Source: Microcella pacifica | Lineage (GTDB): Bacteria; Actinomycetota; Actinomycetes; Actinomycetales; Microbacteriaceae | Assembly: GCF_009371975.2 (NCBI RefSeq) | Contig: NZ_VIKT02000007.1 | Span: 62,001-126,000, forward strand | Length of the DNA stretch: 64,000 nt | Direction of reading: 5' to 3' | Shown: piece after piece, positions 1 through 64,000 of the stretch | Layout: every line of letters begins with the position of its first letter | Numbering within the stretch: the first letter of the stretch is position 1 | Made by a program: the position numbers and the translations under genes | Notes under the pieces: model-generated | Told to the model about the DNA's origin: nothing | What the model saw: only the letters and a program-made list of their open reading frames with translations | Databases searched by the model: none

Positions 1-491
1 ACCTGGTCGGCGATACGAGCGATGCCGAAGTCGGTGATCTTGACCCGCCGGTCGGGGGTGATGAGCAGATTGCCGGGCTTGATGTCGCGGTGCACGAGCC
101 CCGCCTGGTGCGCCGCGTGCAGAGCCGACGCCGTCTGGGCGATGATGTCGAGCACCTGATCGGCGGGCAGTACCCGCTCGCGCTCGAGGATCGTCGAGAG
201 CGCCTCGCCGGGCACGAGCTCCATGACGAGGAAGGCGCTCCCCTCCTCCTCGCCGTAGTCGTAGACGTTGGCGATGCCCTCGTGGTTGACGAGCGCTGCG
301 TGGCGGGCCTCGGCGCGGAACCGCTCGAGGAACCCGGGGTCGCCCATGTACTCGTCTTTGAGGATCTTGAGTGCGACGGTGCGGCCGATCACGAGGTCGG
401 TCGCCTGCCATACCTCGCCCATGCCGCCGATCGCGATGCGGGAGAGCAACTGGTAGCGCCCACCGAAGGTGAGCCCGCTCGTAGGCCTCAT
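1..491 (-). CDS. pknA: Ser/Thr protein kinase (PknA/PknB type), partial
   Basis: Eukaryotic-like Ser/Thr kinase, catalytic N-terminal part only; the gene runs off the left edge. Reading the minus strand from the ATG at 491 gives a kinase N-lobe with a glycine-rich loop ([10 protein letters not shown]), the VALK lysine, then HRDIKPGN of the catalytic loop and DFG of the metal site, all correctly spaced. The start overlaps the pbpA stop by 4 bp (ATGA), so it is the next gene of the fhaA-fhaB-pstP-rodA-pbpA-pkn operon, where PknA usually occupies this place. These kinases phosphorylate division and wall-synthesis proteins, opposed by PstP. PknA versus PknB cannot be settled because the C-terminal membrane and sensor part is missing. 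Confidence 0.93.
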
Positions 492-1942
492 CTGCTCAGC
501 ACCGCCTCAAGAACTCTCTTCGCGATCGGAGCCGCGATCTGGTTGCCGAACGCGGACTGCCCCTGCCCGCCGCCGTTCTCGATCACGACAGCGATCGCGA
601 CCTGCGGGTTGTCGGCGGGGGCGAAACCGGTGAACCACAGGGTGTAGGGCTCGGTCTCACCGTTCTCGGCCGTGCCGGTCTTACCCGCCACGTCGACGCC
701 TTCTATTCTGGCATTAGACGCGGCCCCGTTGGCGACCCCCTCGACCATGAGTGCCGTGAGCTCCGTGGCGGTGGATCGCGCGATCGGCTGACTCAGCAGT
801 ACGGGCTCCGGGGCGTCGATCGTCGCGAGGTCGGGGGCGACGATGCGCTCGAGCAGGGTCGGTTGCATGAGGTTGCCGCCGTTCGCGATCGCGGCGCTCA
901 CCATGGCCACCTGCAGGGGCGTCACGCGCACGTCGTACTGCCCGAACGACGAGAGCATGAGCTGGGCCTCATCCATTCCCGTGGGAAAGGTGCTCGGGGT
1001 CGCGGTGAGCGGAATCTCGTGCGCGGTGCCGAATCCGAACGCGGTCGTGTAGTCGGCGAGCGTCTGCTCGCCCAGCTCGCGGCCGAGCTCCGCGAAGGGG
1101 ATGTTGCAGCTCAGACGCAACGCCGTCTCGAGGGTCGCGGTGTCGCCGGGGCCGCACGTGCTGTTGTTCGAGTTGGTCACGATCGACGAACTCAGCGGCA
1201 GGGTGAGACTAGCCGGGTTGGGGAACTCGTCGTCGGCGTCGAAGGCGCCGCTGTCGAGCGCCGCTGCCGTGACGACGAGCTTGAAGACCGAGCCGGGAGC
1301 GTAGAGGTCGCCGGTGATCGCGCGATTGATGAGCGGGTCACCGTCGGCAGCGAGCAACTCGTCGTAGACCTCCAGCACTTCGGAGGTGCTGTGCGAGGAG
1401 AGCCGGTTCGGGTCGTAGCTCGGCGTCGACACGAGCGCGAGGATGCGCCCGGTCGCCGGCTCGATCGCGACGATCGAGCCGGTCAGGTCGCCCATCGCCT
1501 CGTAGGCGGCCTGCTGCACGACCGGGTCGACGGTCAGCTCGACCGCGGCCCCCCGCGGGCTCTGGCCGGTGACGATCGCGCTGAGCTGGTCGAGGAACTG
1601 CTCGTTGGCTGTGCCGGTGAGGAAGTCGTTGAAGGCCGATTCGATGCCCGTGACGCCCTGGTTGAGCGTGAAGTAGCCCGTCACGTGGGCGTACGGGAAG
1701 GGCTCGGGATAGGTGCGCAAGAACTCGTACTCGTCGTCCACCCGCACCGACTCGGCGATCGGGGAGTTGCCGACGAGGATCGGCCCGCGTTCTGCCGAGT
1801 AGCTCGCGTAGAGCGTGCGCACGTTGCGATCATCCGCCTGAAGATCGTCGACCGCGAACACCTGGATGACGCTCGTCGACACGAACAGGGCGAGGAACAT
1901 CGCGAGCGTCGCGACGCTCACTCGGCGCAATTCCTTGTTCAT
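488..1942 (-). CDS. pbpA: Class B penicillin-binding protein PbpA
   Basis: Transpeptidase that cross-links peptidoglycan at the outer face of the membrane; 484 aa, close to mycobacterial PbpA. It starts [16 protein letters not shown] with one N-terminal membrane anchor (about residues 9-30) and no cleavable signal. Active-site motifs are visible: SxxK as SVFK, SxN as SCN, and KTG as KTGTAE. The ATG at 1942 overlaps the rodA stop (ATGA) and the stop overlaps the kinase start, so translation is probably coupled along the operon. An upstream in-frame extension lies inside rodA and is rejected. It should work as a pair with the RodA glycosyltransferase encoded just before it. Confidence 0.95.
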
Positions 1943-3369
1943 CAGTCCTCCACCACCAGTCGCGGTTGGTGGCGCACGCTGTCGCTCAGCCTCAGAAGGA
2001 GGGCGATGATGATCCAGTTGGCGACGAGCGAGGAGCCGCCGGCGGCGAGGAACGGGGTCGTGAGGCCGGTGAGGGGGATGACGCGCGTGACGCCGCCGAT
2101 GACGACGAACACCTGCAGGGCGATCACGAAGGAGAGGCCCACAGCGAGCAGGCGACCGAAGTCGTCGCTGCCGTTGAAGCCGATGCGGAAGCCGCGGGCG
2201 ACGAGGAGCAGGTACAGCGCGAGGATGCCGAACAGACCCACGAGCCCGAGCTCTTCGCCGAGGCTCGCGATGATGTAGTCGCTCTCGGCGAGCGGCACGA
2301 TGTCGGGCCGCCCCTGGCCGAGACCCGTGCCGATGAGCCCGCCGTTGGCGAGCCCGAACATGCCCTGCACGAGCTGATAGCTGCCGCCGACCGCCTCGTA
2401 GACCTCGGGGTTGAACGAGTCGAGCCACGCGTCGAAGCGGCCGCCGACGTAGCCGAGCACCCGGCTGGCGAGGAGGGCACCGCCCACGAACAGGGTGAGG
2501 CCGAGCAGCACCCAGCTCAGGCGGCCGGTCGCGACGTAGATCATGACGAGGAACAGGCCGAAGTAGAGGAGGGAGGTACCGAGGTCGCGCTGGAACACGA
2601 GAACGCCCATCGCGGCGATCCAGATGATGACGATCGGGCCCAGATCGCGACCCCGGGGCAACTGGATGCCCAGCACGCGTCGCCCGACGATTGAGAGCGA
2701 CTCGCGCGCCGTCACGAGGTACCCCGCAAAGAACACCGCGAGAGCGATCTTGCCGATCTCACCGGGCTGGAAGGAGAACGGCCCGAGCTGAATCCACAGC
2801 CGTGCACCGTTGATCGTCTGGCCGATGCCCGGCAGGAGGGGCAGCAGCAGGAGGCCGATGCCGACGACCATCGCGACGTAGCGGTAGCGCGCGAGGACGC
2901 GGTGGTTGCGCACGAGCACGAGCACGCCGATCGCGGCGACCATGGCGATCGCGGTCCACACCATCTGGCGGATGCCCGCGCTCTCCCAGCCCGCGAAGCC
3001 CTCTGCGATATCGAGGCGGTAGATCATGGCGACGCCGAGCCCGTTGAGGGTCATGCTGATCGGGAGGACGAAGGGGTCGGCGTCGCGCGCGACGATGCGC
3101 AGAACGACGTGCACGCCGAGGCCGAGCACGCCGAGCCCCGCGCTGTACAGCAGCACCTGAGGGTCGAGCGCGCCGAGCGCGCCGAGCTGCACGAGGGTCA
3201 CCGCCGCACCCGTGATGGCGATGGCGATGAGGACGAGCCAGAACTCGAGGGTGCGCAGCGGCGAGGGCGTCCGCAGACGGATCCTGATGGATTGCGTCGC
3301 GGGCGCGAGCGGAGCATCCCCGTCCACCACGGGGCCAGCCAGCGGCACGGTCGGCTCAGTCGACGACAT
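1942..3369 (-). CDS. rodA: FtsW/RodA/SpoVE family peptidoglycan glycosyltransferase
   Basis: SEDS-family polytopic membrane protein, 475 aa, that polymerises lipid II into glycan strands. It has about ten hydrophobic segments after a polar N-terminus of about 40 residues, and the family signatures DLGTSLLYFG and a C-terminal stretch with GLTTPFLAAGGSS. The start at 3369 (MSSTEPTV) lies inside the last codons of pstP (14-bp overlap). A further in-frame ATG 10 codons upstream would extend the overlap and is less likely. Position between pstP and pbpA matches the mycobacterial rodA slot, so RodA is preferred over the division-specific FtsW, which normally sits in the dcw cluster. Confidence 0.94.
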   Translation of the reverse strand: MSSTEPTVPLAGPVVDGDAPLAPATQSIRIRLRTPSPLRTLEFWLVLIAIAITGAAVTLVQLGALGALDPQVLLYSAGLGVLGLGVHVVLRIVARDADPFVLPISMTLNGLGVAMIYRLDIAEGFAGWESAGIRQMVWTAIAMVAAIGVLVLVRNHRVLARYRYVAMVVGIGLLLLPLLPGIGQTINGARLWIQLGPFSFQPGEIGKIALAVFFAGYLVTARESLSIVGRRVLGIQLPRGRDLGPIVIIWIAAMGVLVFQRDLGTSLLYFGLFLVMIYVATGRLSWVLLGLTLFVGGALLASRVLGYVGGRFDAWLDSFNPEVYEAVGGSYQLVQGMFGLANGGLIGTGLGQGRPDIVPLAESDYIIASLGEELGLVGLFGILALYLLLVARGFRIGFNGSDDFGRLLAVGLSFVIALQVFVVIGGVTRVIPLTGLTTPFLAAGGSSLVANWIIIALLLRLSDSVRHQPRLVVED

Positions 3370-4597
3370 CGGTGAGCCTCTCGATGATGCGGTACGCATC
3401 GCTCAGACTGTCGGCGTTGATGGTGGCCTCGACGCTGCGCCGCGTGAAGTCGGGCAGCTCGTCGACCGCGATGGGCGTCTCGACGACGACGCTCGAGAGC
3501 GGGAAGGGCCCGAGATCCTGCTGCACGCCCTGGTAGATCGCCACGTTGCCGTCGGCGGTGCCGACGAAGTACCGCGTCTGGGTCCACTGGTAGCCGGCCG
3601 TGAGGGCGGCCACGATGATGCCGACTACGAGGACGATGCCGACCGACCAGGTGATGCGGCGCCGGATGCGCCGCCGCCGGTCCTCGGCGATGAGCTCGCG
3701 CAGGAACTCCTCCGACTCCGGCTCGAAGTGCTCGTCCTCCGGGTCGGTGATCGCGGCGCGGATGGGGTGCAGCAGCATGGCCGGGATGCGCAGCGAGCGC
3801 TTGGCGGCGACCGGCGAGTAGCTCAGCGGCGCGCCGGCGGCCCCGACAAGGCTCGGTTGCGGCACCCCGCTCGGCCGGCCGGCGTCGACGCCGACGATGA
3901 CGATCGTGACGTTGTCAGGGGCGCCGTTCTCGAGCGTCGCCTCGATGAGCTGCTGGCCGGCTTCCGCGGCATCCGGCTGGCGCGAGAGCACGCTCGCGAT
4001 CTCTGACTCGGGCACGTAGCCGGTGAGACCGTCGGAGCACAGCAGCCAGCGGTCTCCGGGCTGCGTGTCGACGACCATCGTGTCGATCTCGGGCGTGATG
4101 TCGACGTCGCCGAGCACGCGCATGAGCACCGAGCGCCGGGGATGCGTCGCGGCCTCCTCCTCGGTGATGCGCCCGCTGTCGACGAGGCGCTGCACGAAGG
4201 TGTGGTCCTTCGTGATCTGCGTGAGCTCGTGGTCGCGCCACCGGTAGATGCGGCTGTCGCCGATGTGGGCGAGGGCGAGCTGGTCGCCGACGCGCACGAA
4301 TCCGCTGACGGTCGTGCCCATGCCGGTCAGCTCCGGATGCTCGAAGACGGTCTCGGCGAGCTCCTTGTTGGCCTCGAGGAGCGCGGAGGCGAGCGCCTCC
4401 TCAGCCTCCTCGGGGCTGTCGAACTCACGGTCGATGTGGGCGATGGACTGGATCGCGAGCGCGCTCGCGACATCCCCTCCCGCGTGCCCGCCCATGCCGT
4501 CGGCGACCACGAAGAGGTGGGAACCGGCGTAGCCGGAATCCTGATTGTTGGCGCGGATGCGACCGACGTGCGATCCCGCCCAGGAGAGCGTCGTCAC
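3356..4597 (-). CDS. pstP: PP2C-family Ser/Thr phosphatase PstP
   Basis: Membrane-anchored metal-dependent phosphatase, 413 aa, that reverses Pkn kinase phosphorylation. The PPM fold fills residues 1-240, with DGMGGH at 33-38, GMGTT near 92, GDSRIYR near 113, SDG at 188-190 and GAPDN at 225-229 (metal and phosphate ligands). A cytoplasmic linker leads to one transmembrane helix (about 316-335) and an extracellular tail of about 75 residues. The start is GTG at 4597, 5 bp after fhaB. The extracellular tail is shorter than in mycobacterial PstP. Confidence 0.95.
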   Translation of the reverse strand: MTTLSWAGSHVGRIRANNQDSGYAGSHLFVVADGMGGHAGGDVASALAIQSIAHIDREFDSPEEAEEALASALLEANKELAETVFEHPELTGMGTTVSGFVRVGDQLALAHIGDSRIYRWRDHELTQITKDHTFVQRLVDSGRITEEEAATHPRRSVLMRVLGDVDITPEIDTMVVDTQPGDRWLLCSDGLTGYVPESEIASVLSRQPDAAEAGQQLIEATLENGAPDNVTIVIVGVDAGRPSGVPQPSLVGAAGAPLSYSPVAAKRSLRIPAMLLHPIRAAITDPEDEHFEPESEEFLRELIAEDRRRRIRRRITWSVGIVLVVGIIVAALTAGYQWTQTRYFVGTADGNVAIYQGVQQDLGPFPLSSVVVETPIAVDELPDFTRRSVEATINADSLSDAYRIIERLTDVVD

Positions 4598-4602
4598 GGG
4601 CG

Positions 4603-5106
4603 CTACCGCCGCAACTCGAAGGTCGTCGTACCGACACTCACGGGCGTGTTGAGCGGCACGGGTGTGGGGACGCTCACGCGGTTACCGGCGAGGAAGGTGC
4701 CGTTCGTCGAGTCGAGATCCTGCACCATCCACTGGCCGTCCCACAGCATGAGGCGCGCGTGGTGGGTCGAGGTGTAGTCGTCGCGGACGACGAGGGCGGA
4801 GTCGGAGGAGCGACCGATCGTGAGCTGCTCCTCCGTGAGCTCGATCTCGAGCCCCTCCTTGGTGCCGGAGGTGATGACGAGCCTCTTGGCAGGCGGGTCG
4901 TCGACCTTCGGCTGGGGAGCGGGAGTGGGCGGCGTCGGGGGGAAGGAGTCGGCCTCCCGAGGCGCGGCGGGCGTCACGGGGGGAGCGACCCGCCGCACCT
5001 TCTGCCCGAACAGGTCGGAGCGGAGGGCGTAGACGATCGCGAAGACGAACGCCCACAGGAGCAGCAGGAATCCGATGCGGAGCACCAGGAGCGTCAGTTC
5101 ACTCAT
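4603..5106 (-). CDS. fhaB: FHA-domain membrane protein FhaB (FipA-like)
   Basis: Small signalling protein, 167 aa: an N-terminal transmembrane helix (about 5-27), a Pro-rich linker (about 42-73) and a C-terminal FHA phosphothreonine-binding domain (about 76-165). The FHA signature residues are present: GRS at 98-100, STHH at 113-116 and STNGT at 133-137. FhaB/FipA proteins link Pkn kinases to cell-wall synthesis. The ATG at 5106 overlaps the fhaA stop by 4 bp. Confidence 0.93.
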   Translation of the reverse strand: MSELTLLVLRIGFLLLLWAFVFAIVYALRSDLFGQKVRRVAPPVTPAAPREADSFPPTPPTPAPQPKVDDPPAKRLVITSGTKEGLEIELTEEQLTIGRSSDSALVVRDDYTSTHHARLMLWDGQWMVQDLDSTNGTFLAGNRVSVPTPVPLNTPVSVGTTTFELRR

Positions 5107-5810
5107 CGCTGGCCTCCTCGGGGTGGGGTCGGGCCGGCGCCGCGACCGGTCTGCGCCAGCACGCGGAAGACGATCCGCGTGCGGCCGATCTCGATCACGC
5201 TATCGGGAGGCAGCACGGCACGCGACACCGGCGCACCGTTGAGGTGCGTACCGTTCGTGCTGCCGAGGTCGGTGAGCTGCGCCCGCTCCCCATCCCACAA
5301 GATCTCGATGTGGGTGCGGCTCGTGCCCGTGTCGGCGATCGTGATGTCGGCCTCGCTGCCGCGGCCGATGACCGTGCGCGAGTGGGTGAGGCGGTGGCGC
5401 TCGCCGTCGATCTCGACGATGGGTGACCACACGACCTTGTTCTTGACCGACTCGGAGTCGACGACGACGACGCCCTCGGCGAGACCGTCGTCGACGGTGA
5501 GGGTGATGCTGATGCCGCCGGGGAAGGTGTAGCGCTGGGCGGCCGCGTGCTGCTGCAGCAGCTGCGTGAGCTCGTCGATGAGGGCCTCACCGAGGGAGGC
5601 CATGCGCGCGTGGTCGGCGGGCGAGAGGCGCACCGTCAGGATGTTCGGCACGAGAATCCGCTCGCGCGAGACGACCGCCGCCTTGGTGTCGAGCTCGCGG
5701 CGCAGGGCCGCGGCCACCTCGAGCGGTTGCACGCCGCTCTTGAAGGTCTTGGCGAACGCTCCGCCCACGACCCGCTCGAGACCGCGCTCGAAGCTGTCGA
5801 GAAGCCCCAT
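5103..5810 (-). CDS. fhaA: FHA-domain protein FhaA with DUF3662 N-terminus
   Basis: Cytoplasmic FHA adaptor, 235 aa, first gene of the operon. Residues 1-110 form the FhaA N-terminal domain (starts MGLLDSFERGLERVV), and a FHA domain lies at about 146-205 with GRGSEAD, TSRTH and STNGTHLNG. In mycobacteria FhaA binds phosphorylated MviN/MurJ and regulators of lipid II export. The start at 5810 is chosen because a strong Shine-Dalgarno (AAGGAGG) sits 5 bp upstream. The protein is about half the length of mycobacterial FhaA because the long central linker is missing. Confidence 0.93.
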   Translation of the reverse strand: MGLLDSFERGLERVVGGAFAKTFKSGVQPLEVAAALRRELDTKAAVVSRERILVPNILTVRLSPADHARMASLGEALIDELTQLLQQHAAAQRYTFPGGISITLTVDDGLAEGVVVVDSESVKNKVVWSPIVEIDGERHRLTHSRTVIGRGSEADITIADTGTSRTHIEILWDGERAQLTDLGSTNGTHLNGAPVSRAVLPPDSVIEIGRTRIVFRVLAQTGRGAGPTPPRGGQR

Positions 5811-5868
5811 CGCCGCCTCCTTCGATGATCGTGGTGGAAGCACCTGCATGGGCGCCGACGACCCTCTG

Positions 5869-5874
5869 ATGGTA
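5869..5874 (-). promoter_or_regulatory. Possible -10 box for the fhaA operon
   Basis: On the minus strand TACCAT lies about 59 nt upstream of the fhaA start, in the 175-bp gap before tRNA-Leu. No convincing -35 is visible, so the assignment is tentative. Confidence 0.3.
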
Positions 5875-5918
5875 GTCGGCGCAGGTAGCAGGGGCCGAAC
5901 GGAGAGGTGGGTGTGCGC

Positions 5919-5927
5919 TGTGATAAT
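5919..5927 (+). promoter_or_regulatory. Possible extended -10 promoter for tRNA-Leu
   Basis: TGTGATAAT reads as TGn followed by the -10 hexamer GATAAT, about 58 nt before the mature tRNA 5' end. It is one of the few AT-rich hexamers in the gap. No clear -35 is seen. Confidence 0.4.
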
Positions 5928-5985
5928 GTCACCTGGTTGACGGCACGGCACTCATCCTCTCGGGGAAGATGCTCGCGGCCGTTGC

Positions 5986-6072
5986 GCGCGAGTGGCGGAA
6001 TTGGCAGACGCGCTGGCTTCAGGTGCCAGTGTTCGAAAGGACGTGGGGGTTCAAGTCCCCCCTCGCGCACCA
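5986..6072 (+). tRNA. tRNA-Leu (anticodon CAG)
   Basis: An 87-nt cloverleaf read directly. The acceptor 5' strand GCGCGAG pairs with CTCGCGC before the discriminator A and an encoded CCA (6070-6072). The anticodon stem CTGGC/GCCAG encloses loop TTCAGGT with anticodon CAG. The T arm carries GTTCAAGTC. A long variable arm makes it a class II tRNA, as expected for leucine. It is a single tRNA between divergent units; no integrase or attachment duplication is seen beside it. Confidence 0.96.
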
Positions 6073-6088
6073 CAGGGTTTTCTTCTCG

Positions 6089-6094
6089 TAGGCT
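6089..6094 (+). promoter_or_regulatory. Leaderless-type -10 hexamer for yaeQ
   Basis: TAGGCT lies 7 nt before the ATG at 6102, with no Shine-Dalgarno, so transcription probably starts at or next to the start codon. It begins only 17 nt after the tRNA CCA end. Confidence 0.5.
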
Positions 6095-6101
6095 CGGCCT
6101 C

Positions 6102-6641
6102 ATGGCAACGGGCGCAGTGGTGCACACCTTCACGGGGTCGCTCGCCGATGTCGATCGGGGCGTGTACGAGGAGCTGAGCATCCGCGTCGCGCGGCACCCC
6201 TCCGAGACCGACGCCTACATGGTCACGCGCGTGCTCGCGTACTGCCTCGAGCACACCGAGGGCATCGCCTTCAGCGAGGGGCTCTCCTCGACCGAGGAGC
6301 CCGCCGTCGTCGTACGCGATACGACGGGTCGGTTGACCGGGTGGATCGAGGTCGGTGCTCCGGATGCTGCGCGCCTGCATCACGGCAGCAAGCTCGCCGA
6401 GCGCACCGTCGTGTACACGCACCGCGACCCCGTCAAGGTTATGGCGCCGTGGGCGGGCAAGAAGATTCACGAGGCGTCAGCGATCGTGCTGCACAGCTTC
6501 GACCCCGGGTTCATCGACGCTGCGGTCGGGGCCCTCGAGCGGCGCAACACCCTCACGGTGTCGGTCACGGAGCGGCAGCTGTACCTCGAGCTCAACGGGG
6601 CGACGCTGAGCTCGGCGGTGCATGAGCACCCGGTGGCCTGA
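6102..6641 (+). CDS. yaeQ: YaeQ family protein
   Basis: YaeQ-family protein of 179 aa, nearly the same length as the E. coli protein (181 aa). The family has a PD-(D/E)XK nuclease-like fold but no firmly established role. Family features seen: the opening ATGAVVHTFTGSLADVDRGVYEEL, split here as ATGAVVHTF and DVDRGVYEEL; the segment LAYCLEHTEGIAFSEGL; and GRLTGWIEVGAP followed by R-H-H-GSKLAERTVVYTH. It stands alone behind tRNA-Leu with a leaderless-type start. Function is left open. Confidence 0.9.
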   Translation: MATGAVVHTFTGSLADVDRGVYEELSIRVARHPSETDAYMVTRVLAYCLEHTEGIAFSEGLSSTEEPAVVVRDTTGRLTGWIEVGAPDAARLHHGSKLAERTVVYTHRDPVKVMAPWAGKKIHEASAIVLHSFDPGFIDAAVGALERRNTLTVSVTERQLYLELNGATLSSAVHEHPVA

Positions 6642-6686
6642 TACTGGACCCCTGACTCGGTGTGGAGCATGCGGCATGATGCTCGC

Positions 6687-7139
6687 ATGGACGTCGTCAC
6701 CTTCGACCGAGTGTTCTCGGAGAGTGACGCGCTGACGCCCGGGTGGTGGGGCATCGACCTCATAGTCAACGGCGTGCGACTCGCGGACCTGGCGCGAGTC
6801 GTCGAGACGCCTAGCGCTGTCGCGGCCGGCCAGCCGGACCTGGCGGGCAGCTACGCCGGACTCGACGGACCATGGTTGTGGCCATCGCGGCACTACCTGG
6901 GCGAACCAGAAGAGCAGTGGTTTTTCGACGGTGACACGACGCTTCTCGGTTGTACCTGCAGCGTTGCCGGATGCTGGCCGCTGACCGCGAGAGTCGAGGT
7001 CGACGAGACCACCGTTCGCTGGTGCGGCTTCCGTATGGGGCACCGTGACTGGGATCTCCGCGCGCTCGGGCCCTTCGAGTTCGACCGTGACCAGTACGAG
7101 CGGGCGCTCGGGCGACCCGCGTCGGACCCTGCGAAGTGA
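6687..7139 (+). CDS. Hypothetical protein with a C-x-C-x4-CW motif
   Basis: 150 aa, soluble, no signal peptide. I do not recognise a named family. A central LLGCTCSVAGCWPL segment (near residue 90) carries three closely spaced cysteines that could bind metal, and the protein is rich in tryptophan. The ATG at 6687 is preferred: CATGAT sits exactly 6 nt upstream, as in other leaderless-type starts here. An ATG at 6660 is possible. The stop overlaps the next gene by 4 bp, so the two are probably co-expressed. Codon use is a little less GC-biased than in the flanking housekeeping genes, hinting at acquisition. Confidence 0.7.
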   Translation: MDVVTFDRVFSESDALTPGWWGIDLIVNGVRLADLARVVETPSAVAAGQPDLAGSYAGLDGPWLWPSRHYLGEPEEQWFFDGDTTLLGCTCSVAGCWPLTARVEVDETTVRWCGFRMGHRDWDLRALGPFEFDRDQYERALGRPASDPAK

Positions 7140-8257
7140 GTGCCATCGACACTCTGCTGGAGCTCTCCGCAGGATGCACCGATTCGTGGGACCTCTACCT
7201 GCGCACGCGCGGGATAGATCTGGACGTGGAGGCTCACGAATGGGGTGAGGTTGCTGGAGGGATCGAGCTCTCGCGCCGATCCGACCCGCTCGTCGCCTGG
7301 GCGGCTGCGCGCCGTGCACAAATCTGCTGGCTGGTTTCCGTCGGCCGCGAGTGGCAGATCCCGCCTCACCTCTACCAAGGCCCGACGCACACCGACGACG
7401 TCGAGGGTGCGACACGGTTCCTTCTCGACGAGGCGCTCCAGGACGAGCGCGACGTGCGCTGCCTGGACGACGACTCGCTGCGTCGGCTGTGGGCAGACCT
7501 GTCCCTGATCGTCGACGGCACGGATGATGCCGGAGGCGAGGGGGATGACTCGTCGCTCCGGGAACGGTGCGCCGCCGCTGAGCAGGAGTTGGACGAGCGA
7601 GGCCTCGTACCTCGTGTGCTGGAACGACCGGCCGACTACCGAGGCCAGTCGCGGTTGTCGGTGTCCTGCTCGGCATGGGAGGCGGGCGACGGCGCTCCGC
7701 GCAGTCGCTCGACGGCGCGCGAGTGGATCACGTTCTTCTCGGAACCGAGAGGGATCGTGCACCTGTCATTTCCGTTTCGCCTGCCCAAAGCGGTCTTCCG
7801 TGCCCTCGCCGCGCAGACGGAGCTCCGCTCACTGGTGTCGACCTGGAGCGACATCGACACGCTGGAACCTCTGCGCTCGCTCACTCGACTGGAGCGCTTG
7901 ACTCTGGCACCTGGTCCCGCCACGACGAGCCTGGAGCCGATCGTGTCACTGAACAGCCTCCGGTACCTCGACCTCTCGATCCGTCGTGGCGTCCGTGACC
8001 TCAGTCCTGTGGGTGGGCTCGAGGTGCTGGAGACTCTCCGACTCAGCACCGAAGGTGCTATCGACTCGCTCAGCTTCCTCCGTCAAGCACGGTCGCTACG
8101 GCATCTAGAGTTCTTCGGACGCGTCAGCGGGAAGGACTACTCGCCCCTCACGGAGAGACCCGATCTCGACTGGGTGCGCATCCGACCCGAGCGAGGCATG
8201 ACCCCCACTGCCGACGAGCTAGCGGCGTCGGTTCCCGGACTTGTCCTGGGTGCCTAG
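7136..8257 (+). CDS. Hypothetical protein with C-terminal leucine-rich repeats
   Basis: 373 aa, GTG start overlapping the previous stop. Residues 1-215 are unrecognised and include a Trp-rich segment. Residues 220-350 show about five irregular leucine-rich repeats of the form LxxLxxLxLxx (RSLTRLERLTLAP, NSLRYLDLSI, GLEVLETLRLS, RSLRHLEFFG), which form protein-binding solenoids. There is no signal peptide or membrane segment. The coupled pair with the preceding Cys/Trp-rich protein suggests a two-component accessory unit such as a partner pair or immunity-type module. That role is a guess. Confidence 0.7.
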   Translation: MSAIDTLLELSAGCTDSWDLYLRTRGIDLDVEAHEWGEVAGGIELSRRSDPLVAWAAARRAQICWLVSVGREWQIPPHLYQGPTHTDDVEGATRFLLDEALQDERDVRCLDDDSLRRLWADLSLIVDGTDDAGGEGDDSSLRERCAAAEQELDERGLVPRVLERPADYRGQSRLSVSCSAWEAGDGAPRSRSTAREWITFFSEPRGIVHLSFPFRLPKAVFRALAAQTELRSLVSTWSDIDTLEPLRSLTRLERLTLAPGPATTSLEPIVSLNSLRYLDLSIRRGVRDLSPVGGLEVLETLRLSTEGAIDSLSFLRQARSLRHLEFFGRVSGKDYSPLTERPDLDWVRIRPERGMTPTADELAASVPGLVLGA

Positions 8258-8283
8258 AACCACCAGCTCGACGAGCCCTTGCG

Positions 8284-8298
8284 TACCCCTAGGGGGTA
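8284..8298. promoter_or_regulatory. Copper-type (CsoR-like) operator
   Basis: TACCCC-TAG-GGGGTA is a perfect 6-3-6 inverted repeat 16 bp before the copper chaperone ATG. G/C-tract dyads of this form are the known target type of CsoR repressors in actinobacteria. No csoR gene is in the window, so the regulator would be encoded elsewhere. Confidence 0.72.
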
Positions 8299-8314
8299 TG
8301 CGACAATGGGGCGC

Positions 8315-8713
8315 ATGGACACCAACGGCATGCCCCAGAACTCCCTCAACCTTCTCGGCGACCAGAGCGCCGCCGGCGGATGCTGCGGTGGCGGAGCCTG
8401 CATGTGCGGGCACGGCGACGGCGGCGCTGACGCCGCAGCCACCGAGACTGCGACCTCGGAGGCACGTGTCTCCAGCATCGGCAACGGCACGGCCCCCGGC
8501 GGTCTCGCCGTCGAGTACCTCGTGACCGGCATGACGTGCGGTCACTGCGTCTCCTCGGTGAAGGAAGAAGTCGGTGCGATCGAGGGCGTCGACGCCGTCG
8601 AGATCGTGCTCAAGAAGGACGGCGCTTCGCGCGTCACTGTGCGCTCGAGCGCCTCGATTAGCCCGGAGAGGGTGCGCGCAGCGGTCGACGAGGCCGGCTA
8701 CGCACTGCTCTAG
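8315..8713 (+). CDS. copZ: Copper chaperone with heavy-metal-associated domain
   Basis: 132 aa. The C-terminal 65 residues are an HMA domain with the metal-binding GMTCGHC motif and the typical EGVDAVEIVL and AVDEAGYALL strands. The N-terminus is unusual: a Cys/Gly/His-rich patch (GGCCGGGACMCGHGDGG) that could bind extra Cu(I), followed by an Ala/Thr linker. The gene ends 3 bp before copA and lies under the operator at 8284, so it is expected to deliver Cu(I) to CopA. The ATG at 8315 is preferred over a TTG at 8279 that would read through the operator. Confidence 0.88.
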   Translation: MDTNGMPQNSLNLLGDQSAAGGCCGGGACMCGHGDGGADAAATETATSEARVSSIGNGTAPGGLAVEYLVTGMTCGHCVSSVKEEVGAIEGVDAVEIVLKKDGASRVTVRSSASISPERVRAAVDEAGYALL

Positions 8714-8716
8714 ACG

Positions 8717-11017
8717 ATGAGCACCACGGATGCCCGGCCCGCGGTGGGCGCCGAAACCGAGCCCGCCGGCCTGCAGCTCGAGCTGACGGGCATGACATGC
8801 GCCTCGTGCGCCAACCGCATCGAGCGCAGCCTCAACAAGGTGCCCGGCGTGGAGGCCACGGTCAATTACGCGACCGAGAAGGCGAGCGTGCGCGCGGCCG
8901 CGGGGGCCGCAGAGCAGCTCGACGTAGACGCGCTCATCGCGGCGGTCGAGAAGGCCGGGTACTCGGCGACGCTCGTCGTTCCGCGCGAGGTGAGCGCAGC
9001 ATCCGGAGATCAGGGCGGGAACGGTTCAGCGCCGAGCGCGCCCGACGAGCTCGGCGCGCTGCGGCAGCGGCTCCTCATCTCCACCGTGCTCACGGTGCCC
9101 GTGCTCGTGCTGACGATGATCCCGACGCTGCAGTTCACGAACTGGCAGTGGCTCGCCCTGACCCTCGCGGCACCCGTCGCGGTGTGGGGGGCGTGGCCGT
9201 TCCACCGCGTCGCGTTGCACAACGCGCGCCGCTTCATCGCGAGCATGGACACCCTCATCTCGGTGGGCGTGACGGCGGCCTTCCTGTGGAGCGTGTACGC
9301 GCTCTTCTTCGGCGAGGCCGGCATGCCCGGCATGACTATGCAGCTGCAGTTGCTCGGTACGCCCGAAGCCGGCGCCCACGAGATCTACCTCGAGGTCGCC
9401 GCGGCTGTGACGGTGTTCATCCTGCTCGGCCGCTACCTCGAAGCGCGCGCCAAGCGCTCCTCGCGCGAAGCCCTCGACGCTCTGCTCGACCTCGCTGCGC
9501 GCGAGGCGACCGTGCTGCGCGACGGTGTCGAAGTGCGCGTGCCCGTCGACGCGCTGCAGGTCGGCGACCGCTTCGTCGTGCGCCCCGGCGAGACCATCGC
9601 GACCGACGGTCTCGTCATCGAGGGAGCCTCGAGCGTCGACCAGTCGCTGCTGACCGGCGAATCCGTGCCCGTTGACGTCACGGTCGACGACCGCGTCGTG
9701 GGCGGCACCCTCGCCGTGGGCGGGCGCCTCGTCGTCGAGGCGACGCGCATCGGCGCCGACACCGAGCTCGCGCGCCTCGCGCGCCTCGTCGAAGAGGCGC
9801 AGACCGGCAAGGCCGATGTGCAGCGGCTCGCCGACCGCGTCTCGGGCATCTTCGTGCCCATCGTCTTCCTGCTCGCGCTCGTCACGCTTCTGGCCTGGAT
9901 CGTCTTCGCTGACTCGGTCGAGATCGGCTTCACGGCGGCGGTCGCGACGCTCATCATCGCGTGCCCGTGCGCGCTCGGCCTCGCGACGCCGACGGCGCTG
10001 CTCGTCGGCACGGGTCGCGGCTCGCAGCTGGGCATCCTCATTCGGGGCCCGCAGGTGCTCGAACGCACCCGCCGCATCGACACGATCGTGCTCGACAAGA
10101 CCGGCACCGTCACGACGGGGCACATGGCGGTGCGCTCGGTCACGGCGGCGGGCGGCATCGATCGCGACCGGATGCTCGTGCTCGCCGCCTCCGCCGAAGA
10201 CGGGTCGGAGCATCCCCTCGCCCGGGCGGTCGTCGACCACGCGCGCTCGTCCGGCCTCGAGCTGCTGCCGGCCGAGAGCTTCGAGGCGCACGCCGGGGCC
10301 GGTGTCACGGCCGTCGTCGACGGGCACGCGCTCGCGATCGGCCGGGCATCGTGGCTGCGCGAGGAGTGGGCTGTGCCCGTCGACGATTCAGTCGTGACGG
10401 ATGCTGAGTCTCAGGGTGCGACGCCGATCGTCGTCGCGATCGACGGAGCCGTGGCCGGAGTCATCGTTCTCGGCGACACGCTCAAGCCGACCTCGGCTCT
10501 CGCGCTCTCGCGGTTGCGTGCGCTCGGGCTCACGCCCGTGCTGCTCACGGGCGACAATGCTGGAGCCGCCGCGGCGGTCGCGGCCGAGCTCGGCATCGAC
10601 GACGTGCGCGCGGGCGTGACGCCCGCCGGCAAGCTCGATGTGATTCGGCAGCTGCAGGCCGACGGGCGCGTCGTCGCCATGGTCGGCGACGGCGTCAATG
10701 ACGCGGCGGCGCTCGCCGCCTCCGATCTCGGCATCGCGATGGGCGGCGGCACCGATGCGGCGATGGCGTCCTCCGACCTCACCGTCGTGAGCGGCGACCT
10801 ACTCGTCGTCGTCGACGCGATCCGGCTCGCTCGACGCACCCTGCGCACCATCATCGGCAACCTGTTCTGGGCCTTCGGCTACAACGTCGCCGCGATTCCG
10901 ATTGCCATGCTCGGGCTGCTGAACCCGTTGCTCGCCGGGCTCGCGATGGCGTTCTCGAGCGTGTTCGTCGTGACGAATTCGCTGCGGTTGCGCGGGTTCC
11001 GCCCCCAGCCTCGCTAG
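8717..11017 (+). CDS. copA: Copper-exporting P1B-type ATPase CopA
   Basis: 766-aa inner-membrane pump that uses ATP to export Cu(I). Order: N-terminal HMA domain with GMTCASC (about residues 23-30), first membrane bundle, actuator domain with TGES, the CPC metal-transport motif at residues 416-418 ([12 protein letters not shown]), the phosphorylated Asp in DKTGT (D460), the HP motif (EHPLA), [11 protein letters not shown] and the last two helices. CPC and HP identify the copper/silver subclass. It forms a two-gene operon with the chaperone. Confidence 0.96.
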
Positions 11018-11039
11018 TTCGAGCACCGTGCGGTACTCT

Positions 11040-11056
11040 ACTTGCTAAATGCAAGT
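11040..11056. promoter_or_regulatory. ACTTGC-N5-GCAAGT dyad, copy 1
   Basis: Perfect 6-bp arms with spacer TAAAT, 45 bp before the membrane protein at 11101. GTACTCT lies immediately 5' and is also present at copy 2 (12021-12037). TACTCT within it (11034-11039) fits a -10 hexamer, which would put the dyad over the transcription start, a repressor-like arrangement. Probable HxlR-family operator. Confidence 0.6.
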
Positions 11057-11100
11057 GGATTCTCGACCGGGAGTCCTGCGCTCGAGCAGAGGGATGAACC

Positions 11101-11538
11101 ATGAAGGCAGTAGCAGTACTGGGAAGCGCCGGCTTCGTCGGCGTCATGCTCACGATCGGGTTCGGTCTCGGCGCGTTCTTCGTGCTCAGTGAGCCGGCCG
11201 TCTTCGAGCGGTGGTTCGCCGACTACTTCGTCTTCCTGCTCGTCCCGGTCTTCATCACGAGCGTGCCCGCCTTCGTCGGCACGATCGTCATGCTGCGCCG
11301 ATCGGAGAAGGGCTCCGCGACCCGCCGCTCATGGTTCGTTGCACTGGTGGGTCTCGTCCTGGCGTACGGCATCACCTCGGTCGTGAGCCTTCCGCTCAAC
11401 ATCGCCTTCTGGTCGTTCACCTTGAGCGACGAGGCCATCACCACGGCCCTCGCCTGGTGGATGGTCGCCCACGTCGCGCGCACAGTCGCTGCACTCATCG
11501 GTACGGTCTACGCCTTCCGGGCCGTGACGAGCGCCTAA
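11101..11538 (+). CDS. Small integral membrane protein, four predicted helices
   Basis: 145 aa with four hydrophobic segments (about 5-27, 40-62, 77-100 and 118-140). Unrecognised beyond a generic four-helix membrane protein. It lies tail-to-tail with the HxlR regulator gene, the two stop codons sharing the tetranucleotide CTAA. The same dyad stands upstream of both genes, so it is probably the regulator's target. A role in stress response or transport is possible but not shown. Confidence 0.75.
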   Translation: MKAVAVLGSAGFVGVMLTIGFGLGAFFVLSEPAVFERWFADYFVFLLVPVFITSVPAFVGTIVMLRRSEKGSATRRSWFVALVGLVLAYGITSVVSLPLNIAFWSFTLSDEAITTALAWWMVAHVARTVAALIGTVYAFRAVTSA

Positions 11539-11945
11539 CGCACCTGTGCGGTGAGCCTCGCCATGACCTGCGAGACCGCCGCCTCACGGGTCTCGGGGTT
11601 CACGAAGGCCGCGAAAACCGGATTCTCGGGAACGGCGGTGTGGCGGCTGCCCCAGGCGACGAGCTCGGCCAAGACGGGTATCAGGTCGATCGCGGGAAGC
11701 AGAGGGCGATAGATCACCCGCCTGCCGTCATCGGGGTCGGCCGTCTTCTCGACGAGGCCGCCCTCGACGAGCCGGTGGAGCCGGTCGGTCAGGATGTTCG
11801 TGGCGATCGACTCGTCGACGGCGAGCTCGGAGAATCGGGTGCGGCCGCCCAGGAGCACGTCGCGCAGGACCACGAGAGTCCACCGATCGCCGAGGATGTC
11901 GAGGGACGCCGCGATCGGGCATCCGGAACGAAGCTCATGAGTCAT
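11535..11945 (-). CDS. HxlR-family winged-helix transcriptional regulator
   Basis: 136 aa, single HxlR (DUF24) domain. Visible features are the N-terminal Cys (RSGCPIAASLDILGDRW, one of the most conserved HxlR stretches), the helix-turn-helix RFSELAVDESIATNILTDRL and the wing GGLVEKTADPDDGRRVIYR. In several HxlR proteins this Cys senses electrophiles or oxidants. The ATG at 11945 is the natural start. A matching dyad lies 76 bp upstream (12021-12037), so autoregulation together with the neighbouring membrane protein is likely. Confidence 0.92.
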   Translation of the reverse strand: MTHELRSGCPIAASLDILGDRWTLVVLRDVLLGGRTRFSELAVDESIATNILTDRLHRLVEGGLVEKTADPDDGRRVIYRPLLPAIDLIPVLAELVAWGSRHTAVPENPVFAAFVNPETREAAVSQVMARLTAQVR

Positions 11946-12020
11946 GGGCAGATGATCCCCCTATCGGGCCACACTGTGGCACACGCTCGTTGCACATCGC
12001 AAGCGGCCCACCCGTACTCT

Positions 12021-12037
12021 ACTTGCGAAAAGCAAGT
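12021..12037. promoter_or_regulatory. ACTTGC-N5-GCAAGT dyad, copy 2
   Basis: Second copy of the 11040 dyad with spacer GAAAA and the same flanking GTACTCT. On the minus strand TAGAGT (12016-12021) can act as a -10 for hxlR, giving a 5' leader of about 64 nt. Probable autoregulatory operator. Confidence 0.6.
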
Positions 12038-12070
12038 CACAGCCGCGGCCGGGATTCTCTGCGAGGTCCT

Positions 12071-13900
12071 CTAAGCGGGGCGGCCGACGCGCGGGATGCC
12101 CAGCGGCACGGGCAGGCGCAACTCGGCGGGCGCGCCGGGCGGCACCACGGGCGACCGGGGCGTGACCGGCGGAACGGGGTGGTAGGGCTCGCCGAGCGCG
12201 GGACGAGCATCCCGTTCGCCGCGATTCGGCCACAGGGCGAAGGCGCGCTCCGCCTGCGCGGTGATCGTGAGCGAGGGGTTCACGCCGAGGTTCGCCGAGA
12301 TCGCCGAGCCGTCGACGACGTGCAGGCCCTCGTGCCCGAAGACTCGGTGGTACGCGTCGACGACTCCGCTCTCGGGCGAGTCGCCGATCGCGCAGCCGCC
12401 CAGGAAGTGCGCCGTCATGGGCACGTCGACGACCTCGCTGATGCCCGACTGCGGGAACCCGTTCATGTGCTTCGCCATGAGCGCGTAGGTCTCGTTCGCC
12501 TGCGGAATGTAGGTGGGGTTCGGTTCGCCGTGGCCCTGCGCCGACCGCAGGCGGAAGCGCCCGAAGGCGCCACGGCTCGCGCGCACCGTGAGGGAGTTGT
12601 CGCGCGTCTGCATGACGAGCCCCACGATCGAGCGGCGCGACCAGCTGCCGAGCCCGACCACCATCGAGGCGACGCGGCCGGGGTGCCGGAGCAGTTGGCC
12701 GATCCACAGCAGCCAGCGCGGGGTGCGGCGGCCGACCGGGACGGCGAGCGTCGCGAGCAGGGCGAGCGCGTTGGAACCGTGGCCGTAGCGGCACGGTTCG
12801 ACGTGGGTGTGGTCGTCGGGGTGGATCGACGAGGTGATCGCGACGCCCCGCGTGTAGTCGACGCCGCGGCTGCGGCGCAGGGCCGTGGATGCTCCGCCGA
12901 GGGCCTCCGAATTGGTGCGGGTCAAGGCGCCCAACCGGTCGGAGATGCCCGGCAAGTGCCCTTCGGCCTTCATGCGGTGCAGCAGCTGCTGCGTGCCCCA
13001 GGCCCCCGCGGCGACGACCACCTGGTCGGCCGTCCAGCGTCGCTCGCTGCGCCGCCCTCTGCCCGTGGCACGTGTGGTGACGACGTACCCACCCTCCTCA
13101 GCTGTGCCAGATCTGGCGCGAATCGGCGCTGGGGTGGGGGGCACGCGCCCCTTTGCGTCAGATCTGGCCCGTTCGGGGTGGGTGCGGGGCTCGAGGCGGG
13201 TGACGGTGGTGCGTTCGTGCACCTCTGCGCCCGCCGACTCGGCCAGGTGCAGGTAGTTCTTCACGAGCGTGTTTTTCGCGTTGTGGCGGCAGCCCGTCAT
13301 GCACTCACCGCACTCGCGGCAGCCGGCGCGGGCCGGGCCGGCGCCTCCGAAGTACGGGTCGGGCGACTCGACCCCGGCACCCTCGCCGAAGAACACGCCC
13401 ACGGGCGTGCGGCGGAAGGTGTCGGAGACGCCGAGGTCGGCGGCGACCTTCTGCATGACCTCGTCGGCGGGCGTGATCGTCGGGTTGGTGGTGACGCCGA
13501 GCATGCGCGAGGCCTGGTCGTAGTAGGGGTCGAGCTCAGCCCGCCAGTCCGCGATGTGAGCCCACTGGCGGTCGCGGTAGAACGCGTCGCTCGCGGGTCG
13601 GTAGAGCGTGTTGGCGTAGACGAGGGAGCCTCCGCCGACGCCCGCACCGGCGAGGATCATGACGTCGTCGAGCAGGTGGATGCGCTGAATGCCGAGCAGG
13701 CCGAGCGCGGGAGCCCAGAAGTATTTGCGCAGACTCCACGAGGTGCGCGCGAACTCGTCGTCGGCGAATCGGCGACCGGCCTCGAGCACGGCGACCGAGT
13801 AGCCCTTCTCGACGAGGCGCAGCGCGGCGACCGCGCCGCCGAACCCCGAGCCGATGACGAGCACGTCGACGTGCCGCTCGTGCTCGGGCGCGGTCGCCAC
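12071..13900 (-). CDS. GMC-family FAD oxidoreductase (cholesterol oxidase-like)
   Basis: 609 aa. The N-terminal dinucleotide-binding motif GSGFGGAVAALRL binds FAD. GAGVGGGSLVYAN is a conserved GMC segment. The C-terminal block includes HFLGGCAIG and VVDGSAISANLGVNPSLTITAQAER, the GMC catalytic and FAD region. A CRECGECMTGCRHNAKNT segment (C-x2-C-x2-C-x3-C) near residue 180 resembles a ferredoxin motif and recurs in actinobacterial ChoD-type proteins. The GTG at 13900 has AAAGG 6 nt upstream; a TTG overlapping the preceding stop (13906) is an alternative. A hydrophilic insertion near residue 240-265 is encoded by palindromic DNA (13106-13168). The coupled aldehyde dehydrogenase suggests sequential alcohol to acid oxidation; the substrate is unknown. 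Confidence 0.85.
   Translation of the reverse strand: MATAPEHERHVDVLVIGSGFGGAVAALRLVEKGYSVAVLEAGRRFADDEFARTSWSLRKYFWAPALGLLGIQRIHLLDDVMILAGAGVGGGSLVYANTLYRPASDAFYRDRQWAHIADWRAELDPYYDQASRMLGVTTNPTITPADEVMQKVAADLGVSDTFRRTPVGVFFGEGAGVESPDPYFGGAGPARAGCRECGECMTGCRHNAKNTLVKNYLHLAESAGAEVHERTTVTRLEPRTHPERARSDAKGRVPPTPAPIRARSGTAEEGGYVVTTRATGRGRRSERRWTADQVVVAAGAWGTQQLLHRMKAEGHLPGISDRLGALTRTNSEALGGASTALRRSRGVDYTRGVAITSSIHPDDHTHVEPCRYGHGSNALALLATLAVPVGRRTPRWLLWIGQLLRHPGRVASMVVGLGSWSRRSIVGLVMQTRDNSLTVRASRGAFGRFRLRSAQGHGEPNPTYIPQANETYALMAKHMNGFPQSGISEVVDVPMTAHFLGGCAIGDSPESGVVDAYHRVFGHEGLHVVDGSAISANLGVNPSLTITAQAERAFALWPNRGERDARPALGEPYHPVPPVTPRSPVVPPGAPAELRLPVPLGIPRVGRPA
13106..13168. repeat. Palindromic repeat pair inside the GMC oxidoreductase gene
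   Basis: GCCAGATCTGGC (13106-13117) is a perfect 12-bp palindrome, and CAGATCTGGC recurs at 13159-13168 in direct orientation 51 bp (17 codons) away. Together they encode the two RARS tetrapeptides of a hydrophilic insertion. It looks like an in-frame insertion of a small palindromic element. Confidence 0.55.
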
Positions 13901-13902
13901 GC

Positions 13903-15603
13903 TCAACCTTTGCGGTAGCTGTCGAGCGCGGCGGCACCGATCGGGGCGGCGATCGCCCACGAGTCGATGCCCGCGAAGCGCGTGAGGCGGCGGGCGGTCA
14001 CGTGCGCGGTGCGGTTGCCGACGTACCAGAGGGGGGTGGGATGCGCGCGCCACGGCCCCTCGGCGACGGTGCGCTCCACGTGGTCGGGGTCGAGCAGCAG
14101 GGCGTTGTGCACGATGCCGAGACCGCTGCCGACCTCGGCGAGGGTGTGGCCGGGGAAGGCGCCCCACGTGCCCCCGGGCATCCCGAAGACGGTTCCGCCC
14201 CACGCGTTGATGCCGATCGTGCCGTAGCGCAGCTGGGCGACGAGGTCGTCGAAGGCGCCCCCGAGGGCCTCCCGCGTCGACGGATGAAGGTGGATGCTCG
14301 CGCTCAGGGTTCCTGCGAGCTTCTCGTTGGCGAAGGCGACGGCGGCAGCCAGGTACGGCTCGGGCTCTCGCGTGCCGGGCAGCCGCACGACGCCGAGCAC
14401 GGGCCCGAACGCCTCCTGCGTGAAGAGGTGCTCGTCCGCGTCCTGCGGGTCGAGGTGATCGACGAGGGTGCGGGGCACGTTCGGGTCGCCGCCGAGCACA
14501 TTGGCGTGCGGGTGCACGGTGACGACCGCGAGCTGCCGGCTCGACGCCCCCGGGTAGTAGGCGGGCCGCGTTGGGGCGATCGCCAGGTGGTGGCGCAGCC
14601 GGTCGACGAAGGCATCGGCTTTGCCCCAGGCTTCCGGGATCACGACGATCTGGGTTGCCACGCAATTGAACCCCGAATTGTGCAGGCGCTGCGTCGCGAT
14701 GTCGCGGGCGACGGCGTCGACGTTGTCGTCGCTCCAGGTCTCCTCGGGCACGATGATCGCCGGGCCCACGCCGCCGAGCTCGCTCGTGACGGGCGTGGAG
14801 AGCCGGGGCTCGCCCGCCGCGCGGCGGCGGGCGGCATCCTCACCGTCACCCCACACGATCGCGTCGTGAGTGTGTCGGCTACCCGTGAGGTGGACGCGAT
14901 CCACGCGATCGTCTGTGACGAGAGCCTCGCCGAGGTCGCGGTCGCCCGAGACGACCGCCACGATACCGAGATCGATGAGCGGCGCGAAGGCGGCCTCGAG
15001 CGCCGGCCGCAACGGGTCGGTGATCGGGTTGAGCTTGACGAGGACGGCCGAGTTCTCCTGGTAGAGCGCGCTCAGCACGTCGAGGGCGGGGATCGCCGTG
15101 ATGTTGCCGGCCCCGAGGACGAGCGTCAGGCGCGGCTGCGGGTCGCGCCGACGCAGCTCGCGAGCGATGCCCGCACGAACCTCGTCGAGCGAGACGCCGG
15201 GTCGCAGCCACACACGCGCCTCGTAGTCCTGCAGGACGGCGTCCTTCGCCACATAGGGGAAGACGCGCAGGGTCGTGCGGCCTCCGGGAGCCCGGCCGAT
15301 CTCGACCTCGGACACGGGGGAGCGCCCCGCGTCGAGCAGCTTGAGGGTCTTCTCCATCGCGCTCGTCGCGGTGATGAGCGAGTAGGGGCCCGTCGACCAC
15401 TCCTCACCCGCGGCCGGAGAATCGGGGTCGATGCCCTTGATCTCGCAGGCCGCGCGCACCCAGTCGGGTGCGGCGGCGAGAGTGGCGGCTCGCACGCTGC
15501 GCAGGAGGTCGCGCTTGCTCGCGAGGGGCAGCTCGACCCACCGTTGCGCTCCCGCGCGCAGCGCATCCACACGGGGTGAGTGATCGGCGTTCGACGGGGG
15601 CAC
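13903..15603 (-). CDS. Aldehyde dehydrogenase family protein
   Basis: 566 aa NAD(P)-dependent aldehyde dehydrogenase fold. Features: the nucleotide-binding stretch LTLVLGAGNITAIPALDVL, the LTGSRHTHD segment, the ELGGVGPAIIVPEE region that carries the general base in the family, the catalytic Cys in HNSGFNCVATQ, and the EAFGPVLGVVRLPG motif near the C-terminus. It is longer than a classical 490-residue enzyme and starts with an extra helical domain. The GTG at 15603 is preceded by AAGGAG. The next gene, the GMC oxidase, starts next to its stop, so the two probably form one oxidation pathway. Confidence 0.87.
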   Translation of the reverse strand: MPPSNADHSPRVDALRAGAQRWVELPLASKRDLLRSVRAATLAAAPDWVRAACEIKGIDPDSPAAGEEWSTGPYSLITATSAMEKTLKLLDAGRSPVSEVEIGRAPGGRTTLRVFPYVAKDAVLQDYEARVWLRPGVSLDEVRAGIARELRRRDPQPRLTLVLGAGNITAIPALDVLSALYQENSAVLVKLNPITDPLRPALEAAFAPLIDLGIVAVVSGDRDLGEALVTDDRVDRVHLTGSRHTHDAIVWGDGEDAARRRAAGEPRLSTPVTSELGGVGPAIIVPEETWSDDNVDAVARDIATQRLHNSGFNCVATQIVVIPEAWGKADAFVDRLRHHLAIAPTRPAYYPGASSRQLAVVTVHPHANVLGGDPNVPRTLVDHLDPQDADEHLFTQEAFGPVLGVVRLPGTREPEPYLAAAVAFANEKLAGTLSASIHLHPSTREALGGAFDDLVAQLRYGTIGINAWGGTVFGMPGGTWGAFPGHTLAEVGSGLGIVHNALLLDPDHVERTVAEGPWRAHPTPLWYVGNRTAHVTARRLTRFAGIDSWAIAAPIGAAALDSYRKG

Positions 15604-15700
15604 ACAGACTCCTTCGAGGGCGCGTTCGTCGGTGAAGGCGGGGCGCGTCGAGCCTAACCGCTCGGCACGGTTCGAGGGTCAGGGCTGGGGATGCTCGGCG

Positions 15701-17032
15701 CTAGTCAACCGGAGCCGACGACGCGACGGGAGCACGCACGACGATCGCCGCGATGAGAATGCTGAACGGCAGGAGCGCGGAGACGAGAGCGGTCTCGATG
15801 TAGCTGCCCGTGGCCCCGAAGCCGAGAGCGAAGACGAGAGGGCCGAGCGCCGTCGAGGCGAGACCGATCGAGGTCGCGACCCCGCGGATCGTGCCGATGC
15901 GACGACGACCGTAGTAGCGCACGAAGGCCGCAGCCTCGATGCCCCGCAGCCCGCCGCCGGCGGCGCCGAGCATGAGCCCGTAGAGGATGCCGAGCACACC
16001 GCTCTCCACGAAGGGAAGGAAGAGGAGCGTGCCCGCCATCATCGCCATCGAGAACACGACCCCCCAGCGCGGGTCGATGCGGTCGGCGAGAGAGCCGACG
16101 GCGAGCGTCGCGAGTAGGGCCGTGATGGTCTGGTACGCGAAGTTCGCGGCCGCTTCTACGGTCGAGAAGCCCTGCTGCCCGAGGATGGAGATCTGGTGGA
16201 ACGCGAGCGCCGTGGTGAGCATCCCGGTGCAGAAGATCGCGCCTGTGAGCACCCAGAACATGCCGGTGCGCAGGGCCGGCCGAAGATCCCAGCCCTCGAC
16301 GGGGGCCTCGGTGGGCCGCTCGGCGCCCTTGCGTCCAGGGGCGTCGCGGGGGAGCAACAACGAGATCGGCAGCACGATCGCGAGCACCGCGAGCGATTCG
16401 ATGCGCCACGTCGTCGCGACATCGCTCGCGGCGACGAGCCGCTCGACGCCGAGGGGCGCGAGCGAGATGCCGGCAGAGCCGATCGCGCTCGTGATGCCGA
16501 GCGCGAGGCCAGATCGGTGGGTGACTGTGCGGGCGACGATCGTGACCGCCGTGAGCGAGAGGGCCCCCTGGCCCGCCATGCGCAACCCTGCGTAGGCGCC
16601 CGTGAGGCCGAAGATGTCGGTGACGAAGCTCGCCGCGGCGAGGAGGAGCGCGAAGACCACGCCCACGATCATCATGACCGAGCGGGCACCCCAGCGGTCG
16701 AGGGCGCGGCCTATGAACGGCAGGGCCACCGCACCGGCCAGAGTGCCGATGAGGTACGCCGTGCTGATCTCGGTGCGCGTGATGTCGAGAGTCGTGATGA
16801 GCGGGTCGACGAGCGGGCTGAGGCCCGCGGTCTGCCCGGGAGCCGTGAGCCCGGAGACGATCCCGGCCCCGACGACGACTCCCCACCACCACAATCGACC
16901 GCGCGGCCGACGTCGGGTGACCGGCACGGGCTCGGTCGAGGGGTTCAGCGGCAGCGGGATCTCTGTCGTGCTGGGCGGACTGCCGATGAGGGTCTCCTGA
17001 TGCGAGGCGGGTGCGTCGGGACGGACGATCAT
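15701..17032 (-). CDS. MFS transporter
   Basis: 443-aa major facilitator with twelve hydrophobic segments after a polar N-terminus of about 45 residues. The loop between helices 2 and 3 has the MFS pattern GRALDRWGARSVM, and the equivalent in the second half is GSLADRIDPRWG. The substrate cannot be inferred. It points away from the type III PKS operon with a 61-bp shared upstream region. The start at 17032 is uncertain; TAGGCT lies only 2 nt before it, so a downstream start may be used. Confidence 0.85.
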   Translation of the reverse strand: MIVRPDAPASHQETLIGSPPSTTEIPLPLNPSTEPVPVTRRRPRGRLWWWGVVVGAGIVSGLTAPGQTAGLSPLVDPLITTLDITRTEISTAYLIGTLAGAVALPFIGRALDRWGARSVMMIVGVVFALLLAAASFVTDIFGLTGAYAGLRMAGQGALSLTAVTIVARTVTHRSGLALGITSAIGSAGISLAPLGVERLVAASDVATTWRIESLAVLAIVLPISLLLPRDAPGRKGAERPTEAPVEGWDLRPALRTGMFWVLTGAIFCTGMLTTALAFHQISILGQQGFSTVEAAANFAYQTITALLATLAVGSLADRIDPRWGVVFSMAMMAGTLLFLPFVESGVLGILYGLMLGAAGGGLRGIEAAAFVRYYGRRRIGTIRGVATSIGLASTALGPLVFALGFGATGSYIETALVSALLPFSILIAAIVVRAPVASSAPVD

Positions 17033-17081
17033 CGAGCCTACGGTGTGCTGAATACGCGGCCGAATCCTCACCCTGCCCTGC

Positions 17082-17087
17082 TAGCGT
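17082..17087 (+). promoter_or_regulatory. Leaderless-type -10 hexamer for the PKS operon
   Basis: TAGCGT exactly 6 nt before the ATG at 17094, with no Shine-Dalgarno; transcription is predicted to start at the A of the ATG. Confidence 0.55.
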
Positions 17088-17093
17088 GCGCGG

Positions 17094-18158
17094 ATGGCGC
17101 GCATCCTCTCCGTGGCCGCGGCGCTGCCGGATCATGAGCACGCCCAGGAGGAGATCACGGCGGCGCTCGCCGCAGGAATGGCCGAGGATGACCGCACGCG
17201 CTCGGTCATGGAGCGCATCCATGCCTCGAGCGGCATCCGCACCCGGCACCTCGCGCTGCCGCTCGACGAGTATCGGGGCCTGAGCGGCTTCACCGAGACC
17301 AACGAGCTCTTCGTCGAGCACGCTCTGCCGCTCGCGCAGCGCTCGGTGCGGGTCGCTCTCGAAGAGGCCGGACTCAGTGTCGACGATGTCGACCACCTCT
17401 TCTTCACGACCGTGACGGGGCTCGGCGCCCCCTCGCTCGACGCGCTCCTGGCGACGAGCATGGGCTTTCGCTCCGACCTGCGGCGCGTGCCGAGCTTCGG
17501 GCTCGGCTGCGTGGCGGGAGCCGCGGGCATCGCGCGCGTCGCCGACTACCTGGCCGGCCATCCCGAGGGTGTCGCCCTGCTCGTGAGCGTCGAGCTGTGC
17601 TCGCTCACCCTCCAGTGGGACGACCACTCGATGGCGAACGTCGTCGGCACGGGCATCTTCGGTGACGGCGCGGCAGCCGTCGTCATGGTCGGCGACGAGC
17701 ATCCTCTCGCCACCGGGCGCATCACCGCCCTGCCGCGCGTCGTCGGCAGCCGCAGCGCCCTCTACCCCGACAGCGCCGAGATGATCGGCTGGCAGATCGG
17801 CAGCGCAGGCTTTCGCCTCATGCTCGCCGCGGGCGTGCCCGCGCTCATCGGCGGCCACTTCGCGGCCGGCGTCGATGAACTGCTCGCCGAGCAGGGCTGG
17901 AAGCGCGACGACGTCGACGTGTGGATCGCCCACCCGGGCGGGCCCCGCGTGCTCGAGTCGTTCGCCGACTGCCTCGAGCTCGCGCCCGCGGCGCTCGACA
18001 TCAGCTGGGGTGTCATGGAGCGCACCGGCAACATGTCCTCGGCCGCGGTGCTGCACGTGCTCGCCGCCGTCGGCGAGCGGCCCGCCGGAGATCGGGCGCT
18101 GCTCTTCGCGCTCGGGCCGGGCGTGACCGCCGAGCTCGTGGTGCTGGAGTGGTCGTGA
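17094..18158 (+). CDS. srsA: Type III polyketide synthase (alkylresorcinol/alkylpyrone type)
   Basis: 354 aa, chalcone-synthase superfamily. The catalytic triad is present: Cys139 in FGLGCVAGAAG, His280 in IAHPGGP and Asn313 in GNMSSA. The GTGIFGDGAAA segment is also typical. Such enzymes extend fatty acyl starters with malonyl units. The gene is followed by an isoprenylcysteine-methyltransferase-like gene and a FAD hydroxylase, the same order as srsA-srsB-srsC of Streptomyces griseus, which makes alkylresorcinols, their methyl ethers and quinones. The phenolic-lipid product is therefore a strong inference; chain length cannot be predicted. The symbol is by analogy. Confidence 0.9.
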   Translation: MARILSVAAALPDHEHAQEEITAALAAGMAEDDRTRSVMERIHASSGIRTRHLALPLDEYRGLSGFTETNELFVEHALPLAQRSVRVALEEAGLSVDDVDHLFFTTVTGLGAPSLDALLATSMGFRSDLRRVPSFGLGCVAGAAGIARVADYLAGHPEGVALLVSVELCSLTLQWDDHSMANVVGTGIFGDGAAAVVMVGDEHPLATGRITALPRVVGSRSALYPDSAEMIGWQIGSAGFRLMLAAGVPALIGGHFAAGVDELLAEQGWKRDDVDVWIAHPGGPRVLESFADCLELAPAALDISWGVMERTGNMSSAAVLHVLAAVGERPAGDRALLFALGPGVTAELVVLEWS

Positions 18159-18188
18159 CGGTGGAGTGGTCATGAGACGGGAGCTGTT

Positions 18189-18719
18189 GTGAGCGTGATC
18201 CTGTACGTCGGCCTCGTTCTTCTCACGGGTGTCGAGCGCCTCATCGAACTCGTCATCTCGAAGCGCCATGCCGCCCGCGCCTTCGCGCGCGGCGGCGTCG
18301 AGCACGGCCTCCGGCACTTTCCCGCCATGGTCGTGCTGCACACGGGCCTGCTGCTCGCGTGCATCGCGGAGGTCGTCCTCCTCGACCGCCCGTTCCTCGG
18401 CGCGCTCGGCTGGCCCATGCTCGTCATCGCCCTCCTGTGCCAGGCCGGTCGCTACTGGGTGATCTGGGCGCTCGGCGAGCAGTGGAACACGCGCGTCATC
18501 GTCGTACCCGGAGCGACTCGTGTGACGCGCGGCCCCTACCGCTGGCCGTGGCTGCGCCACCCCAACTACTGGATCGTCGCGATCGAGGGCATCGCGCTGC
18601 CGCTCGTGCACTCCGCGTGGATCACGGCGCTCGTCTTCACGGTGCTCAACGCGATCCTGCTGCTGGGCTTTCGCATCCCCACCGAGAACCGCGCGCTCGC
18701 GGCCCTGCGCGAGAACTGA
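18189..18719 (+). CDS. srsB: Isoprenylcysteine carboxyl methyltransferase family protein (SrsB-like)
   Basis: 176 aa membrane methyltransferase with about four hydrophobic segments and the family C-terminal signature TRGPYRWPWLRHPNYW followed by a polar ENRAL segment that binds S-adenosylmethionine. In type III PKS operons (srsB, bpsB) these proteins O-methylate phenolic lipids rather than proteins. The GTG at 18189 is 30 bp after the PKS stop; the stop is directly followed by the next ATG. Confidence 0.86.
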   Translation: MSVILYVGLVLLTGVERLIELVISKRHAARAFARGGVEHGLRHFPAMVVLHTGLLLACIAEVVLLDRPFLGALGWPMLVIALLCQAGRYWVIWALGEQWNTRVIVVPGATRVTRGPYRWPWLRHPNYWIVAIEGIALPLVHSAWITALVFTVLNAILLLGFRIPTENRALAALREN

Positions 18720-19751
18720 ATGCACGCCGACCTCGCGATCGTGGGCGGCGGGCCGGTGGGCCTCGCCCTCGCGCTCGAGGCACGCGCGCGCGGCTTCACG
18801 CCGGTCGTGCTCGAACCGCGCGAGGGGCCGATCGACAAGGCCTGCGGCGAAGGGCTCATGCCGGGCGCGCTCGCGGCCCTCGGCACGCTCGGCGTCGACC
18901 CGGCGGGGCACCCGATCGCGGGCATCCGGTACCGGGACGCGCGCCGGGAGGTCGCCCATCGCTTCGCGGGCGCACCCGGGCGCGGAGTGCGCCGCCTCGT
19001 GCTGCACGCGGCGCTGCGCGAGCGCGTCGATGCGGCGGGCATCGAGGTTCGGGTCGAGAAGGCGGAAGAGATCGCGCAAGACGATACGGGAGTGACGGTC
19101 AACGGGATGCGCGCCCGTTGGCTCGCGGGGGCCGACGGCCTGCACTCCCGCGTGCGAGAGCTCGCCGGCCTGCAGCCGGGCGCGCCTCGGGGGCGTTCGC
19201 GCGCACCGCGCTTCGGGCTGCGGCGCCACTACTCGATCGCCCCGTGGAGCGACCTCGTCGAGGTCACCTACCTCGACGACGCCGAGCTCTACGTGACGCC
19301 CGTCGACGAGCGCACCGTGGGCGTCGCGGTGCTGGGCGGGAAGCCCGCCGACCTCGACGCGACGATCGCGCGGGCGCCGGAGCTGCGCGCGCGACTGGAC
19401 GGGGCCGCCCCGGCGAGCGACCTGCGCGGGGCGGGAGCGCTGCGGCAGCGCAGCACGGCGCGCACGGCGGGGCGCATCGCTCTCGTAGGAGACGCCTCGG
19501 CCTACGTCGACGCGCTCACCGGGGAGGGCCTGCGCGTCGGTTTCGCGCAGGCGAGCGTGCTCGCCGACCGGCTCGCCGCCGACGATCTGCCCGGCTACGA
19601 GCGGGCGTGGGCGCGCGCGACGCGCGACTTCCGCGTGCTGACTGCGGGGCTGCTCGCGGCGGCGACGTCACCCGCGCGCGGCCTCATCGTGCCGACGGCC
19701 GCGCGCCTGCCGCGCGTGTTCGGCGCGGTCGTGGAGCGACTCGCGCGCTGA
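18720..19751 (+). CDS. srsC: FAD-dependent monooxygenase, SrsC-like hydroxylase
   Basis: 343 aa, group A flavoprotein hydroxylase fold: GxGxxG as VGGGPVGLALALEA at the N-terminus, the DG motif in LAGADGLHSRVR near residue 137, and the GD motif in LVGDASAYVDALTGEGL near residue 257. The ATG follows the methyltransferase stop without a gap. By operon order it should hydroxylate the alkylresorcinol ring toward a hydroquinone/quinone. Geranylgeranyl-reductase-like proteins share this fold, so the activity is inferred from context. Confidence 0.84.
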   Translation: MHADLAIVGGGPVGLALALEARARGFTPVVLEPREGPIDKACGEGLMPGALAALGTLGVDPAGHPIAGIRYRDARREVAHRFAGAPGRGVRRLVLHAALRERVDAAGIEVRVEKAEEIAQDDTGVTVNGMRARWLAGADGLHSRVRELAGLQPGAPRGRSRAPRFGLRRHYSIAPWSDLVEVTYLDDAELYVTPVDERTVGVAVLGGKPADLDATIARAPELRARLDGAAPASDLRGAGALRQRSTARTAGRIALVGDASAYVDALTGEGLRVGFAQASVLADRLAADDLPGYERAWARATRDFRVLTAGLLAAATSPARGLIVPTAARLPRVFGAVVERLAR

Positions 19752-19777
19752 GGTGCCCGCGTGCTCCGCCCCGCGGG

Positions 19778-20431
19778 TCAGAGACCGAGCAGGCTGCGCA
19801 GCTCGTCCGCGTCGTGGGCGATCGCGCGGGCGTTGCGGCGCTCCTCGTCGTCCCCGTAGCCCCACGTCACGGCGATCGTCGGGATGCCGTGCACCGCGGC
19901 CCCCTCGATGTCGTGGATGCGGTCGCCGATCATGACGGGGCGGCTGAGGTCAGCACCCATACCGCGCAGGCGCACGAGCGCCTCGGCCACGACGTCGGCC
20001 TTCGCGCTGCGCACCTCGTCCTCGGACGCACCCGTGATGATGTCGAAGTGCTCGGCGATCGTGAAGTGCTCGAGCATGAGCGTCGCGGGAGTCTCGGGCT
20101 TCGAGGTCGCGAGACTGAGGGGGATGCCCGCTGCGGCGATGTCTCGCACGAGGGGGCCCATGCCCGGGTAGAGCGTCGAGTCGTAGGCGCCGCGGTCGAG
20201 GTAGCGCTCGCGGTACACCTCGAGGGCGCGCTCGCGCTCCTCGAGCGTGAGGCCGGCGCGGTCGCGGAACGAGTCGAGCAACGGCGGGCCGACGTACCGG
20301 AGGAGCTCGTCGGGCGGGGGCACGGGCATCCCGAGCTGGGTGAAGGTCCACGCGAGCGTGTCGGTGATGCCGGGGGCGGAGTCGGTGACCGTGCCGTCGA
20401 GATCGAGCAGGATCGCCGAGTAGGGGAGCAT
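19778..20431 (-). CDS. HAD-family hydrolase, phosphoglycolate phosphatase-like
   Basis: 217 aa, subfamily I HAD with an alpha-helical cap. Motif I LDLDGTVTD gives the nucleophile and acid/base Asp pair, motif II is LATSKPE, motif III the conserved Lys (SAKADVV), and motif IV GDRIHDIEGA. Gph/PpaX-like proteins hydrolyse phosphoglycolate or pyrophosphate; which one cannot be told. It has a leaderless-type -10 and converges on the PKS operon. Confidence 0.87.
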   Translation of the reverse strand: MLPYSAILLDLDGTVTDSAPGITDTLAWTFTQLGMPVPPPDELLRYVGPPLLDSFRDRAGLTLEERERALEVYRERYLDRGAYDSTLYPGMGPLVRDIAAAGIPLSLATSKPETPATLMLEHFTIAEHFDIITGASEDEVRSAKADVVAEALVRLRGMGADLSRPVMIGDRIHDIEGAAVHGIPTIAVTWGYGDDEERRNARAIAHDADELRSLLGL

Positions 20432-20438
20432 GCTCTCG

Positions 20439-20444
20439 AGCCTA
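20439..20444 (-). promoter_or_regulatory. Leaderless-type -10 hexamer for the HAD hydrolase
   Basis: Minus-strand TAGGCT lies 7 nt before the ATG at 20431; no Shine-Dalgarno is visible. Confidence 0.48.
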
Positions 20445-20451
20445 CGGGCCG

Positions 20452-21147
20452 TCAGAAGAGCCTCGGCACCCCGTCGTCGAGGCCGCGCATGGCGTCGTAG
20501 TCGAGCAGCAGGCAGCGGATGCCGCGGTCTTCGGCGAGCGTGCGCGCCTGGGGCGTGATCTCCTGCGCCGCGAAGACACCGGCCACGGGCGCGAGCAGCG
20601 GGTCGCGGTTCATGAGCTCGAGGTAGCGCGTCAGCTGCTCGACGCCGTCGATGGCGCCGCGGCGCTTGATCTCGACGGCGACGGATGCTCCGCGCGCGTC
20701 GCGCGCGAGGATGTCGACCGGGCCGATCGCCGTCATGTACTCGCGGCGCACGAGCGAGTGGCCCTCGCCCAGCAGCTCGATGTGCTCGGCGAGGAGCTTC
20801 TGCAGGTGCGCCTCGACGCCGTCCTTCTGCAGACCGGGGTCGACGCCGAGGTCGTGCGCGGTGTCGAGCAGCACCTCGTGGATGCTCACGACGAGCAGGT
20901 CGGCGGTCTTGGCGTGCGTCACGCGCCACAGTTCGACGACTCCCGCCTCGGCGAGGTCGTCGTCGGGCTGCTCGATCGCGAGGGTGCACGGCGGGCTCAT
21001 CCAGTTGAGCGGCTTGTAGCTGCCGCCGTCGGCGTGCACGAGCAGACTGCCGTCGTTCTTGAGCATGAGCAGTCGCGTGGCGAGCGGCAGGTGCGCGCTC
21101 AGTCGGCCCGCGTAGTCGACGGAGCAGCGGGCGATGACGAGTCGCAT
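20452..21147 (-). CDS. nucS: Mismatch-specific endonuclease NucS/EndoMS
   Basis: 231 aa, full family length. NucS performs the non-canonical mismatch repair of actinobacteria that lack MutS/MutL, cutting both strands at mismatches. Family start [21 protein letters not shown] is split here as [16 protein letters not shown] and SAHLP. The RecB-like catalytic residues appear as D145 (GPVDILARD), E159 and K161 (VAVEIKRRG). The C-terminal VPRLF fits a sliding-clamp-binding tail. Expression is from a leaderless-type promoter, 4 bp after the SDR gene ends. Confidence 0.95.
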
Positions 21148-21153
21148 CAGCCC

Positions 21154-21159
21154 AGCCTA
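21154..21159 (-). promoter_or_regulatory. Leaderless-type -10 hexamer for nucS
   Basis: Minus-strand TAGGCT exactly 6 nt before the ATG at 21147. It overlaps the stop region of the upstream SDR gene. Confidence 0.55.
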
Positions 21160-21987
21160 CGGTCGCCAGGGGTACAGGCCGGGGCGGCGCTCCTCGATGA
21201 CGGACCCGCCGCCGTCGACGACGATGAGCTGCCCGGTGACGTAGCTCGCGCCCGGGGAGGCGAGCCACGCGATCGCGCTCGCGACCTCCTCGGCCGTACC
21301 GCTGCGGCCGAGCGGCACGAGCTCGCCCTCCTCGACCTCCTGCCGCAGCTGCGACCCCGTCGCGATCCAGCCGGGAGCAACCGCGTTGACCGTGATGCCG
21401 CGACGCGCCTCGTCGACCGCGAGCGCGCGGGTGAAGCCGAGCACGCCCGCCTTCGCGGTGGCGTAGCCGAGGTCGTCGCGCGCGGCCTGCACGGCACCCG
21501 TCGTCGAGGCGACCGACACGATGCGGCCCCAGCCAGCGTCACGCATCCCCGCGACGACCGCGCGCGTCACGAGGAAGGCGCTCGTGAGGTTGACGTCGAC
21601 CGCGCTGCGCCACTCGTCGATGCTCATGCCGATGTCGCCCCGCGGCATCTCCTCGCCGGTCGCGACCATGCCGGCGTTGTTGACGAGGATGTTCGGCTCG
21701 CCCACACGCTCGACGACGGCCCGCACGGCCGCAGTCGCGGCGGCCTCGGTCTCGAGCCGTGCGACGACGCCGACCGCGTCGAGGCCATCGTCGTGCAGCT
21801 CGGCGACCCGCGCCTCGATGCGCTCGGTCGTCGCCGTCATGGCGACGCGGGCACCTCGTTGCGCGAGCGCGCGGGCGGTGGCGAAGCCGATGCCGCTGGA
21901 TGATCCGCACCCCGTGACGAGCGCCGTGCGGCCGCTCAGATCGAGGTCGAGCGGCAGGGCGGGGCGCGAGCTCGGCGAACCTGTCAT
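21157..21987 (-). CDS. Short-chain dehydrogenase/reductase
   Basis: 276 aa classical SDR. The nucleotide-binding motif is VTGCGSSSGIGFA, a slightly expanded TGxxxGxG. NNAG is followed by the catalytic Ser (SVAST), Tyr and Lys in YATAKAG, and the C-terminal PGWIATG and ITVNAVAPG segments. FabG-like sequence, but the substrate is unknown. Its -10 hexamer includes the stop codon of the upstream MFS gene. Confidence 0.88.
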   Translation of the reverse strand: MTGSPSSRPALPLDLDLSGRTALVTGCGSSSGIGFATARALAQRGARVAMTATTERIEARVAELHDDGLDAVGVVARLETEAAATAAVRAVVERVGEPNILVNNAGMVATGEEMPRGDIGMSIDEWRSAVDVNLTSAFLVTRAVVAGMRDAGWGRIVSVASTTGAVQAARDDLGYATAKAGVLGFTRALAVDEARRGITVNAVAPGWIATGSQLRQEVEEGELVPLGRSGTAEEVASAIAWLASPGASYVTGQLIVVDGGGSVIEERRPGLYPWRP

Positions 21988-21993
21988 GGGCTG

Positions 21994-21999
21994 AGGCTA
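21994..21999 (-). promoter_or_regulatory. Leaderless-type -10 hexamer overlapping a stop codon
   Basis: Minus-strand TAGCCT sits exactly 6 nt before the SDR ATG; its TAG (21999-21997) is the stop codon of the MFS gene. The context is nearly identical to that at 57600-57605. Confidence 0.52.
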
Positions 22000-23259
22000 G
22001 TGCGGGGCATCCCGAACCGGTGTCGCGTGCCGGGATGCGCCGCGCTCGCGCGCGGCCGGGGTCGCGATGAACGCGACCGCGATGAGCACGAGCACCACCC
22101 AGAAGGCGTTGAGCAGGCCGAACTGCTCGCCCAGGAAGCCCAGGAGGGGCGGCCCGACGAGGAACGCGAAGTAGCCGACCGTCGCGACCGCGGCCACGCG
22201 CGCGGCAGCTTTCGAGGGCTCGTCGGCCGCCGCCGACATGCCCACCGGGAAGCCGAGTGACGCCCCCAGGCCCCACGCGAAGATGCCGATGCCGGCAGCC
22301 ACCGGGTGGTCGACGAGGATGAGAAGCGCGAGACCGACCATCGCGAGGAGCGCGCTCGCGCGCAGCACCGGCACCCGTCCGAAGCGGTCGAGCACCCACA
22401 CGCCCGCGATGCGACCGGTCGTCATCGCTGTCGCGAAGACGCCGAAGGCCAGGGCGCCCGTCGCCTCGTCGGCGCCGCGGCCATCGACCATCGCGAGGGC
22501 GAGCCAGTCGTTCGCGCTGCCCTCCGCGAACGCCATGCCGAGCACGATCGCGCCGATGATGAGGGTGCGCGGCTCGCGCCAGATCGCCATGCGCTCGGCG
22601 AACGTCGAGCGCTCGGGGCCCGGGCCGTCGTCGTCGAGCCCCGGCAGTGCGCGATGGCGGGGAAGATGCCGCACGGCGAGGATGCTCGCGATGAGACCGA
22701 GCGCGGTCATGCCGAGCAGGTGGGCGTCGAGGCCCACACCGATCGCCGCGAGCCCGGCCGCCGCGGCGGCACCGACGATCGTGCCGAGGCTCCAGGAGGC
22801 GTGGAACCAGGGCATGATGCTGCGACCCTGCGCCTGCTCGACGCCCGCGCCCTCGACGTTCATCGCGACATCGATGATGCCCGTCGTCGCCCCGAACACC
22901 ACGAGCGCCACGAGGACGAGCGGGTAGGAGCCGAAAGTCGCGGAGCCGATGCCGAGCAGGGCGATCGACCCCATGCTCACGACGAGGCCGACCAGGAGCG
23001 TCGCACGCGTGCCGATGCGGGCGATCACGTGAGACGAGCCGAGGAGGCCCGTGATCGAGCCGACCGCCATGCCCGCGATGAGCACCCCGAACTCGTCGGT
23101 GCGCACCTGCAGGGCATCCCGAATGGCGGGCGTGCGCGCGAACCAGCTCGCCATCGCGAGGCCGTTGATGGCGAAGACCACGAAGACCGCGAGTCGCCAG
23201 GCGGCGAGGCTCGGGCGACCCGAATGGGTCGTGCCGGGAGAGGAAGGGGTGGCGCTCAC
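21997..23259 (-). CDS. MFS transporter
   Basis: 420-aa major facilitator, twelve hydrophobic segments, YbjJ/FucP-like. N-terminal helix FVVFAINGLAMASWFARTPAIR matches this group (split as FVVFAINGLAMAS and WFARTPAIR). The loop between helices 2 and 3 is HVIARIGTRATL. The start is GTG at 23259 with GAAAGG 6 nt upstream; an upstream ATG gives a long polar extension and is rejected. The substrate is unknown. Confidence 0.87.
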   Translation of the reverse strand: MSATPSSPGTTHSGRPSLAAWRLAVFVVFAINGLAMASWFARTPAIRDALQVRTDEFGVLIAGMAVGSITGLLGSSHVIARIGTRATLLVGLVVSMGSIALLGIGSATFGSYPLVLVALVVFGATTGIIDVAMNVEGAGVEQAQGRSIMPWFHASWSLGTIVGAAAAAGLAAIGVGLDAHLLGMTALGLIASILAVRHLPRHRALPGLDDDGPGPERSTFAERMAIWREPRTLIIGAIVLGMAFAEGSANDWLALAMVDGRGADEATGALAFGVFATAMTTGRIAGVWVLDRFGRVPVLRASALLAMVGLALLILVDHPVAAGIGIFAWGLGASLGFPVGMSAAADEPSKAAARVAAVATVGYFAFLVGPPLLGFLGEQFGLLNAFWVVLVLIAVAFIATPAARERGASRHATPVRDAPH

Positions 23260-23451
23260 TGCGACCTTTCGTGGGACGGACTGCGGTGCTGAGGTGCGCA
23301 GGTCGAGAGATGACGCTACCAGCGCTGCCCCTGCGCGCGCCCTGCGGGACACGTAGCCCCTCCAGTGTCAAGGGGGTGCCGCGAATCGAGGCCCGGTGGA
23401 AACGTACAGGGCATCCGCACGAACGCTCCACGAGAAGAAGAGAGGTTCACC

Positions 23452-23625
23452 ATGGGTATCGACGACAAGGCGCAGAACAAGGGCGAAGAGCTCGGCGGCA
23501 AGGCCAAGGAGACCGCGGGCAAGCTCACCGACGACGAGCAGCTCGAAGCCGAAGGCAAGGCCGACCAGGCGAAGGCCAACCTCAAGCAGGCCGGTGAAAA
23601 GGCGAAGGACGCCTTCAAGAACTAG
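23452..23625 (+). CDS. CsbD-family stress protein
   Basis: 57 aa, very hydrophilic and helical: an almost uninterrupted KGEELGGKAKE / TAGKLTDDEQLEAEGKADQ pattern typical of CsbD. These abundant small proteins are made under general stress; their biochemical role is not known. The ATG has GAGAGG upstream. It ends in CTAG, which is also the stop of the convergent MATE gene. Confidence 0.92.
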   Translation: MGIDDKAQNKGEELGGKAKETAGKLTDDEQLEAEGKADQAKANLKQAGEKAKDAFKN

Positions 23626-24926
23626 GTCGTGGCTCCCGTCACGATCCAGCCTGAGCCGCGCGCCCTCAGTCCCAGAGTGAGGGCGCGCGCGCCCAGGTAG
23701 ACGAGCGTGAAGGCGCCGAGCAGCAGCTCGAGCGATGCGGCCCGAGTAAGCACCGCCGCGTAGGCCCCGAGGTTGAGCACGCCCGTGAGGGCGAGGTACC
23801 GGCCATCTCCGGCGCCGATGAGCACGCCGTCGAGCACGAACACGACTCCGGCGAGGGGCAGGCCGAGCGCGAGGATCGCGACGGCGAGCGGCAGGGCATC
23901 CCGCACCGCCGCATCGGAGGTCATCGCGACCTGCAGAAGCGGGATGCTCGCGAGGAGCACCGCCGTGAGCGCGAGGCCCACCACGACGCCCCAACCGACG
24001 AGCCGACGGGTGATCGCGTGGACGCGGGGAACATCGGCCGCGCCGAGACCGCGCCCGATGAGCGCCTGGCCCGCGATCGCGAGAGCGTCGAGAGCCAGCG
24101 CGAGAAGCGCGTAGAGGGCGAACCAGATGTGGGTCGCCGCGAGTTCGACCGTGCCGAGCGAGGTCGCGACGACGACCGTGACGACGAGGGCGATGCGCAG
24201 GCTCAGCGTGCGCACGAGCAGCCACGACCCCGCGCGGGCTGCCGCGACGAGTCCCGCGCGCCCTGGCCGGAGGGGAGCGCTCGCTGCCCGGGCCCGGCGC
24301 ACCACGACAGCGACGAGCACGATCGCCATGCCCCACTGCGCGATGACCGTGCCGATCGCTGAGCCGGCGAGCCCCCAGCCGAGACCGTAGATGAGCACGG
24401 CGTTGAGGGCGATGTTCGCGCCGAAACCGACGGCGGCCACATAGAGGGGAATGCGCACCTCCTGCAGCCCGCGCAGCGCCCCCGTCGCGGCGAGCACGAG
24501 GAGCATGCCCGGGATGCCCCACCACGCGATCGAGAGGTACTCCTCGCCCGCCGCCGCAACCTCGGGCTCCGCGCCGAAGAGACCGAGCAGCCACGGGCTC
24601 AGCGGCAGCATGACCAGCAGCAGCGCCACCCCGAGCCCGAGTGCGAGCCACAGGCCGTCCACGCCGGCCGCGTGCGCGCCGCGCTCGTCTCCCGCACCGA
24701 TCCTGCGCGCCACGATCGGCGTCGTCGCGTAGGCGAGGAAGATGAGCAGCCCGATCGTCGTCTGCAGGATCGTGCTCGCGAGCCCGAGACCCGCGAGCGG
24801 CTCGGCACCGAGGTGGCCGACCATGGCCGTATCGGTCAGCACGAAGAGCGGTTCGGCCACGAGCGCGCCGAGCGAGGGGAGTGCGAGCCGCACGATGTCG
24901 CGGTCGAGAGCTCGGGCGGCGGGCAC
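23622..24926 (-). CDS. MATE-family efflux transporter (DinF type)
   Basis: 434 aa with twelve hydrophobic segments in two homologous halves. DinF-like features include ALDRDIVRLALPSLGALVAEP near the N-terminus (split as ALDRDIVRLALPS and LGALVAEP), DTAMVGHLG and RRIGAGDERGA. MATE proteins export organic cations and drugs using Na+ or H+. GTG start with TAGCGT 6 nt upstream. Convergent with csbD; the two TAG stops overlap in one CTAG. Confidence 0.9.
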   Translation of the reverse strand: MPAARALDRDIVRLALPSLGALVAEPLFVLTDTAMVGHLGAEPLAGLGLASTILQTTIGLLIFLAYATTPIVARRIGAGDERGAHAAGVDGLWLALGLGVALLLVMLPLSPWLLGLFGAEPEVAAAGEEYLSIAWWGIPGMLLVLAATGALRGLQEVRIPLYVAAVGFGANIALNAVLIYGLGWGLAGSAIGTVIAQWGMAIVLVAVVVRRARAASAPLRPGRAGLVAAARAGSWLLVRTLSLRIALVVTVVVATSLGTVELAATHIWFALYALLALALDALAIAGQALIGRGLGAADVPRVHAITRRLVGWGVVVGLALTAVLLASIPLLQVAMTSDAAVRDALPLAVAILALGLPLAGVVFVLDGVLIGAGDGRYLALTGVLNLGAYAAVLTRAASLELLLGAFTLVYLGARALTLGLRARGSGWIVTGATT

Positions 24927-24932
24927 TCCCTC

Positions 24933-24938
24933 ACGCTA
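24933..24938 (-). promoter_or_regulatory. Leaderless-type -10 hexamer for the MATE gene
   Basis: Minus-strand TAGCGT exactly 6 nt before the GTG at 24926, in the 68-bp divergent gap facing the M13 peptidase. Confidence 0.55.
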
Positions 24939-24980
24939 CCGACCGTGAGATTCGTCATGGTCTGCCAAGGCGAGCGCGAC

Positions 24981-24986
24981 TACGCT
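24981..24986 (+). promoter_or_regulatory. Possible -10 hexamer for the M13 peptidase
   Basis: TACGCT lies 8 nt before the GTG at 24995 with no Shine-Dalgarno; leaderless or nearly so. Confidence 0.42.
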
Positions 24987-24994
24987 CAATCCTC

Positions 24995-26956
24995 GTGACT
25001 GACGCCTCCTCCAGCGGCATCGACCGCGCAGAACTCGACCCCGACATCCGACCGCAAGACGACCTGTTCCTCCACGTGAACGGCCTGTGGCAGGCGCGCA
25101 CGCCCATTCCGGCCGACAAGGCGCGCTACGGCTCGTTCATGATCCTCGCGGAGGAGGCCGAGAAAGCGGTGCGCACGATCATCGAGGAGGCGCAGCTCGC
25201 CGAGGCGGGCACTCCTGAGCGCAAGGTCGGCGACCTGTACGGCAGCTTCATGGACGAGGAGCGCATCGAAGCGCTCGGCGCCGCCCCGCTCGAGCCCCTG
25301 CTCGCGCGGGTCGATGCAGTGGCCGATCTCACTGGCCTCCTCGCGACGACGGGCCGCCTCGAGCGAGAGGGCGCCCGCGGCTTCGTGCAGCTGTTCGTCG
25401 ATAACGACCCGGGCGACCCCGAGCGCTACGTCGTGCTCGTCGAGCAGGGCGGGCTGGGGCTGCCCGACGAGTCGTACTATCGCGTCGACGCGCACGAAGC
25501 CACGCGCACCGCCTACCTCGCGCACATCGAGAGGATGCTCGCGCTCGCGGGCCTCGACGACGCGGCTGCCCGTGCCGAGCGCGTGATGGCGCTCGAGACC
25601 GCGCTCGCGAGCCACCACTGGGACAACGTGCGCAACCGCGACGCCCAGGCCACCTACAACCTGCGCACCTGGGCCGAGTGGTCGGGCGCGGCGCAGGGAG
25701 TCGAGCTCGACGCGTGGCGCGAGGGCTACGGCATTCCGGCGTCGGCGCTCGCCGAGGTCGTCGTCCGCCAGCCCGAGTTCACTCCCGGTGTCGCGGCGGA
25801 GCTGACCGGCCGACCGCTCGAGCAGTGGCAGGACTGGCTGCGCTGGTCGATCGTGCGGTCCTTCGCCCCCTACCTCTCGGCGGCGTTCGTCGAGGCGAAC
25901 TTCGACTTCTACGGCCGCACCCTCACGGGAGCGCAGGAGCAGCGGGCGCGCTGGAAGCGCGGCGTCGGCCTCGTCGAAGGAGCGATGGGCGAGGCGGTCG
26001 GCGCCGCCTATGTCGAGCGGCACTTCCGCCCCGAGGCGAAGCAGGAGATGGACGCCCTCGTGGCGACGCTCGTGGAGGCCTATCGGCAGAGCATCACGAC
26101 TCTCGAGTGGATGACCCCGGCCACGCGCGAGAAGGCTCTCGAGAAGCTCGAGCGCTTCACCCCCAAGATCGGCTACCCCGTGCGCTGGCGCGACTACGGC
26201 TCGTTGGAGATCTCACCAGACGATCTGCTCGCGAACGTGCGTGCTGCGGGCGAGTTCGAGTTCCAGCGCGAGCTCGGCAAGGTGGGCAAGCCCATCGACC
26301 GTGACGAATGGTTCATGACCCCGCAGACCGTCAACGCGTACTACAACCCCGGCATGAACGAGATCGTCTTCCCCGCTGCCATCCTGCAGTACCCCTTCTT
26401 CGACGCCGAGCGGGATGCTGCGGCCAACTTCGGCGCGATCGGCGCGGTCATCGGGCACGAGATCGGGCACGGCTTCGACGACCAGGGCTCGCGCTACGAC
26501 GGCGACGGCCGGCTGCTCGACTGGTGGACGGAGGAGGATCGCGCCGCCTTCGAGAAGAGAACCGCCTCCCTCATCGGTCAGTACGACGCGCTCGAGCCGC
26601 GGGAGACCCCCGGCCACCACGTGAACGGCGCCCTCACCATCGGTGAGAACATCGGCGACCTCGGCGGTCTCGGCATCGCATGGAAGGCCTACCTGCTGTG
26701 GCTCGACGGCGCGGAGCCCCCGGTGATCGATGGCCTCACGGCAGCTCAGCGATTCTTCCTCTCCTGGGCCCAGGCGTGGCAGATCGCCATCCGGCCGGAG
26801 GAGGCACTGCGCCTGCTCTCCATCGACCCGCACTCTCCGAACGAGTTCCGCTGCAACCAGATCGTGCGCAATATCGACGCCTTCTACGACGCGTTTGAGG
26901 TCACGCCCGCGGATGCTCTGTGGCTCGCCCCCGAGGAGCGTGTGACCATTTGGTAG
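24995..26956 (+). CDS. pepO: M13-family zinc metallopeptidase (PepO/neprilysin-like)
   Basis: 653 aa. The zinc site HEIGH lies at residues 488-492 (GHEIGHGFDDQGSRYD) with the third ligand Glu551 in ENIGDLGG; NAYYNPGMNEIVFPAAIL is the conserved substrate-binding block preceding it. There is no signal peptide or membrane anchor, so this is a cytoplasmic oligopeptidase like PepO. GTG start. The beta-lactamase-fold gene begins 9 bp after its stop, so the two are probably co-transcribed. Confidence 0.94.
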   Translation: MTDASSSGIDRAELDPDIRPQDDLFLHVNGLWQARTPIPADKARYGSFMILAEEAEKAVRTIIEEAQLAEAGTPERKVGDLYGSFMDEERIEALGAAPLEPLLARVDAVADLTGLLATTGRLEREGARGFVQLFVDNDPGDPERYVVLVEQGGLGLPDESYYRVDAHEATRTAYLAHIERMLALAGLDDAAARAERVMALETALASHHWDNVRNRDAQATYNLRTWAEWSGAAQGVELDAWREGYGIPASALAEVVVRQPEFTPGVAAELTGRPLEQWQDWLRWSIVRSFAPYLSAAFVEANFDFYGRTLTGAQEQRARWKRGVGLVEGAMGEAVGAAYVERHFRPEAKQEMDALVATLVEAYRQSITTLEWMTPATREKALEKLERFTPKIGYPVRWRDYGSLEISPDDLLANVRAAGEFEFQRELGKVGKPIDRDEWFMTPQTVNAYYNPGMNEIVFPAAILQYPFFDAERDAAANFGAIGAVIGHEIGHGFDDQGSRYDGDGRLLDWWTEEDRAAFEKRTASLIGQYDALEPRETPGHHVNGALTIGENIGDLGGLGIAWKAYLLWLDGAEPPVIDGLTAAQRFFLSWAQAWQIAIRPEEALRLLSIDPHSPNEFRCNQIVRNIDAFYDAFEVTPADALWLAPEERVTIW

Positions 26957-26964
26957 ATCTGCCC

Positions 26965-27858
26965 ATGACGCGCACGCCGGGAGCCCACGCGGGCTCCCCT
27001 CCGGCGGCGCGCCACCGGGCAGAGAAGCGCGAGCCGGGGTTTCGGGCGTCGTACCGGGCTCTCGGGGCCATCGCGCTCGAGGGCGCACGGGTCTCGGTCG
27101 CCGTGAGTGATCTCGCAACCGGCAGCAGCATCTTCGCCGTCGACGAGCGCATCGTGCTGCCGACCGCCTCCGTCGGCAAGATCTTGCTGCTCATCGAGGT
27201 GAGCGCACGGCTCACGGATCGCTCGGTCTCCGACTTCGCGATCGTCGACCGTGCCGATGGCGACGCGGTGGCCGACAGCGGCCTGTGGCGGCACCTGCAG
27301 GCGCTGGCCTTTCCGCTCGGTGATCTGGCGGCGCTCGTCGGGGCCACGAGCGACAACCTCGCGACGAACGTGCTGCTGCGCCAGATCGGACTGCCGGCGG
27401 TGCGCGCCCGGTCGGAAAAGCTCGGCCTCGCGCGCACAGCGCTACTTGATCGAGTGCGCGACGAGCGCGGCCCCGACCATGCTCCGCAGCTCTCGGTGGG
27501 GTCGACCGCCGAACTCGCGTGGCTCTTCCACGCCCTCGCCCACGGACACATCGTCGATGAGGAGACGAGCCAGCGCGTGCTCGGGTGGCTCTCGCTGAAT
27601 GGCGACCTCTCGCTCGTCGCGGGGTCCTTCGGACGAGACCCGCTGGCGCACCGAGGCGTCGAGCACAACACGTGGATGGTCAACAAGACCGGCACGGACG
27701 CCGGCGTGCGATCGGAAGCGGGCGTCCTGCGCGGCCCACGCGCCGGGGTCTCCTACGCGGTCTCCGTGCACTTCGAGGACACCGATCTGGGCCGACGGCT
27801 GCGCGTGATCGACGCCCTGCGCACGTTCGGGCTCGACCTGCTCGAGTTCGTGCACTGA
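26965..27858 (+). CDS. Class A beta-lactamase-fold serine hydrolase without signal peptide
   Basis: 297 aa. The three penicillin-recognising motifs have class A spacing: S69-V-G-K72, S129-D-N131 and K241-T-G243. The omega-loop motif ExxLN is absent; only a Glu at 167 in RDERGPDH is nearby. No signal peptide is present: the N-terminus is polar and Arg-rich, so the protein is probably cytoplasmic. Actinobacterial relatives are annotated as serine hydrolases of unknown substrate. Pairing with a cytoplasmic M13 peptidase suggests peptide or amide substrates; antibiotic resistance is unlikely without export. Confidence 0.83.
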   Translation: MTRTPGAHAGSPPAARHRAEKREPGFRASYRALGAIALEGARVSVAVSDLATGSSIFAVDERIVLPTASVGKILLLIEVSARLTDRSVSDFAIVDRADGDAVADSGLWRHLQALAFPLGDLAALVGATSDNLATNVLLRQIGLPAVRARSEKLGLARTALLDRVRDERGPDHAPQLSVGSTAELAWLFHALAHGHIVDEETSQRVLGWLSLNGDLSLVAGSFGRDPLAHRGVEHNTWMVNKTGTDAGVRSEAGVLRGPRAGVSYAVSVHFEDTDLGRRLRVIDALRTFGLDLLEFVH

Positions 27859-27988
27859 GGTTTCATCATGCCTCTCCCCAGTCCTGGGGTAGACAAGTCT
27901 GTTCAGATTGTCCCCCAAAGGGCGGACAGAGTAGTCTCCTATCGGCCTCGAACTGCGCCTACCCGACGTTGACGCAGGGTCGAGTCTG

Positions 27989-28016
27989 AACCCGAATACC
28001 CGAACCCGAATACCCG
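27989..28016. repeat. 2 x 14-bp tandem repeat AACCCGAATACCCG
   Basis: Two exact head-to-tail copies upstream of the large secreted protein. The internal half-repeat CCCGAA/TACCCGAA gives four CCCGA steps, suggesting a protein-binding array or slippage product. Confidence 0.7.
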
Positions 28017-28123
28017 AAGCCGACCGTTCGCGTCGGCGCCCACGATCTCCCCGGATCCCGGCGCCCCTGTCGAGAGCGGTCGGAACCCGAAGCACCCTGC
28101 GCTGCGCACCCCCGCGGCGTGAG

Positions 28124-28142
28124 GCTCCAACCCCCCAGGAGC
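28124..28142 (+). promoter_or_regulatory. Hairpin masking the Shine-Dalgarno of the first LAXTG gene
   Basis: GCTCC (28124-28128) can pair with GGAGC (28138-28142), which contains the AGGAG ribosome site of the gene starting at 28151. The loop is 9 nt. The same design stands before the second LAXTG gene (31823-31843). Confidence 0.5.
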
Positions 28143-28150
28143 GCACCACC

Positions 28151-31100
28151 ATGTCTCGTAAAGCAACCCGTCGTGCCGAACGCGCCACTTCTCTGCGTCG
28201 GCGCATCCTCGCCGGAGCCACCACGGTCATCGTCGGCCTCGGCCTCGCCGTGGGCGGCGTCACGCCCGCGATGGCCACACCGCCGAGCGCCTCGTTGCCC
28301 TCGCCCGAGTCGGGCACCCCGACGGGACAGACGACTTACCAGCAGGGCGGTCTGGTGTGCGACTCGAGCCTCATCGGCTTCACGAAGCCAGGGGAGCTCG
28401 ACAGCCCCAACCTCGACAGCGACGGCACCTACACGGCGACCTGGGGCTCACTCACGTGGGACGCCGACACCCGCACTGTCTCCTGGACCGTCGACGACGG
28501 CTGGGATGTCGACGTGTGCGTCAAGGGCGGCACGTACCTCACAACGATCGACACGAGCGAATTTGACGGCTCGAGCTATGTGCACACATACGCGGGGCTC
28601 TCGCACGCGGGCTTCCGCGCGACCCAGCTGCCCGACGAGCCCGAGATGATCGTCGACTGCGTCGAGATCAGCTACGAGACCGGTCGCCCGCTGAATGGCG
28701 CAGACCACATCAACGTCGACGTCGTGTACAACGGCGTGCGCGGTCAGATCAACCTCGAGATCAACGAGAACCAGGCGCAGGACCCGACGAGCACATCCGG
28801 ATTCCACGCCTTCCTCAAGTTCGCCGACACCTTCGGCATCGACGATGTCAAGGTGCCGATCTCGCAGGAGGAGCTCGACTCGGGTGTTCTGCGATTCGAG
28901 TACGGGCAGTACTTCACCGGCACCTGGACGATCGAGTGGGTGCAGTTCAACAGCACCTACTTCAACCAGGATCGCAACGAGCTCGAGTTCGTCACGTGCG
29001 GCGATCTGCCCACCGAGGAGCTCGTCGTGCCCACGGCCTCCATGCAGCAGATCACCTGCGACACGGATGGGTCATACACGCTCGGCGACGTCGAGGGCGT
29101 CGTCTGGTTCGTCTCGATCGACGGCGGAGAGTTCACGCAGACCTCTCACGGCACCTACCCCGTGACGAGCGCGCAGACCGTCGAGGTGCGCGCTGAAACC
29201 GCGAGCGACGACTACGGCTTCGCCGCGGAGACTCAGACCGAATGGACGTTCGGGTTCCTGGAACCCACGGACTGCCCGCCGCCGCCGGAGTGCATCCCCG
29301 ACGAGTACATCTCGTACACCTACGACGCGAGCACCAACTCGGGCGTCGTCACCGTCACCCAGCCCGCGGGTGACGACTACACCGACCAGCTGTGCGCACC
29401 GCTCTACGTGACCGCAGCCGTGTGGGCCTTCAACAGCCCCACGTCCTTGTGGACGCAGACCCTCGTGGACTCCGAGGAGATCAACGACGGCGTCGCGATC
29501 ACGGAGGTCGGCGAGTACGAGTACGGCATTCCGGTCGAGTGCGGCCAGGGCGACATCTACGCTTCGCGCACCGCCTTCCCCAACCCCTCCCCGCTGCTCA
29601 ACGGGCCCAACCAGCCTGCCTGGCCCGAGGGCGTAACGCCGTGGGACTTCCAGGAGCGCTTCCTGCACAACATGGGCTTCGACGGCCCGAACCCGACCTA
29701 CACCTACACCGACCCCGGGTGCAACGCTGAGACTCCGATCGAGCCGACCGTGAGCTACATCGTGGAGTGCGGCACCTACGGTTCGATCTCTCTGCCTGAC
29801 GACAACCCCTACGTCTCGTACACCGTCCGCAATGCGGCTGGCGACATCGTCGACGTCGGGGATGCTCGCGAGGGCGAGTTCACCGTCACCGCCCACGCCT
29901 CCTTCCCCTACGTGTTGAAGGACTACCCCGAGGGCGGCTGGACCTACGACCTCGGCGAGTACGTCGAGTGCCCCGTGACCCCGACGGCCACGCCGACTCC
30001 TGAGACGTGCCTCGACGGCAACGGCACGATCACCTTCGGAGATGTCGACGGCATCGCGAGCTACTCCGTCGAGGGCATCGAGGGCACCTTCGCTCCCGGC
30101 GCGACACTCACGGGCCTCTCGGCCGACACCTACACGGTGAGCGCTGTCGCCGAAGACGGCCTCCAGCTCGCCACCGACTCCTCACCGTTCGACGTCGAGG
30201 TCACGTCCTCGATCGAGAACTGCGGCGTCGCGACGGCATCGGTCACACTGCCGGACCCCGACTGCGAGTTGGGTCAGTCGTGGGATGACGCGCAGCTGTC
30301 TGCGCAGAACGCCTCGTTCGGCACCGTGAGCGTGAACGACGACCTGTACGTCATCGTCGCCACGGCGGCCGACGGCTACCTGTTCGGCGACGGCAGCAAG
30401 ACGAAGACCTTCTCGATCTCGCTGCTGCCCGCCGACGAGACGCAGTGCGCAGAGGCCACCGCGGCAGTCGCCACCACCGACCCCTCCTGCTTCAGCGGGG
30501 CGCTCCTGGACGAGTCTGGCTTCTCGGTCTCCGATGGAGTCACCTGGTCGATCATCGACGACGGCGAGACGAGCGGCTCGTACGAAGTGCTGTTCACCGC
30601 ACCGGAGGGCAGCCGGTTCAGCAACGGCGAGTCGACCCTGACCGCAACGGGTGACCTGGCTCCGGCGCTCGGCGAGGAGGACTGCGTCCTGCCCGTCACG
30701 AACGCCTTCCTGGCCTTCACGGACGCCACCTGCCTCGACCCGCAGGCTCTGAATGTCGACGGCTTCCTGTTCGACACCGAGCTCGCGTCCCTCGACGAGA
30801 CGACCGTGGAGGAGAACGGTGACTACACCGTCGTCTTCACGGCGATCGGAGCGAACACGACGTTCGATCAGAGCCCCGACGTGGACGTCGAGGGCCGCGA
30901 GGTGTCGACGGACGGCAAGACGCTGACCTTCACGGGCACGCTCGACGGTCCCAACGAGGAGCTGTGCGAGCAACTGCCCGTCATCGACCCGTTAGAGTAC
31001 GTCGACACCTGCCTCACGGCGACCTACACGCTCTACTTCGTCGAGGGCCTCACCTACTGGGTGACGGTCAACGACGACGAGCCCTTCGAGGTCGTCTTCG

Positions 31101-31678
31101 GCGAGAACGAGGTGTCGAAGACGTTCGCCGCGAACCCGGGTGACTACGTGCTCGCGACGCCCGTCGCCAACCCGGGATACGTGCTGGACCCCAACCAGCC
31201 TGCGCCGCTCGACCGCACCTTCAACACCTACCCGGACGGTTGTCAGCTGCCCGAGCTCGCCAACTGGCCGGCAAGCGCGACGGCGACCGACGAGGTCTGC
31301 ACGCCCTTCGGCGTGACGAGCGGATCGATCACCGTGCAGTTCTCGACCGGTCCGGAGGAGAACCCGAACCCGGTGCGGTACTACCTCGCCTACGGCACGG
31401 ACGATGAGCAGGAACTCACCGCGGAGACCACCACACTGCCCGACGGTGACTACGTCGTGACAGCCGTGCTCACCGATCCGGAGGACAGCCTCAACGACTC
31501 CGGCAGCGACCCCGTGAGCTTCCCCCTCACGATCGGGGCCGCTGACGAGAGCGACTGCGACCTGCCGACGCTCGCGATCACCGGGGCGAGCAACGCCGTG
31601 ACCGGAGTCGGTATCGGCGCGGTCATCATCATCCTCGCGGGGCTCGGCTTCGTGCTTCGACGCCAGCTCGTGGAATAG
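28151..31678 (+). CDS. Large secreted cell-wall protein with LAXTG sortase anchor
   Basis: 1175 aa. Signal peptide: Arg-rich n-region, hydrophobic core (about 20-36), cleavage near PAMA-TPPS. An N-terminal domain (about 55-155) has WGSLTW, DVCVKGG and LSHAGFR, shared with the next protein. A mosaic of Ig-like beta modules with paired cysteines follows, with a Pro/Thr spacer (TPTATPTPE) near 615-625. Near the C-terminus is one NWPAS-type repeat (DNA 31262-31560) like those in the next gene. It ends with LAITG (1141-1145), a hydrophobic helix and RRQ, a class E sortase signal. The protein is very acidic. Likely an adhesin or surface-layer-like protein; the function is not known. Confidence 0.88.
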   Translation: MSRKATRRAERATSLRRRILAGATTVIVGLGLAVGGVTPAMATPPSASLPSPESGTPTGQTTYQQGGLVCDSSLIGFTKPGELDSPNLDSDGTYTATWGSLTWDADTRTVSWTVDDGWDVDVCVKGGTYLTTIDTSEFDGSSYVHTYAGLSHAGFRATQLPDEPEMIVDCVEISYETGRPLNGADHINVDVVYNGVRGQINLEINENQAQDPTSTSGFHAFLKFADTFGIDDVKVPISQEELDSGVLRFEYGQYFTGTWTIEWVQFNSTYFNQDRNELEFVTCGDLPTEELVVPTASMQQITCDTDGSYTLGDVEGVVWFVSIDGGEFTQTSHGTYPVTSAQTVEVRAETASDDYGFAAETQTEWTFGFLEPTDCPPPPECIPDEYISYTYDASTNSGVVTVTQPAGDDYTDQLCAPLYVTAAVWAFNSPTSLWTQTLVDSEEINDGVAITEVGEYEYGIPVECGQGDIYASRTAFPNPSPLLNGPNQPAWPEGVTPWDFQERFLHNMGFDGPNPTYTYTDPGCNAETPIEPTVSYIVECGTYGSISLPDDNPYVSYTVRNAAGDIVDVGDAREGEFTVTAHASFPYVLKDYPEGGWTYDLGEYVECPVTPTATPTPETCLDGNGTITFGDVDGIASYSVEGIEGTFAPGATLTGLSADTYTVSAVAEDGLQLATDSSPFDVEVTSSIENCGVATASVTLPDPDCELGQSWDDAQLSAQNASFGTVSVNDDLYVIVATAADGYLFGDGSKTKTFSISLLPADETQCAEATAAVATTDPSCFSGALLDESGFSVSDGVTWSIIDDGETSGSYEVLFTAPEGSRFSNGESTLTATGDLAPALGEEDCVLPVTNAFLAFTDATCLDPQALNVDGFLFDTELASLDETTVEENGDYTVVFTAIGANTTFDQSPDVDVEGREVSTDGKTLTFTGTLDGPNEELCEQLPVIDPLEYVDTCLTATYTLYFVEGLTYWVTVNDDEPFEVVFGENEVSKTFAANPGDYVLATPVANPGYVLDPNQPAPLDRTFNTYPDGCQLPELANWPASATATDEVCTPFGVTSGSITVQFSTGPEENPNPVRYYLAYGTDDEQELTAETTTLPDGDYVVTAVLTDPEDSLNDSGSDPVSFPLTIGAADESDCDLPTLAITGASNAVTGVGIGAVIIILAGLGFVLRRQLVE

Positions 31679-31737
31679 CGCCGCGACCACAGCGCAGCCC
31701 GGCGTGCCGGACCGACCCGAAAACGGCCTGTCGCGCC

Positions 31738-31752
31738 GGGGTGCATCACCCC
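31738..31752 (+). terminator. Hairpin after the first LAXTG gene
   Basis: GGGGTG-CAT-CACCCC, perfect 6-bp stem with 3-nt loop, 60 bp after the stop. No T-run follows, so it may be a weak terminator or processing site between the two paralogues. CCGGC-GT-GCCGG (31699-31710) is a second small dyad. Confidence 0.4.
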
Positions 31753-31822
31753 ACAACTGAAAACAGCAACAACGCAACGGCACCACCCACCCGAACCTCA
31801 CACGCCGTACCCGACGCGCGAG

Positions 31823-31843
31823 GCTCCTTCACCCATCAGGAGC
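31823..31843 (+). promoter_or_regulatory. Hairpin masking the Shine-Dalgarno of the second LAXTG gene
   Basis: GCTCCT (31823-31828) is exactly complementary to AGGAGC (31838-31843), which contains the ribosome site 8 nt before the ATG at 31851. Loop 9 nt, the same as in the paralogue's leader; both leaders share GAGGCTCC. Confidence 0.55.
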
Positions 31844-31850
31844 ATCAATC

Positions 31851-33635
31851 ATGAGAACTCGACAGCGGATCCTCGCCGCTGCGACGGTTGCGGTCGTCGC
31901 CATCGGCATGAGCCTCGGCGGCGCTGGTGTCGCCTTCGCCGACCACGGAGGCCCCAACGGCGAGACGCCCACTCCCATCGCGGGCGTGACGCTCACCGAT
32001 CAGAACGGCCTCACCTGCGACGGTGCTGGTTATCAGAAGCCCGCCGCGATGGACGCCTCGACGGGTGTCTACGCGGCAGACTGGGGCAGCGTCTCATGGA
32101 ACGGGGCAAGCTTCAGCTGGACCCTCGTCGCCGGCTACGACATCGACTTCTGCGTGAAGGGCGCGAGCTGGGTCGCTGGCATCGACTCGTCCGCCTTCAC
32201 GGGAACGACGTACGACTTCACGGCGCAGACCGGTCACGGCATCTCGCACACGGGCTTCCGCATCGTGTCCACTCCTCAGCCGGAGCAGGTCACGCCGACG
32301 GCGTTCGCGACGCAGTACAGCTGCGTCGACAACGCCGTGTCGGGCGGATACATCACGGTCGACCTGAGCGTGCCGGGCGTCACCTACTCGATCGAAGACG
32401 GGTCAGGCAACCCCGTGGCGTTCGACGGGACGACCGGCCGTACCGCGGCCCTTCCCGCTGGCGACTACTCGGTGGCCGGGGTCGACGCGAATGCTGATGA
32501 TCTGTACACCGCGACCCCGCTCGATCAGAGCCTGACGATCGACGAGTTCACGGAAGACTGCACCGAGTTGCCGACCTTCCCGAACTGGCCCGCGTCGGTG
32601 ACGGTGGTCGACGAGTCGTGCGTCGACTACACGGTGATCGATGGCACGATCGACGTGGTGTTCCCTGAGGGCTCGGAGGAGAACCCGAACCCGATCCGGT
32701 ACTTCATCGACTACGAGGGTGAGAACGAGCAGGAGCTCACCGAGGAGTCGACCGTGGTGCCGGCGGGCGACTACGTCGTGACGGCCGTCGTGACCGATCC
32801 CAACGACAGCGTGAACGACAGCGGCACGTCGGCGGAGTTCCCGGTCACCGTGCAGGGCGTCGATGCCGACGCGTGCACCGAGCTGCCGACGTATCCGAAC
32901 TGGCCCGCGTCGGTGACGGTGACCGACGAGGCGTGCGTGCAGTTCACGGTGACCGATGGTGCGATCAACGTGGTGTTCCCTGAGGGCTCGGAGGAGAACC
33001 CGAACCCGATCCGGTACTTCATCGACTACGAGGGTGAGAACGAGCAGGAGCTCACCGAGGAGTCGACCGTGGTGCCGGCGGGCGACTACGTCGTGACGGC
33101 CGTCGTGACCGATCCCAACGACAGCGTGAACGACAGCGGCACGTCGGCGGAGTTCCCGGTCACCGTGCAGGGCGTCGACGCCGAGGAGTGCGACATCGAG
33201 TTCCCGACCTTCCCGAACTGGCCCGCCTCGGTGTCGACCACCGACGAGGTCTGCGGACCCTTCGACGTTGTGAGCGGCTCGATCACGGTCACCTTCCCGA
33301 CCGGCTCGCTCGAGAACCCCACGCCGGTGCGCTACTTCATCGACTACGAGGGTGCGGACGAGCAGGAGCTCACTGAGGAGACGACGCAGGTTGCTGCTGG
33401 CAGCTATGTCGTGACCGCAGTGGTGACCGACCCGAACGACAGCGTCAACGACAGCGGAACGAGCGACGAATTCACGGTCGTCGTGGCCGGTCAAGACGCC
33501 GACGAGTGCGGTGAGCTCGAGACGCTGGCCTACACGGGGGCGAGCGACCTCACCGGTGCATTCGGTCTCGCGGCTCTGCTCATCACCCTCACCGGCATGG
33601 GCATGGTCGTCGCCCGCCGCCGCGCGGAGGTTTAG
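31851..33635 (+). CDS. Repeat-containing cell-wall protein with LAXTG sortase anchor
   Basis: 594 aa, paralogue of the preceding protein. Signal peptide (RQRILAAATVAVVAIGMSLGG core, cleavage near AFA-DHGG). N-terminal domain with WGSVSW, DFCVKGA and ISHTGFR. Three tandem repeats of about 105 residues begin at NWPAS (DNA 32583, 32898, 33216), each with NPxPxRYFIDYEG, EQELTEE and a GxYVVTAVVTDPNDS block and two Cys that could form a disulfide. Ends LAYTG (559-563), hydrophobic helix, RRR: class E sortase anchor. Repeats 1 and 2 contain 211 bp identical at DNA level, a recent duplication or conversion. Likely a surface stalk protein; the function is unknown. Confidence 0.88.
   Translation: MRTRQRILAAATVAVVAIGMSLGGAGVAFADHGGPNGETPTPIAGVTLTDQNGLTCDGAGYQKPAAMDASTGVYAADWGSVSWNGASFSWTLVAGYDIDFCVKGASWVAGIDSSAFTGTTYDFTAQTGHGISHTGFRIVSTPQPEQVTPTAFATQYSCVDNAVSGGYITVDLSVPGVTYSIEDGSGNPVAFDGTTGRTAALPAGDYSVAGVDANADDLYTATPLDQSLTIDEFTEDCTELPTFPNWPASVTVVDESCVDYTVIDGTIDVVFPEGSEENPNPIRYFIDYEGENEQELTEESTVVPAGDYVVTAVVTDPNDSVNDSGTSAEFPVTVQGVDADACTELPTYPNWPASVTVTDEACVQFTVTDGAINVVFPEGSEENPNPIRYFIDYEGENEQELTEESTVVPAGDYVVTAVVTDPNDSVNDSGTSAEFPVTVQGVDAEECDIEFPTFPNWPASVSTTDEVCGPFDVVSGSITVTFPTGSLENPTPVRYFIDYEGADEQELTEETTQVAAGSYVVTAVVTDPNDSVNDSGTSDEFTVVVAGQDADECGELETLAYTGASDLTGAFGLAALLITLTGMGMVVARRRAEV
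32653..32863 (+). repeat. 211-bp exact direct repeat, copy 1
   Basis: Identical base for base to 32968-33178 (offset 315 bp, 105 codons), inside the second LAXTG gene. No synonymous change has accumulated. Confidence 0.93.
32968..33178 (+). repeat. 211-bp exact direct repeat, copy 2
   Basis: Second copy of 32653-32863. In-frame recombination between the copies would add or remove exactly 105 residues. Confidence 0.93.
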
Positions 33636-33670
33636 GAACAGCACCGAGCAGTCACTGACGCACTGCACCG

Positions 33671-33708
33671 CGAACCGGGTGCCGCCCTCCAAGGCGACAC
33701 CCGGTTCG
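33671..33708 (+). terminator. Terminator-like hairpin after the second LAXTG gene
   Basis: CGAACCGGGTG (33671-33681) pairs perfectly with CACCCGGTTCG (33698-33708), and inside it CGCC pairs with GGCG. No U-tract follows, as is common in high-GC actinobacteria. The hexamer CACGCT of the next gene lies just 7 bp further. Confidence 0.65.
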
Positions 33709-33726
33709 TGCTGTCACGCTGGACGC

Positions 33727-34134
33727 ATGATCAGCACCGGACTCGCCAGAAGGCTGCGCGACGCGGGGCTATCGTGGGCGCCGCGGTCTGGTGACCGGTT
33801 CCACATCTATCGGCACGAGCTCGACGCCGAGGTCTTCACGGTGAGCGAGCTCACGATCGAGGCGCACGAGTACCCCTCCGGCACCGTGCTCAGCTTCAAC
33901 GGCACGACCGAGTGGGCGCTCGACTCGGTCGATCTCGGCGACACCCTGTGGCTGCCTCACGAGGACCAGCTGCGCGACCTGCTGCGCCGTTCCTTCCGAT
34001 CGCTCGAGGCCGTCGACGACGGCTACCGCGTCACCATCGAGCTCGACGGCCACCTCTCCCGTTTCGAGAGCGTCTCAGCGCCCGAGGCCTACGGCCTCGC
34101 CCTGCTCGCCCTCCTCGAAGGGCTGCGCACCTGA
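33727..34134 (+). CDS. Conserved hypothetical protein, convergent with hemA
   Basis: 135 aa, soluble alpha/beta protein. I recall similar actinobacterial proteins, often mislabelled pilus assembly CpaE, but no function is established. Conserved-looking stretches are FNGTTEWALDSV and LWLPHEDQLRDLL. The ATG at 33727 has no Shine-Dalgarno; CACGCT lies exactly 6 nt upstream, near the leaderless pattern. Its last 60 bp overlap the 3' end of hemA on the other strand, so both genes constrain that DNA. Confidence 0.75.
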   Translation: MISTGLARRLRDAGLSWAPRSGDRFHIYRHELDAEVFTVSELTIEAHEYPSGTVLSFNGTTEWALDSVDLGDTLWLPHEDQLRDLLRRSFRSLEAVDDGYRVTIELDGHLSRFESVSAPEAYGLALLALLEGLRT

Positions 34135-35370
34135 CAGCGGCGTCGCCCTCGAGCCTCGCGAGGCGCCGACCTCGAGGCCGAAGAGCGTCTCGACTGCCCC
34201 GGCGACGGCCTCGGCCCGGCCCGCGGCGGCATGACGCCGCGCCATGACCGACGGCGTGTGGAGGAAGACGCTCGTGAGGTGGCGCAGGGCCTCCTCGACC
34301 CTGCCGTCATCGTCGCCGCGCGAGCGCGCCCGAGTGATCTCGCCGTCGACGAGGTCGAGCACGTGCTGACGCAGAGCCACGACGGCCGGTTCGACGGCGG
34401 CGTCGGAGACGAACGAGTGCGCGGCGGCATCGACGACGCTGCGAGCATCCTCTTCGGCCGACCAGTGCACGAGCGGCGCATGCAGACGGATCGTCTCGAG
34501 GTCGAGAAGCGTCACGCCGTCGCGCTCGCCGACCGTCGCGTCGACATTGCGCGGCAGGCCGAGGTCGACGATGAAGCACCGAGCATCTGCCGGCACGTCG
34601 TCCGCGCCGATCGACAGGCGCGTCGTGCAGGTCACCACGACATCGGCCCAGATGAGGGATGCGGCCAGGTCGTTCGTCGGGTCGGTGGCCGTGCGGCTGG
34701 CGAAAACCTGCGCGCGGCCGCTCGGCGAGTACACGCGGATGCGGTCGGCGCCGCGCTCCCGCAGGGCGGCAATGGTCGTCGCGGCGTACTGACCCGTGCC
34801 GACGAGCAGCACGTTGACCCCGCCCCAGTCGGCAAGGCGGCTTCCCACGAGATCGAGCGCGAGCCTCGCGAGAGAGCGCCCGGTACGGCTCGCATCACCC
34901 TTGGCCCGCGCCGCTCGTGCGGTGCGGGTCGCCTCCTGGAAGGCGCGGTCGAGGGTGGGAGTGGTCGTGCCGGCCTCGCGCGCGACCTGCACCGAGCGCT
35001 TCACCTGCCCGGCGATCTCCTCCTCGCCGACGGCGACCGACTCGAGACCGGCAGCGACCGAGAAGAGATGGTGCACGGCGCCGGCGCCCTCGAGCAGCTC
35101 GGCGTTCTGCGTGACCGCCGCCTCGTCGACGCCCGCGAGCGACTCGAGCGCCTCCACCACCGAGCGCTGCGCGAGCTCGCGCGCGAGAAGGTCGGGCGCG
35201 TCCACATCGAGGTAGACCTCGAGCCGATTGCACGTCGCGATCGAGACGGCGCCGCGGATCGCGGCGTGCGCATCGTGCACTGATCGAGAGAGGTCGGCGG
35301 CGTCGACCGCGAGTCGTTCGAGGAGCTCGAACGACGTGTTGCGGTGGTGAGCGGTGATGCAGAGGAGCAC
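34075..35370 (-). CDS. hemA: Glutamyl-tRNA reductase
   Basis: First committed step of C5 heme synthesis: NADPH reduces glutamyl-tRNA to glutamate-1-semialdehyde, which HemL uses. 431 aa. The catalytic Cys is C47 in ATCNRLEVY. Other family stretches are HHLFSVAAGLES, GEEEIAGQVK and the NADPH-binding LLVGTGQYAATTIAAL. GTG start at 35370 with TAGGAT 8 nt upstream, divergent from the hemE operon. The 3' end overlaps the convergent hypothetical gene by 60 bp. Confidence 0.95.
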   Translation of the reverse strand: MLLCITAHHRNTSFELLERLAVDAADLSRSVHDAHAAIRGAVSIATCNRLEVYLDVDAPDLLARELAQRSVVEALESLAGVDEAAVTQNAELLEGAGAVHHLFSVAAGLESVAVGEEEIAGQVKRSVQVAREAGTTTPTLDRAFQEATRTARAARAKGDASRTGRSLARLALDLVGSRLADWGGVNVLLVGTGQYAATTIAALRERGADRIRVYSPSGRAQVFASRTATDPTNDLAASLIWADVVVTCTTRLSIGADDVPADARCFIVDLGLPRNVDATVGERDGVTLLDLETIRLHAPLVHWSAEEDARSVVDAAAHSFVSDAAVEPAVVALRQHVLDLVDGEITRARSRGDDDGRVEEALRHLTSVFLHTPSVMARRHAAAGRAEAVAGAVETLFGLEVGASRGSRATPLSGAQPFEEGEQGEAVGLGR

Positions 35371-35410
35371 GAGAAATCATCCTACGGCGCGCGATCCGGT
35401 GAAGCCTGAC

Positions 35411-35425
35411 CTCCCCCGGGGGGTA
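35411..35425. promoter_or_regulatory. G/C-tract dyad in the hemA-hemE divergent gap
   Basis: CTCCCC-CGG-GGGGTA has the same 6-3-6 layout as the copper operator at 8284-8298 with two left-arm mismatches. It lies in the 112-bp region between hemA and hemE. It could be a metal-responsive operator or simply a G/C run. Confidence 0.3.
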
Positions 35426-35470
35426 TTCCCGAGGGCGTCTCAGAACAGCGAGTTCACACTCCCGGCCACC

Positions 35471-35476
35471 TATCCT
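35471..35476 (+). promoter_or_regulatory. Leaderless-type -10 hexamer for the hemE operon
   Basis: TATCCT exactly 6 nt before the GTG at 35483, without a Shine-Dalgarno. Confidence 0.58.
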
Positions 35477-35482
35477 GGTCGG

Positions 35483-36553
35483 GTGCCTCTGAGCCCCACC
35501 CACCCCCTCGTCGACGGTCGCACGACCGACTCGGCCCTCGTGCGCGCCTACCGCGGCGACCGACCGGAGCTCACCCCCGTGTGGTTCATGCGGCAGGCGG
35601 GGCGATCCCTGCCCGAGTACCGCGAGCTGCGCGCGGGCGGGGACATGCTGCAGGCGTGCCTGACCCCCGAGCTCGCGAGCGAGATCACCCTGCAGCCCGT
35701 GCGGCGCCACGGCGTCGACGCCGGAATCTTCTTCAGCGACATCGTCGTGCCCGTGCTGCTCGCCGGTGTCGAGGTGAGCATCGTCGCGGGGCGGGGACCG
35801 GTGCTCGAGCATCCCGTGCGATCGGCCGCCGACGTTCTCGCGCTGCGCCCGCTCGACCCGGCCGCTCTCGACCCGATCCGCGAGGCCGTCGCCCTCACCG
35901 TCGAGCAGCTCGGTGCGACACCCCTCATCGGCTTCGCCGGGGCGCCCTTCACCCTCGCCTCCTACCTCATCGAGGGCGGCCCCTCGAAGGACCAGATCAG
36001 GGCGCGTGCTCTCATGCACAGCGATCCGCACACGTGGGCGACGCTGCTCAACTGGTGTGCCGACGTCACGGGCATGTTCCTGCGCGCGCAGGTCGAGGCG
36101 GGCGCGAGCGCCGCGCAGCTCTTCGACTCCTGGGTCGGCTCGCTCTCCCGCGCCGACTATCAGCGCCGCGTCGCCCCGCACTCGAAGCGCGCCCTCGACC
36201 ACCTCCGCGGGCTCGACGTGCCCCGCGTGCACTTCGGTCTCGGCACCGACCGCATCCTGCCGCAGATCGCCGCCCTCGGCGTCGACGCGATCGGCATCGA
36301 CTGGCGACTGCCTCTCGATGAGGCGAGTGCTGCGTTCGACCACGCGATGCCGCTCCAGGGCAACATCGACCCCGCCCTGCTCACCGCTCCGTGGAGCGTG
36401 CTCGCCGCGCACACCGATGACGTGCTCGAGCGCGGTCGGCGGGCGCCGGCGCACGTGCTCAACCTCGGCCACGGCGTGCCCCCCGAGACCGACCCCGATA
36501 CGCTCACGCGCCTCGTCGCCCATGTGCACGGCGACCGACCCGAGCATGACTGA
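35483..36553 (+). CDS. hemE: Uroporphyrinogen decarboxylase
   Basis: Converts uroporphyrinogen III to coproporphyrinogen III by four decarboxylations; 356 aa. Family signatures PVWFMRQAGRSLPEYR near the N-terminus (two substrate-contacting Arg), the catalytic Asp in GIFFSDIVVP, GFAGAPFTLASYLIEGG, and HVLNLGHGV with the C-terminal His. The GTG at 35483 is chosen because a TATCCT hexamer lies 6 nt upstream and an upstream extension does not look like the family. First gene of a seven-gene overlapping operon. Confidence 0.96.
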   Translation: MPLSPTHPLVDGRTTDSALVRAYRGDRPELTPVWFMRQAGRSLPEYRELRAGGDMLQACLTPELASEITLQPVRRHGVDAGIFFSDIVVPVLLAGVEVSIVAGRGPVLEHPVRSAADVLALRPLDPAALDPIREAVALTVEQLGATPLIGFAGAPFTLASYLIEGGPSKDQIRARALMHSDPHTWATLLNWCADVTGMFLRAQVEAGASAAQLFDSWVGSLSRADYQRRVAPHSKRALDHLRGLDVPRVHFGLGTDRILPQIAALGVDAIGIDWRLPLDEASAAFDHAMPLQGNIDPALLTAPWSVLAAHTDDVLERGRRAPAHVLNLGHGVPPETDPDTLTRLVAHVHGDRPEHD

Positions 36554-37856
36554 CCCGAGCCCGACCGAGGGCACTCCCGTCGCGGGGGCGCCACCTGCGG
36601 CGATCGTCGTCGGCGCGGGCGTCGCGGGCCTCGTCGCCGCGCGCGAGCTCGTGCTGCAGGGATTCGCCGTGAGCGTCCTTGAGGCAGACTCCGTCGCCGG
36701 CGGCCAGGTGCGTGCCCACGAGGTGGGCGGCATCCGCCTCGACGCCGGAGCCGAATCGTTCGCGACGCGCGGCGGCATCGTGCGCGACTACCTCGCGAGG
36801 CTGGACCTCGAGCACCGCATCGTGAGCCCGCTCGACCGTGGGGCGTGGCTGCACAGCGCCGAGGACCGCGCGGCTCGGCTGCCCGCCGTGAGCCTCCTCG
36901 GCATCCCCTCCGCCCCGCTCGCGGCGGACGTCGTGAGCATCGTGGGGCGCCGCGACGCCTGGCGCGGGATGTTCGACACGGTGCTGCCCGGGCCCGTCGG
37001 GGCGAAGGCGGCCACCGTCGGCGAGCTCGTGCGGCGCCGCATGGGCGACGGGATCCTCGAGAAGCTCGTGGCGCCCGTCGTCGAGGGCATCCACTCGCGG
37101 CACCCCGACGAGCTCCCGCTCGACGCCGTGCCCGGGCTCGTGCACCACCTCCTGCGCGAGAACTCGCTCGGCCGCGCCGTCGCCCGACTGCGCATCGACG
37201 CTCCCGCGGGCAGCCTCGTCGCGGGCCTCGAGGGAGGCATGACCGTGCTCGTGGAGGCGCTGCTCGCCAAGCTCGACCGCTTCGGCGTGCCCGTGCACTA
37301 CGGCACCCGCGTCGCCGAGGTGCACGCCGATCGCGTGGTGCTCGCCACGGAGGATCCCGATCAGGACGGCGACGAGCTCGTGGGGCGGGTCATCGTCGCC
37401 GCACCCGGCCTGGTCGGCGCCGGTACGCGCACCGTCACCCACCTCGTGACGCTCGTCGTCGACCCGCACTCGCTCCCCGACGCGGATGCGCTCGCCGGCG
37501 CGCCTCGCGGCACGGGCGTGCTCGTCGCGCGCGGCTCGAGCGTGCGGGCCCGCGCCCTCACGCACCTCACCGCGAAGTGGGAGTGGGTGCGCGCCGCGGC
37601 CCGCGGCCACGAGGTGCTGCGCCTGAGCTACGAGCACGACGCGACAGTCGAGCGGGCGCGCGAGGATGCGGGCAGACTGCTCGGCATCGAGCTGCCTGCG
37701 GCGAGCATCGTCGGGTCCACCGTGACCACGTGGCAACGGGCTGGCCGCATCGACGCGAGCGGGAGCATCCCGATCGTCGGCGAGCAGGTCGCGGGAACCG
37801 GGCTCGCCGCCATCATCGACCACACCCAGCGCACCATGAAGGAGCTGCAGCCGTGA
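36546..37856 (+). CDS. cgoX: Coproporphyrinogen III oxidase, FAD-dependent (CgoX)
   Basis: 436 aa, HemY-family flavoprotein that oxidises coproporphyrinogen III to coproporphyrin III in the coproporphyrin-dependent pathway. FAD motif VVGAGVAGLVAAREL with E in LEADSVAGGQ, GAESFATRGG, and the C-terminal FAD segment near ASGSIPIVGEQVAGTGLAA. The assignment as CgoX rather than protoporphyrinogen oxidase follows from its immediate neighbours ChdC and CpfC, which use coproporphyrin. Its ATG overlaps hemE by 8 bp. Confidence 0.93.
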   Translation: MTDPSPTEGTPVAGAPPAAIVVGAGVAGLVAARELVLQGFAVSVLEADSVAGGQVRAHEVGGIRLDAGAESFATRGGIVRDYLARLDLEHRIVSPLDRGAWLHSAEDRAARLPAVSLLGIPSAPLAADVVSIVGRRDAWRGMFDTVLPGPVGAKAATVGELVRRRMGDGILEKLVAPVVEGIHSRHPDELPLDAVPGLVHHLLRENSLGRAVARLRIDAPAGSLVAGLEGGMTVLVEALLAKLDRFGVPVHYGTRVAEVHADRVVLATEDPDQDGDELVGRVIVAAPGLVGAGTRTVTHLVTLVVDPHSLPDADALAGAPRGTGVLVARGSSVRARALTHLTAKWEWVRAAARGHEVLRLSYEHDATVERAREDAGRLLGIELPAASIVGSTVTTWQRAGRIDASGSIPIVGEQVAGTGLAAIIDHTQRTMKELQP

Positions 37857-38518
37857 GCGAGACCCTCGCCTACACCCTCTACGCCGTCCTGCGCCGGGAC
37901 CCTGCGCGCCCCGCCACCGGCGGCGGCGTGGCGAGCGCCGTGGCCGCCGTCACCGCGCAGGGAGTGACCGTGCGCGGCGTCTACGACGTGAGCGGGCTGC
38001 GCGCCGACGCAGACCTCATGCTGTGGTTGCATGGCGCCGATCCGGAGGCGCTGCAGTCGGCCATGCGCACGTTGCGCCGCGCCGAGCTTCTGGGCGGGCT
38101 CCTGCCGACGTGGAACGCCATGGGCGTGCACGTGCAGGCCGAGTTCAGCCGCAGCCACGCACCCGCCTTCATGCTCGGCAAGGAGCCCAAGACCTGGTTG
38201 TGCGTGTACCCGTTCGTGCGGTCGTACGAGTGGTACCTGCTGCCGGACGAGGAGCGGCGCGACATGCTCGCCGAGCACGGGCGCAAGGGCAGCGCCTTCA
38301 CGGGGGTGCTCGCCAACACGGTCGCGGCGTTCGGACTCAACGACTACGAGTGGCTGCTGGGCCTCGAAAGCGACGAGCTGCTCGACCTCGTCGACATGAT
38401 GCGCGACCTGCGCTACACGGAGGCACGCCGCCACGTGCGCGAAGAGGTGCCCTTCTACACCGGCCGTCGCCTCGATGACGCCGAGCTCGACGCCCAAGTC
38501 TTGGAGGTTCTCTCGTGA
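37853..38518 (+). CDS. chdC: Coproheme decarboxylase ChdC (HemQ)
   Basis: 221 aa chlorite-dismutase-fold enzyme that removes two propionate carboxyls from coproheme using peroxide to give heme b. Landmark stretches are PTWNAMGVHVQAEFSRSH, YPFVRSYEWYLLP (catalytic Tyr region) and EHGRKG (proximal heme His). It defines the Gram-positive heme route. GTG start overlapping the previous stop by 4 bp. Confidence 0.95.
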   Translation: MSETLAYTLYAVLRRDPARPATGGGVASAVAAVTAQGVTVRGVYDVSGLRADADLMLWLHGADPEALQSAMRTLRRAELLGGLLPTWNAMGVHVQAEFSRSHAPAFMLGKEPKTWLCVYPFVRSYEWYLLPDEERRDMLAEHGRKGSAFTGVLANTVAAFGLNDYEWLLGLESDELLDLVDMMRDLRYTEARRHVREEVPFYTGRRLDDAELDAQVLEVLS

Positions 38519-39735
38519 CCATCACCAACAACGAGCTGCCGCTCGCGGCGAGCGACGCGGCGCTCGCGGAGGCCGAGGCCGGTCATGTGACCGCGCCCGT
38601 CGCCTACGACGCCGTCATCCTCGCCGGCTTCGGCGGCCCCGAGGGGCAGGGCGACGTCATCCCCTTCCTGCGCAACGTCACGCGCGGGCGCGGCATCCCC
38701 GACGAGCGCCTCGAGGAGGTCGCGCACCACTACCGCCATTTCGGCGGGGTGAGCCCCATCAACGAGCAGAACCGCCAGCTGCAGGCGGCGCTGCAGGCCG
38801 AGGCTGATCGTCGGGGACTGGGGCTGCCGATCTACTGGGGCAATCGCAACTGGGATCCCTATCTGCCCCAGGCCCTGCAGCAGGCCTTCGACGACGGCCA
38901 CCGCACGATCCTCGGTCTCGCGACGAGCGCCTACAGCAGCTTCTCGAGCTGCCGGCAGTACCGCGAAGACTTCGCGAAGGCACTCGACGCGACGGGCCTA
39001 TGGGGCCAGGTGCGCGTCGACAAGGTGGCTCAGTTCTTCGACGCCCCCGGCTTCGTCGCCCCCTTCGTGACGGGCGTCGCGGATGCTCTGCGCGAGCTGC
39101 TCGCGGCCGGCACCGATCTCACCGCGACGCGTGTGCTGTTCGCGACCCACAGCATCCCGACCGCCGACGCCGAGCGCAGCGGGCCTCGCGATGTCGACTG
39201 GGGCGAGGGCGGTGCCTATGCGGCGCAGCACCTCGCCGTGAGCGAGGTCATCATGCAGCGGGCGCTCGCGACGCTGCGCGAGGAGGGTCTCGTCGGCGCC
39301 GCGGGTGCTGACGTGCCGGAGGTCGCCTGGCAGCTGGTCTACCAGAGCCGCTCGGGCCCTCCCACGCAGCCGTGGCTCGAACCCGACATCAACGATGCGA
39401 TCATCGAGCACGCCGCCGCTGGCGCGACCGCGATCGTCATGGTGCCGGTCGGCTTCGTGAGCGACCACATGGAGGTTATGTGGGATCTCGACACGGAGGC
39501 CATGGAGACGTGCGAGGAGCACGGGGTGACGGGCGTGCGCGTGCCGACGCCGGGCGTCGATCCCGTCTACGTGAGCGGGCTCGTCGACCTCATCGAGGAG
39601 CGGTTGAGGGGCACCCCTGCCGCCGCGCGCGTGCGGGAGACGACGCTCGGGCCCTGGTACGACGTGTGCCGGCCGGGCTGCTGCGAGAACGTGCGCGCGG
39701 GCTTCCAGCCGGCCATCTCGGGGTTGCAGCCGTGA
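38515..39735 (+). CDS. cpfC: Coproporphyrin ferrochelatase with C-terminal Fe-S ligands
   Basis: 406 aa; inserts Fe(II) into coproporphyrin III. N-terminal LAGFGGPEG, central ATSAYSSFSSCRQYREDF, LFATHSIP with the metal-site His, and VPVGFVSDHMEVMWDLD with the conserved His/Glu. The tail VCRPGCCENVR supplies three cysteines which, with an internal Cys, fit the [2Fe-2S] cluster of actinobacterial ferrochelatases. The N-terminus carries an extra 30 residues before the catalytic domain. GTG start, 4-bp overlap on each side. Confidence 0.94.
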   Translation: MTITNNELPLAASDAALAEAEAGHVTAPVAYDAVILAGFGGPEGQGDVIPFLRNVTRGRGIPDERLEEVAHHYRHFGGVSPINEQNRQLQAALQAEADRRGLGLPIYWGNRNWDPYLPQALQQAFDDGHRTILGLATSAYSSFSSCRQYREDFAKALDATGLWGQVRVDKVAQFFDAPGFVAPFVTGVADALRELLAAGTDLTATRVLFATHSIPTADAERSGPRDVDWGEGGAYAAQHLAVSEVIMQRALATLREEGLVGAAGADVPEVAWQLVYQSRSGPPTQPWLEPDINDAIIEHAAAGATAIVMVPVGFVSDHMEVMWDLDTEAMETCEEHGVTGVRVPTPGVDPVYVSGLVDLIEERLRGTPAAARVRETTLGPWYDVCRPGCCENVRAGFQPAISGLQP

Positions 39736-40712
39736 CCGCGGCACCTCCTTCGGCCGAGGACACGGCGCCGATCCGCCTCGGCACTCGGGGCAGCGCCCTG
39801 GCCCTCGCACAGTCGCAGCGCGTCGCCGACTCGATCGCGGCCCGCACGGGCCTCGAGGTCGAGCTCGTGACGATCACGACGCACGGCGACACCTCGCCCG
39901 AGCCGCTCGCGAGCATCGGCGGCGCGGGCGTGTTCGTGACCGCTGTGCGTGAGGCGCTCCTGGCGGGGGAGTGCGACGTCGTCGTGCACTCGCTCAAGGA
40001 CCTGCCGACCGCCCCGCATGAGGAGCTCGTCATCGGCGCGATGCCGAAGCGCGCGGACGCGCGGGACGCCGCTGTCGTCGCGGGCGGAGTGCCGCTTGCC
40101 GAACTGGCCGCGGGCGCGCGGGTGGGCACGGGCTCACCGCGTCGCCGGGCGCAGCTGCGCCGCCGGTTCCCCGAGCTCGAGGTCGTCGAGCTGCGCGGCA
40201 ACGTCGATACGCGCCTGGCGCGCGTTCTCGGCGACCGGGAGGGTGTGGCCGCCGACCTCGACGCCGTCATCCTCGCCGCGGCAGGCCTCGAGCGTCTGGG
40301 TCGCGATGATGCCATCACCGAGCACCTGGGAATCGATGGCTGGCCCACCGCCCCTGGGCAGGGAGCACTCGCCGTCGAGGTGCGTCGCGGCACGCGCGGG
40401 CCCCTCGCCTCCGCCCTGCACAGCCTCGACCACAGCCCCACGCGCACGGCCGTCGAGGCCGAGCGGGCCGTGCTGCGCCTGCTCGAGGCGGGGTGCTCCG
40501 CGCCCCTCGGCGCCCACGCCTTCCTCGACGACGGCATGCTCTTCCTCGCCGCTCGCGTGTACTCTCCCGAGACCGGCGAGCAGGTCTCGAGCGCGCACGC
40601 GCTGTACGTCGCCGACACACGCACTCCCGGCGAGGACGCGGCCGCTCTCGTCGTCGACGAGCTACTGCGTCAGGGCGCAGCCGACCTCGCGCCGTTGGGC
40701 GGCGCGCGGTGA
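39732..40712 (+). CDS. hemC: Hydroxymethylbilane synthase
   Basis: Polymerises four porphobilinogens to hydroxymethylbilane; 326 aa. Signatures: IRLGTRGSALALAQSQ, VHSLKDLPT with the catalytic Asp nearby, GTGSPRRRAQL, VELRGNVDTRL, and C255 in LEAGCSAPLGAHA, which holds the dipyrromethane cofactor. GTG start overlapping cpfC. The later enzymes hemE, cgoX, chdC and cpfC precede it in the operon, so gene order does not follow pathway order. Confidence 0.96.
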   Translation: MTAAPPSAEDTAPIRLGTRGSALALAQSQRVADSIAARTGLEVELVTITTHGDTSPEPLASIGGAGVFVTAVREALLAGECDVVVHSLKDLPTAPHEELVIGAMPKRADARDAAVVAGGVPLAELAAGARVGTGSPRRRAQLRRRFPELEVVELRGNVDTRLARVLGDREGVAADLDAVILAAAGLERLGRDDAITEHLGIDGWPTAPGQGALAVEVRRGTRGPLASALHSLDHSPTRTAVEAERAVLRLLEAGCSAPLGAHAFLDDGMLFLAARVYSPETGEQVSSAHALYVADTRTPGEDAAALVVDELLRQGAADLAPLGGAR

Positions 40713-41719
40713 GCGCGCCGAAGCCCGCAGAGCCGAGCGGCCTCGGCCCGCGCATCCGCCCCCGCCGCCTGCGTGCGACGCCCGCTGTGCGCCGCCTCGT
40801 CGGCGAGACGGACGTGGCGGCTCGGCACCTCGTGCTGCCCGTCTTCGTGCGCGAGGGCCTGAGCGCCCCGCAGCCGATCGCCTCCATGCCGGGCGTCGGG
40901 CAGCACAGCCTCGACAGTGCGCGCGCGCTCGCCGCCCGCGCGGCCGGTGCGGGCCTCGGCGGCATCATGCTCTTCGGCGTACCGTCGATGCGCGACGCCG
41001 TCGGCTCGGGGGCGACCGACCCCGAGGGCATCCTCAACGTGGCCACGCGCGCCGTCGTCGCCGAGGTCGGCGACAGTCTCGTCGTGCAGACGGACCTCTG
41101 CCTCGACGAGTTCACCGACCACGGGCACTGCGGCGTGCTGGATGCTCAGGGCCGGGTCGACAACGATGCGAGTCTCGAGCGCTACGCGGTCATGGCGATC
41201 GCGCAGGCCGAGGCGGGCAGCCAGCTGCTCGGCCTCAGCGGCATGATGGACGGCCAGACGCGCGTCGTGCGCGACGCGCTCGACGCGGCGGGGTTCACCG
41301 CGACCGCCACGCTCGCGTACTCGGCCAAGTTCGCCTCGGCGTTCTACGGCCCCTTCCGCGATGCCGTCGAGTCGGCCCTGCAGGGGGATCGTCGCACGTA
41401 CCAGCTCGACCCGGGCAATGGGCGCGAGGGCGTGCGCGAGGCCGCACTCGACATCGAGGAGGGTGCCGACATCGTCATGGTCAAGCCCGCGCTGCCGTAC
41501 CTGGATGTGCTGCGTCGCGTCGCCGACATCTCGCCCGTTCCCGTGTGGGCCTACATGGTCTCGGGGGAGTACGCGATGATCGCGGCGGCCGCGCAGCACG
41601 GCTGGATCGACGGTGACCGTGCTCAGCTCGAGGCGCTCACGTCGCTGCGCCGGGCCGGCGCGGACGCGATTCTCAGCTATGCGGCGCTCGACCTGGCCGA
41701 GAAGGGAATCCTGTCATGA
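40709..41719 (+). CDS. hemB: Delta-aminolevulinic acid dehydratase
   Basis: Condenses two aminolevulinates to porphobilinogen; 336 aa. Catalytic lysines appear in [12 protein letters not shown] and [10 protein letters not shown]. The metal-loop reads [14 protein letters not shown]: two of the three cysteines of zinc-dependent enzymes are kept, the middle one is Asp, so the site is a hybrid between zinc- and magnesium-type forms. GTG start with 4-bp overlap. Confidence 0.95.
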
Positions 41720-43080
41720 CCCGCTTCGTCTCCGGCCGCACCTCCGCGACCAACGCCGAGGCCTTCGAGCGCGCGCTCGCCGTGTCACCGGGAGGAGTGA
41801 ACTCGCCCGTGCGCGCGTTCGGCTCGGTCGGCGGCACTCCGCGCTTCCTCGCGAGCGGCCGCGGCCCGTACGTGACCGACATCGAGGGCACCCAGTACGT
41901 CGACCTCGTGGGGCAGTGGGGTCCGGCGCTGCTGGGCCACGCGCATCCCGATGTCATCGCGGCCGCCCATGCCGCCGTCGATCACGGCCTCGGCTTCGGG
42001 GCTGTCTCGACGGGGGAGGTCGACCTCGCCGAGCTCGTGCTCGACCGCCTCACCCTCACCGCACCCGACGGCACCGAGCGCCGCGGTATCGAGAAGCTGC
42101 GCCTCACCTCGACGGGCACCGAGGCGACCATGACGGCGATCCGGCTCGCGCGCGGTGCGACCGGTCGGCCGCTTCTCGTGAAGTTCGCCGGCCACTATCA
42201 CGGGCACTCCGACTCGCTGCTCTCGGAGGCAGGCTCGGGCATCGCGACCCTCGGCATTCCCGGGTCGGCGGGCATCACGCCCGAGACCGCGGCGCAGACG
42301 ATCGTCATCCCCTACAACGACGAGGCGGCGCTCGCCGAAGTCTTCGCGCGGCACGGCGACCGCATCGCGGCCGTCATCACGGAGGCGGCCGCCGCGAACA
42401 TGGGCGTCGTGCCCCCGAAGCCGGGGTTCAACCGGCTCCTCGCCGACACGGCCCACGCCCACGGTGCGCTGCTCATCAGCGACGAGGTCATGACCGGGTT
42501 CCGTGCCACCGCGGCGGGCTGGTGGGGTCTGGAGGAGCGTGAGGGCGCCCCATACGACGCCGACCTCACGACCTTCGGCAAAATCATCGGCGGCGGTCTG
42601 CCGCTCGCCGGGCTCGGCGGCCGCGCCGAGGTGCTCGACCTTCTCGCCCCGCTCGGGCCCGTGTACCAGGCGGGCACGCTGAGCGGCAATCCGGTCGCGG
42701 TCGCGACGGGGGCGGCGATGCTCGCGGGCGCCGGCCCCGCCGTCTACGAGCGGCTGATGATCGCCGCGCGGAAGATCGCCGACGGCCTCTCGGCGGCGCT
42801 CGCTGCCGAGGGCGTCGTGCACACGGTCGCGTGGGCGGGGTCGCAGTTCTCGATCTTCTTCCGCGAGACGGCCCCGCAGAACTACGCTGAGGCGCAGGAT
42901 CAGGAATCCTGGCGCTACCCCGCCTTCTTCCACGGGATGCTCGACCACGGTGTTTCGTTGCCACCGAGCGTCTACGAGGCCTGGTTCGTCTCGGCCGCGC
43001 ACGATGATGCGGCGATCGCACGGGTGCTCGACGCGGCGCGTCCCGCCGCCAGGGCCGCCGCCTCGGCGTCGCGCTCCTGA
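41716..43080 (+). CDS. hemL: Glutamate-1-semialdehyde 2,1-aminomutase
   Basis: PLP enzyme, 454 aa, producing aminolevulinate from the HemA product. Family marks: [12 protein letters not shown] at the N-terminus, [35 protein letters not shown] and the PLP lysine in [21 protein letters not shown] closes the active site. Last gene of the overlapping hem run. A 178-bp gap follows before the next small genes. Confidence 0.95.
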
Positions 43081-43258
43081 CGGAATCCGGCCCGTCACTC
43101 TCCCTCATGCCGGGACGTTTCCCACGCCGAAGCACGGCGGTCGGCACCGTCGCGCCCTGGGAATCCCCTCCGTATTCCCCGGCGGGCACGGGTCGGGCGG
43201 CACTACGCTGGAGACCCGCGGACGCTCCGCATCCGTGCCCATCGCAGAAGGAGGAGCC
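43081..43258. promoter_or_regulatory. Intergenic region with promoter for the small-protein trio
   Basis: Contains GGGAAT (43159-43164) and ATTCCC (43174-43179) as a dyad, and TACGCT (43204-43209) as a possible -10 about 50 nt before the ATG at 43259. The long leader with a strong Shine-Dalgarno contrasts with the leaderless hem operon. Stress-type regulation is possible. Confidence 0.35.
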
Positions 43259-43642
43259 ATGAGAGGCAAGATCCTGTTCGCCGCTGGACTCGGCGTCGGC
43301 TACGTACTCGGCACTCGCGCGGGACGCGAGCGCTACGAGCAGATCAAGACCGCGTCGGCGCGGCTCTGGAACGACCCGCGCGTGCAGGAGCGCGTCGAGC
43401 AGGCCGAGGACTTCGTGAAGGACAAGGCACCCGAGGTCGCCGGATTCGTCTCCGACGGAGCCAAGAAGATCGTCGGAGGCATCACGGGGCGCACGGCCAA
43501 GTCCACGAGCACGAGCGGCGCGAAGAAGTCGGGCTCGACCTCGAGCCGCAGCACGAGCTCCACCGCGAAGAGCTCGTCGGCGAAGAGCTCGTCAGCGAAG
43601 GGCTCCACCGCCAAGGGCTCCGGCTCGTCCACGAGCTCCTGA
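43259..43642 (+). CDS. YtxH-like small membrane protein with Ser/Lys-rich tail
   Basis: 127 aa. Opens with ILFAAGLGVGYVLGTRAGRERYEQI, a membrane-anchored YtxH-like pattern (split as ILFAAGLGVGYVL and GTRAGRERYEQI), then an amphipathic helix (about 35-75) and a low-complexity tail of Ala/Lys/Ser/Thr built from AKSSS and AKGS units. Strong Shine-Dalgarno AAGGAGGAG. The tail could bind nucleic acid or wall polymers. First of three small genes, probably stress-related by family. Confidence 0.75.
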   Translation: MRGKILFAAGLGVGYVLGTRAGRERYEQIKTASARLWNDPRVQERVEQAEDFVKDKAPEVAGFVSDGAKKIVGGITGRTAKSTSTSGAKKSGSTSSRSTSSTAKSSSAKSSSAKGSTAKGSGSSTSS

Positions 43643-43655
43643 TCGGCGGTACACC

Positions 43656-44072
43656 ATGACCACCCCCTCTGAAGGACGCTCCCGTCGAGGACTGATCTCG
43701 CTCATCGCGGATGTGCCTCGACTCATCATCGAGCTGCTCCAGGCCGAGATCGCATCGCTCAAGGCCGAGATCTCGAGCAAGCTCAAGTCTGCGGGCATCG
43801 GGGCTGGGCTGCTGGTCGGCGCCGGCGTGTTCGCCTTCTTCGCGGCACTCGTCTTCACCGCCGCCGCCGTGCTCGCCCTGGCACTCGTCGTGCCGGCCTG
43901 GGCGGCCGCCCTCATCGTCGGCGGGGCTCTCCTCGTGCTCGCGGCGCTCATCGGCCTCATCGGCTACGGGCAGCTCAAGCGCGGCGTTCCCCTCACCCCC
44001 ACCGAGACCATCGACAGCGTGAAGGAAGACGTCCGCGCCATCCGCGGACTCAGGAAGCGAGAGAACTCATGA
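43656..44072 (+). CDS. Phage holin family (PF07332-like) membrane protein
   Basis: 138 aa with two long hydrophobic segments (about 47-75 and 80-107) after an amphipathic helix LIIELLQAEIASLKAEI. This matches the actinobacterial putative superfamily III holin proteins, which are chromosomal and not lysis genes. No phage genes are nearby. Lies 13 bp after the YtxH-like gene and overlaps the next by 4 bp. Confidence 0.82.
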   Translation: MTTPSEGRSRRGLISLIADVPRLIIELLQAEIASLKAEISSKLKSAGIGAGLLVGAGVFAFFAALVFTAAAVLALALVVPAWAAALIVGGALLVLAALIGLIGYGQLKRGVPLTPTETIDSVKEDVRAIRGLRKRENS

Positions 44073-44326
44073 GCGACACCGTCAAGAACACCGTCGACAC
44101 GGCGAAGGACACCGTCAAGAGCACCGTTTCGGCCACCCGCGCGCAGCTCGAGCAGACGCTCGACGCGATCGACGAGAAGTTCGACGTCAAGAAGCGCAGC
44201 ACCGAGGCCGCGCAGCGTGCACAGGCGTCCTACGAGTCGAACCCCGTTCCCTGGGTCATCGGAGCGACCGCTGCCGCGGTCGTCGTGGTCGGGCTCGTCG
44301 CGTGGGCGATCTTCAGCGACGACTGA
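44069..44326 (+). CDS. DUF3618-like small membrane protein
   Basis: 85 aa: helical, Thr/Lys/Asp-rich N-terminus with VKNTVDTAKDTVKSTV repeats, then one C-terminal transmembrane helix (about 60-82). It resembles DUF3618 proteins that regularly follow the holin-like gene in actinobacteria. ATGA overlap with that gene. Role unknown; the trio may shape the envelope under stress. Confidence 0.8.
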   Translation: MSDTVKNTVDTAKDTVKSTVSATRAQLEQTLDAIDEKFDVKKRSTEAAQRAQASYESNPVPWVIGATAAAVVVVGLVAWAIFSDD

Positions 44327-44339
44327 GCGTCGGGAAGTC

Positions 44340-44366
44340 GCGCAGACCTCGATTATGCGTCTGCGC
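44340..44366 (+). terminator. Hairpin between the small-protein trio and hemD
   Basis: GCGCAGAC (44340-44347) pairs with GTCTGCGC (44359-44366), 8-bp stem and 11-nt AT-rich loop, 14 bp after the stop. It separates the trio from hemD, supporting separate hemD transcription. Confidence 0.5.
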
Positions 44367-44389
44367 TCGGCGGGGTCATCATTAAGCTG

Positions 44390-45217
44390 ATGTCCTCCCC
44401 CACTGACATGACGATCGACCGCACGCCGACGGGCGCGCTCCCGGTCATCAAGCCGTTGCTCGGCTGGCGCGTGCTCGTGCCCCGCGGCGGCAAGTGGGGC
44501 GACGGCATCGCTGCGAAGCTGCGGGCGCTCGGAGCGACCCCCGTGATCGCACCGCTCATCAACTTCGCGGGCGCCGACGATCAGGCCGCGCTCGACGCCG
44601 AGCTCGAGGCACTGCGCGCGGGCGACTACGGCTGGCTCGTCGTGACGAGCGCCACGACGGTCGACGTTCTGCTCGGCCAGGGTGTTCGGCTTCCCGAGGG
44701 AACACGCGTGGCGGCCGTCGGTGAGACCACGGCGCACGCGCTGCAGCTCGCCGGGTACCCGGTCGACTTCGTGCCGAGCGACCACTCGGCTCGTGGTCTC
44801 GTCAAGGAGTGGCCCGATCCGGGTGGCGCGCGCGTACTCGTTCCGCAGTCGGAGATCGCCGAGCCCACGCTCGTGAGCGGCTTGCGCGACCGCGGCATCG
44901 ATGCGCGCTTCGTGAGCGCCTACCGCACCGTCGGGGTCGCGGCGCCCGCCGAGATCGTCACCGAGATCGCGGAGGGTCGCATCAACGGACTGCTCGTGAG
45001 CTCGGGCAGCGTGGCCCGACAGATCGCCGAGCAGTTCGCTCCTCTTCCCGACTGCACCGTCGTCGCGTGCATCGGCCCCCGCACGGCGTTCGATGCTCGT
45101 GCCGCGGGCCTCACCGTGCACCGCATCGCGGAAGAGCGGTCGAGCAGCGCGCTCGTGCGTGTGCTTGCCGAGTACGCGATGGACCCGGACGACCACTGCC
45201 CGCCCGTCGTGCCCTGA
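44390..45217 (+). CDS. hemD: Uroporphyrinogen-III synthase
   Basis: Closes hydroxymethylbilane to uroporphyrinogen III; 275 aa. HemD is poorly conserved, but the pattern is clear: WRVLVPRGGKWGDGIAAKL, LVVTSATTVDVLL, VAAVGETTAHALQ, ARVLVPQSEIAEPTLVSGL, LLVSSGSVARQI and VACIGPRTAFDAR give the two alternating domains. It is separated from the other hem genes by three small genes and its own hairpin. An ATG at 44408 is an alternative start. Confidence 0.88.
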   Translation: MSSPTDMTIDRTPTGALPVIKPLLGWRVLVPRGGKWGDGIAAKLRALGATPVIAPLINFAGADDQAALDAELEALRAGDYGWLVVTSATTVDVLLGQGVRLPEGTRVAAVGETTAHALQLAGYPVDFVPSDHSARGLVKEWPDPGGARVLVPQSEIAEPTLVSGLRDRGIDARFVSAYRTVGVAAPAEIVTEIAEGRINGLLVSSGSVARQIAEQFAPLPDCTVVACIGPRTAFDARAAGLTVHRIAEERSSSALVRVLAEYAMDPDDHCPPVVP

Positions 45218-45243
45218 CGAGCCGGCCTCGTCACGGCCCGGCC

Positions 45244-45273
45244 CCCTCGACACGGAACCGCCCTCGACACGGA
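45244..45273. repeat. 13-bp direct repeat CCCTCGACACGGA x2
   Basis: Copies at 45244-45256 and 45261-45273 between the convergent hemD and DUF1304 genes; the second copy ends at the DUF1304 stop codon. Confidence 0.6.
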
Positions 45274-45690
45274 TCAGAGCAGCAGGAGCGCACCGATCGC
45301 GACGAGCGGGGGAACTCCTTGCACGAGGGCGGCGCGCCACAGTCGCGGCGCGGTCGCCACGAGGGTGAGTGCCGCGAGCAGCATGACGGCGCAGCCGGCG
45401 ACGAGAACCGCGGCGCCGATCGCGCCGTGCTCGGCTCCGGCACCCTCGTCCCACGGCGCTGCGAGGATGAGCGCCACACCGACGGCGACGACGAGCGCGA
45501 GGCCCAGGTTGTAGACACCCTGGTTGCGGGCGAAGAGGCGCAGCGGCGCCGAGTCGTCGGCCGAGCGCACCCCGAACAGCCGCCGCACGGCGGGGCGCGT
45601 GAACAGCAGGCTCTCGAGCACGAAGATCACGACGTGCATGACCACGGCGAGGCCCGCGGCAATGAGGCTCACCGCCAGCCCGCCCGTCAT
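45274..45690 (-). CDS. DUF1304 family membrane protein
   Basis: 138 aa, four hydrophobic helices. The arrangement HVVIFVLESLLFTRPAVRRLFG near the N-terminus (split as HVVIFVLESLLF and TRPAVRRLFG) and FARNQGVYNLGLA are characteristic of DUF1304. Function unknown. The ATG overlaps the stop of the upstream quinone-oxidoreductase-like gene by 4 bp. Confidence 0.85.
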   Translation of the reverse strand: MTGGLAVSLIAAGLAVVMHVVIFVLESLLFTRPAVRRLFGVRSADDSAPLRLFARNQGVYNLGLALVVAVGVALILAAPWDEGAGAEHGAIGAAVLVAGCAVMLLAALTLVATAPRLWRAALVQGVPPLVAIGALLLL

Positions 45691-46670
45691 CGGGATGCTC
45701 CGCGCACGTCGACCGCGATGCGACCTCGCACGCGACCGGCCAGCAGGTCGTCGGCGGCGGACCGCGCACCGTCGAGAGTCACCTCGGTGACGATGTCGTC
45801 GATCACGTCGGGGTCGAGGTCGCGCGCGAGCCGCTGCCAGGCGCGCTCGCGCAGCGGGGTCGGGCAGTGCACGGAGTTGATGCCCGCGAGCGTCACCCCA
45901 CGCAGGATGAACGGCATGACCGTCGTCGGCAGCTCGGTGCCGCCCGCGAGCCCGCACGCCGCAACGGTGCCGCCCTGCTGCGTGCGGCTCAGCACGGTCG
46001 CGAGAGTGCGCCCGCCCACCGAGTCGATCGCCGCGCTGTAGGTCTGCGTGTCGAGCGGGCGACCTTCGCGGTCGAGCTCACCGCGGTCGATGACCTCTGC
46101 CGCTCCCAGTCGCCGCAGCTGCTCGGCGTGCTCGGGGCGGCCCGAGGACGCGATGACGGTCGCACCGGCGCGGGCGAGCAGCGCGATCGCGAAGGAGCCG
46201 ACGCCGCCGCTCGCTCCCGTGACGACCACGGAGTCCAGCTCGGCGTGGTGGTCCTCAAGGCTGAGGACCGCGAGCATCGCGGTGAAGCCAGCTGTGCCGA
46301 TGCCGGCCGCCTGCCGATCGTCGACGCTATCGGGTACGGCGACGAGCGCGCCTCCCGAGACTCGGGCCCGTTCAGCGAGACCGCCGTGGTGGGTCTCGCC
46401 GGCACCGTCGCCATTGAGCAGCACACGATCGCCGATGCTCCAGCGCTCGTCGTCGCTCGCACTGACCCGCCCCACGAGGTCGATGCCCGGCACGAGCGGG
46501 TCGATGCGCATGACCCCCGGATTGCCGGTGAACGCGAGCGCATCCTTGTAGTTGATGCCCGACCACGTGACGTCGACGGTGACGTCGCCCGCCCCCGGGT
46601 CGCCCACGTCGTCGAGCAGGCGGGCGTCGACTCCGTCGTCGCCTCGCGTGAGCTGCCAACCGCGCGTCAT
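45687..46670 (-). CDS. YhdH/AcuI-family acryloyl-CoA reductase-like oxidoreductase
   Basis: 327 aa, medium-chain reductase fold without the structural zinc loop. Family signatures SGINYKDALAFTG and PGIDLVGRV near the N-terminus, the NADPH-binding VVTGASGGVGSFAIALLAR, and IDSVGGRTLATVL. AcuI enzymes reduce acryloyl-CoA to propionyl-CoA and protect against reactive acrylates. A leaderless-type TAGGGT lies 7 nt upstream. Confidence 0.9.
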   Translation of the reverse strand: MTRGWQLTRGDDGVDARLLDDVGDPGAGDVTVDVTWSGINYKDALAFTGNPGVMRIDPLVPGIDLVGRVSASDDERWSIGDRVLLNGDGAGETHHGGLAERARVSGGALVAVPDSVDDRQAAGIGTAGFTAMLAVLSLEDHHAELDSVVVTGASGGVGSFAIALLARAGATVIASSGRPEHAEQLRRLGAAEVIDRGELDREGRPLDTQTYSAAIDSVGGRTLATVLSRTQQGGTVAACGLAGGTELPTTVMPFILRGVTLAGINSVHCPTPLRERAWQRLARDLDPDVIDDIVTEVTLDGARSAADDLLAGRVRGRIAVDVRGASR

Positions 46671-46677
46671 GCGCCCC

Positions 46678-46683
46678 ACCCTA
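46678..46683 (-). promoter_or_regulatory. Leaderless-type -10 hexamer for the AcuI-like gene
   Basis: Minus-strand TAGGGT lies 7 nt before the ATG at 46670; no Shine-Dalgarno. Confidence 0.48.
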
Positions 46684-46723
46684 TGCGTGCGCGCCGACGT
46701 GGCGCGAGGACTGTGCCGGATGC

Positions 46724-47749
46724 TCAGCCGAAGAGCATCGCCGCTTCGTCGTAGCGCGACTGCGGCACGGTCTTGAGCGTGCCGAGGGCCTCCGCGAACG
46801 GCACCGTCACGATCTCGGTGCTGCGCAGCGCGACCATGCGGCCCCAGTCGCCGTTCGTCACGGCATTCACCGCGGCCATGCCCAGGCGCGTCGCGAGAAC
46901 GCGGTCGAAGGCGCTCGGCGTGCCGCCTCGCTGAATGTGGCCGAGGGTCGTCGCGCGCGTCTCGATGCCCGTGCGCTCCTCGATGAGGGGGGCGATGAGC
47001 TCGCCGATGCCGCCCAGGCGCGGACGACCGAAGGCGTCGAGGCCTCGCTCTGAATGAGGATCGTCCATCGAGTCGAGCGTGAAGCCCTCCGCGACGACGA
47101 CGAGAGGCGCGCGGCCCCGCGAGGCGGCGCTCGTGACCCAGGCCGCGATCTGCTCCATGCTCGTGCGCTGCTCGGGGATGAGGATCGCGTGCGCGCCGGA
47201 GGCCATGCCCGAGTGCAGGGCGATCCACCCGACGTGACGCCCCATGACCTCGGCGACCATGCACCTGCTGTGGGCATCCCCCGTCGTGCGGAGGCGATCC
47301 ATCGCCTCCGTCGCGATCTGCACGGCCGTGTCGAAGCCGAAGGTGTAGTCGGTCGCGTCGAGGTCGTTGTCGACCGTCTTCGGCACGCCCACGATGCGGA
47401 TTCCGGCGTCGGTCAGCCGCTTCGCCGCCGCGAGCGTTCCCTCCCCGCCGATGGCGATGATCGCGTCGATCCCCAGCTCGGTCATGACCTCGGTGACACG
47501 ATCGACCCCGCCGCGGCCTTCGAAAGGATTCGTGCGGGAGGTGCCGAGGATCGTGCCGCCCTGCTTGCTGATGCCCTTGACCTCGTTGCGGCCGAGCGGC
47601 ATGGTGTCGGCTTCGATGAGCCCGCGCCAGCCGTCGCGCAGACCGATGAAGTCGTGCCCGTGCACCGTCTGGCCGATCAGCACGGCGCCGCGGATGACCG
47701 CGTTGAGGCCGGGGGCATCGCCACCGCTCGTGAGCATTCCGATTCTCAT
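46724..47749 (-). CDS. pfkA: 6-phosphofructokinase
   Basis: 341 aa; phosphorylates fructose-6-phosphate in glycolysis. Signatures: MRIGMLTSGGDAPGLNAVIRG at the start (split as MRIGMLTSGGDAPGLN and AVIRG), GGEGTLAAAKRL, the catalytic PKTVDNDL, MGRHVGWIAL and GHIQRGGTPSAFDR. Gly at the GGEGT position argues for ATP rather than pyrophosphate as donor; Streptomyces-like actinobacterial enzymes have the same motif. The start at 47749 is chosen because the MRIGMLTSGGD opening is the family N-terminus. Confidence 0.95.
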   Translation of the reverse strand: MRIGMLTSGGDAPGLNAVIRGAVLIGQTVHGHDFIGLRDGWRGLIEADTMPLGRNEVKGISKQGGTILGTSRTNPFEGRGGVDRVTEVMTELGIDAIIAIGGEGTLAAAKRLTDAGIRIVGVPKTVDNDLDATDYTFGFDTAVQIATEAMDRLRTTGDAHSRCMVAEVMGRHVGWIALHSGMASGAHAILIPEQRTSMEQIAAWVTSAASRGRAPLVVVAEGFTLDSMDDPHSERGLDAFGRPRLGGIGELIAPLIEERTGIETRATTLGHIQRGGTPSAFDRVLATRLGMAAVNAVTNGDWGRMVALRSTEIVTVPFAEALGTLKTVPQSRYDEAAMLFG

Positions 47750-47899
47750 GCGTTCTATCTTGGTGCCTCGGCAGGGATGAGGGGAAAACGAGCATGCCCG
47801 ACCCGCGCATGGCTTCTTCTGTAGGACGCCCTGTGCCGGTAGAGTTCGCGCGACGGCGAGCCCGCCCGGGTTTGCCCCCACCCTGCAAGGAGCCCCCGC

Positions 47900-48184
47900 A
47901 TGACCGAGCCCACGCCGTACAGTTCCGCTCCCGCCGAGAACCCTGCCGACTACCCCGGCAAGACCCTCGGTATCGTCGCCCTCGTCCTCGCGTTCCTCTT
48001 CACTCTTCTCGGCCTCATCCTCGGAATCGTCGCCAACAACCAGTCGAAGGCGGCCGGCTACGCCAACCCCTTCGCCAAGTGGGCGATCATCCTGAGCATC
48101 ATCTTCCTCGTCATCGGTCTCATCGTCGGCATCATCGTGGCCGTGACGAGCGCCGCGCTCTTCAGCACCGTCGGCTACTACTAG
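47900..48184 (+). CDS. DUF4190-like small membrane protein
   Basis: 94 aa: polar N-terminus (about 20 residues), two transmembrane segments with a conserved-type GLILGIVANNQSKAAG connector that resembles the DUF4190 pattern. Function unknown. The ATG is preceded by AAGGAG, and a strong intrinsic terminator follows (48200-48242), so it is a single-gene unit. Confidence 0.8.
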   Translation: MTEPTPYSSAPAENPADYPGKTLGIVALVLAFLFTLLGLILGIVANNQSKAAGYANPFAKWAIILSIIFLVIGLIVGIIVAVTSAALFSTVGYY

Positions 48185-48199
48185 TCGTCACAGCTTCGC

Positions 48200-48242
48200 A
48201 AGGGGGCGGCGGGATGCGCATCGCGCATTCAGCCGCCCCCTT
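48200..48242 (+). terminator. Intrinsic terminator with nested stem
   Basis: AAGGGGGCGGC (48200-48210) pairs perfectly with GCCGCCCCCTT (48232-48242). Inside, ATGCGC (48214-48219) pairs with GCGCAT (48223-48228). A short T-run follows and itself becomes part of the next promoter. Confidence 0.82.
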
Positions 48243-48248
48243 TACCGT
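48243..48248 (+). promoter_or_regulatory. Leaderless-type -10 hexamer fused to a terminator
   Basis: TACCGT exactly 6 nt before the ATG at 48255, beginning at the base after the terminator stem; the terminator T-tail provides its first T. Confidence 0.55.
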
Positions 48249-48254
48249 GACGCC

Positions 48255-48653
48255 ATGACCACCAGCCCAGACCTGCTTCCGCTCTGCGACGAGCAGTTCC
48301 TCCTCCTCACGACGACGCGGCGCTCGGGGGTCGAGGTGCCGACGCCCGTGTGGGTCGCTCGAGACGGCGACGCGCTCGTCGTGACCACCGGCGCCGACTC
48401 GGGCAAGGTCAAGCGCATTCGCCACACGCCGCAGGTGACTCTGCAGGCCTGCGATCGCGCCGGTCGCCCGCACGAGGGCGCCCCTGTCGTGACGGCGCAG
48501 GCGACCGTCGTGGACGACGACGCGGCGCGCGAGCGGCTCGACGAAGTGTTCCTGGAGAAGTACGGCGCGCAGTACCGCGCCATTCGCGCCCTTGGCCGCG
48601 TGCGCGGGCGCTCGCGCTCGGCGTCGGTCGTCGTGCGCATCATGGAGTCGTGA
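48255..48653 (+). CDS. PPOX-class F420/FMN-dependent oxidoreductase-like protein
   Basis: 132 aa split-barrel flavin-fold protein. The sequence follows the actinobacterial PPOX class: CDEQFLLLTTTRRSGVEVPTPVWVARDGDALVV (split as CDEQFLLLTTTRRSG and VEVPTPVWVARDGDALVV), SGKVKRIRHTPQVTLQACD. Members reduce or bind substrates with F420 or FMN; which cofactor cannot be told. Overlaps the DNA glycosylase by 4 bp. Confidence 0.85.
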   Translation: MTTSPDLLPLCDEQFLLLTTTRRSGVEVPTPVWVARDGDALVVTTGADSGKVKRIRHTPQVTLQACDRAGRPHEGAPVVTAQATVVDDDAARERLDEVFLEKYGAQYRAIRALGRVRGRSRSASVVVRIMES

Positions 48654-49669
48654 CGCTGCGAGGAAACGAAGCCGGGGGTGCGGAGGCCGGGGGTGCGGAG
48701 GCCGACTTCGCGCTCGACTACTGCCCCGAGCATCCCCTCGATCTCGCCCGCACCCTCTCGCCCCTCCAGCGCGGTCGCGGCGACCCGACCTCCCAGTGGA
48801 TGCCCGACGGCAGCGTCTGGCGCACGCAGCGCACCCCGCTCGGGCCCGCGAGTCTGCACCTCGAGCCGTGGCGCTCGGGCGCCAAAGAGACCGTCGTGCG
48901 TGCTCGCGCCTGGGGGCCCGGCGCCGAGTGGAGTCTCGCCCGCGTGCCCGCCCTGCTCGGGGAGGGCGACGACCCCGAGGCGCTCGATCTCGCCGCGGCG
49001 GCCGCTCGGCCCGTTCCGGGGTGGCCGGCCTCTGCCGTAGCCGCCCTCGCCTCCGTGCAGCGCCGCCGCCCGGGAGTGCGGCTCACGCGCACCGAGCTCG
49101 TGCTCGAGGCGGCCGTGCCCGCCGTGCTCGAGCAGAAGGTCACGGGCGTGGAAGCCCGGCGGGCATGGCGCCGGCTGCTGCTGCAGCACGGCGAGGTGCC
49201 GCCGGGCCCCGCACCCGAGGCAATGCGGGTCGTGCTGACGCCGGAAGGGTGGCGGAGCATCCCGGACCACGACTGGCACCGCGCGGGAGTCGGCCCGCAG
49301 CGCATGCGCACCGTTCGCCGCGTCGCGGCTGTCGCCTCGGCCCTCGAGCGCACGCTCGAGCTCGGCCGGGGAGGCCCCGCGATCGTCGCCGCGCTCACCT
49401 CGATACCGGGGGTGGGCGTCTGGACGGCGGCCGAGATCACGCAGCGCTCGCATGGCGACCCCGATGCGGTGAGCGTCGGCGATGCCCACCTCAGCCACGT
49501 CGTGGGCCACTACGTGACGGGCGAGCGCACTGACGACGACGGCATGCTCGCGCTGCTCGCCCCCTTCGCCGGGCAGCGGCAGCGGGTTGTGCGATTCATC
49601 ACGCTGAGCGGCGTCACGGGGCCGCGATTCGGGCCGAAAGCCACCATCGAGGACCACCGCGCGCGCTGA
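48650..49669 (+). CDS. DNA-3-methyladenine glycosylase II-like (HhH-GPD) protein
   Basis: 339 aa, AlkA-type base-excision glycosylase. The C-terminal half carries the helix-hairpin-helix IPGVGVWTAAEI followed by the catalytic Asp region SVGDAHLSHVVGHY, as in HhH-GPD enzymes; an N-terminal AlkA-like beta domain precedes it. The first 20 residues contain AGGAE twice, from a 15-bp tandem repeat. GTG start overlapping the PPOX gene. Confidence 0.85.
   Translation: MTLRGNEAGGAEAGGAEADFALDYCPEHPLDLARTLSPLQRGRGDPTSQWMPDGSVWRTQRTPLGPASLHLEPWRSGAKETVVRARAWGPGAEWSLARVPALLGEGDDPEALDLAAAAARPVPGWPASAVAALASVQRRRPGVRLTRTELVLEAAVPAVLEQKVTGVEARRAWRRLLLQHGEVPPGPAPEAMRVVLTPEGWRSIPDHDWHRAGVGPQRMRTVRRVAAVASALERTLELGRGGPAIVAALTSIPGVGVWTAAEITQRSHGDPDAVSVGDAHLSHVVGHYVTGERTDDDGMLALLAPFAGQRQRVVRFITLSGVTGPRFGPKATIEDHRAR
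48671..48700 (+). repeat. 2 x 15-bp tandem repeat in the glycosylase N-terminus
   Basis: GCCGGGGGTGCGGAG is repeated head to tail, in frame, encoding AGGAE twice in a flexible N-terminus; probably slippage. Confidence 0.8.
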
Positions 49670-49674
49670 GCGCC

Positions 49675-49680
49675 TACGCT
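49675..49680 (+). promoter_or_regulatory. Leaderless-type -10 hexamer for the thioesterase
   Basis: TACGCT exactly 6 nt before the GTG at 49687. Confidence 0.55.
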
Positions 49681-49686
49681 CCAGGC

Positions 49687-50235
49687 GTGAACAAGATCCT
49701 CCGCCTGCTGCGCGTCATGTTCGCCGCCCGCCGGCGCCCGCCGCTCGCCCCCGCCGACGTCGGTACCGTGCGATTCCGGGTGCTGCCGACCGACCTCGAC
49801 GTGCAGGGACATATGAACAACGGCGTGTACCTCTCGCTCATGGACCTCGGGCGCATGGACCTCATGGTGCGATCGGGGTTGTGGCGCGAGCTCAGCACGC
49901 GCGGCTACTACCCCGTCGTCGTGAGCTCGACCATCACCTACCGGCGCTCGCTCGACCCGTGGCAGCGCTATGACATCGAGAGCCGCATCGTCGGCATCGA
50001 CCATATCGCCGGGTACGTGGAGCAGCGTTTCGTGCGCGATGGCGAGATCTGCGCACGCGGGGTCATCAAGGCGCGGTTCCTGAAGAAGAGCGGCGGCATC
50101 GTGCCGATTCCCGAGCTCGCCGAGCTGTTCGGGCTCGACCCCGACAACCACCCGCTGCCCGACTGGCTCGCCGAGTGGAGCCGCAGCATGACGCTGCCGC
50201 CGCGCCGCGAGGCCACGCCGAGCATCTGGGAATAG
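49687..50235 (+). CDS. Hotdog-fold acyl-CoA thioesterase (4HBT/THEM6-like)
   Basis: 182 aa. FRVLPTDLDVQGHMNNGVYLSLMDLGR is the hotdog active-site stretch of the 4-hydroxybenzoyl-CoA thioesterase group (split as FRVLPTDLDVQGHMNN and GVYLSLMDLGR), with Asp in TDLD as the likely catalytic residue. The rest matches THEM6-type proteins. Substrate unknown. Single gene with a leaderless-type start. Confidence 0.87.
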   Translation: MNKILRLLRVMFAARRRPPLAPADVGTVRFRVLPTDLDVQGHMNNGVYLSLMDLGRMDLMVRSGLWRELSTRGYYPVVVSSTITYRRSLDPWQRYDIESRIVGIDHIAGYVEQRFVRDGEICARGVIKARFLKKSGGIVPIPELAELFGLDPDNHPLPDWLAEWSRSMTLPPRREATPSIWE

Positions 50236-50272
50236 GCCGGAAGGCGGCTACAGCACGGGCCGGATGCTCCGC

Positions 50273-50278
50273 TAGCGT
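50273..50278 (+). promoter_or_regulatory. Leaderless-type -10 hexamer for the DUF202 pair
   Basis: TAGCGT exactly 6 nt before the ATG at 50285. Confidence 0.55.
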
Positions 50279-50284
50279 TCCCGC

Positions 50285-50668
50285 ATGACCGACGCGCGCC
50301 GCCCCCGTTCCGTGTACGGCGTCGGGGAGGAGCCCGAGGTGCAGGCCTCGCTCGCGAACGAGCGCACAGCTCTCTCCTGGATCCGCACCGGCATGGCGCT
50401 CGTCGCCGGCGGTGTCGCGCTCGCGACTCTCGCGAGCTTCGGCGAGCTGCCCGTCATCATCCTCGCGATCGCGGCGCTCTCGAGCCTCGGCGGCGCGGGG
50501 CTCGCCGTCTGGGCTCTCGTCTCGTGGCACCGCTCGGAGAAGGCGCTGCGGCTGCGCGAGCCGCTGCCCGCACCCGCGGCCCTGCCCTGGCTCGTCGGCG
50601 GTGTCATCGCCGTTGCACTCGTGCTCGCCGCCTTCGCCGGGTTCCAGGCGCTCGAATCGGCGACGTGA
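50285..50668 (+). CDS. DUF202 (YidH-like) membrane protein
   Basis: 127 aa with three hydrophobic segments. The pattern SLANERTALSWIRTGMALVAGG is typical of DUF202/YidH (split as SLANERTALSW and IRTGMALVAGG). Function unknown. Overlaps the next DUF202 gene by 4 bp. Confidence 0.87.
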   Translation: MTDARRPRSVYGVGEEPEVQASLANERTALSWIRTGMALVAGGVALATLASFGELPVIILAIAALSSLGGAGLAVWALVSWHRSEKALRLREPLPAPAALPWLVGGVIAVALVLAAFAGFQALESAT

Positions 50669-50973
50669 ACGCCGCCGCCCGCGCGCCCGTCGACCGCACG
50701 AGCCTCTCCTGGCAGCGGACGGCGGCCCACTCGACGCTCGTCGCACTGTTCGCCGCGATCACGGCCGTGCGACTCGGCGAACCTGCTGTGGCGAGCGCGG
50801 CCGGCGTGCTCATCCTCACCGCGGTCGTCGTCGCGGCGACGACTCCGCGCGTGCACCGCTCGACGGCCGAGCGACGCGACCCGTGGTCGCTCATGGTGCG
50901 CACCGCTGGCGTGGTCGTGCTCAGCGCGGTGGTCGCGGTCGTGCTGCTCGTCGCCGTGCAGGTCGACGCCTGA
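50665..50973 (+). CDS. DUF202 (YidG-like) membrane protein
   Basis: 102 aa with a shorter DUF202 core: VDRTSLSWQRTAAHSTLVALFA followed by two more helices (split as VDRTSLSWQRT and AAHSTLVALFA). YidG/YidH-type pairs often occur together, suggesting a hetero-oligomer. GTG start inside the end of the previous gene. Confidence 0.82.
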   Translation: MNAAARAPVDRTSLSWQRTAAHSTLVALFAAITAVRLGEPAVASAAGVLILTAVVVAATTPRVHRSTAERRDPWSLMVRTAGVVVLSAVVAVVLLVAVQVDA

Positions 50974-50992
50974 GCCGCGAACCGGCCCGCGC

Positions 50993-52588
50993 CTAGCGGC
51001 TCTCGAGCACGGCCATCGCGGCGTTGTGGCCGCCGAGGCCGCTCACGGCGCCGCCGCGCTGCGCGCCCGAACCGCACAGCAGGATGCCGTCGTGACCCGT
51101 TGCGACGCCCCAGCGGTCGGGAGGAGCATCCCTCGTCGCGCCCTCCTCGAGCCACGGCCACGTGAGGTCGCCATGAAAGATGCTGCCGCCCGGCAGCCGC
51201 AGGGTGTGCTCGAGGTCGCGGGTCGTCTTCGTCTCGATGCATCTGTTGCCCGAGCCGTCGGTCATGACGACCGACTCGATGGGCTCGGCGAGCACCGAGT
51301 TCAGCGAGTCGAGCACCGCCCGCTCGAGGGTCGCGCGCATAGCGTCGTTGGTCTCGTCGGTCAGCAATCGGTCGGGGGCGTGCAGAGCGAAGACCGTGAG
51401 CGTGTGGGCTCCGGCTGCGCGCAGTTCGGGGCTCAGGATGCTCGGGTCGGTGAGGGTGTGGCAGTAGATCTCCGCCGGGATCGGCTCGGGCACCCGGCCG
51501 GCGCTCGCCGCGTCGAACGCGCTCTGCAACTGCGTGAAGGTCTCGTTGATGTGGAAGGTGCCGCCGAAGGCCGCCTCCGGGCTCACCGAGTCGTCGAGCA
51601 GGCGCGGCAGGCGGTTCAGCAGGAGGTTGACCTTGACCTGGGCGCCCTCGGCGCGGGGCAGAGTCGGGAAGGCACTCGTGCTCGCTCCACCCGCCGCCAG
51701 CAGGCGCTCGAGGTCGTGGGGCGAGACATTCACGAGCACATGGCTGGCAGCAACCGTGCGCGTGGTCGTCTCCCCGCGCTCGTCCGTCACCGAGTAGGTG
51801 ACCTCGCGATCGGGGGTCAATGCCGTGACGTCGGCGCGCGTGACGGCCTCGGCGCCGGCCACGCGCGCGGCTCGCGCGAGCTCGTCCGTGACGGCACCCA
51901 TGCCGCCGACAGGCACATTCCAGTCACCCGTACCGCCGCCGATCACGTGGTACAAGAAGCACCGGTTCGCGAGCAGCGACTCATCGACGTTGGGGGCGAA
52001 GGTGCCGATGAGGGCGTCGGTGTAGGCGACACCGCGCACGAGGTCGTGCGCGAAGGTGTCGGCGATGGTCTGGCCGACCGGCTGCTCGACGAGGCGGTTC
52101 CACAGGTCGTCGTCGCCGACCGCGGCTCGCGCCTCCGTGCGCGTCAGCAGTGGCTCGGTCATGGTCGGGAAGAGCGCGCGGGCCAGGCGTCCGGTGCCCG
52201 CGGTGAACTCGCGCCACGCGATCGCATCGGCCTGCGCGCCGAGCCGGGCGAAGCTCGCGGCCGTGCTCGGGGCATCCTCGTTGTCGATGAGGAGGCCGCC
52301 GTGCGCCGCACCGGGGGTGGGCGTGTAGGAGCTGTAGCGCCGCGGGGCGAGGCGGATGCTCAGCCCCAGGTCGTCGATGATGCGCTGCGGCAGGAGGCTC
52401 ACGAGGTAGCTGTAGCGGCTCAGGTGCGCGTCGACGCCGGGAAAGGCCTCGGCCGAGACCGCCGCGCCACCGAGAACGTCGAGCCGCTCGAGCACGAGCA
52501 CGTCGAGGCCCGCCTGGGCGAGGTAGGCGGCCGCCGTGAGGCCGTTGTGTCCGCCGCCGATGATGACCACGTCCCGTCGCTGCGTCAT
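50993..52588 (-). CDS. Phytoene-desaturase-like FAD oxidoreductase (COG1233)
   Basis: 531 aa. N-terminal VVIIGGGHNGLTAAAYLAQAG binds FAD, split as VVIIGGGHNGLTAA and AYLAQAG; GGAAVSAEAFPG follows. The C-terminal FAD segment is GILLCGSGAQRGGAVSGLGGHNAAMAVL (split as GILLCGSGAQRGG and AVSGLGGHNAAMAVL). Members resemble carotenoid desaturases and pyridine nucleotide-disulfide oxidoreductase-domain proteins. No carotenoid genes are nearby, so the substrate is unknown. Leaderless-type start. Confidence 0.83.
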   Translation of the reverse strand: MTQRRDVVIIGGGHNGLTAAAYLAQAGLDVLVLERLDVLGGAAVSAEAFPGVDAHLSRYSYLVSLLPQRIIDDLGLSIRLAPRRYSSYTPTPGAAHGGLLIDNEDAPSTAASFARLGAQADAIAWREFTAGTGRLARALFPTMTEPLLTRTEARAAVGDDDLWNRLVEQPVGQTIADTFAHDLVRGVAYTDALIGTFAPNVDESLLANRCFLYHVIGGGTGDWNVPVGGMGAVTDELARAARVAGAEAVTRADVTALTPDREVTYSVTDERGETTTRTVAASHVLVNVSPHDLERLLAAGGASTSAFPTLPRAEGAQVKVNLLLNRLPRLLDDSVSPEAAFGGTFHINETFTQLQSAFDAASAGRVPEPIPAEIYCHTLTDPSILSPELRAAGAHTLTVFALHAPDRLLTDETNDAMRATLERAVLDSLNSVLAEPIESVVMTDGSGNRCIETKTTRDLEHTLRLPGGSIFHGDLTWPWLEEGATRDAPPDRWGVATGHDGILLCGSGAQRGGAVSGLGGHNAAMAVLESR

Positions 52589-52594
52589 GCGGTC

Positions 52595-52600
52595 ACCCTA
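52595..52600 (-). promoter_or_regulatory. Leaderless-type -10 hexamer for the COG1233 oxidoreductase
   Basis: Minus-strand TAGGGT exactly 6 nt before the ATG at 52588. Confidence 0.55.
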
Positions 52601-52619
52601 GCCCTGCAGCGTGCGCCGG

Positions 52620-53534
52620 TCAGGGTGAGACGGGGGCGAGGGCGCGGGCGAGCAGCTCGCGCACCGCGACGATCGCGGGTCGGGCGGCTGCCGCCGTGCG
52701 GGTGGACGTGAACAGGGTGCGGTGCGGGTCGCCGGCCAACGTCACGAGCTCGACCGTGGGCGGGCGACCGCCCCACACGAGGTCGGGCAGCAGGGCCACC
52801 GCGTGACCGGCCTCCACGAGGCGGATGTGCGCCTGCAGGTCGGCGGTCTCGAAGCGCACGTCGGGCTCGAACCCGGCGAGGCGGCACTGCTGCTCGGCCC
52901 AGTGACGGCTCGCTGTTCCGCGCGGCTCCATGACCCAGGCGTGCTCGGCGGCCTCTCCCAAGGACCGGATGGCGCGCCCCGCCGGGGCGCGCGCCACCCC
53001 AGCCGAGGGCACCCCGAGGCGCAACGCATCGCGGCCCAGCGGCACGCGGTCGAGCTCGCGGCGCAGGGGAGCGGCGTGGGCGGGGTACTCCTCGGCGATG
53101 ACGAGGTCGAACTCGCGCGCCCACACCTCGTCGAGGGCGCTCTCGGGCTCGCGCTGGGTGATCTCGAGCCGCACGCCGGGGTGCTCCTCGGCGAGCAGTG
53201 AGAGCGCGTGCGGCACGATGCCGAGCGCCGCCGACTGGAACACCGCGAGCCGTACCGTGCCCGTGACCTCCTGCGTCGACGGCACGAGCGAGGCCTCGAG
53301 CCGCTCCATGTCGTCGAGCAACTGGCTCGCGCCCGCCACGAGCAGCTCGGCCTGCGGGGTGAGCTGCACGCGCCGCCCCGTGCGCTCGAGCAGCGTGACG
53401 CCCGCCTCGCGCTCGAGCAGGCTCAGCTGCTGCGAGATCGTCGACGGGCTGTAGGAGAGCGCTCGCGCGACGGCGTGCAGCGTGCCGCGGCGGTGCACCT
53501 CCCGCAGCAGGCTCAAGCGGCGCAGGTCGAGCAT
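52620..53534 (-). CDS. LysR-family transcriptional regulator
   Basis: 304 aa. N-terminal winged helix (about 1-60: LRRLSLLREVHRRGTLHAVARALSYSPSTISQQLSLLE, split as LRRLSLLREVHRRGTLHAVA and RALSYSPSTISQQLSLLE) and a LysR substrate-binding domain (about 90-290). The ATG at 53534 has GGAAGG 6 nt upstream; an upstream ATG reads into the operator and is less likely. It diverges from putA, and a LysR-type dyad lies between them, so it is probably the putA regulator responding to proline or a derivative. Confidence 0.9.
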   Translation of the reverse strand: MLDLRRLSLLREVHRRGTLHAVARALSYSPSTISQQLSLLEREAGVTLLERTGRRVQLTPQAELLVAGASQLLDDMERLEASLVPSTQEVTGTVRLAVFQSAALGIVPHALSLLAEEHPGVRLEITQREPESALDEVWAREFDLVIAEEYPAHAAPLRRELDRVPLGRDALRLGVPSAGVARAPAGRAIRSLGEAAEHAWVMEPRGTASRHWAEQQCRLAGFEPDVRFETADLQAHIRLVEAGHAVALLPDLVWGGRPPTVELVTLAGDPHRTLFTSTRTAAAARPAIVAVRELLARALAPVSP

Positions 53535-53563
53535 GGGCGGCCTTCCGTCGTCCGAGAGAGTGC

Positions 53564-53582
53564 TGTTCGAGCATCCCGAACA
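53564..53582. promoter_or_regulatory. LysR-type operator between lysR and putA
   Basis: TGTTCG-N7-CGAACA, a perfect 19-bp dyad containing the LysR T-N11-A core (T53567, A53579). It is centred 39 bp from the lysR start and 66 bp from the putA start. TATCAT at 53595-53600 could be the putA -10. Confidence 0.62.
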
Positions 53583-53638
53583 AAACTGTACGCGTATCAT
53601 CGCTTTTCCTGCACGACCCGAGGGCGCAGACTGAGGGA

Positions 53639-56600
53639 GTGAGTTTCGACAGCGCGACCCCGACGACCCCCGCCACGCTCGCCGACCCCGCCGTGCGGCT
53701 CGTGCGGCACTGGCTCAGTCAGACCGAGGACGTCAAGCCCGACGCGAGCGCCACGCGCCTCGCTGGGCTGCTGCAGGACCCCCTCGGGCTCGAGTTCGCC
53801 CTCGGCTTCGTCGACCGCGTCGCTCGCCCCGACGACCTGCGCGTCGCCGCCCGAAACCTCGAGCAGCTCAGTCAGCGCATCCCGCGATTCCTGCCCTGGT
53901 ATTTGCGGTTCCTCATCCGGCTCGGCGGCGGCTTCGCGCCCCTCCTGCCGTGGCCCATCGTGCCCATCGCCCGGCGTGTGCTGCGCGGCATGGTCGGGCA
54001 CCTCATCATCGACGCGACGCCCAGCCGTCTCGGCCGCACCCTGCAGAAGCTGCGCGGCGACGGCGACCAACTCAACATCAACCTGCTCGGCGAGGCCGTC
54101 CTCGGCGACGCCGAAGCGGACCGGCGCCTCGAGGGCATTCGCGAGCTCGTCGACCGCGACGACGTCGACTACGTCTCCGTCAAGGTCTCCGCGATCGTCA
54201 GCCAGCTCTCCATGTGGTCGTTCGACGAGACCGTCGACCGCGTCGTCGACCGCCTCGTGCCCCTCTACGAGGCCGCCGCCCTCGGCGTGCGCCCCACGTT
54301 CTTGAACCTCGACATGGAGGAGTTCCGCGACCTCGACCTCACCATGGAGGTCTTCGAGCGTCTCCTCGACCGCGCCACCCTGCGCCAGTACGAGGCGGGC
54401 ATCGTACTGCAGGCCTACCTGCCCGAAGCGCTCCCCGCGCTCGAGCGCCTCACTGCGTGGGCGCAGGCCCGCCGCGCCGCGGGAGGCGCCGGCATCAAGG
54501 TGCGCGTCGTCAAGGGCGCCAACCTCGCCATGGAACGCGTCGACGCCGCCCTGCACGGCTGGCCCGTTGCCGTGCTGCCCAGCAAGCAGGCGAGCGACAC
54601 CAACTACAAGCGCGTGCTCGACCACGCCTTCCACCCCGACCGCGTCGACGCCGTGCGCATCGGCGTCGCCGGCCACAACCTCTTCGACATCGCGTGGGCG
54701 CACCTGCTCGCCGACTCCCGCGGGGTGAGCGACCGCGTCGAGTTCGAGATGCTGCTCGGCATGGCCCCCGACCAGGCCGACGCCGTGCGTCGCACCGTCG
54801 GGCATCTCCTGCTCTACACGCCCGTCGTGCATCCCCGTGACTTCGAGTCGGCCATCAGCTATCTCATCCGCCGGCTGGAGGAGAACGCGAGCACCGAGAA
54901 CTTCATGAGCGGCGTCTTCGAGCTCGTTGACGACGCGACGATCTTCGCGCGCGAAGAGGGCCGCTTTCGGGCCTCGCTCGACGACCTCGTGGCGGCGCCC
55001 GCGGCGCCCGTCGTGCACCGCGTGCAGAACCGGCTCGCCGATACGCCGCATCCGCTGCCCGAGGGCACCGGCGTGCGGGATGGCGCTGGTGTTCGGGAAG
55101 GCTTTGGCAATGAGCCCGACACCGACCCCGCGCTGCCCGCCAACCGGGAGTGGGGCCGCGCGGTGCTCCGCGCCGCGGCGGCGGGGCTCGAGAACGGCCG
55201 GCTTCCCGGCTCGGAGCTCGTGCAGCAGGCGGCGGTGACCGAGGCGGGCGTGCTGGAACGCGTCGTGAGCGAGGCCCGCAGCGCAGCATCCGGATGGGCC
55301 GTTCGAGGGGCCGGCGGGCGCGCGGAGATTCTGCACGCCGCGGGCCGGATGCTCGCCTCACGCCGCGCGGAGCTTCTCGAGGTCATGGTCGCCGAAGCCG
55401 GCAAGACCCTCGCCGAAGGCGACCCCGAGATCAGCGAGGCGATCGACTTCGCGCACTACTACGCCGAGAGCGCGCACGACCTGGCCCGCATCGACGACGC
55501 CCGCTTCGAGCCGGCCCGCCTGACCGTCGTCGCGCCGCCGTGGAACTTCCCGGTCGCGATCCCCGCCGGCAGCACGCTCGCCGCGCTCGCCGCCGGCAGC
55601 TCGGTCATCATCAAGCCGGCGCCCCAGGTGCGGCACTGCGCCGCCGTCATGGTGCAGGCGCTGTGGGATGCGGGTGTGCCGCGCGAGGTGCTGCGCTTTG
55701 TCGACGTGCCCGAGAACGAGGTCGGCCAGGCGCTCATGAGCCACCCGAGCGTCGACCGCCTTGTGCTGACCGGAGCGTGGGAGACCGCCGCGCTGTTCCG
55801 GTCGTGGCGCAGCGACCTGCCGATTCTCGCCGAGACGAGCGGCAAGAATGCGATCGTGATCACACCGTCGGCCGACGTCGACCTCGCCGTCGCTGACCTC
55901 GCCAAGAGCGCCTTTGGCCACGCCGGGCAGAAGTGCTCGGCCGCGTCCCTCGCGATCCTCGTCGGCTCCGTCGCCGACTCCGACCGCTTCGAGCGGCAGC
56001 TCGTCGACGCCGTCATGACCATGAAGGTGGGGGCGTCGACCGACCCGACGACGATCGTCGGCCCGCTCATCGAGCCCGCGCAGGGCAAGCTGCTGCGCGC
56101 GCTCACGACGCTCGACGAGGGCGAGTCGTGGCTCATCGAGCCGCGCCAGCTCGACGACGAGGGCCGCAGCTGGAGCCCCGGCGTGCGCCGCGGCGTCACC
56201 GAGGGCAGCGAGTTCCACACGACCGAGTACTTCGGGCCCGTGCTCGGCATCATGCGCGCGCGCTCGCTCGACGAGGCGATCGCGTTGCAGAACGCGACAT
56301 CGTTCGGCCTCACGGCGGGCCTGCACTCGCTCGACGTCGACGAGGTCGACCACTGGCTCGAGCACGTCGAGGCGGGCAACCTCTACGTCAACCGCGGCAT
56401 CACGGGCGCGATCGTGCGCCGACAGCCGTTCGGCGGGTGGAAGCGCTCGAGCGTCGGCGGCTCCACGAAAGCCGGCGGACCCTCCTACGTCATGGGCTTC
56501 GGCTCGTGGCACCCCGTCGCGCGCGAGCCGAAGCAGAACCTCAGCGTGCGCGGCTTGCACGACGGAGTGCGGCGCCTGCTCGAGGCGGCTCAGCCGGCCC

Positions 56601-57223
56601 TCGACTTCGTCGGCTTCGACGCAGCCCGCGCGGGAGCGCTGAGCGATCAGGCCGCGTGGGAGGACGAGTTCGGCCTCGGCCGCGACGACTCGCAGCTCGG
56701 CGTCGAGCGCAACGTCCTGCGCTACCGCCGCACCGACGTGACCGTGCGCGCCGCCGAGGGTGCTCCCACCGTGGGGCTCGTCCGCGTGCTGCTCGCCGCC
56801 GCGCGGGTCGGAGCCCGCGTGCAGCTCAGCAGCGCGGCGCCCATCCCTGCACGCTTGCTCGCCACGATCGAGGCCGGCGAGTCGCGCCTGCGGGTGTCCT
56901 CGGTCGCGATCGAGAGCGATAGCGCGTTCAGCGCGCGCGTCGTCCAGGAGCGGCCCGCGCGCATCCGGCTCATCGGCAGTGACGGCACGGTCGTCGCTGC
57001 TGCTGATGCCGGCACGGATGCGCCTCGCGCTCGCCCCGCCCTCGAGGTCGCGCGCGAGCTGCATGCGGCCCTCGGCGGAGACCCCGACGTTGCGATCTGG
57101 TCGAACCCGGTCACAGTCTCGGGCCGCGTCGAGCTGCTGCCGTTCCTGCGCGAGCAAGCCGTGTCGCTCACCGCGCACCGGTTCGGCAACCCCTACCCGG
57201 CGATGGGCGAGCTGGAGTTCTAG
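53639..57223 (+). CDS. putA: Bifunctional proline dehydrogenase / pyrroline-5-carboxylate dehydrogenase PutA
   Basis: 1194 aa; oxidises proline to glutamate in two steps. The N-terminal FAD domain (about 100-480) has VSVKVSAIVSQL, EEFRDLDLT and GVRPTFLNLD as in the PRODH barrel, and RRLEENASTENFMSG near its end. The second domain (about 540-970) is an aldehyde dehydrogenase with E732 in LAETSGKN and catalytic C766 in GHAGQKCSA, and YFGPVLGIMRA. The remaining 200 residues are a C-terminal extension. No DNA-binding RHH domain, so it does not regulate itself; the divergent LysR protein probably does. GTG start. Confidence 0.96.
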   Translation: MSFDSATPTTPATLADPAVRLVRHWLSQTEDVKPDASATRLAGLLQDPLGLEFALGFVDRVARPDDLRVAARNLEQLSQRIPRFLPWYLRFLIRLGGGFAPLLPWPIVPIARRVLRGMVGHLIIDATPSRLGRTLQKLRGDGDQLNINLLGEAVLGDAEADRRLEGIRELVDRDDVDYVSVKVSAIVSQLSMWSFDETVDRVVDRLVPLYEAAALGVRPTFLNLDMEEFRDLDLTMEVFERLLDRATLRQYEAGIVLQAYLPEALPALERLTAWAQARRAAGGAGIKVRVVKGANLAMERVDAALHGWPVAVLPSKQASDTNYKRVLDHAFHPDRVDAVRIGVAGHNLFDIAWAHLLADSRGVSDRVEFEMLLGMAPDQADAVRRTVGHLLLYTPVVHPRDFESAISYLIRRLEENASTENFMSGVFELVDDATIFAREEGRFRASLDDLVAAPAAPVVHRVQNRLADTPHPLPEGTGVRDGAGVREGFGNEPDTDPALPANREWGRAVLRAAAAGLENGRLPGSELVQQAAVTEAGVLERVVSEARSAASGWAVRGAGGRAEILHAAGRMLASRRAELLEVMVAEAGKTLAEGDPEISEAIDFAHYYAESAHDLARIDDARFEPARLTVVAPPWNFPVAIPAGSTLAALAAGSSVIIKPAPQVRHCAAVMVQALWDAGVPREVLRFVDVPENEVGQALMSHPSVDRLVLTGAWETAALFRSWRSDLPILAETSGKNAIVITPSADVDLAVADLAKSAFGHAGQKCSAASLAILVGSVADSDRFERQLVDAVMTMKVGASTDPTTIVGPLIEPAQGKLLRALTTLDEGESWLIEPRQLDDEGRSWSPGVRRGVTEGSEFHTTEYFGPVLGIMRARSLDEAIALQNATSFGLTAGLHSLDVDEVDHWLEHVEAGNLYVNRGITGAIVRRQPFGGWKRSSVGGSTKAGGPSYVMGFGSWHPVAREPKQNLSVRGLHDGVRRLLEAAQPALDFVGFDAARAGALSDQAAWEDEFGLGRDDSQLGVERNVLRYRRTDVTVRAAEGAPTVGLVRVLLAAARVGARVQLSSAAPIPARLLATIEAGESRLRVSSVAIESDSAFSARVVQERPARIRLIGSDGTVVAAADAGTDAPRARPALEVARELHAALGGDPDVAIWSNPVTVSGRVELLPFLREQAVSLTAHRFGNPYPAMGELEF

Positions 57224-57236
57224 GGTTCGAGCAGCG

Positions 57237-57593
57237 CTAGGTGCGCAGTGCCGCGTCGATGAGTGCGCGGGCGTGATCGTCGGCGACGCCGAGGCGTCGT
57301 ACCGTCTCGACATAAGCGGTCGCCGCCTGCTGAGCTGCGCGCTCGGTCGCGTCACCATGCGGGGAGACGACCGTGCCGTTGCGACCGCGCGTCTCGACGA
57401 CGCCGTCGGCCTCGAGCTCGCGGTAGGCACGGGCGACCGTGTTCACGGCCAGGCCGAGGTCTTCCGCGAGGCGCCGCACGGGCGGCAGTTTCGCGCCCGG
57501 CGCGAGCGCTCCGCTCGCGACGGCATCCCGCACCTGCACGCGGATCTGCTCGTACGGCGGCGTCGCCGACTCTGTGCTGACCGTGACGAGCAT
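57237..57593 (-). CDS. GntR-family regulator, YtrA subfamily
   Basis: 118 aa. The winged helix (about 10-80) contains GALAPGAKLPPVRRLAEDLGL and NTVARAYRELEADGVV followed by a short YtrA-type C-terminal helix of about 35 residues; there is no large effector domain. YtrA regulators usually control adjacent membrane or ABC genes. The membrane protein gene 57603-58601 ends inside its -10 hexamer, so it probably also has its own promoter. Confidence 0.92.
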   Translation of the reverse strand: MLVTVSTESATPPYEQIRVQVRDAVASGALAPGAKLPPVRRLAEDLGLAVNTVARAYRELEADGVVETRGRNGTVVSPHGDATERAAQQAATAYVETVRRLGVADDHARALIDAALRT

Positions 57594-57599
57594 GGGCTG

Positions 57600-57605
57600 A
57601 GACTA
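57600..57605 (-). promoter_or_regulatory. Leaderless-type -10 hexamer overlapping a stop codon
   Basis: Minus-strand TAGTCT exactly 6 nt before the GntR ATG; its TAG (57605-57603) is the stop codon of the membrane protein gene. TAGTCTCAGCCCATG here differs at one base from the SDR start region at 21985-21999. Confidence 0.52.
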
Positions 57606-58601
57606 CTGCGGGTGGATCGCGAACTCGGGCCAGAGCGTGCGCTGCACGTGGCGCTCGGGGGAGCGCACGAGCACGAGCGCCACCGTCACCAGCAGCAGGA
57701 CGAAGCTCGCGTAGGCGCTCACGTTGATCCAGATCGTGGAGGCGACGGCGGAGTCGTCGGGAACTGCCGTGCCGATCACCATGAGCGCGCTCAAGCCGGC
57801 GACGCCTCCGACGTATGCGATCGCCCAGTGCAGGTCACGCAGGCTCTGCGCGGTCAGCGCGTCGCTCCACGCGAGCGCCGCGGCATCTCCGAGCAGCGCG
57901 CGGCGTCGGGCGAGGCGATCGGCGATCGCGGGGAGGGTGAGGTACAGCGCGCCTGCGGCGAGACCCAGGAAAGCAAGAGGCGCCGCGGACAGGGCGAGCG
58001 ACTCAGGGGCGTCAGCGAGCGGTAGCGAGAGGACGACGAGCAGCAGCGCGGGGAGTGCGACCGCGACGCACGCGGCGACGGCGGCCATGCGTCGCTCGGC
58101 AGGAGCGACGAGGTCGGCGAGGCTGATCGGTGTCACGCGAGCGACAACGGCCCGCGAGGGCATCGACCGCCGTGCGAGCATCCCGCCGACGATGGCGCCC
58201 ACCTGCGTTCCGAGGAAGGCGAGGCCGAAGCTGAGCGGACCTGTGGCGAGCCCGAGGCTCGGGGGCGGGAACTCCCACGGCCGCACGAGCATCAGGACCG
58301 ACGTCAGGCCGACGAGACCTCCCAGTACGCCGCCCCGCACCCGCATAGCGAGCTGATGCTCGAGCGCGGGCCGTAGCTCCTCGGGCACGACGAGGTTCGC
58401 CCGCAGCGCGTGGCGGTTCACGAGCCGCTCGCGCGTCGCGGGGCGCCACGTGCGCACGAAGGTCAGGGCGAGGAAGGTCAGGACGGCGACGCCGCCCGCA
58501 GCCAACGCCACGAGCATGCCGGTGAAGAAGACCTCGCTCGGGATCTCCACGACGGTGGTGCTCGTGCCCCCGCGGTCGATGATGTGCGTTCCTGCTGTCA
58601 T
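57603..58601 (-). CDS. Multi-helix integral membrane protein beside a YtrA regulator
   Basis: 332 aa with eight or so hydrophobic segments and a charged middle loop. No recognised family. The position before a YtrA-type GntR gene suggests it is a regulated envelope-stress or efflux component lacking an ATPase partner in this window. The ATG at 58601 has GGGAG 3 nt upstream. A possible promoter TACAAT is at 58622-58627, inside the dyad at 58623-58636. Confidence 0.75.
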   Translation of the reverse strand: MTAGTHIIDRGGTSTTVVEIPSEVFFTGMLVALAAGGVAVLTFLALTFVRTWRPATRERLVNRHALRANLVVPEELRPALEHQLAMRVRGGVLGGLVGLTSVLMLVRPWEFPPPSLGLATGPLSFGLAFLGTQVGAIVGGMLARRSMPSRAVVARVTPISLADLVAPAERRMAAVAACVAVALPALLLVVLSLPLADAPESLALSAAPLAFLGLAAGALYLTLPAIADRLARRRALLGDAAALAWSDALTAQSLRDLHWAIAYVGGVAGLSALMVIGTAVPDDSAVASTIWINVSAYASFVLLLVTVALVLVRSPERHVQRTLWPEFAIHPQ

Positions 58602-58621
58602 GAGCTCCCCTTGACCCCGCG

Positions 58622-58636
58622 ATTGTAGCAATACAA
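58622..58636. promoter_or_regulatory. Probable YtrA-type operator overlapping a -10 box
   Basis: TTGTA-GCAA-TACAA (58623-58636), perfect 5-bp arms. On the minus strand TACAAT (58622-58627) fits a -10 for the membrane protein gene, so a regulator bound here would block the promoter. Confidence 0.58.
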
Positions 58637-58667
58637 ACGTGGGTGAGTCGAGGGCAGCGCCTGCTCC

Positions 58668-60137
58668 CTACGGGCGCGGCGCGTGACGCTCGAGGAACCC
58701 GTACACCTCGGTCTGGTCGACCCCGGGGAACGACTCCGTCGGCAGGGCGGCGAGCAGGGAGGAGTGGATGCGCGCCTGGGGCCTGGCCGCGCCGCTCCAG
58801 CGCTCGGCGAGCGGTGCCGGCGCCTGCCGGCAGCACGCCGGGTCCGGGCAGCTCGACTCACCGCGACGACTGGTCTCGCGCCCGCGGAACCACTTGACGT
58901 GCGCGAAGGGTGTGCCGACCGAGATCGAGAACTCGCCAGCCGAGCCCGACTCGATGCGCGAGGTGCACCAGTAGGTACCCGTGGGCTTGTCGGTGTACTG
59001 GTGGTACGCGCTGAAGCGGTCGGGCTCGTCGAACACCTGCCGCGCCGACCACTTGCGGCACACGAGTTGCCCCTCGACCGCACCGAGGGCATCCTTCGGA
59101 AACTGCACCGAGTCGTTCTCGTACGCCTTCGACAGCACACCGGCCGGGGACACCTTGAGGAAGTGCACGGGAATACCCAGGTGCTCGGTGGCGAGATTCG
59201 TGAAGCGGTGGGCAGCCGTCTCGTAGGTGACGGCGAAGGCGTCGCGCAGGTCTTCGACCGCGAGCTCGCGGCGCTCCTTCGCCCGCTGGAGGAACGCGAC
59301 CGCGTCGCCCTCGGGGATCATGAGAGCTGCTGCGAGGTAGTTCGACTCGACGCGCTGGGTGAGGAACTCGTCGTAGTCGCGCGGCTCCGGGCGCCCCAGC
59401 ACGTGGCCGGCGAGAGCCTGCAGCAGGTTCGCGCGGGGGTCGCGCCCGGGTGCGTTCGAGACGGGCAGGTAGATGCGGCCGTTCTCGAGGTCGGTGATCG
59501 ACCGGGTCGAGCTCGGCAGGTCGCTCACGTAGTGCAGCGCGAAGCCGAGGTGGCTCGCGAGCTCGGCCGCGAGGCGCTGCGAGAGCGGCCCGCCCTCGTG
59601 CCCGATCTTGCGCAGCAGGTCGGCCGCGATCGACTCGAGCTCGCCGAAGTAGTTGCCGCGCGCCCGCATCGACTGCCGCAGCTCGGCGTTGGCCCGCCGC
59701 GCCTCCTCCGGTGTCGCCGCGCGTTCGACGTGCACGCGCTGCAGCTCGTCGTGCAGGGCGAGCACCGTCTCGATCGCCTCGTCGCTGAGCGACTTGCGCA
59801 CGGGCAGCGGCGGGATGCCCAGAGCCGAGAACAGCGGACCCTCCTGCGCTCGCGCCAGGGCGATCTCGAGAGCCGCGCGGCGACTGGGCGGCGTGGGGGT
59901 CAGCAGCTCGTCGAGCGTGACGCCGACGGCGCGGGCGACCGACTGCAGCTCGCTGAGCTTCGCCTCGCGCTTGCCGTTCTCGAGGCTCGACATGTGCGAG
60001 GTGGCCACCCCGACAGAGCTCGCGAGGTCGGCGAGCGTGAGCTGGGCATCCGATCGCAATTGCCGGATGCGCTTGCCGAGGGTCAACGAATCGATCACCT
60101 CTTCAGCCTGGGCCGAGAGCAGGGGCGCTGGGGTCAT
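58668..60137 (-). CDS. ramB: RamB-type short-chain fatty-acyl transcriptional regulator
   Basis: 489 aa. N-terminal XRE helix-turn-helix (about 20-78: GKRIRQLRSDAQLTLADLAS and VATSHMSSLENGKREAKLSE), a central IrrE/ImmA-like peptidase-fold region with a coiled segment and HFLKVSP, and the C-terminal ScfR domain with conserved cysteines (VCRKW, WCTSR, CPDPACC). RamB represses isocitrate lyase genes in Corynebacterium and mycobacteria. Here it diverges from aceA with interlocking dyads between them. The start at 60137 is chosen because an upstream in-frame extension reads through those dyads. Confidence 0.92.
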   Translation of the reverse strand: MTPAPLLSAQAEEVIDSLTLGKRIRQLRSDAQLTLADLASSVGVATSHMSSLENGKREAKLSELQSVARAVGVTLDELLTPTPPSRRAALEIALARAQEGPLFSALGIPPLPVRKSLSDEAIETVLALHDELQRVHVERAATPEEARRANAELRQSMRARGNYFGELESIAADLLRKIGHEGGPLSQRLAAELASHLGFALHYVSDLPSSTRSITDLENGRIYLPVSNAPGRDPRANLLQALAGHVLGRPEPRDYDEFLTQRVESNYLAAALMIPEGDAVAFLQRAKERRELAVEDLRDAFAVTYETAAHRFTNLATEHLGIPVHFLKVSPAGVLSKAYENDSVQFPKDALGAVEGQLVCRKWSARQVFDEPDRFSAYHQYTDKPTGTYWCTSRIESGSAGEFSISVGTPFAHVKWFRGRETSRRGESSCPDPACCRQAPAPLAERWSGAARPQARIHSSLLAALPTESFPGVDQTEVYGFLERHAPRP

Positions 60138-60161
60138 GCCGAGAGCCTGACACCGCAATGT

Positions 60162-60195
60162 TTTCAGCGCAACTGAAATAGCGGGGTATTTCAGT
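60162..60195. promoter_or_regulatory. Interlocking RamB-type operator dyads
   Basis: TTTCAG-CGCAA-CTGAAA (60162-60178) overlaps a second perfect dyad with 9-bp arms ACTGAAATA (60172-60180) and TATTTCAGT (60187-60195) around GCGGGG. The central CTGAAA belongs to both. It lies 24 bp before ramB and 79 bp before aceA. Confidence 0.72.
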
Positions 60196-60273
60196 GCCTC
60201 GGGGTGGGTGCGGAGGGTTGTTCTTCGCCCAGTGTTGCTTCCACACCGACCCACTCGTCACGAGGAGCACACC

Positions 60274-61584
60274 ATGAGCACGCAGAGCCCGTCACAGCAG
60301 CGCGCAGGAGACCAGACGCAGACCGCCGCTGAGCTCGAGGCCAGCTGGAAGACCGACGCGCGCTGGGACGGCGTGCGCCGCGATTACACCGCCGAGGACG
60401 TCATCGAGCTGCGCGGCCCCGTGCGCGAGGAGCGCACGCTCGCCCGCCGCGGCGCCGAGAAGCTGTGGGAGCAGATTCAGGCAAACACCGGCAACCCCGA
60501 GGAGTGGACCTACGCCCTCGGCGCCCTCACCGGCAACCAGGCCGTGCAGCAGGTGCGCGCGGGGCTCAAAGCCATCTACCTCAGCGGCTGGCAGGTCGCC
60601 GCCGACGCCAACCTCTCGGGCCAGACCTACCCCGACCAGAGTCTCTACCCGGCCAACTCGGTGCCCGCCGTCGTGCGCCGCATCAACAACGCGCTGCTCA
60701 GGGCTGGGCAGATCGAGCAGGACGGGCGCGACTGGATGGCGCCCATCGTCGCCGACGCCGAAGCCGGCTTCGGCGGACCGCTCAACGCCTACGAGCTCAT
60801 GCAGAGCATGATCGAGGCCGGAGCGGCCGGGGTGCACTGGGAGGACCAGCTCGCGAGCGAGAAAAAGTGCGGCCACATGGGCGGCAAGGTGCTCGTGCCC
60901 ACGAGCCAGCACATCCGCACGCTGCAGGCCGCGCGCCTCGCCGCTGACGTCTCCCACGTGCCGAGCATCATCATCGCCCGCACCGACTCGCTCGCCGCGA
61001 ACCTGCTCACGAGCGACGTCGACGAGCGCGACCAGCCGTTCCTCACCGGCGGCCGCACCGCCGAAGGCTTCTACAACGTGGAGCCCGGCATCGGTCCGGT
61101 GCTCGCCCGCGGCCACGCCTATGCCGAGTACGCCGACCTGCTCTGGGTCGAGTCGAGCGAGCCCGACCTCGAGCTCGCGCGCACGTTTGCGGAGAGCATC
61201 CACGCCGAGTTCCCCGGCAAGAAGCTGGCATACAACTGCTCGCCGTCGTTCAACTGGAAGCGCCACCTCGATGACGACACCATCGCGAAGTTCCAGCGCG
61301 AACTGTCGGCGATGGGCTACGCGTTCCAGTTCATCACCCTGGCAGGCTTCCACTCGCTCAACCACGGCATGTTCGAGCTTGCGAGCGGGTACCGCGACCG
61401 TCAGATGAGCGCCTATGTCGAGCTGCAGGAGGCCGAGTTCGCCTCCGAGGCTCACGGCTACACCGCCACCAAGCACCAGCGCGAAGTGGGCACCGGCTAC
61501 TTCGACCGCATCGCGACGGCCCTCAACCCGGCCAGCGCGACCCTCGCTCTCGTGGGCTCGACCGAGTCCGAGCAGTTCCACTAG
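60274..61584 (+). CDS. aceA: Isocitrate lyase
   Basis: Glyoxylate-shunt enzyme splitting isocitrate to glyoxylate and succinate, 436 aa. The catalytic motif KKCGH is at 197-201 with C199; other marks are [21 protein letters not shown] (split as [12 protein letters not shown] and TYPDQSLYP), ADAEAGFGG, and NCSPSFNWK near the C-terminus. The ATG has GAGGAG upstream. It diverges from its probable regulator ramB and is followed by a 90-bp palindromic element before aceB. Confidence 0.97.
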
Positions 61585-61595
61585 ACAGCGCTTCC

Positions 61596-61685
61596 TGTTC
61601 GCTCATTCGGGCGCACGACCGTTCCACACGGTGTGTCGCACGCGACACAGCGGGTTCCGCATCCGAAAGCCCGAATGAGCGAACA
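61596..61685. repeat. 90-bp nested palindromic element between aceA and aceB
   Basis: The outer arms TGTTCGCTCATTCGGGC (61596-61612) and GCCCGAATGAGCGAACA (61669-61685) are 17 bp, perfect, and separated by 56 bp. Inside are TGTGTCG-CACG-CGACACA (61632-61649) and ACCGT-TCCAC-ACGGT (61618-61632). It can fold as a multi-branched RNA hairpin or DNA cruciform. No protein coding or clear target duplication is seen. It may be a REP/MITE-like element or a structured mRNA spacer. Confidence 0.88.
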
Positions 61686-61732
61686 CCACCACCGCACTTC
61701 TGGACCAGTACTTCCCTGAGAGGACGAGCATC

Positions 61733-63367
<1,635 letters not shown>

Positions 63368-63421
63368 CGCTGCTTGCTTGCTCTGCAGTGGACAGTTCTC
63401 GCTGCTGCCAGAGCTGCCTGC

Positions 63422-63485
63422 TAACCTGGAACCACAACCCCTGTTCCTCTGGATCAGGCTCAAGGCCCCGCTTCGGCGGGGCCTT
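63422..63485 (+). ncRNA. Candidate small RNA after aceB (speculative)
   Basis: TAACCT (63422-63427) could be a -10, followed by GGAAC/GTTCC complementarity (63428-63446) and the strong terminator hairpin ending at 63485. This would give an RNA of about 50 nt. It may equally be just the aceB 3' UTR. Confidence 0.18.
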
Positions 63486-64000
63486 GCTTCTTCCACTTAG
63501 TCGGCCGCCGAATCGCGCGTTTCGGTGTCTGTACGACGTCAGGCAGTTGGTTTCGCGCGGCGTATGCCGGCCTGAGGTACAGGCTGAAATCGATGCCAGC
63601 TCTCGTGAAGAGCCTCGTCGATGCGTCACGTGGATAGAGGATCCCCACGCGAGCGCCGAATCTCTGCTTGACGACCTCAATCGGCCGTGCGAGGTCCGAG
63701 TCTGATGAGACGACCACGAAGGTGTCCGCTAGCCCATCGAGCGCGTCCATCAAGAGTTGAGTAGCGAGCTTCACATCCGAGCCCTTCTCCTGCACCTTGT
63801 AGACATGGTGGCGCGTGAGGGGTGGCCTCTCCTTGCCATCGACCCACTCCCGCGCCATTCCGTGGTGGACCGTGAAAAGAGAGTCATCGTGAACTGTCAG
63901 GCGATCGAGAGTACGGAGGGCGCGGATGTACGCATCCTGCCGATCGGGCGCCCGGGGATCTTCTGGGTTCATGCGCCCCTTGATGCGTGCGGTGAAGTAG
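63460..64000 (-). CDS. NYN-domain (LabA/DUF88-like) protein, partial
   Basis: PIN-like RNase-fold protein cut by the right edge; at least 179 codons are in window and the frame stays open to 64000 (YFTARIKG precedes the first in-window Met). Features: GSDVKLATQLLMDAL and VVSSDSDLARPIEVV, with acidic residues that form the metal site in NYN proteins, and RLFTRAGIDFSLYLR. The last residues KQGPAEAGP are encoded by the aceB terminator hairpin. The N-terminal catalytic Asp is outside the window. Confidence 0.85.
   Translation of the reverse strand, partial: YFTARIKGRMNPEDPRAPDRQDAYIRALRTLDRLTVHDDSLFTVHHGMAREWVDGKERPPLTRHHVYKVQEKGSDVKLATQLLMDALDGLADTFVVVSSDSDLARPIEVVKQRFGARVGILYPRDASTRLFTRAGIDFSLYLRPAYAARNQLPDVVQTPKRAIRRPTKWKKQGPAEAGP
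63462..63485 (+). terminator. Intrinsic terminator of aceB
   Basis: AAGGCCCCGC (63462-63471), UUCG-type tetraloop TTCG, and GCGGGGCCTT (63476-63485): perfect 10-bp stem followed by TTGCTTCTT-like pyrimidine sequence on the plus strand. It overlaps the last codons of the convergent NYN gene. Confidence 0.9.

Follow-up and report, generated by a model that had tools for sequence, protein, structure and literature searches.

The 90-bp palindrome between aceA and aceB in Microcella pacifica probably represents, as a solo and non-autonomous copy, the terminal palindrome of a small mobile unit, in which a gene encoding an AbiEi-like/DUF559 protein lies between two such palindromes. Its sequence places it, as a solo member, in a dispersed family of approximately 88-bp elements present in Microcella and in other Microbacteriaceae. 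We observe bracketing of DUF559 genes by palindromes, matching of arms between solo elements and bracketed genes, covariation of paired arm positions, and patchy occupancy of individual sites among close relatives. From these observations we infer that the palindromes are moved by the AbiEi-like/DUF559 protein. The association of palindrome and nuclease gene suggests a little-known kind of mobile DNA, and the best reading is a REPIN/RAYT-like system built on an unrelated nuclease.

The palindrome between aceA and aceB

The element occupies positions 61596 to 61685 of the window, by which we mean the whole stretch of 64,000 nucleotides that was analysed. Its arms, its fold, and a family covariance model identify it as a solo palindromic element of arm family E, about 88-90 bp long. 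It lies in a 148-bp gap between two tandem genes on the plus strand, aceA (isocitrate lyase, 60274 to 61584), which ends 11 nt before the element, and aceB (malate synthase, 61733 to 63367), which starts 47 nt after it. A divergent regulator gene is located at 58668 to 60137 on the minus strand. All three genes are present both in the list of open reading frames and in the codon-model gene calls. The names aceA and aceB are assigned from the sequences, and the regulator is putatively RamB-like.

The first-pass annotation had described two 17-bp arms that are exact reverse complements, with smaller perfect dyads nested inside. The arms are exactly as claimed: the left arm TGTTCGCTCATTCGGGC (61596 to 61612, plus strand) and the right arm (61669 to 61685, minus strand), its reverse complement, pair at 17 of 17 positions and lie 56 nt apart. 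Among the inner dyads, TGTGTCGC-AC-GCGACACA is real and the remainder are short. In family terms the inner dyad is a degenerate core, CGGTGTGTCG-CACG-CGACACAGCG, at 61629 to 61652. Its two halves (61629 to 61638 and 61643 to 61652) retain 17 of the 20 letters of the family consensus CGGCGTGTCG-N3-5-CGACACGCCG. Free spacers, defined by the pairing profile of 43 aligned elements, are found to the left (61613 to 61628) and right (61653 to 61668) of the core. Folding the 90-nt stretch as RNA, a check that the annotation had proposed, gave -52.2 kcal/mol compared with -29.2 (sd 3.7) for 200 dinucleotide shuffles (z -6.3), none of which was equally stable (0/200). The stretch is followed by CCACCACC and has no T run on its 3' side of the kind found in an intrinsic terminator. 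Rfam returned no match to the window stretch up to an E-value of 5, and none at gathering thresholds in 15 loci.

The annotation had also seen no second copy in the window, and every search that we ran there agrees. An arm search allowing up to three mismatches returned both arms and a single three-mismatch site, and a scan for core and arms found one element. The family covariance model matched the aceA-aceB site on both strands, together with one weak match at 3070 to 3153 (E 1.2). Its scores at 61594 to 61687 are 67.7 and 58.4 bits for the two strands, the window element being itself one of the 43 rows behind the model. A suggested likeness to a dyad between lysR and putA extends to the short common TGTTCG/CGAACA motif, and the family model has no match there. 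Five other spaced inverted repeats (13/14 nt) are present in the window, at 13106 to 13168, 10313 to 10387, 13821 to 13903, 21964 to 22051, and 58282 to 58366, and none of them is matched by the family model. Across the draft genome from which the window derives (62 contigs), the aceA-aceB site was the sole blastn match and accounted for two of the three family-model matches.

A dispersed family with lineage-specific arms

Searches of the genome and its relatives with the arm and the whole element, which the first-pass annotation had recommended, revealed dispersed copies in other Microcella genomes (G003, G021, G025, G015, and G007, with degenerate copies in G009). When the gap and its flanks were compared with 60 genomes, including the source genome, a match running through the palindrome at this site was found in the source genome and G003 only, with partial matches at other places in G003, G021, and G025. 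The elements follow a common plan consisting of an arm, about 15 nt of free sequence, the core GGCGTGTCG-N3-5-CGACACGCC, another 15 nt or so, and the second arm. Complete family-E copies are 87-88 bp long. The arm families are A (GACCAAATGAAGGGAGC), B (GCCAAATGCAGGA), C (ACGATTCAAGGAAC), D (GTCCGCTCGCCCCGG), and E (GTTCGCTCATTCGGGC), the last including the window element. Arm sequence differs by lineage, and the pairing of the arms is mostly kept.

Pairing was assessed in 43 aligned elements. These rows were picked mostly by exact core, with the arms unselected, and the conservation of the core in this alignment is therefore a product of selection. Complementarity is found in 16-50% of rows at the spacer positions (0-14 outside the core) and in 58-95% at the arm positions (15-30). 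In total, 88.4% of cells are paired versus 73.9 after shuffling, and the covariation score is 0.344 versus 0.119, a value reached by none of 500 shuffles. Among arm cells 81.8% are paired, above both shuffled and slid controls, and two-sided changes occur in 16 of 16 arm pairs. The arm mismatches include 28 G-U and 30 A-C among 688 cells and so carry no RNA strand bias. These nearly equal counts favour a palindromic DNA site, or use of both strands, over an RNA read from one strand. Six or seven of the 43 elements pair poorly in the common register, some of them owing to a one-base shift. An earlier alignment of 12 family-E and related copies yielded a consensus helix of only 8 pairs and a covariation term of 0.28; the near absence of a helix there is due to the decay of one half in many copies. 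The covariance model, R2, was built from the 43-row alignment, and a sequence-only model, R1, was built and left unused.

Allowing a centre of 0-12 nt, the core occurs in 18 of the 26 genus genomes, and the reversed control has no hits. Restricting the centre to the typical 3-5 nt leaves 12 of 26, and the remaining 6 of the 18 contain only a differently spaced hairpin and were set aside. Model R2, for which up to 150 candidates per genome were scored, has matches in 18 of the 26 genus genomes, amounting to 169 over both strands with its own rows included; by the same count there are 34 in G023, 24 in G009, and 23 in G007. Across the family Microbacteriaceae the core was found in 12 of 299 genomes and 8 of 85 genera (reversed control, 1 of 299), mostly with lineage-specific arms, and in G299 without arms. 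Several sites are common to more than one species, specifically those at genes that we take from their sequences to be gltX, lysS-panC, and EcfA-EcfT, and many copies are consequently old. Searches of plasmids, phages, and viral contigs gave no match. A pattern scan of genome contigs produced 11 stretches, two of them in Microcella, and six of the other nine were inspected and look unrelated inside. Cores spaced 26-28 bp apart (G016, G021, G010, G012, G008, and others) were rejected as a different, apparently orthologous hairpin. That hairpin, GGCGTGTCGCG...CGCGACACGCC, is recurrent in several Microcella genomes (L137, L147, L150, L151, and L160).

The bracketed DUF559 gene and the occupancy of sites

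Four of the five close element pairs examined bracket an AbiEi-like/DUF559 gene, with a pair distance of 1.0-1.12 kb. The fifth pair, 0.3 kb apart in G007, brackets no DUF559 gene. The predicted protein has two domains, an AbiEi-like winged helix and a DUF559 domain resembling the Vsr nuclease. Four bracketed proteins were searched against Pfam: PF04480 (DUF559) scored above its cut-off, AbiEi_4 fell below its cut-off in all four, and Y1_Tnp gave no match. PADLOC identified the N-terminal part of the same four proteins as AbiEi-like, with a best E-value per protein of 6e-11 to 1e-4. The positions of a nuclease motif, E...D...E-x-D...H...D..RD, are retained by 80% or more of 35 proteins, though not by every one. 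No solved relative was found by phmmer in the PDB, and NCBIfam gave nothing useful. DUF559 genes are present in 25 of 26 Microcella genomes and in 15 of 16 other chosen genomes of the order.

Bracketing was scored by asking whether a DUF559 locus is flanked by two palindromes with shared arms. Of 81 PF04480 loci, 34 pass this test and 47 fail, including the family-E gene of G003 and the related genes of G025 and G023. The passing loci are 26 of the 51 from Microcella and 8 of the 30 from other genera and families. In G023, the one genome that supplied the nulls, none of 400 random positions passes, and neither does any of 777 long reading frames in 400 kb except the DUF559 gene itself (1/777); the first cases served to tune the test, and orthologues are numerous among the loci. 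The genus has 53 PF04480 matches, of which 51 were tested (L260 of G008 and a gene at G001:C1:905820 were left out), and 16 other genomes have 42, of which 30 had loci tested. At E<=1 the family model matches 7 of 30 and 3 of 20 DUF559 loci, and 4 and 2 of these matches have E<0.01. An earlier palindrome scan with strict pairing, which recovered only 6 sites at DUF559 loci versus 2 in 380 kb of G023, gave way to the bracket test. Arm similarity follows protein identity across 35 genes (Spearman 0.33, 0/2000), and arms are common to 21 of 24 gene pairs with at least 60% protein identity. A literature search, which had most subscription journals outside its reach, found no paper linking DUF559 genes to palindromes. 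Contig C56 of the source genome contains a DUF559 gene bracketed by palindromes at 817-892 and 1880-1955 of locus L276, with arm GTTCGCAACTCAGG, and there is no excess of solo copies of this arm within the window.

Solo elements tend to carry the arms of their home genome. With candidates from 26 genomes, 17 of 30 solos best match the arms of their own genome's bracketed gene. Permuting the genome labels gives a mean of 1.3 and a maximum of 12 such matches, and 0 of 5000 permutations reach 17. The home matches come from 8 of 15 genomes, 8 of the 17 being in G023 and 2 being supplied by hand-entered arms of G003. Four of the 13 solos without a best match at home come from G001, which has a one-sided gene that the table omits. 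The test excludes elements of G002 and G007, for which the table lists no bracketed gene, and the window element was compared with G003, outside the 30. The arm TTCCGAAATCCATG is common to a solo and a gene of G236, which belongs to another genus.

The window arms find their best match in G003, the sister species, at the DUF559 gene located between dapA and thyX; the left-arm sequence TGTTCGCTCATTCGGGC is also present beside that gene. This family-E gene has three good arms and one decayed arm, in its second palindrome, and fails the bracket test for that reason. The dapA-thyX genes of G025 (57%) and G023 (54%) have E-like arms close to each end, outer arms only, with 3-4 mismatches in 17. A DUF559 gene is present at dapA-thyX in 15 of 22 genomes and absent in 6, and in the source genome the locus is cut by a contig end. 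On the dapA side, the source genome has a different DUF559 gene, 34% identical to that of G003. On the thyX side, the start of contig C19 (L311 1-115) encodes a C-terminal tail that, from its sequence, we take to be transposase-like. Homology between the source genome and G003 stops 5 bp beyond one G003 palindrome and approximately 30 bp beyond the other. The source draft genome yielded two DUF559 genes, neither of which belongs to family E, so the window copy looks orphaned, a reading tempered by the break in the draft assembly at dapA-thyX.

These relationships can be assembled into a provisional mechanism. Each protein lineage would have its own arm, and solos with that arm would be scattered in the same genomes, mostly between convergent genes. 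The window copy belongs to arm family E, and its cognate gene would be the dapA-thyX gene of G003. The AbiEi-like winged helix may read the arm and the DUF559 nuclease may cut or nick the palindrome or its target, after which repair would copy the palindrome or the whole unit by REPIN-like dispersal or by homing-like copying. At aceA-aceB, the insertion would have a passive effect on expression only, as a strong 3' hairpin behind aceA, and any such effect on aceA or aceB would be putative and secondary. A broader proposal, which we favour on balance though with less assurance, is that AbiEi-like/DUF559 proteins are dedicated movers of a wide class of short actinobacterial palindromes, each lineage recognising its own arm, spreading solos across the genome, and housing its own gene between two palindromes. 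It would amount to a REPIN/RAYT-like system of independent origin, built on a Vsr-like nuclease instead of an HUH or DDE transposase.

One whole unit is a clean insertion at the pcrA-GDPD site, where the intergenic distance is 1,186 bp in G022 versus 2 bp in G025, with identical flanks. A DUF559 gene of this kind is present at this site in 5 of 24 genomes and absent in 19, including close relatives of each carrier. The G009 gene at the same site has palindromes that, by reading, carry yet another arm, and this locus fails the formal test. The state of pcrA-GDPD also bears on a variant of the mobile-unit explanation, in which solos are excision scars produced by recombination between end palindromes, much as solo LTRs are. 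Close relatives have either a unit or nothing at this site, as this variant might predict. Even so, no genome has a solo at pcrA-GDPD where a relative has the unit, and the family-model sites (roughly 85 in 26 genomes, taken as half of 169) outnumber the units with these palindromes, and we regard the variant as possible but improbable.

The aceA-aceB site is also patchily occupied. When we compared the gap in sister genomes, as the annotation had suggested, an element was present in 6 of 20 readable Microcella gaps and, by reading, absent in 14. The occupied gaps, all matched by the family model, contain family E elements in G000 and G003, family A elements in G023 and G002, an A-like element in G022, and a family C element in G005. 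The closest relatives of occupied genomes include empty ones (G025 beside G022, G014 beside G005, and G001 near G023), and the distribution on the tree requires at least five changes, whether gains or losses. Five genomes without a readable gap (G024, G006, G017, G008, and G004) were drawn unfilled, and the five changes are, by reading of the tree, independent of them. Consistent with the first-pass annotation, inspection by eye revealed no target duplication at seven complete E copies, at aceA-aceB, or at pcrA-GDPD. Repeatedly occupied intergenic sites of this kind would make insertion, homing, and loss comparable in close relatives. In some other species and genera the aceA-aceB gap contains, by reading, unrelated short GC-rich hairpins (L015, L018, L023, L028, and L030).

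The positions of the elements relative to genes are central to a second alternative, that the palindromes are binding sites for the AbiEi-like domain, serving as an operator ahead of its gene and as an insulator or terminator after it. Solos would then constitute a regulon, or bidirectional 3' ends, with no mobility. We classified 58 elements with a simple gene caller based on codon usage, treating orthologous sites as separate: 30 have convergent neighbours, 18 tandem, and 6 divergent ones, while 3 fall within a reading frame and 1 sits at the edge of a contig. In a background of 400 kb of G023 plus the window, convergent gene pairs make up 62 of 403 pairs and 27% of intergenic bases. The convergent placement suits such regulatory sites, and PMC7319586 reports that AbiEi antitoxins bind inverted repeats in their own promoter. 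Against this, the gene has the same palindrome on both sides, solos also occur in reading frames and between divergent genes, and occupancy of aceA-aceB and pcrA-GDPD differs among close relatives. We consider this alternative unlikely.

The first-pass annotation had raised the possibility of a local mRNA element, here a hairpin retained for stabilising aceA mRNA and lowering aceB. The very stable RNA fold, the tandem genes at 11 and 47 nt, and the unrelated hairpins in some other aceA-aceB gaps are all compatible with such an element. Most relatives lack it here, however, palindromes with the same arm are found at unrelated places, and the near equality of G-U and A-C mismatches shows no strand preference, all of which makes this origin very unlikely; an influence on the transcript may exist as a side effect of the insertion.

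Comparison with known systems

REPINs, according to PMC3116915, are inverted doublets of 16-mers with conserved outer ends, a fixed-length variable spacer, compensatory changes, and an intergenic scatter; they flank the single-copy chromosomal gene to which they are cognate, and number 430 doublets in one Pseudomonas genome. The 43 aligned elements resemble the REPIN/RAYT system of Pseudomonas, E. coli, and others in being inverted doublets with conserved ends, fixed spacing, and a variable spacer. A further likeness is a cognate gene flanked by the same repeats (34 of 81 DUF559 loci and 17 of 30 solos), with the G003 gene of the window's arm family falling below the formal threshold. The two systems differ in three respects. 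The partner here is AbiEi-like/DUF559 with no Y1_Tnp domain in the four proteins searched, whereas RAYT is an HUH tyrosine transposase; the Microcella elements have a conserved central dyad; and there are roughly 1-17 sites per genome (half of the strand matches) compared with the 430 doublets. By reading, no GTAG tag was seen. A GGA or GGAG is present near the inner end of the arm, rather than at its foot, in families A, C, D, and others, and is absent in family E. GGAG is a variant of the REPIN GTAG tag. Because the partner gene is unrelated, we place the palindrome outside the REPIN family while regarding it as REPIN-like in its working. If the palindromes are indeed moved by the protein, then short mobile palindromes that have a partner nuclease would have arisen more than once, on unrelated enzymes.

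The first-pass annotation had proposed a REP- or MITE-like mobile unit. Mobility fits the dispersed copies and the 14 empty gaps, and the element nonetheless falls outside the known definitions of a REP or a MITE. This reading is partly supported, and the likely partner is an AbiEi-like/DUF559 gene outside that reader's view. A literal version, in which a RAYT moves a REP or REPIN, or an ordinary insertion sequence moves a MITE, with the DUF559 link coincidental, is very unlikely: the shared REPIN plan and the GGA or GGAG towards the inner end of many arms speak for it, but the bracketed gene is a DUF559 gene lacking a Y1 match in Pfam (four proteins) and no target duplication was seen. Terminal inverted repeats, for their part, are present as in a MITE.

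Other comparisons concern the unit and its protein. In PMC3733652, REPtrons and TIRtrons are transposon-like units made of a RAYT-like gene with flanking REPs or terminal repeats, and Rickettsia palindromic elements are mentioned. Our units likewise combine a gene with flanking repeats and differ in having a DUF559 protein in place of a RAYT-like enzyme. AbiE type IV toxin-antitoxin systems share the AbiEi-like N-terminus, and here the C-terminal half is DUF559 instead. Vsr/DUF559 endonucleases such as Caulobacter VsrA share the DUF559 domain with its E-D-H-D type motif. E. coli Vsr differs in acting on T:G mismatches in methylated sites. The motif residues of Vsr and Caulobacter VsrA are given in PMC12907096, and no flanking palindromes appear in the portion of that paper available. 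DUF559 genes are widespread in these actinobacteria, and a cognate DNA element offers a direct handle on their role through binding and cutting.

Rickettsia palindromic elements resemble the Microcella elements in being palindromic repeats able to sit inside genes, and they are not known to have a nuclease partner. Family E and D elements are found inside one open frame at L068 1500-1588 (G015), L148 1451-1544 (G012), and L149 1447-1540 (G021). This frame joins parts that we presume, from their sequences, to be an EcfA-like ATPase and an EcfT-like permease, and it reads as one protein.
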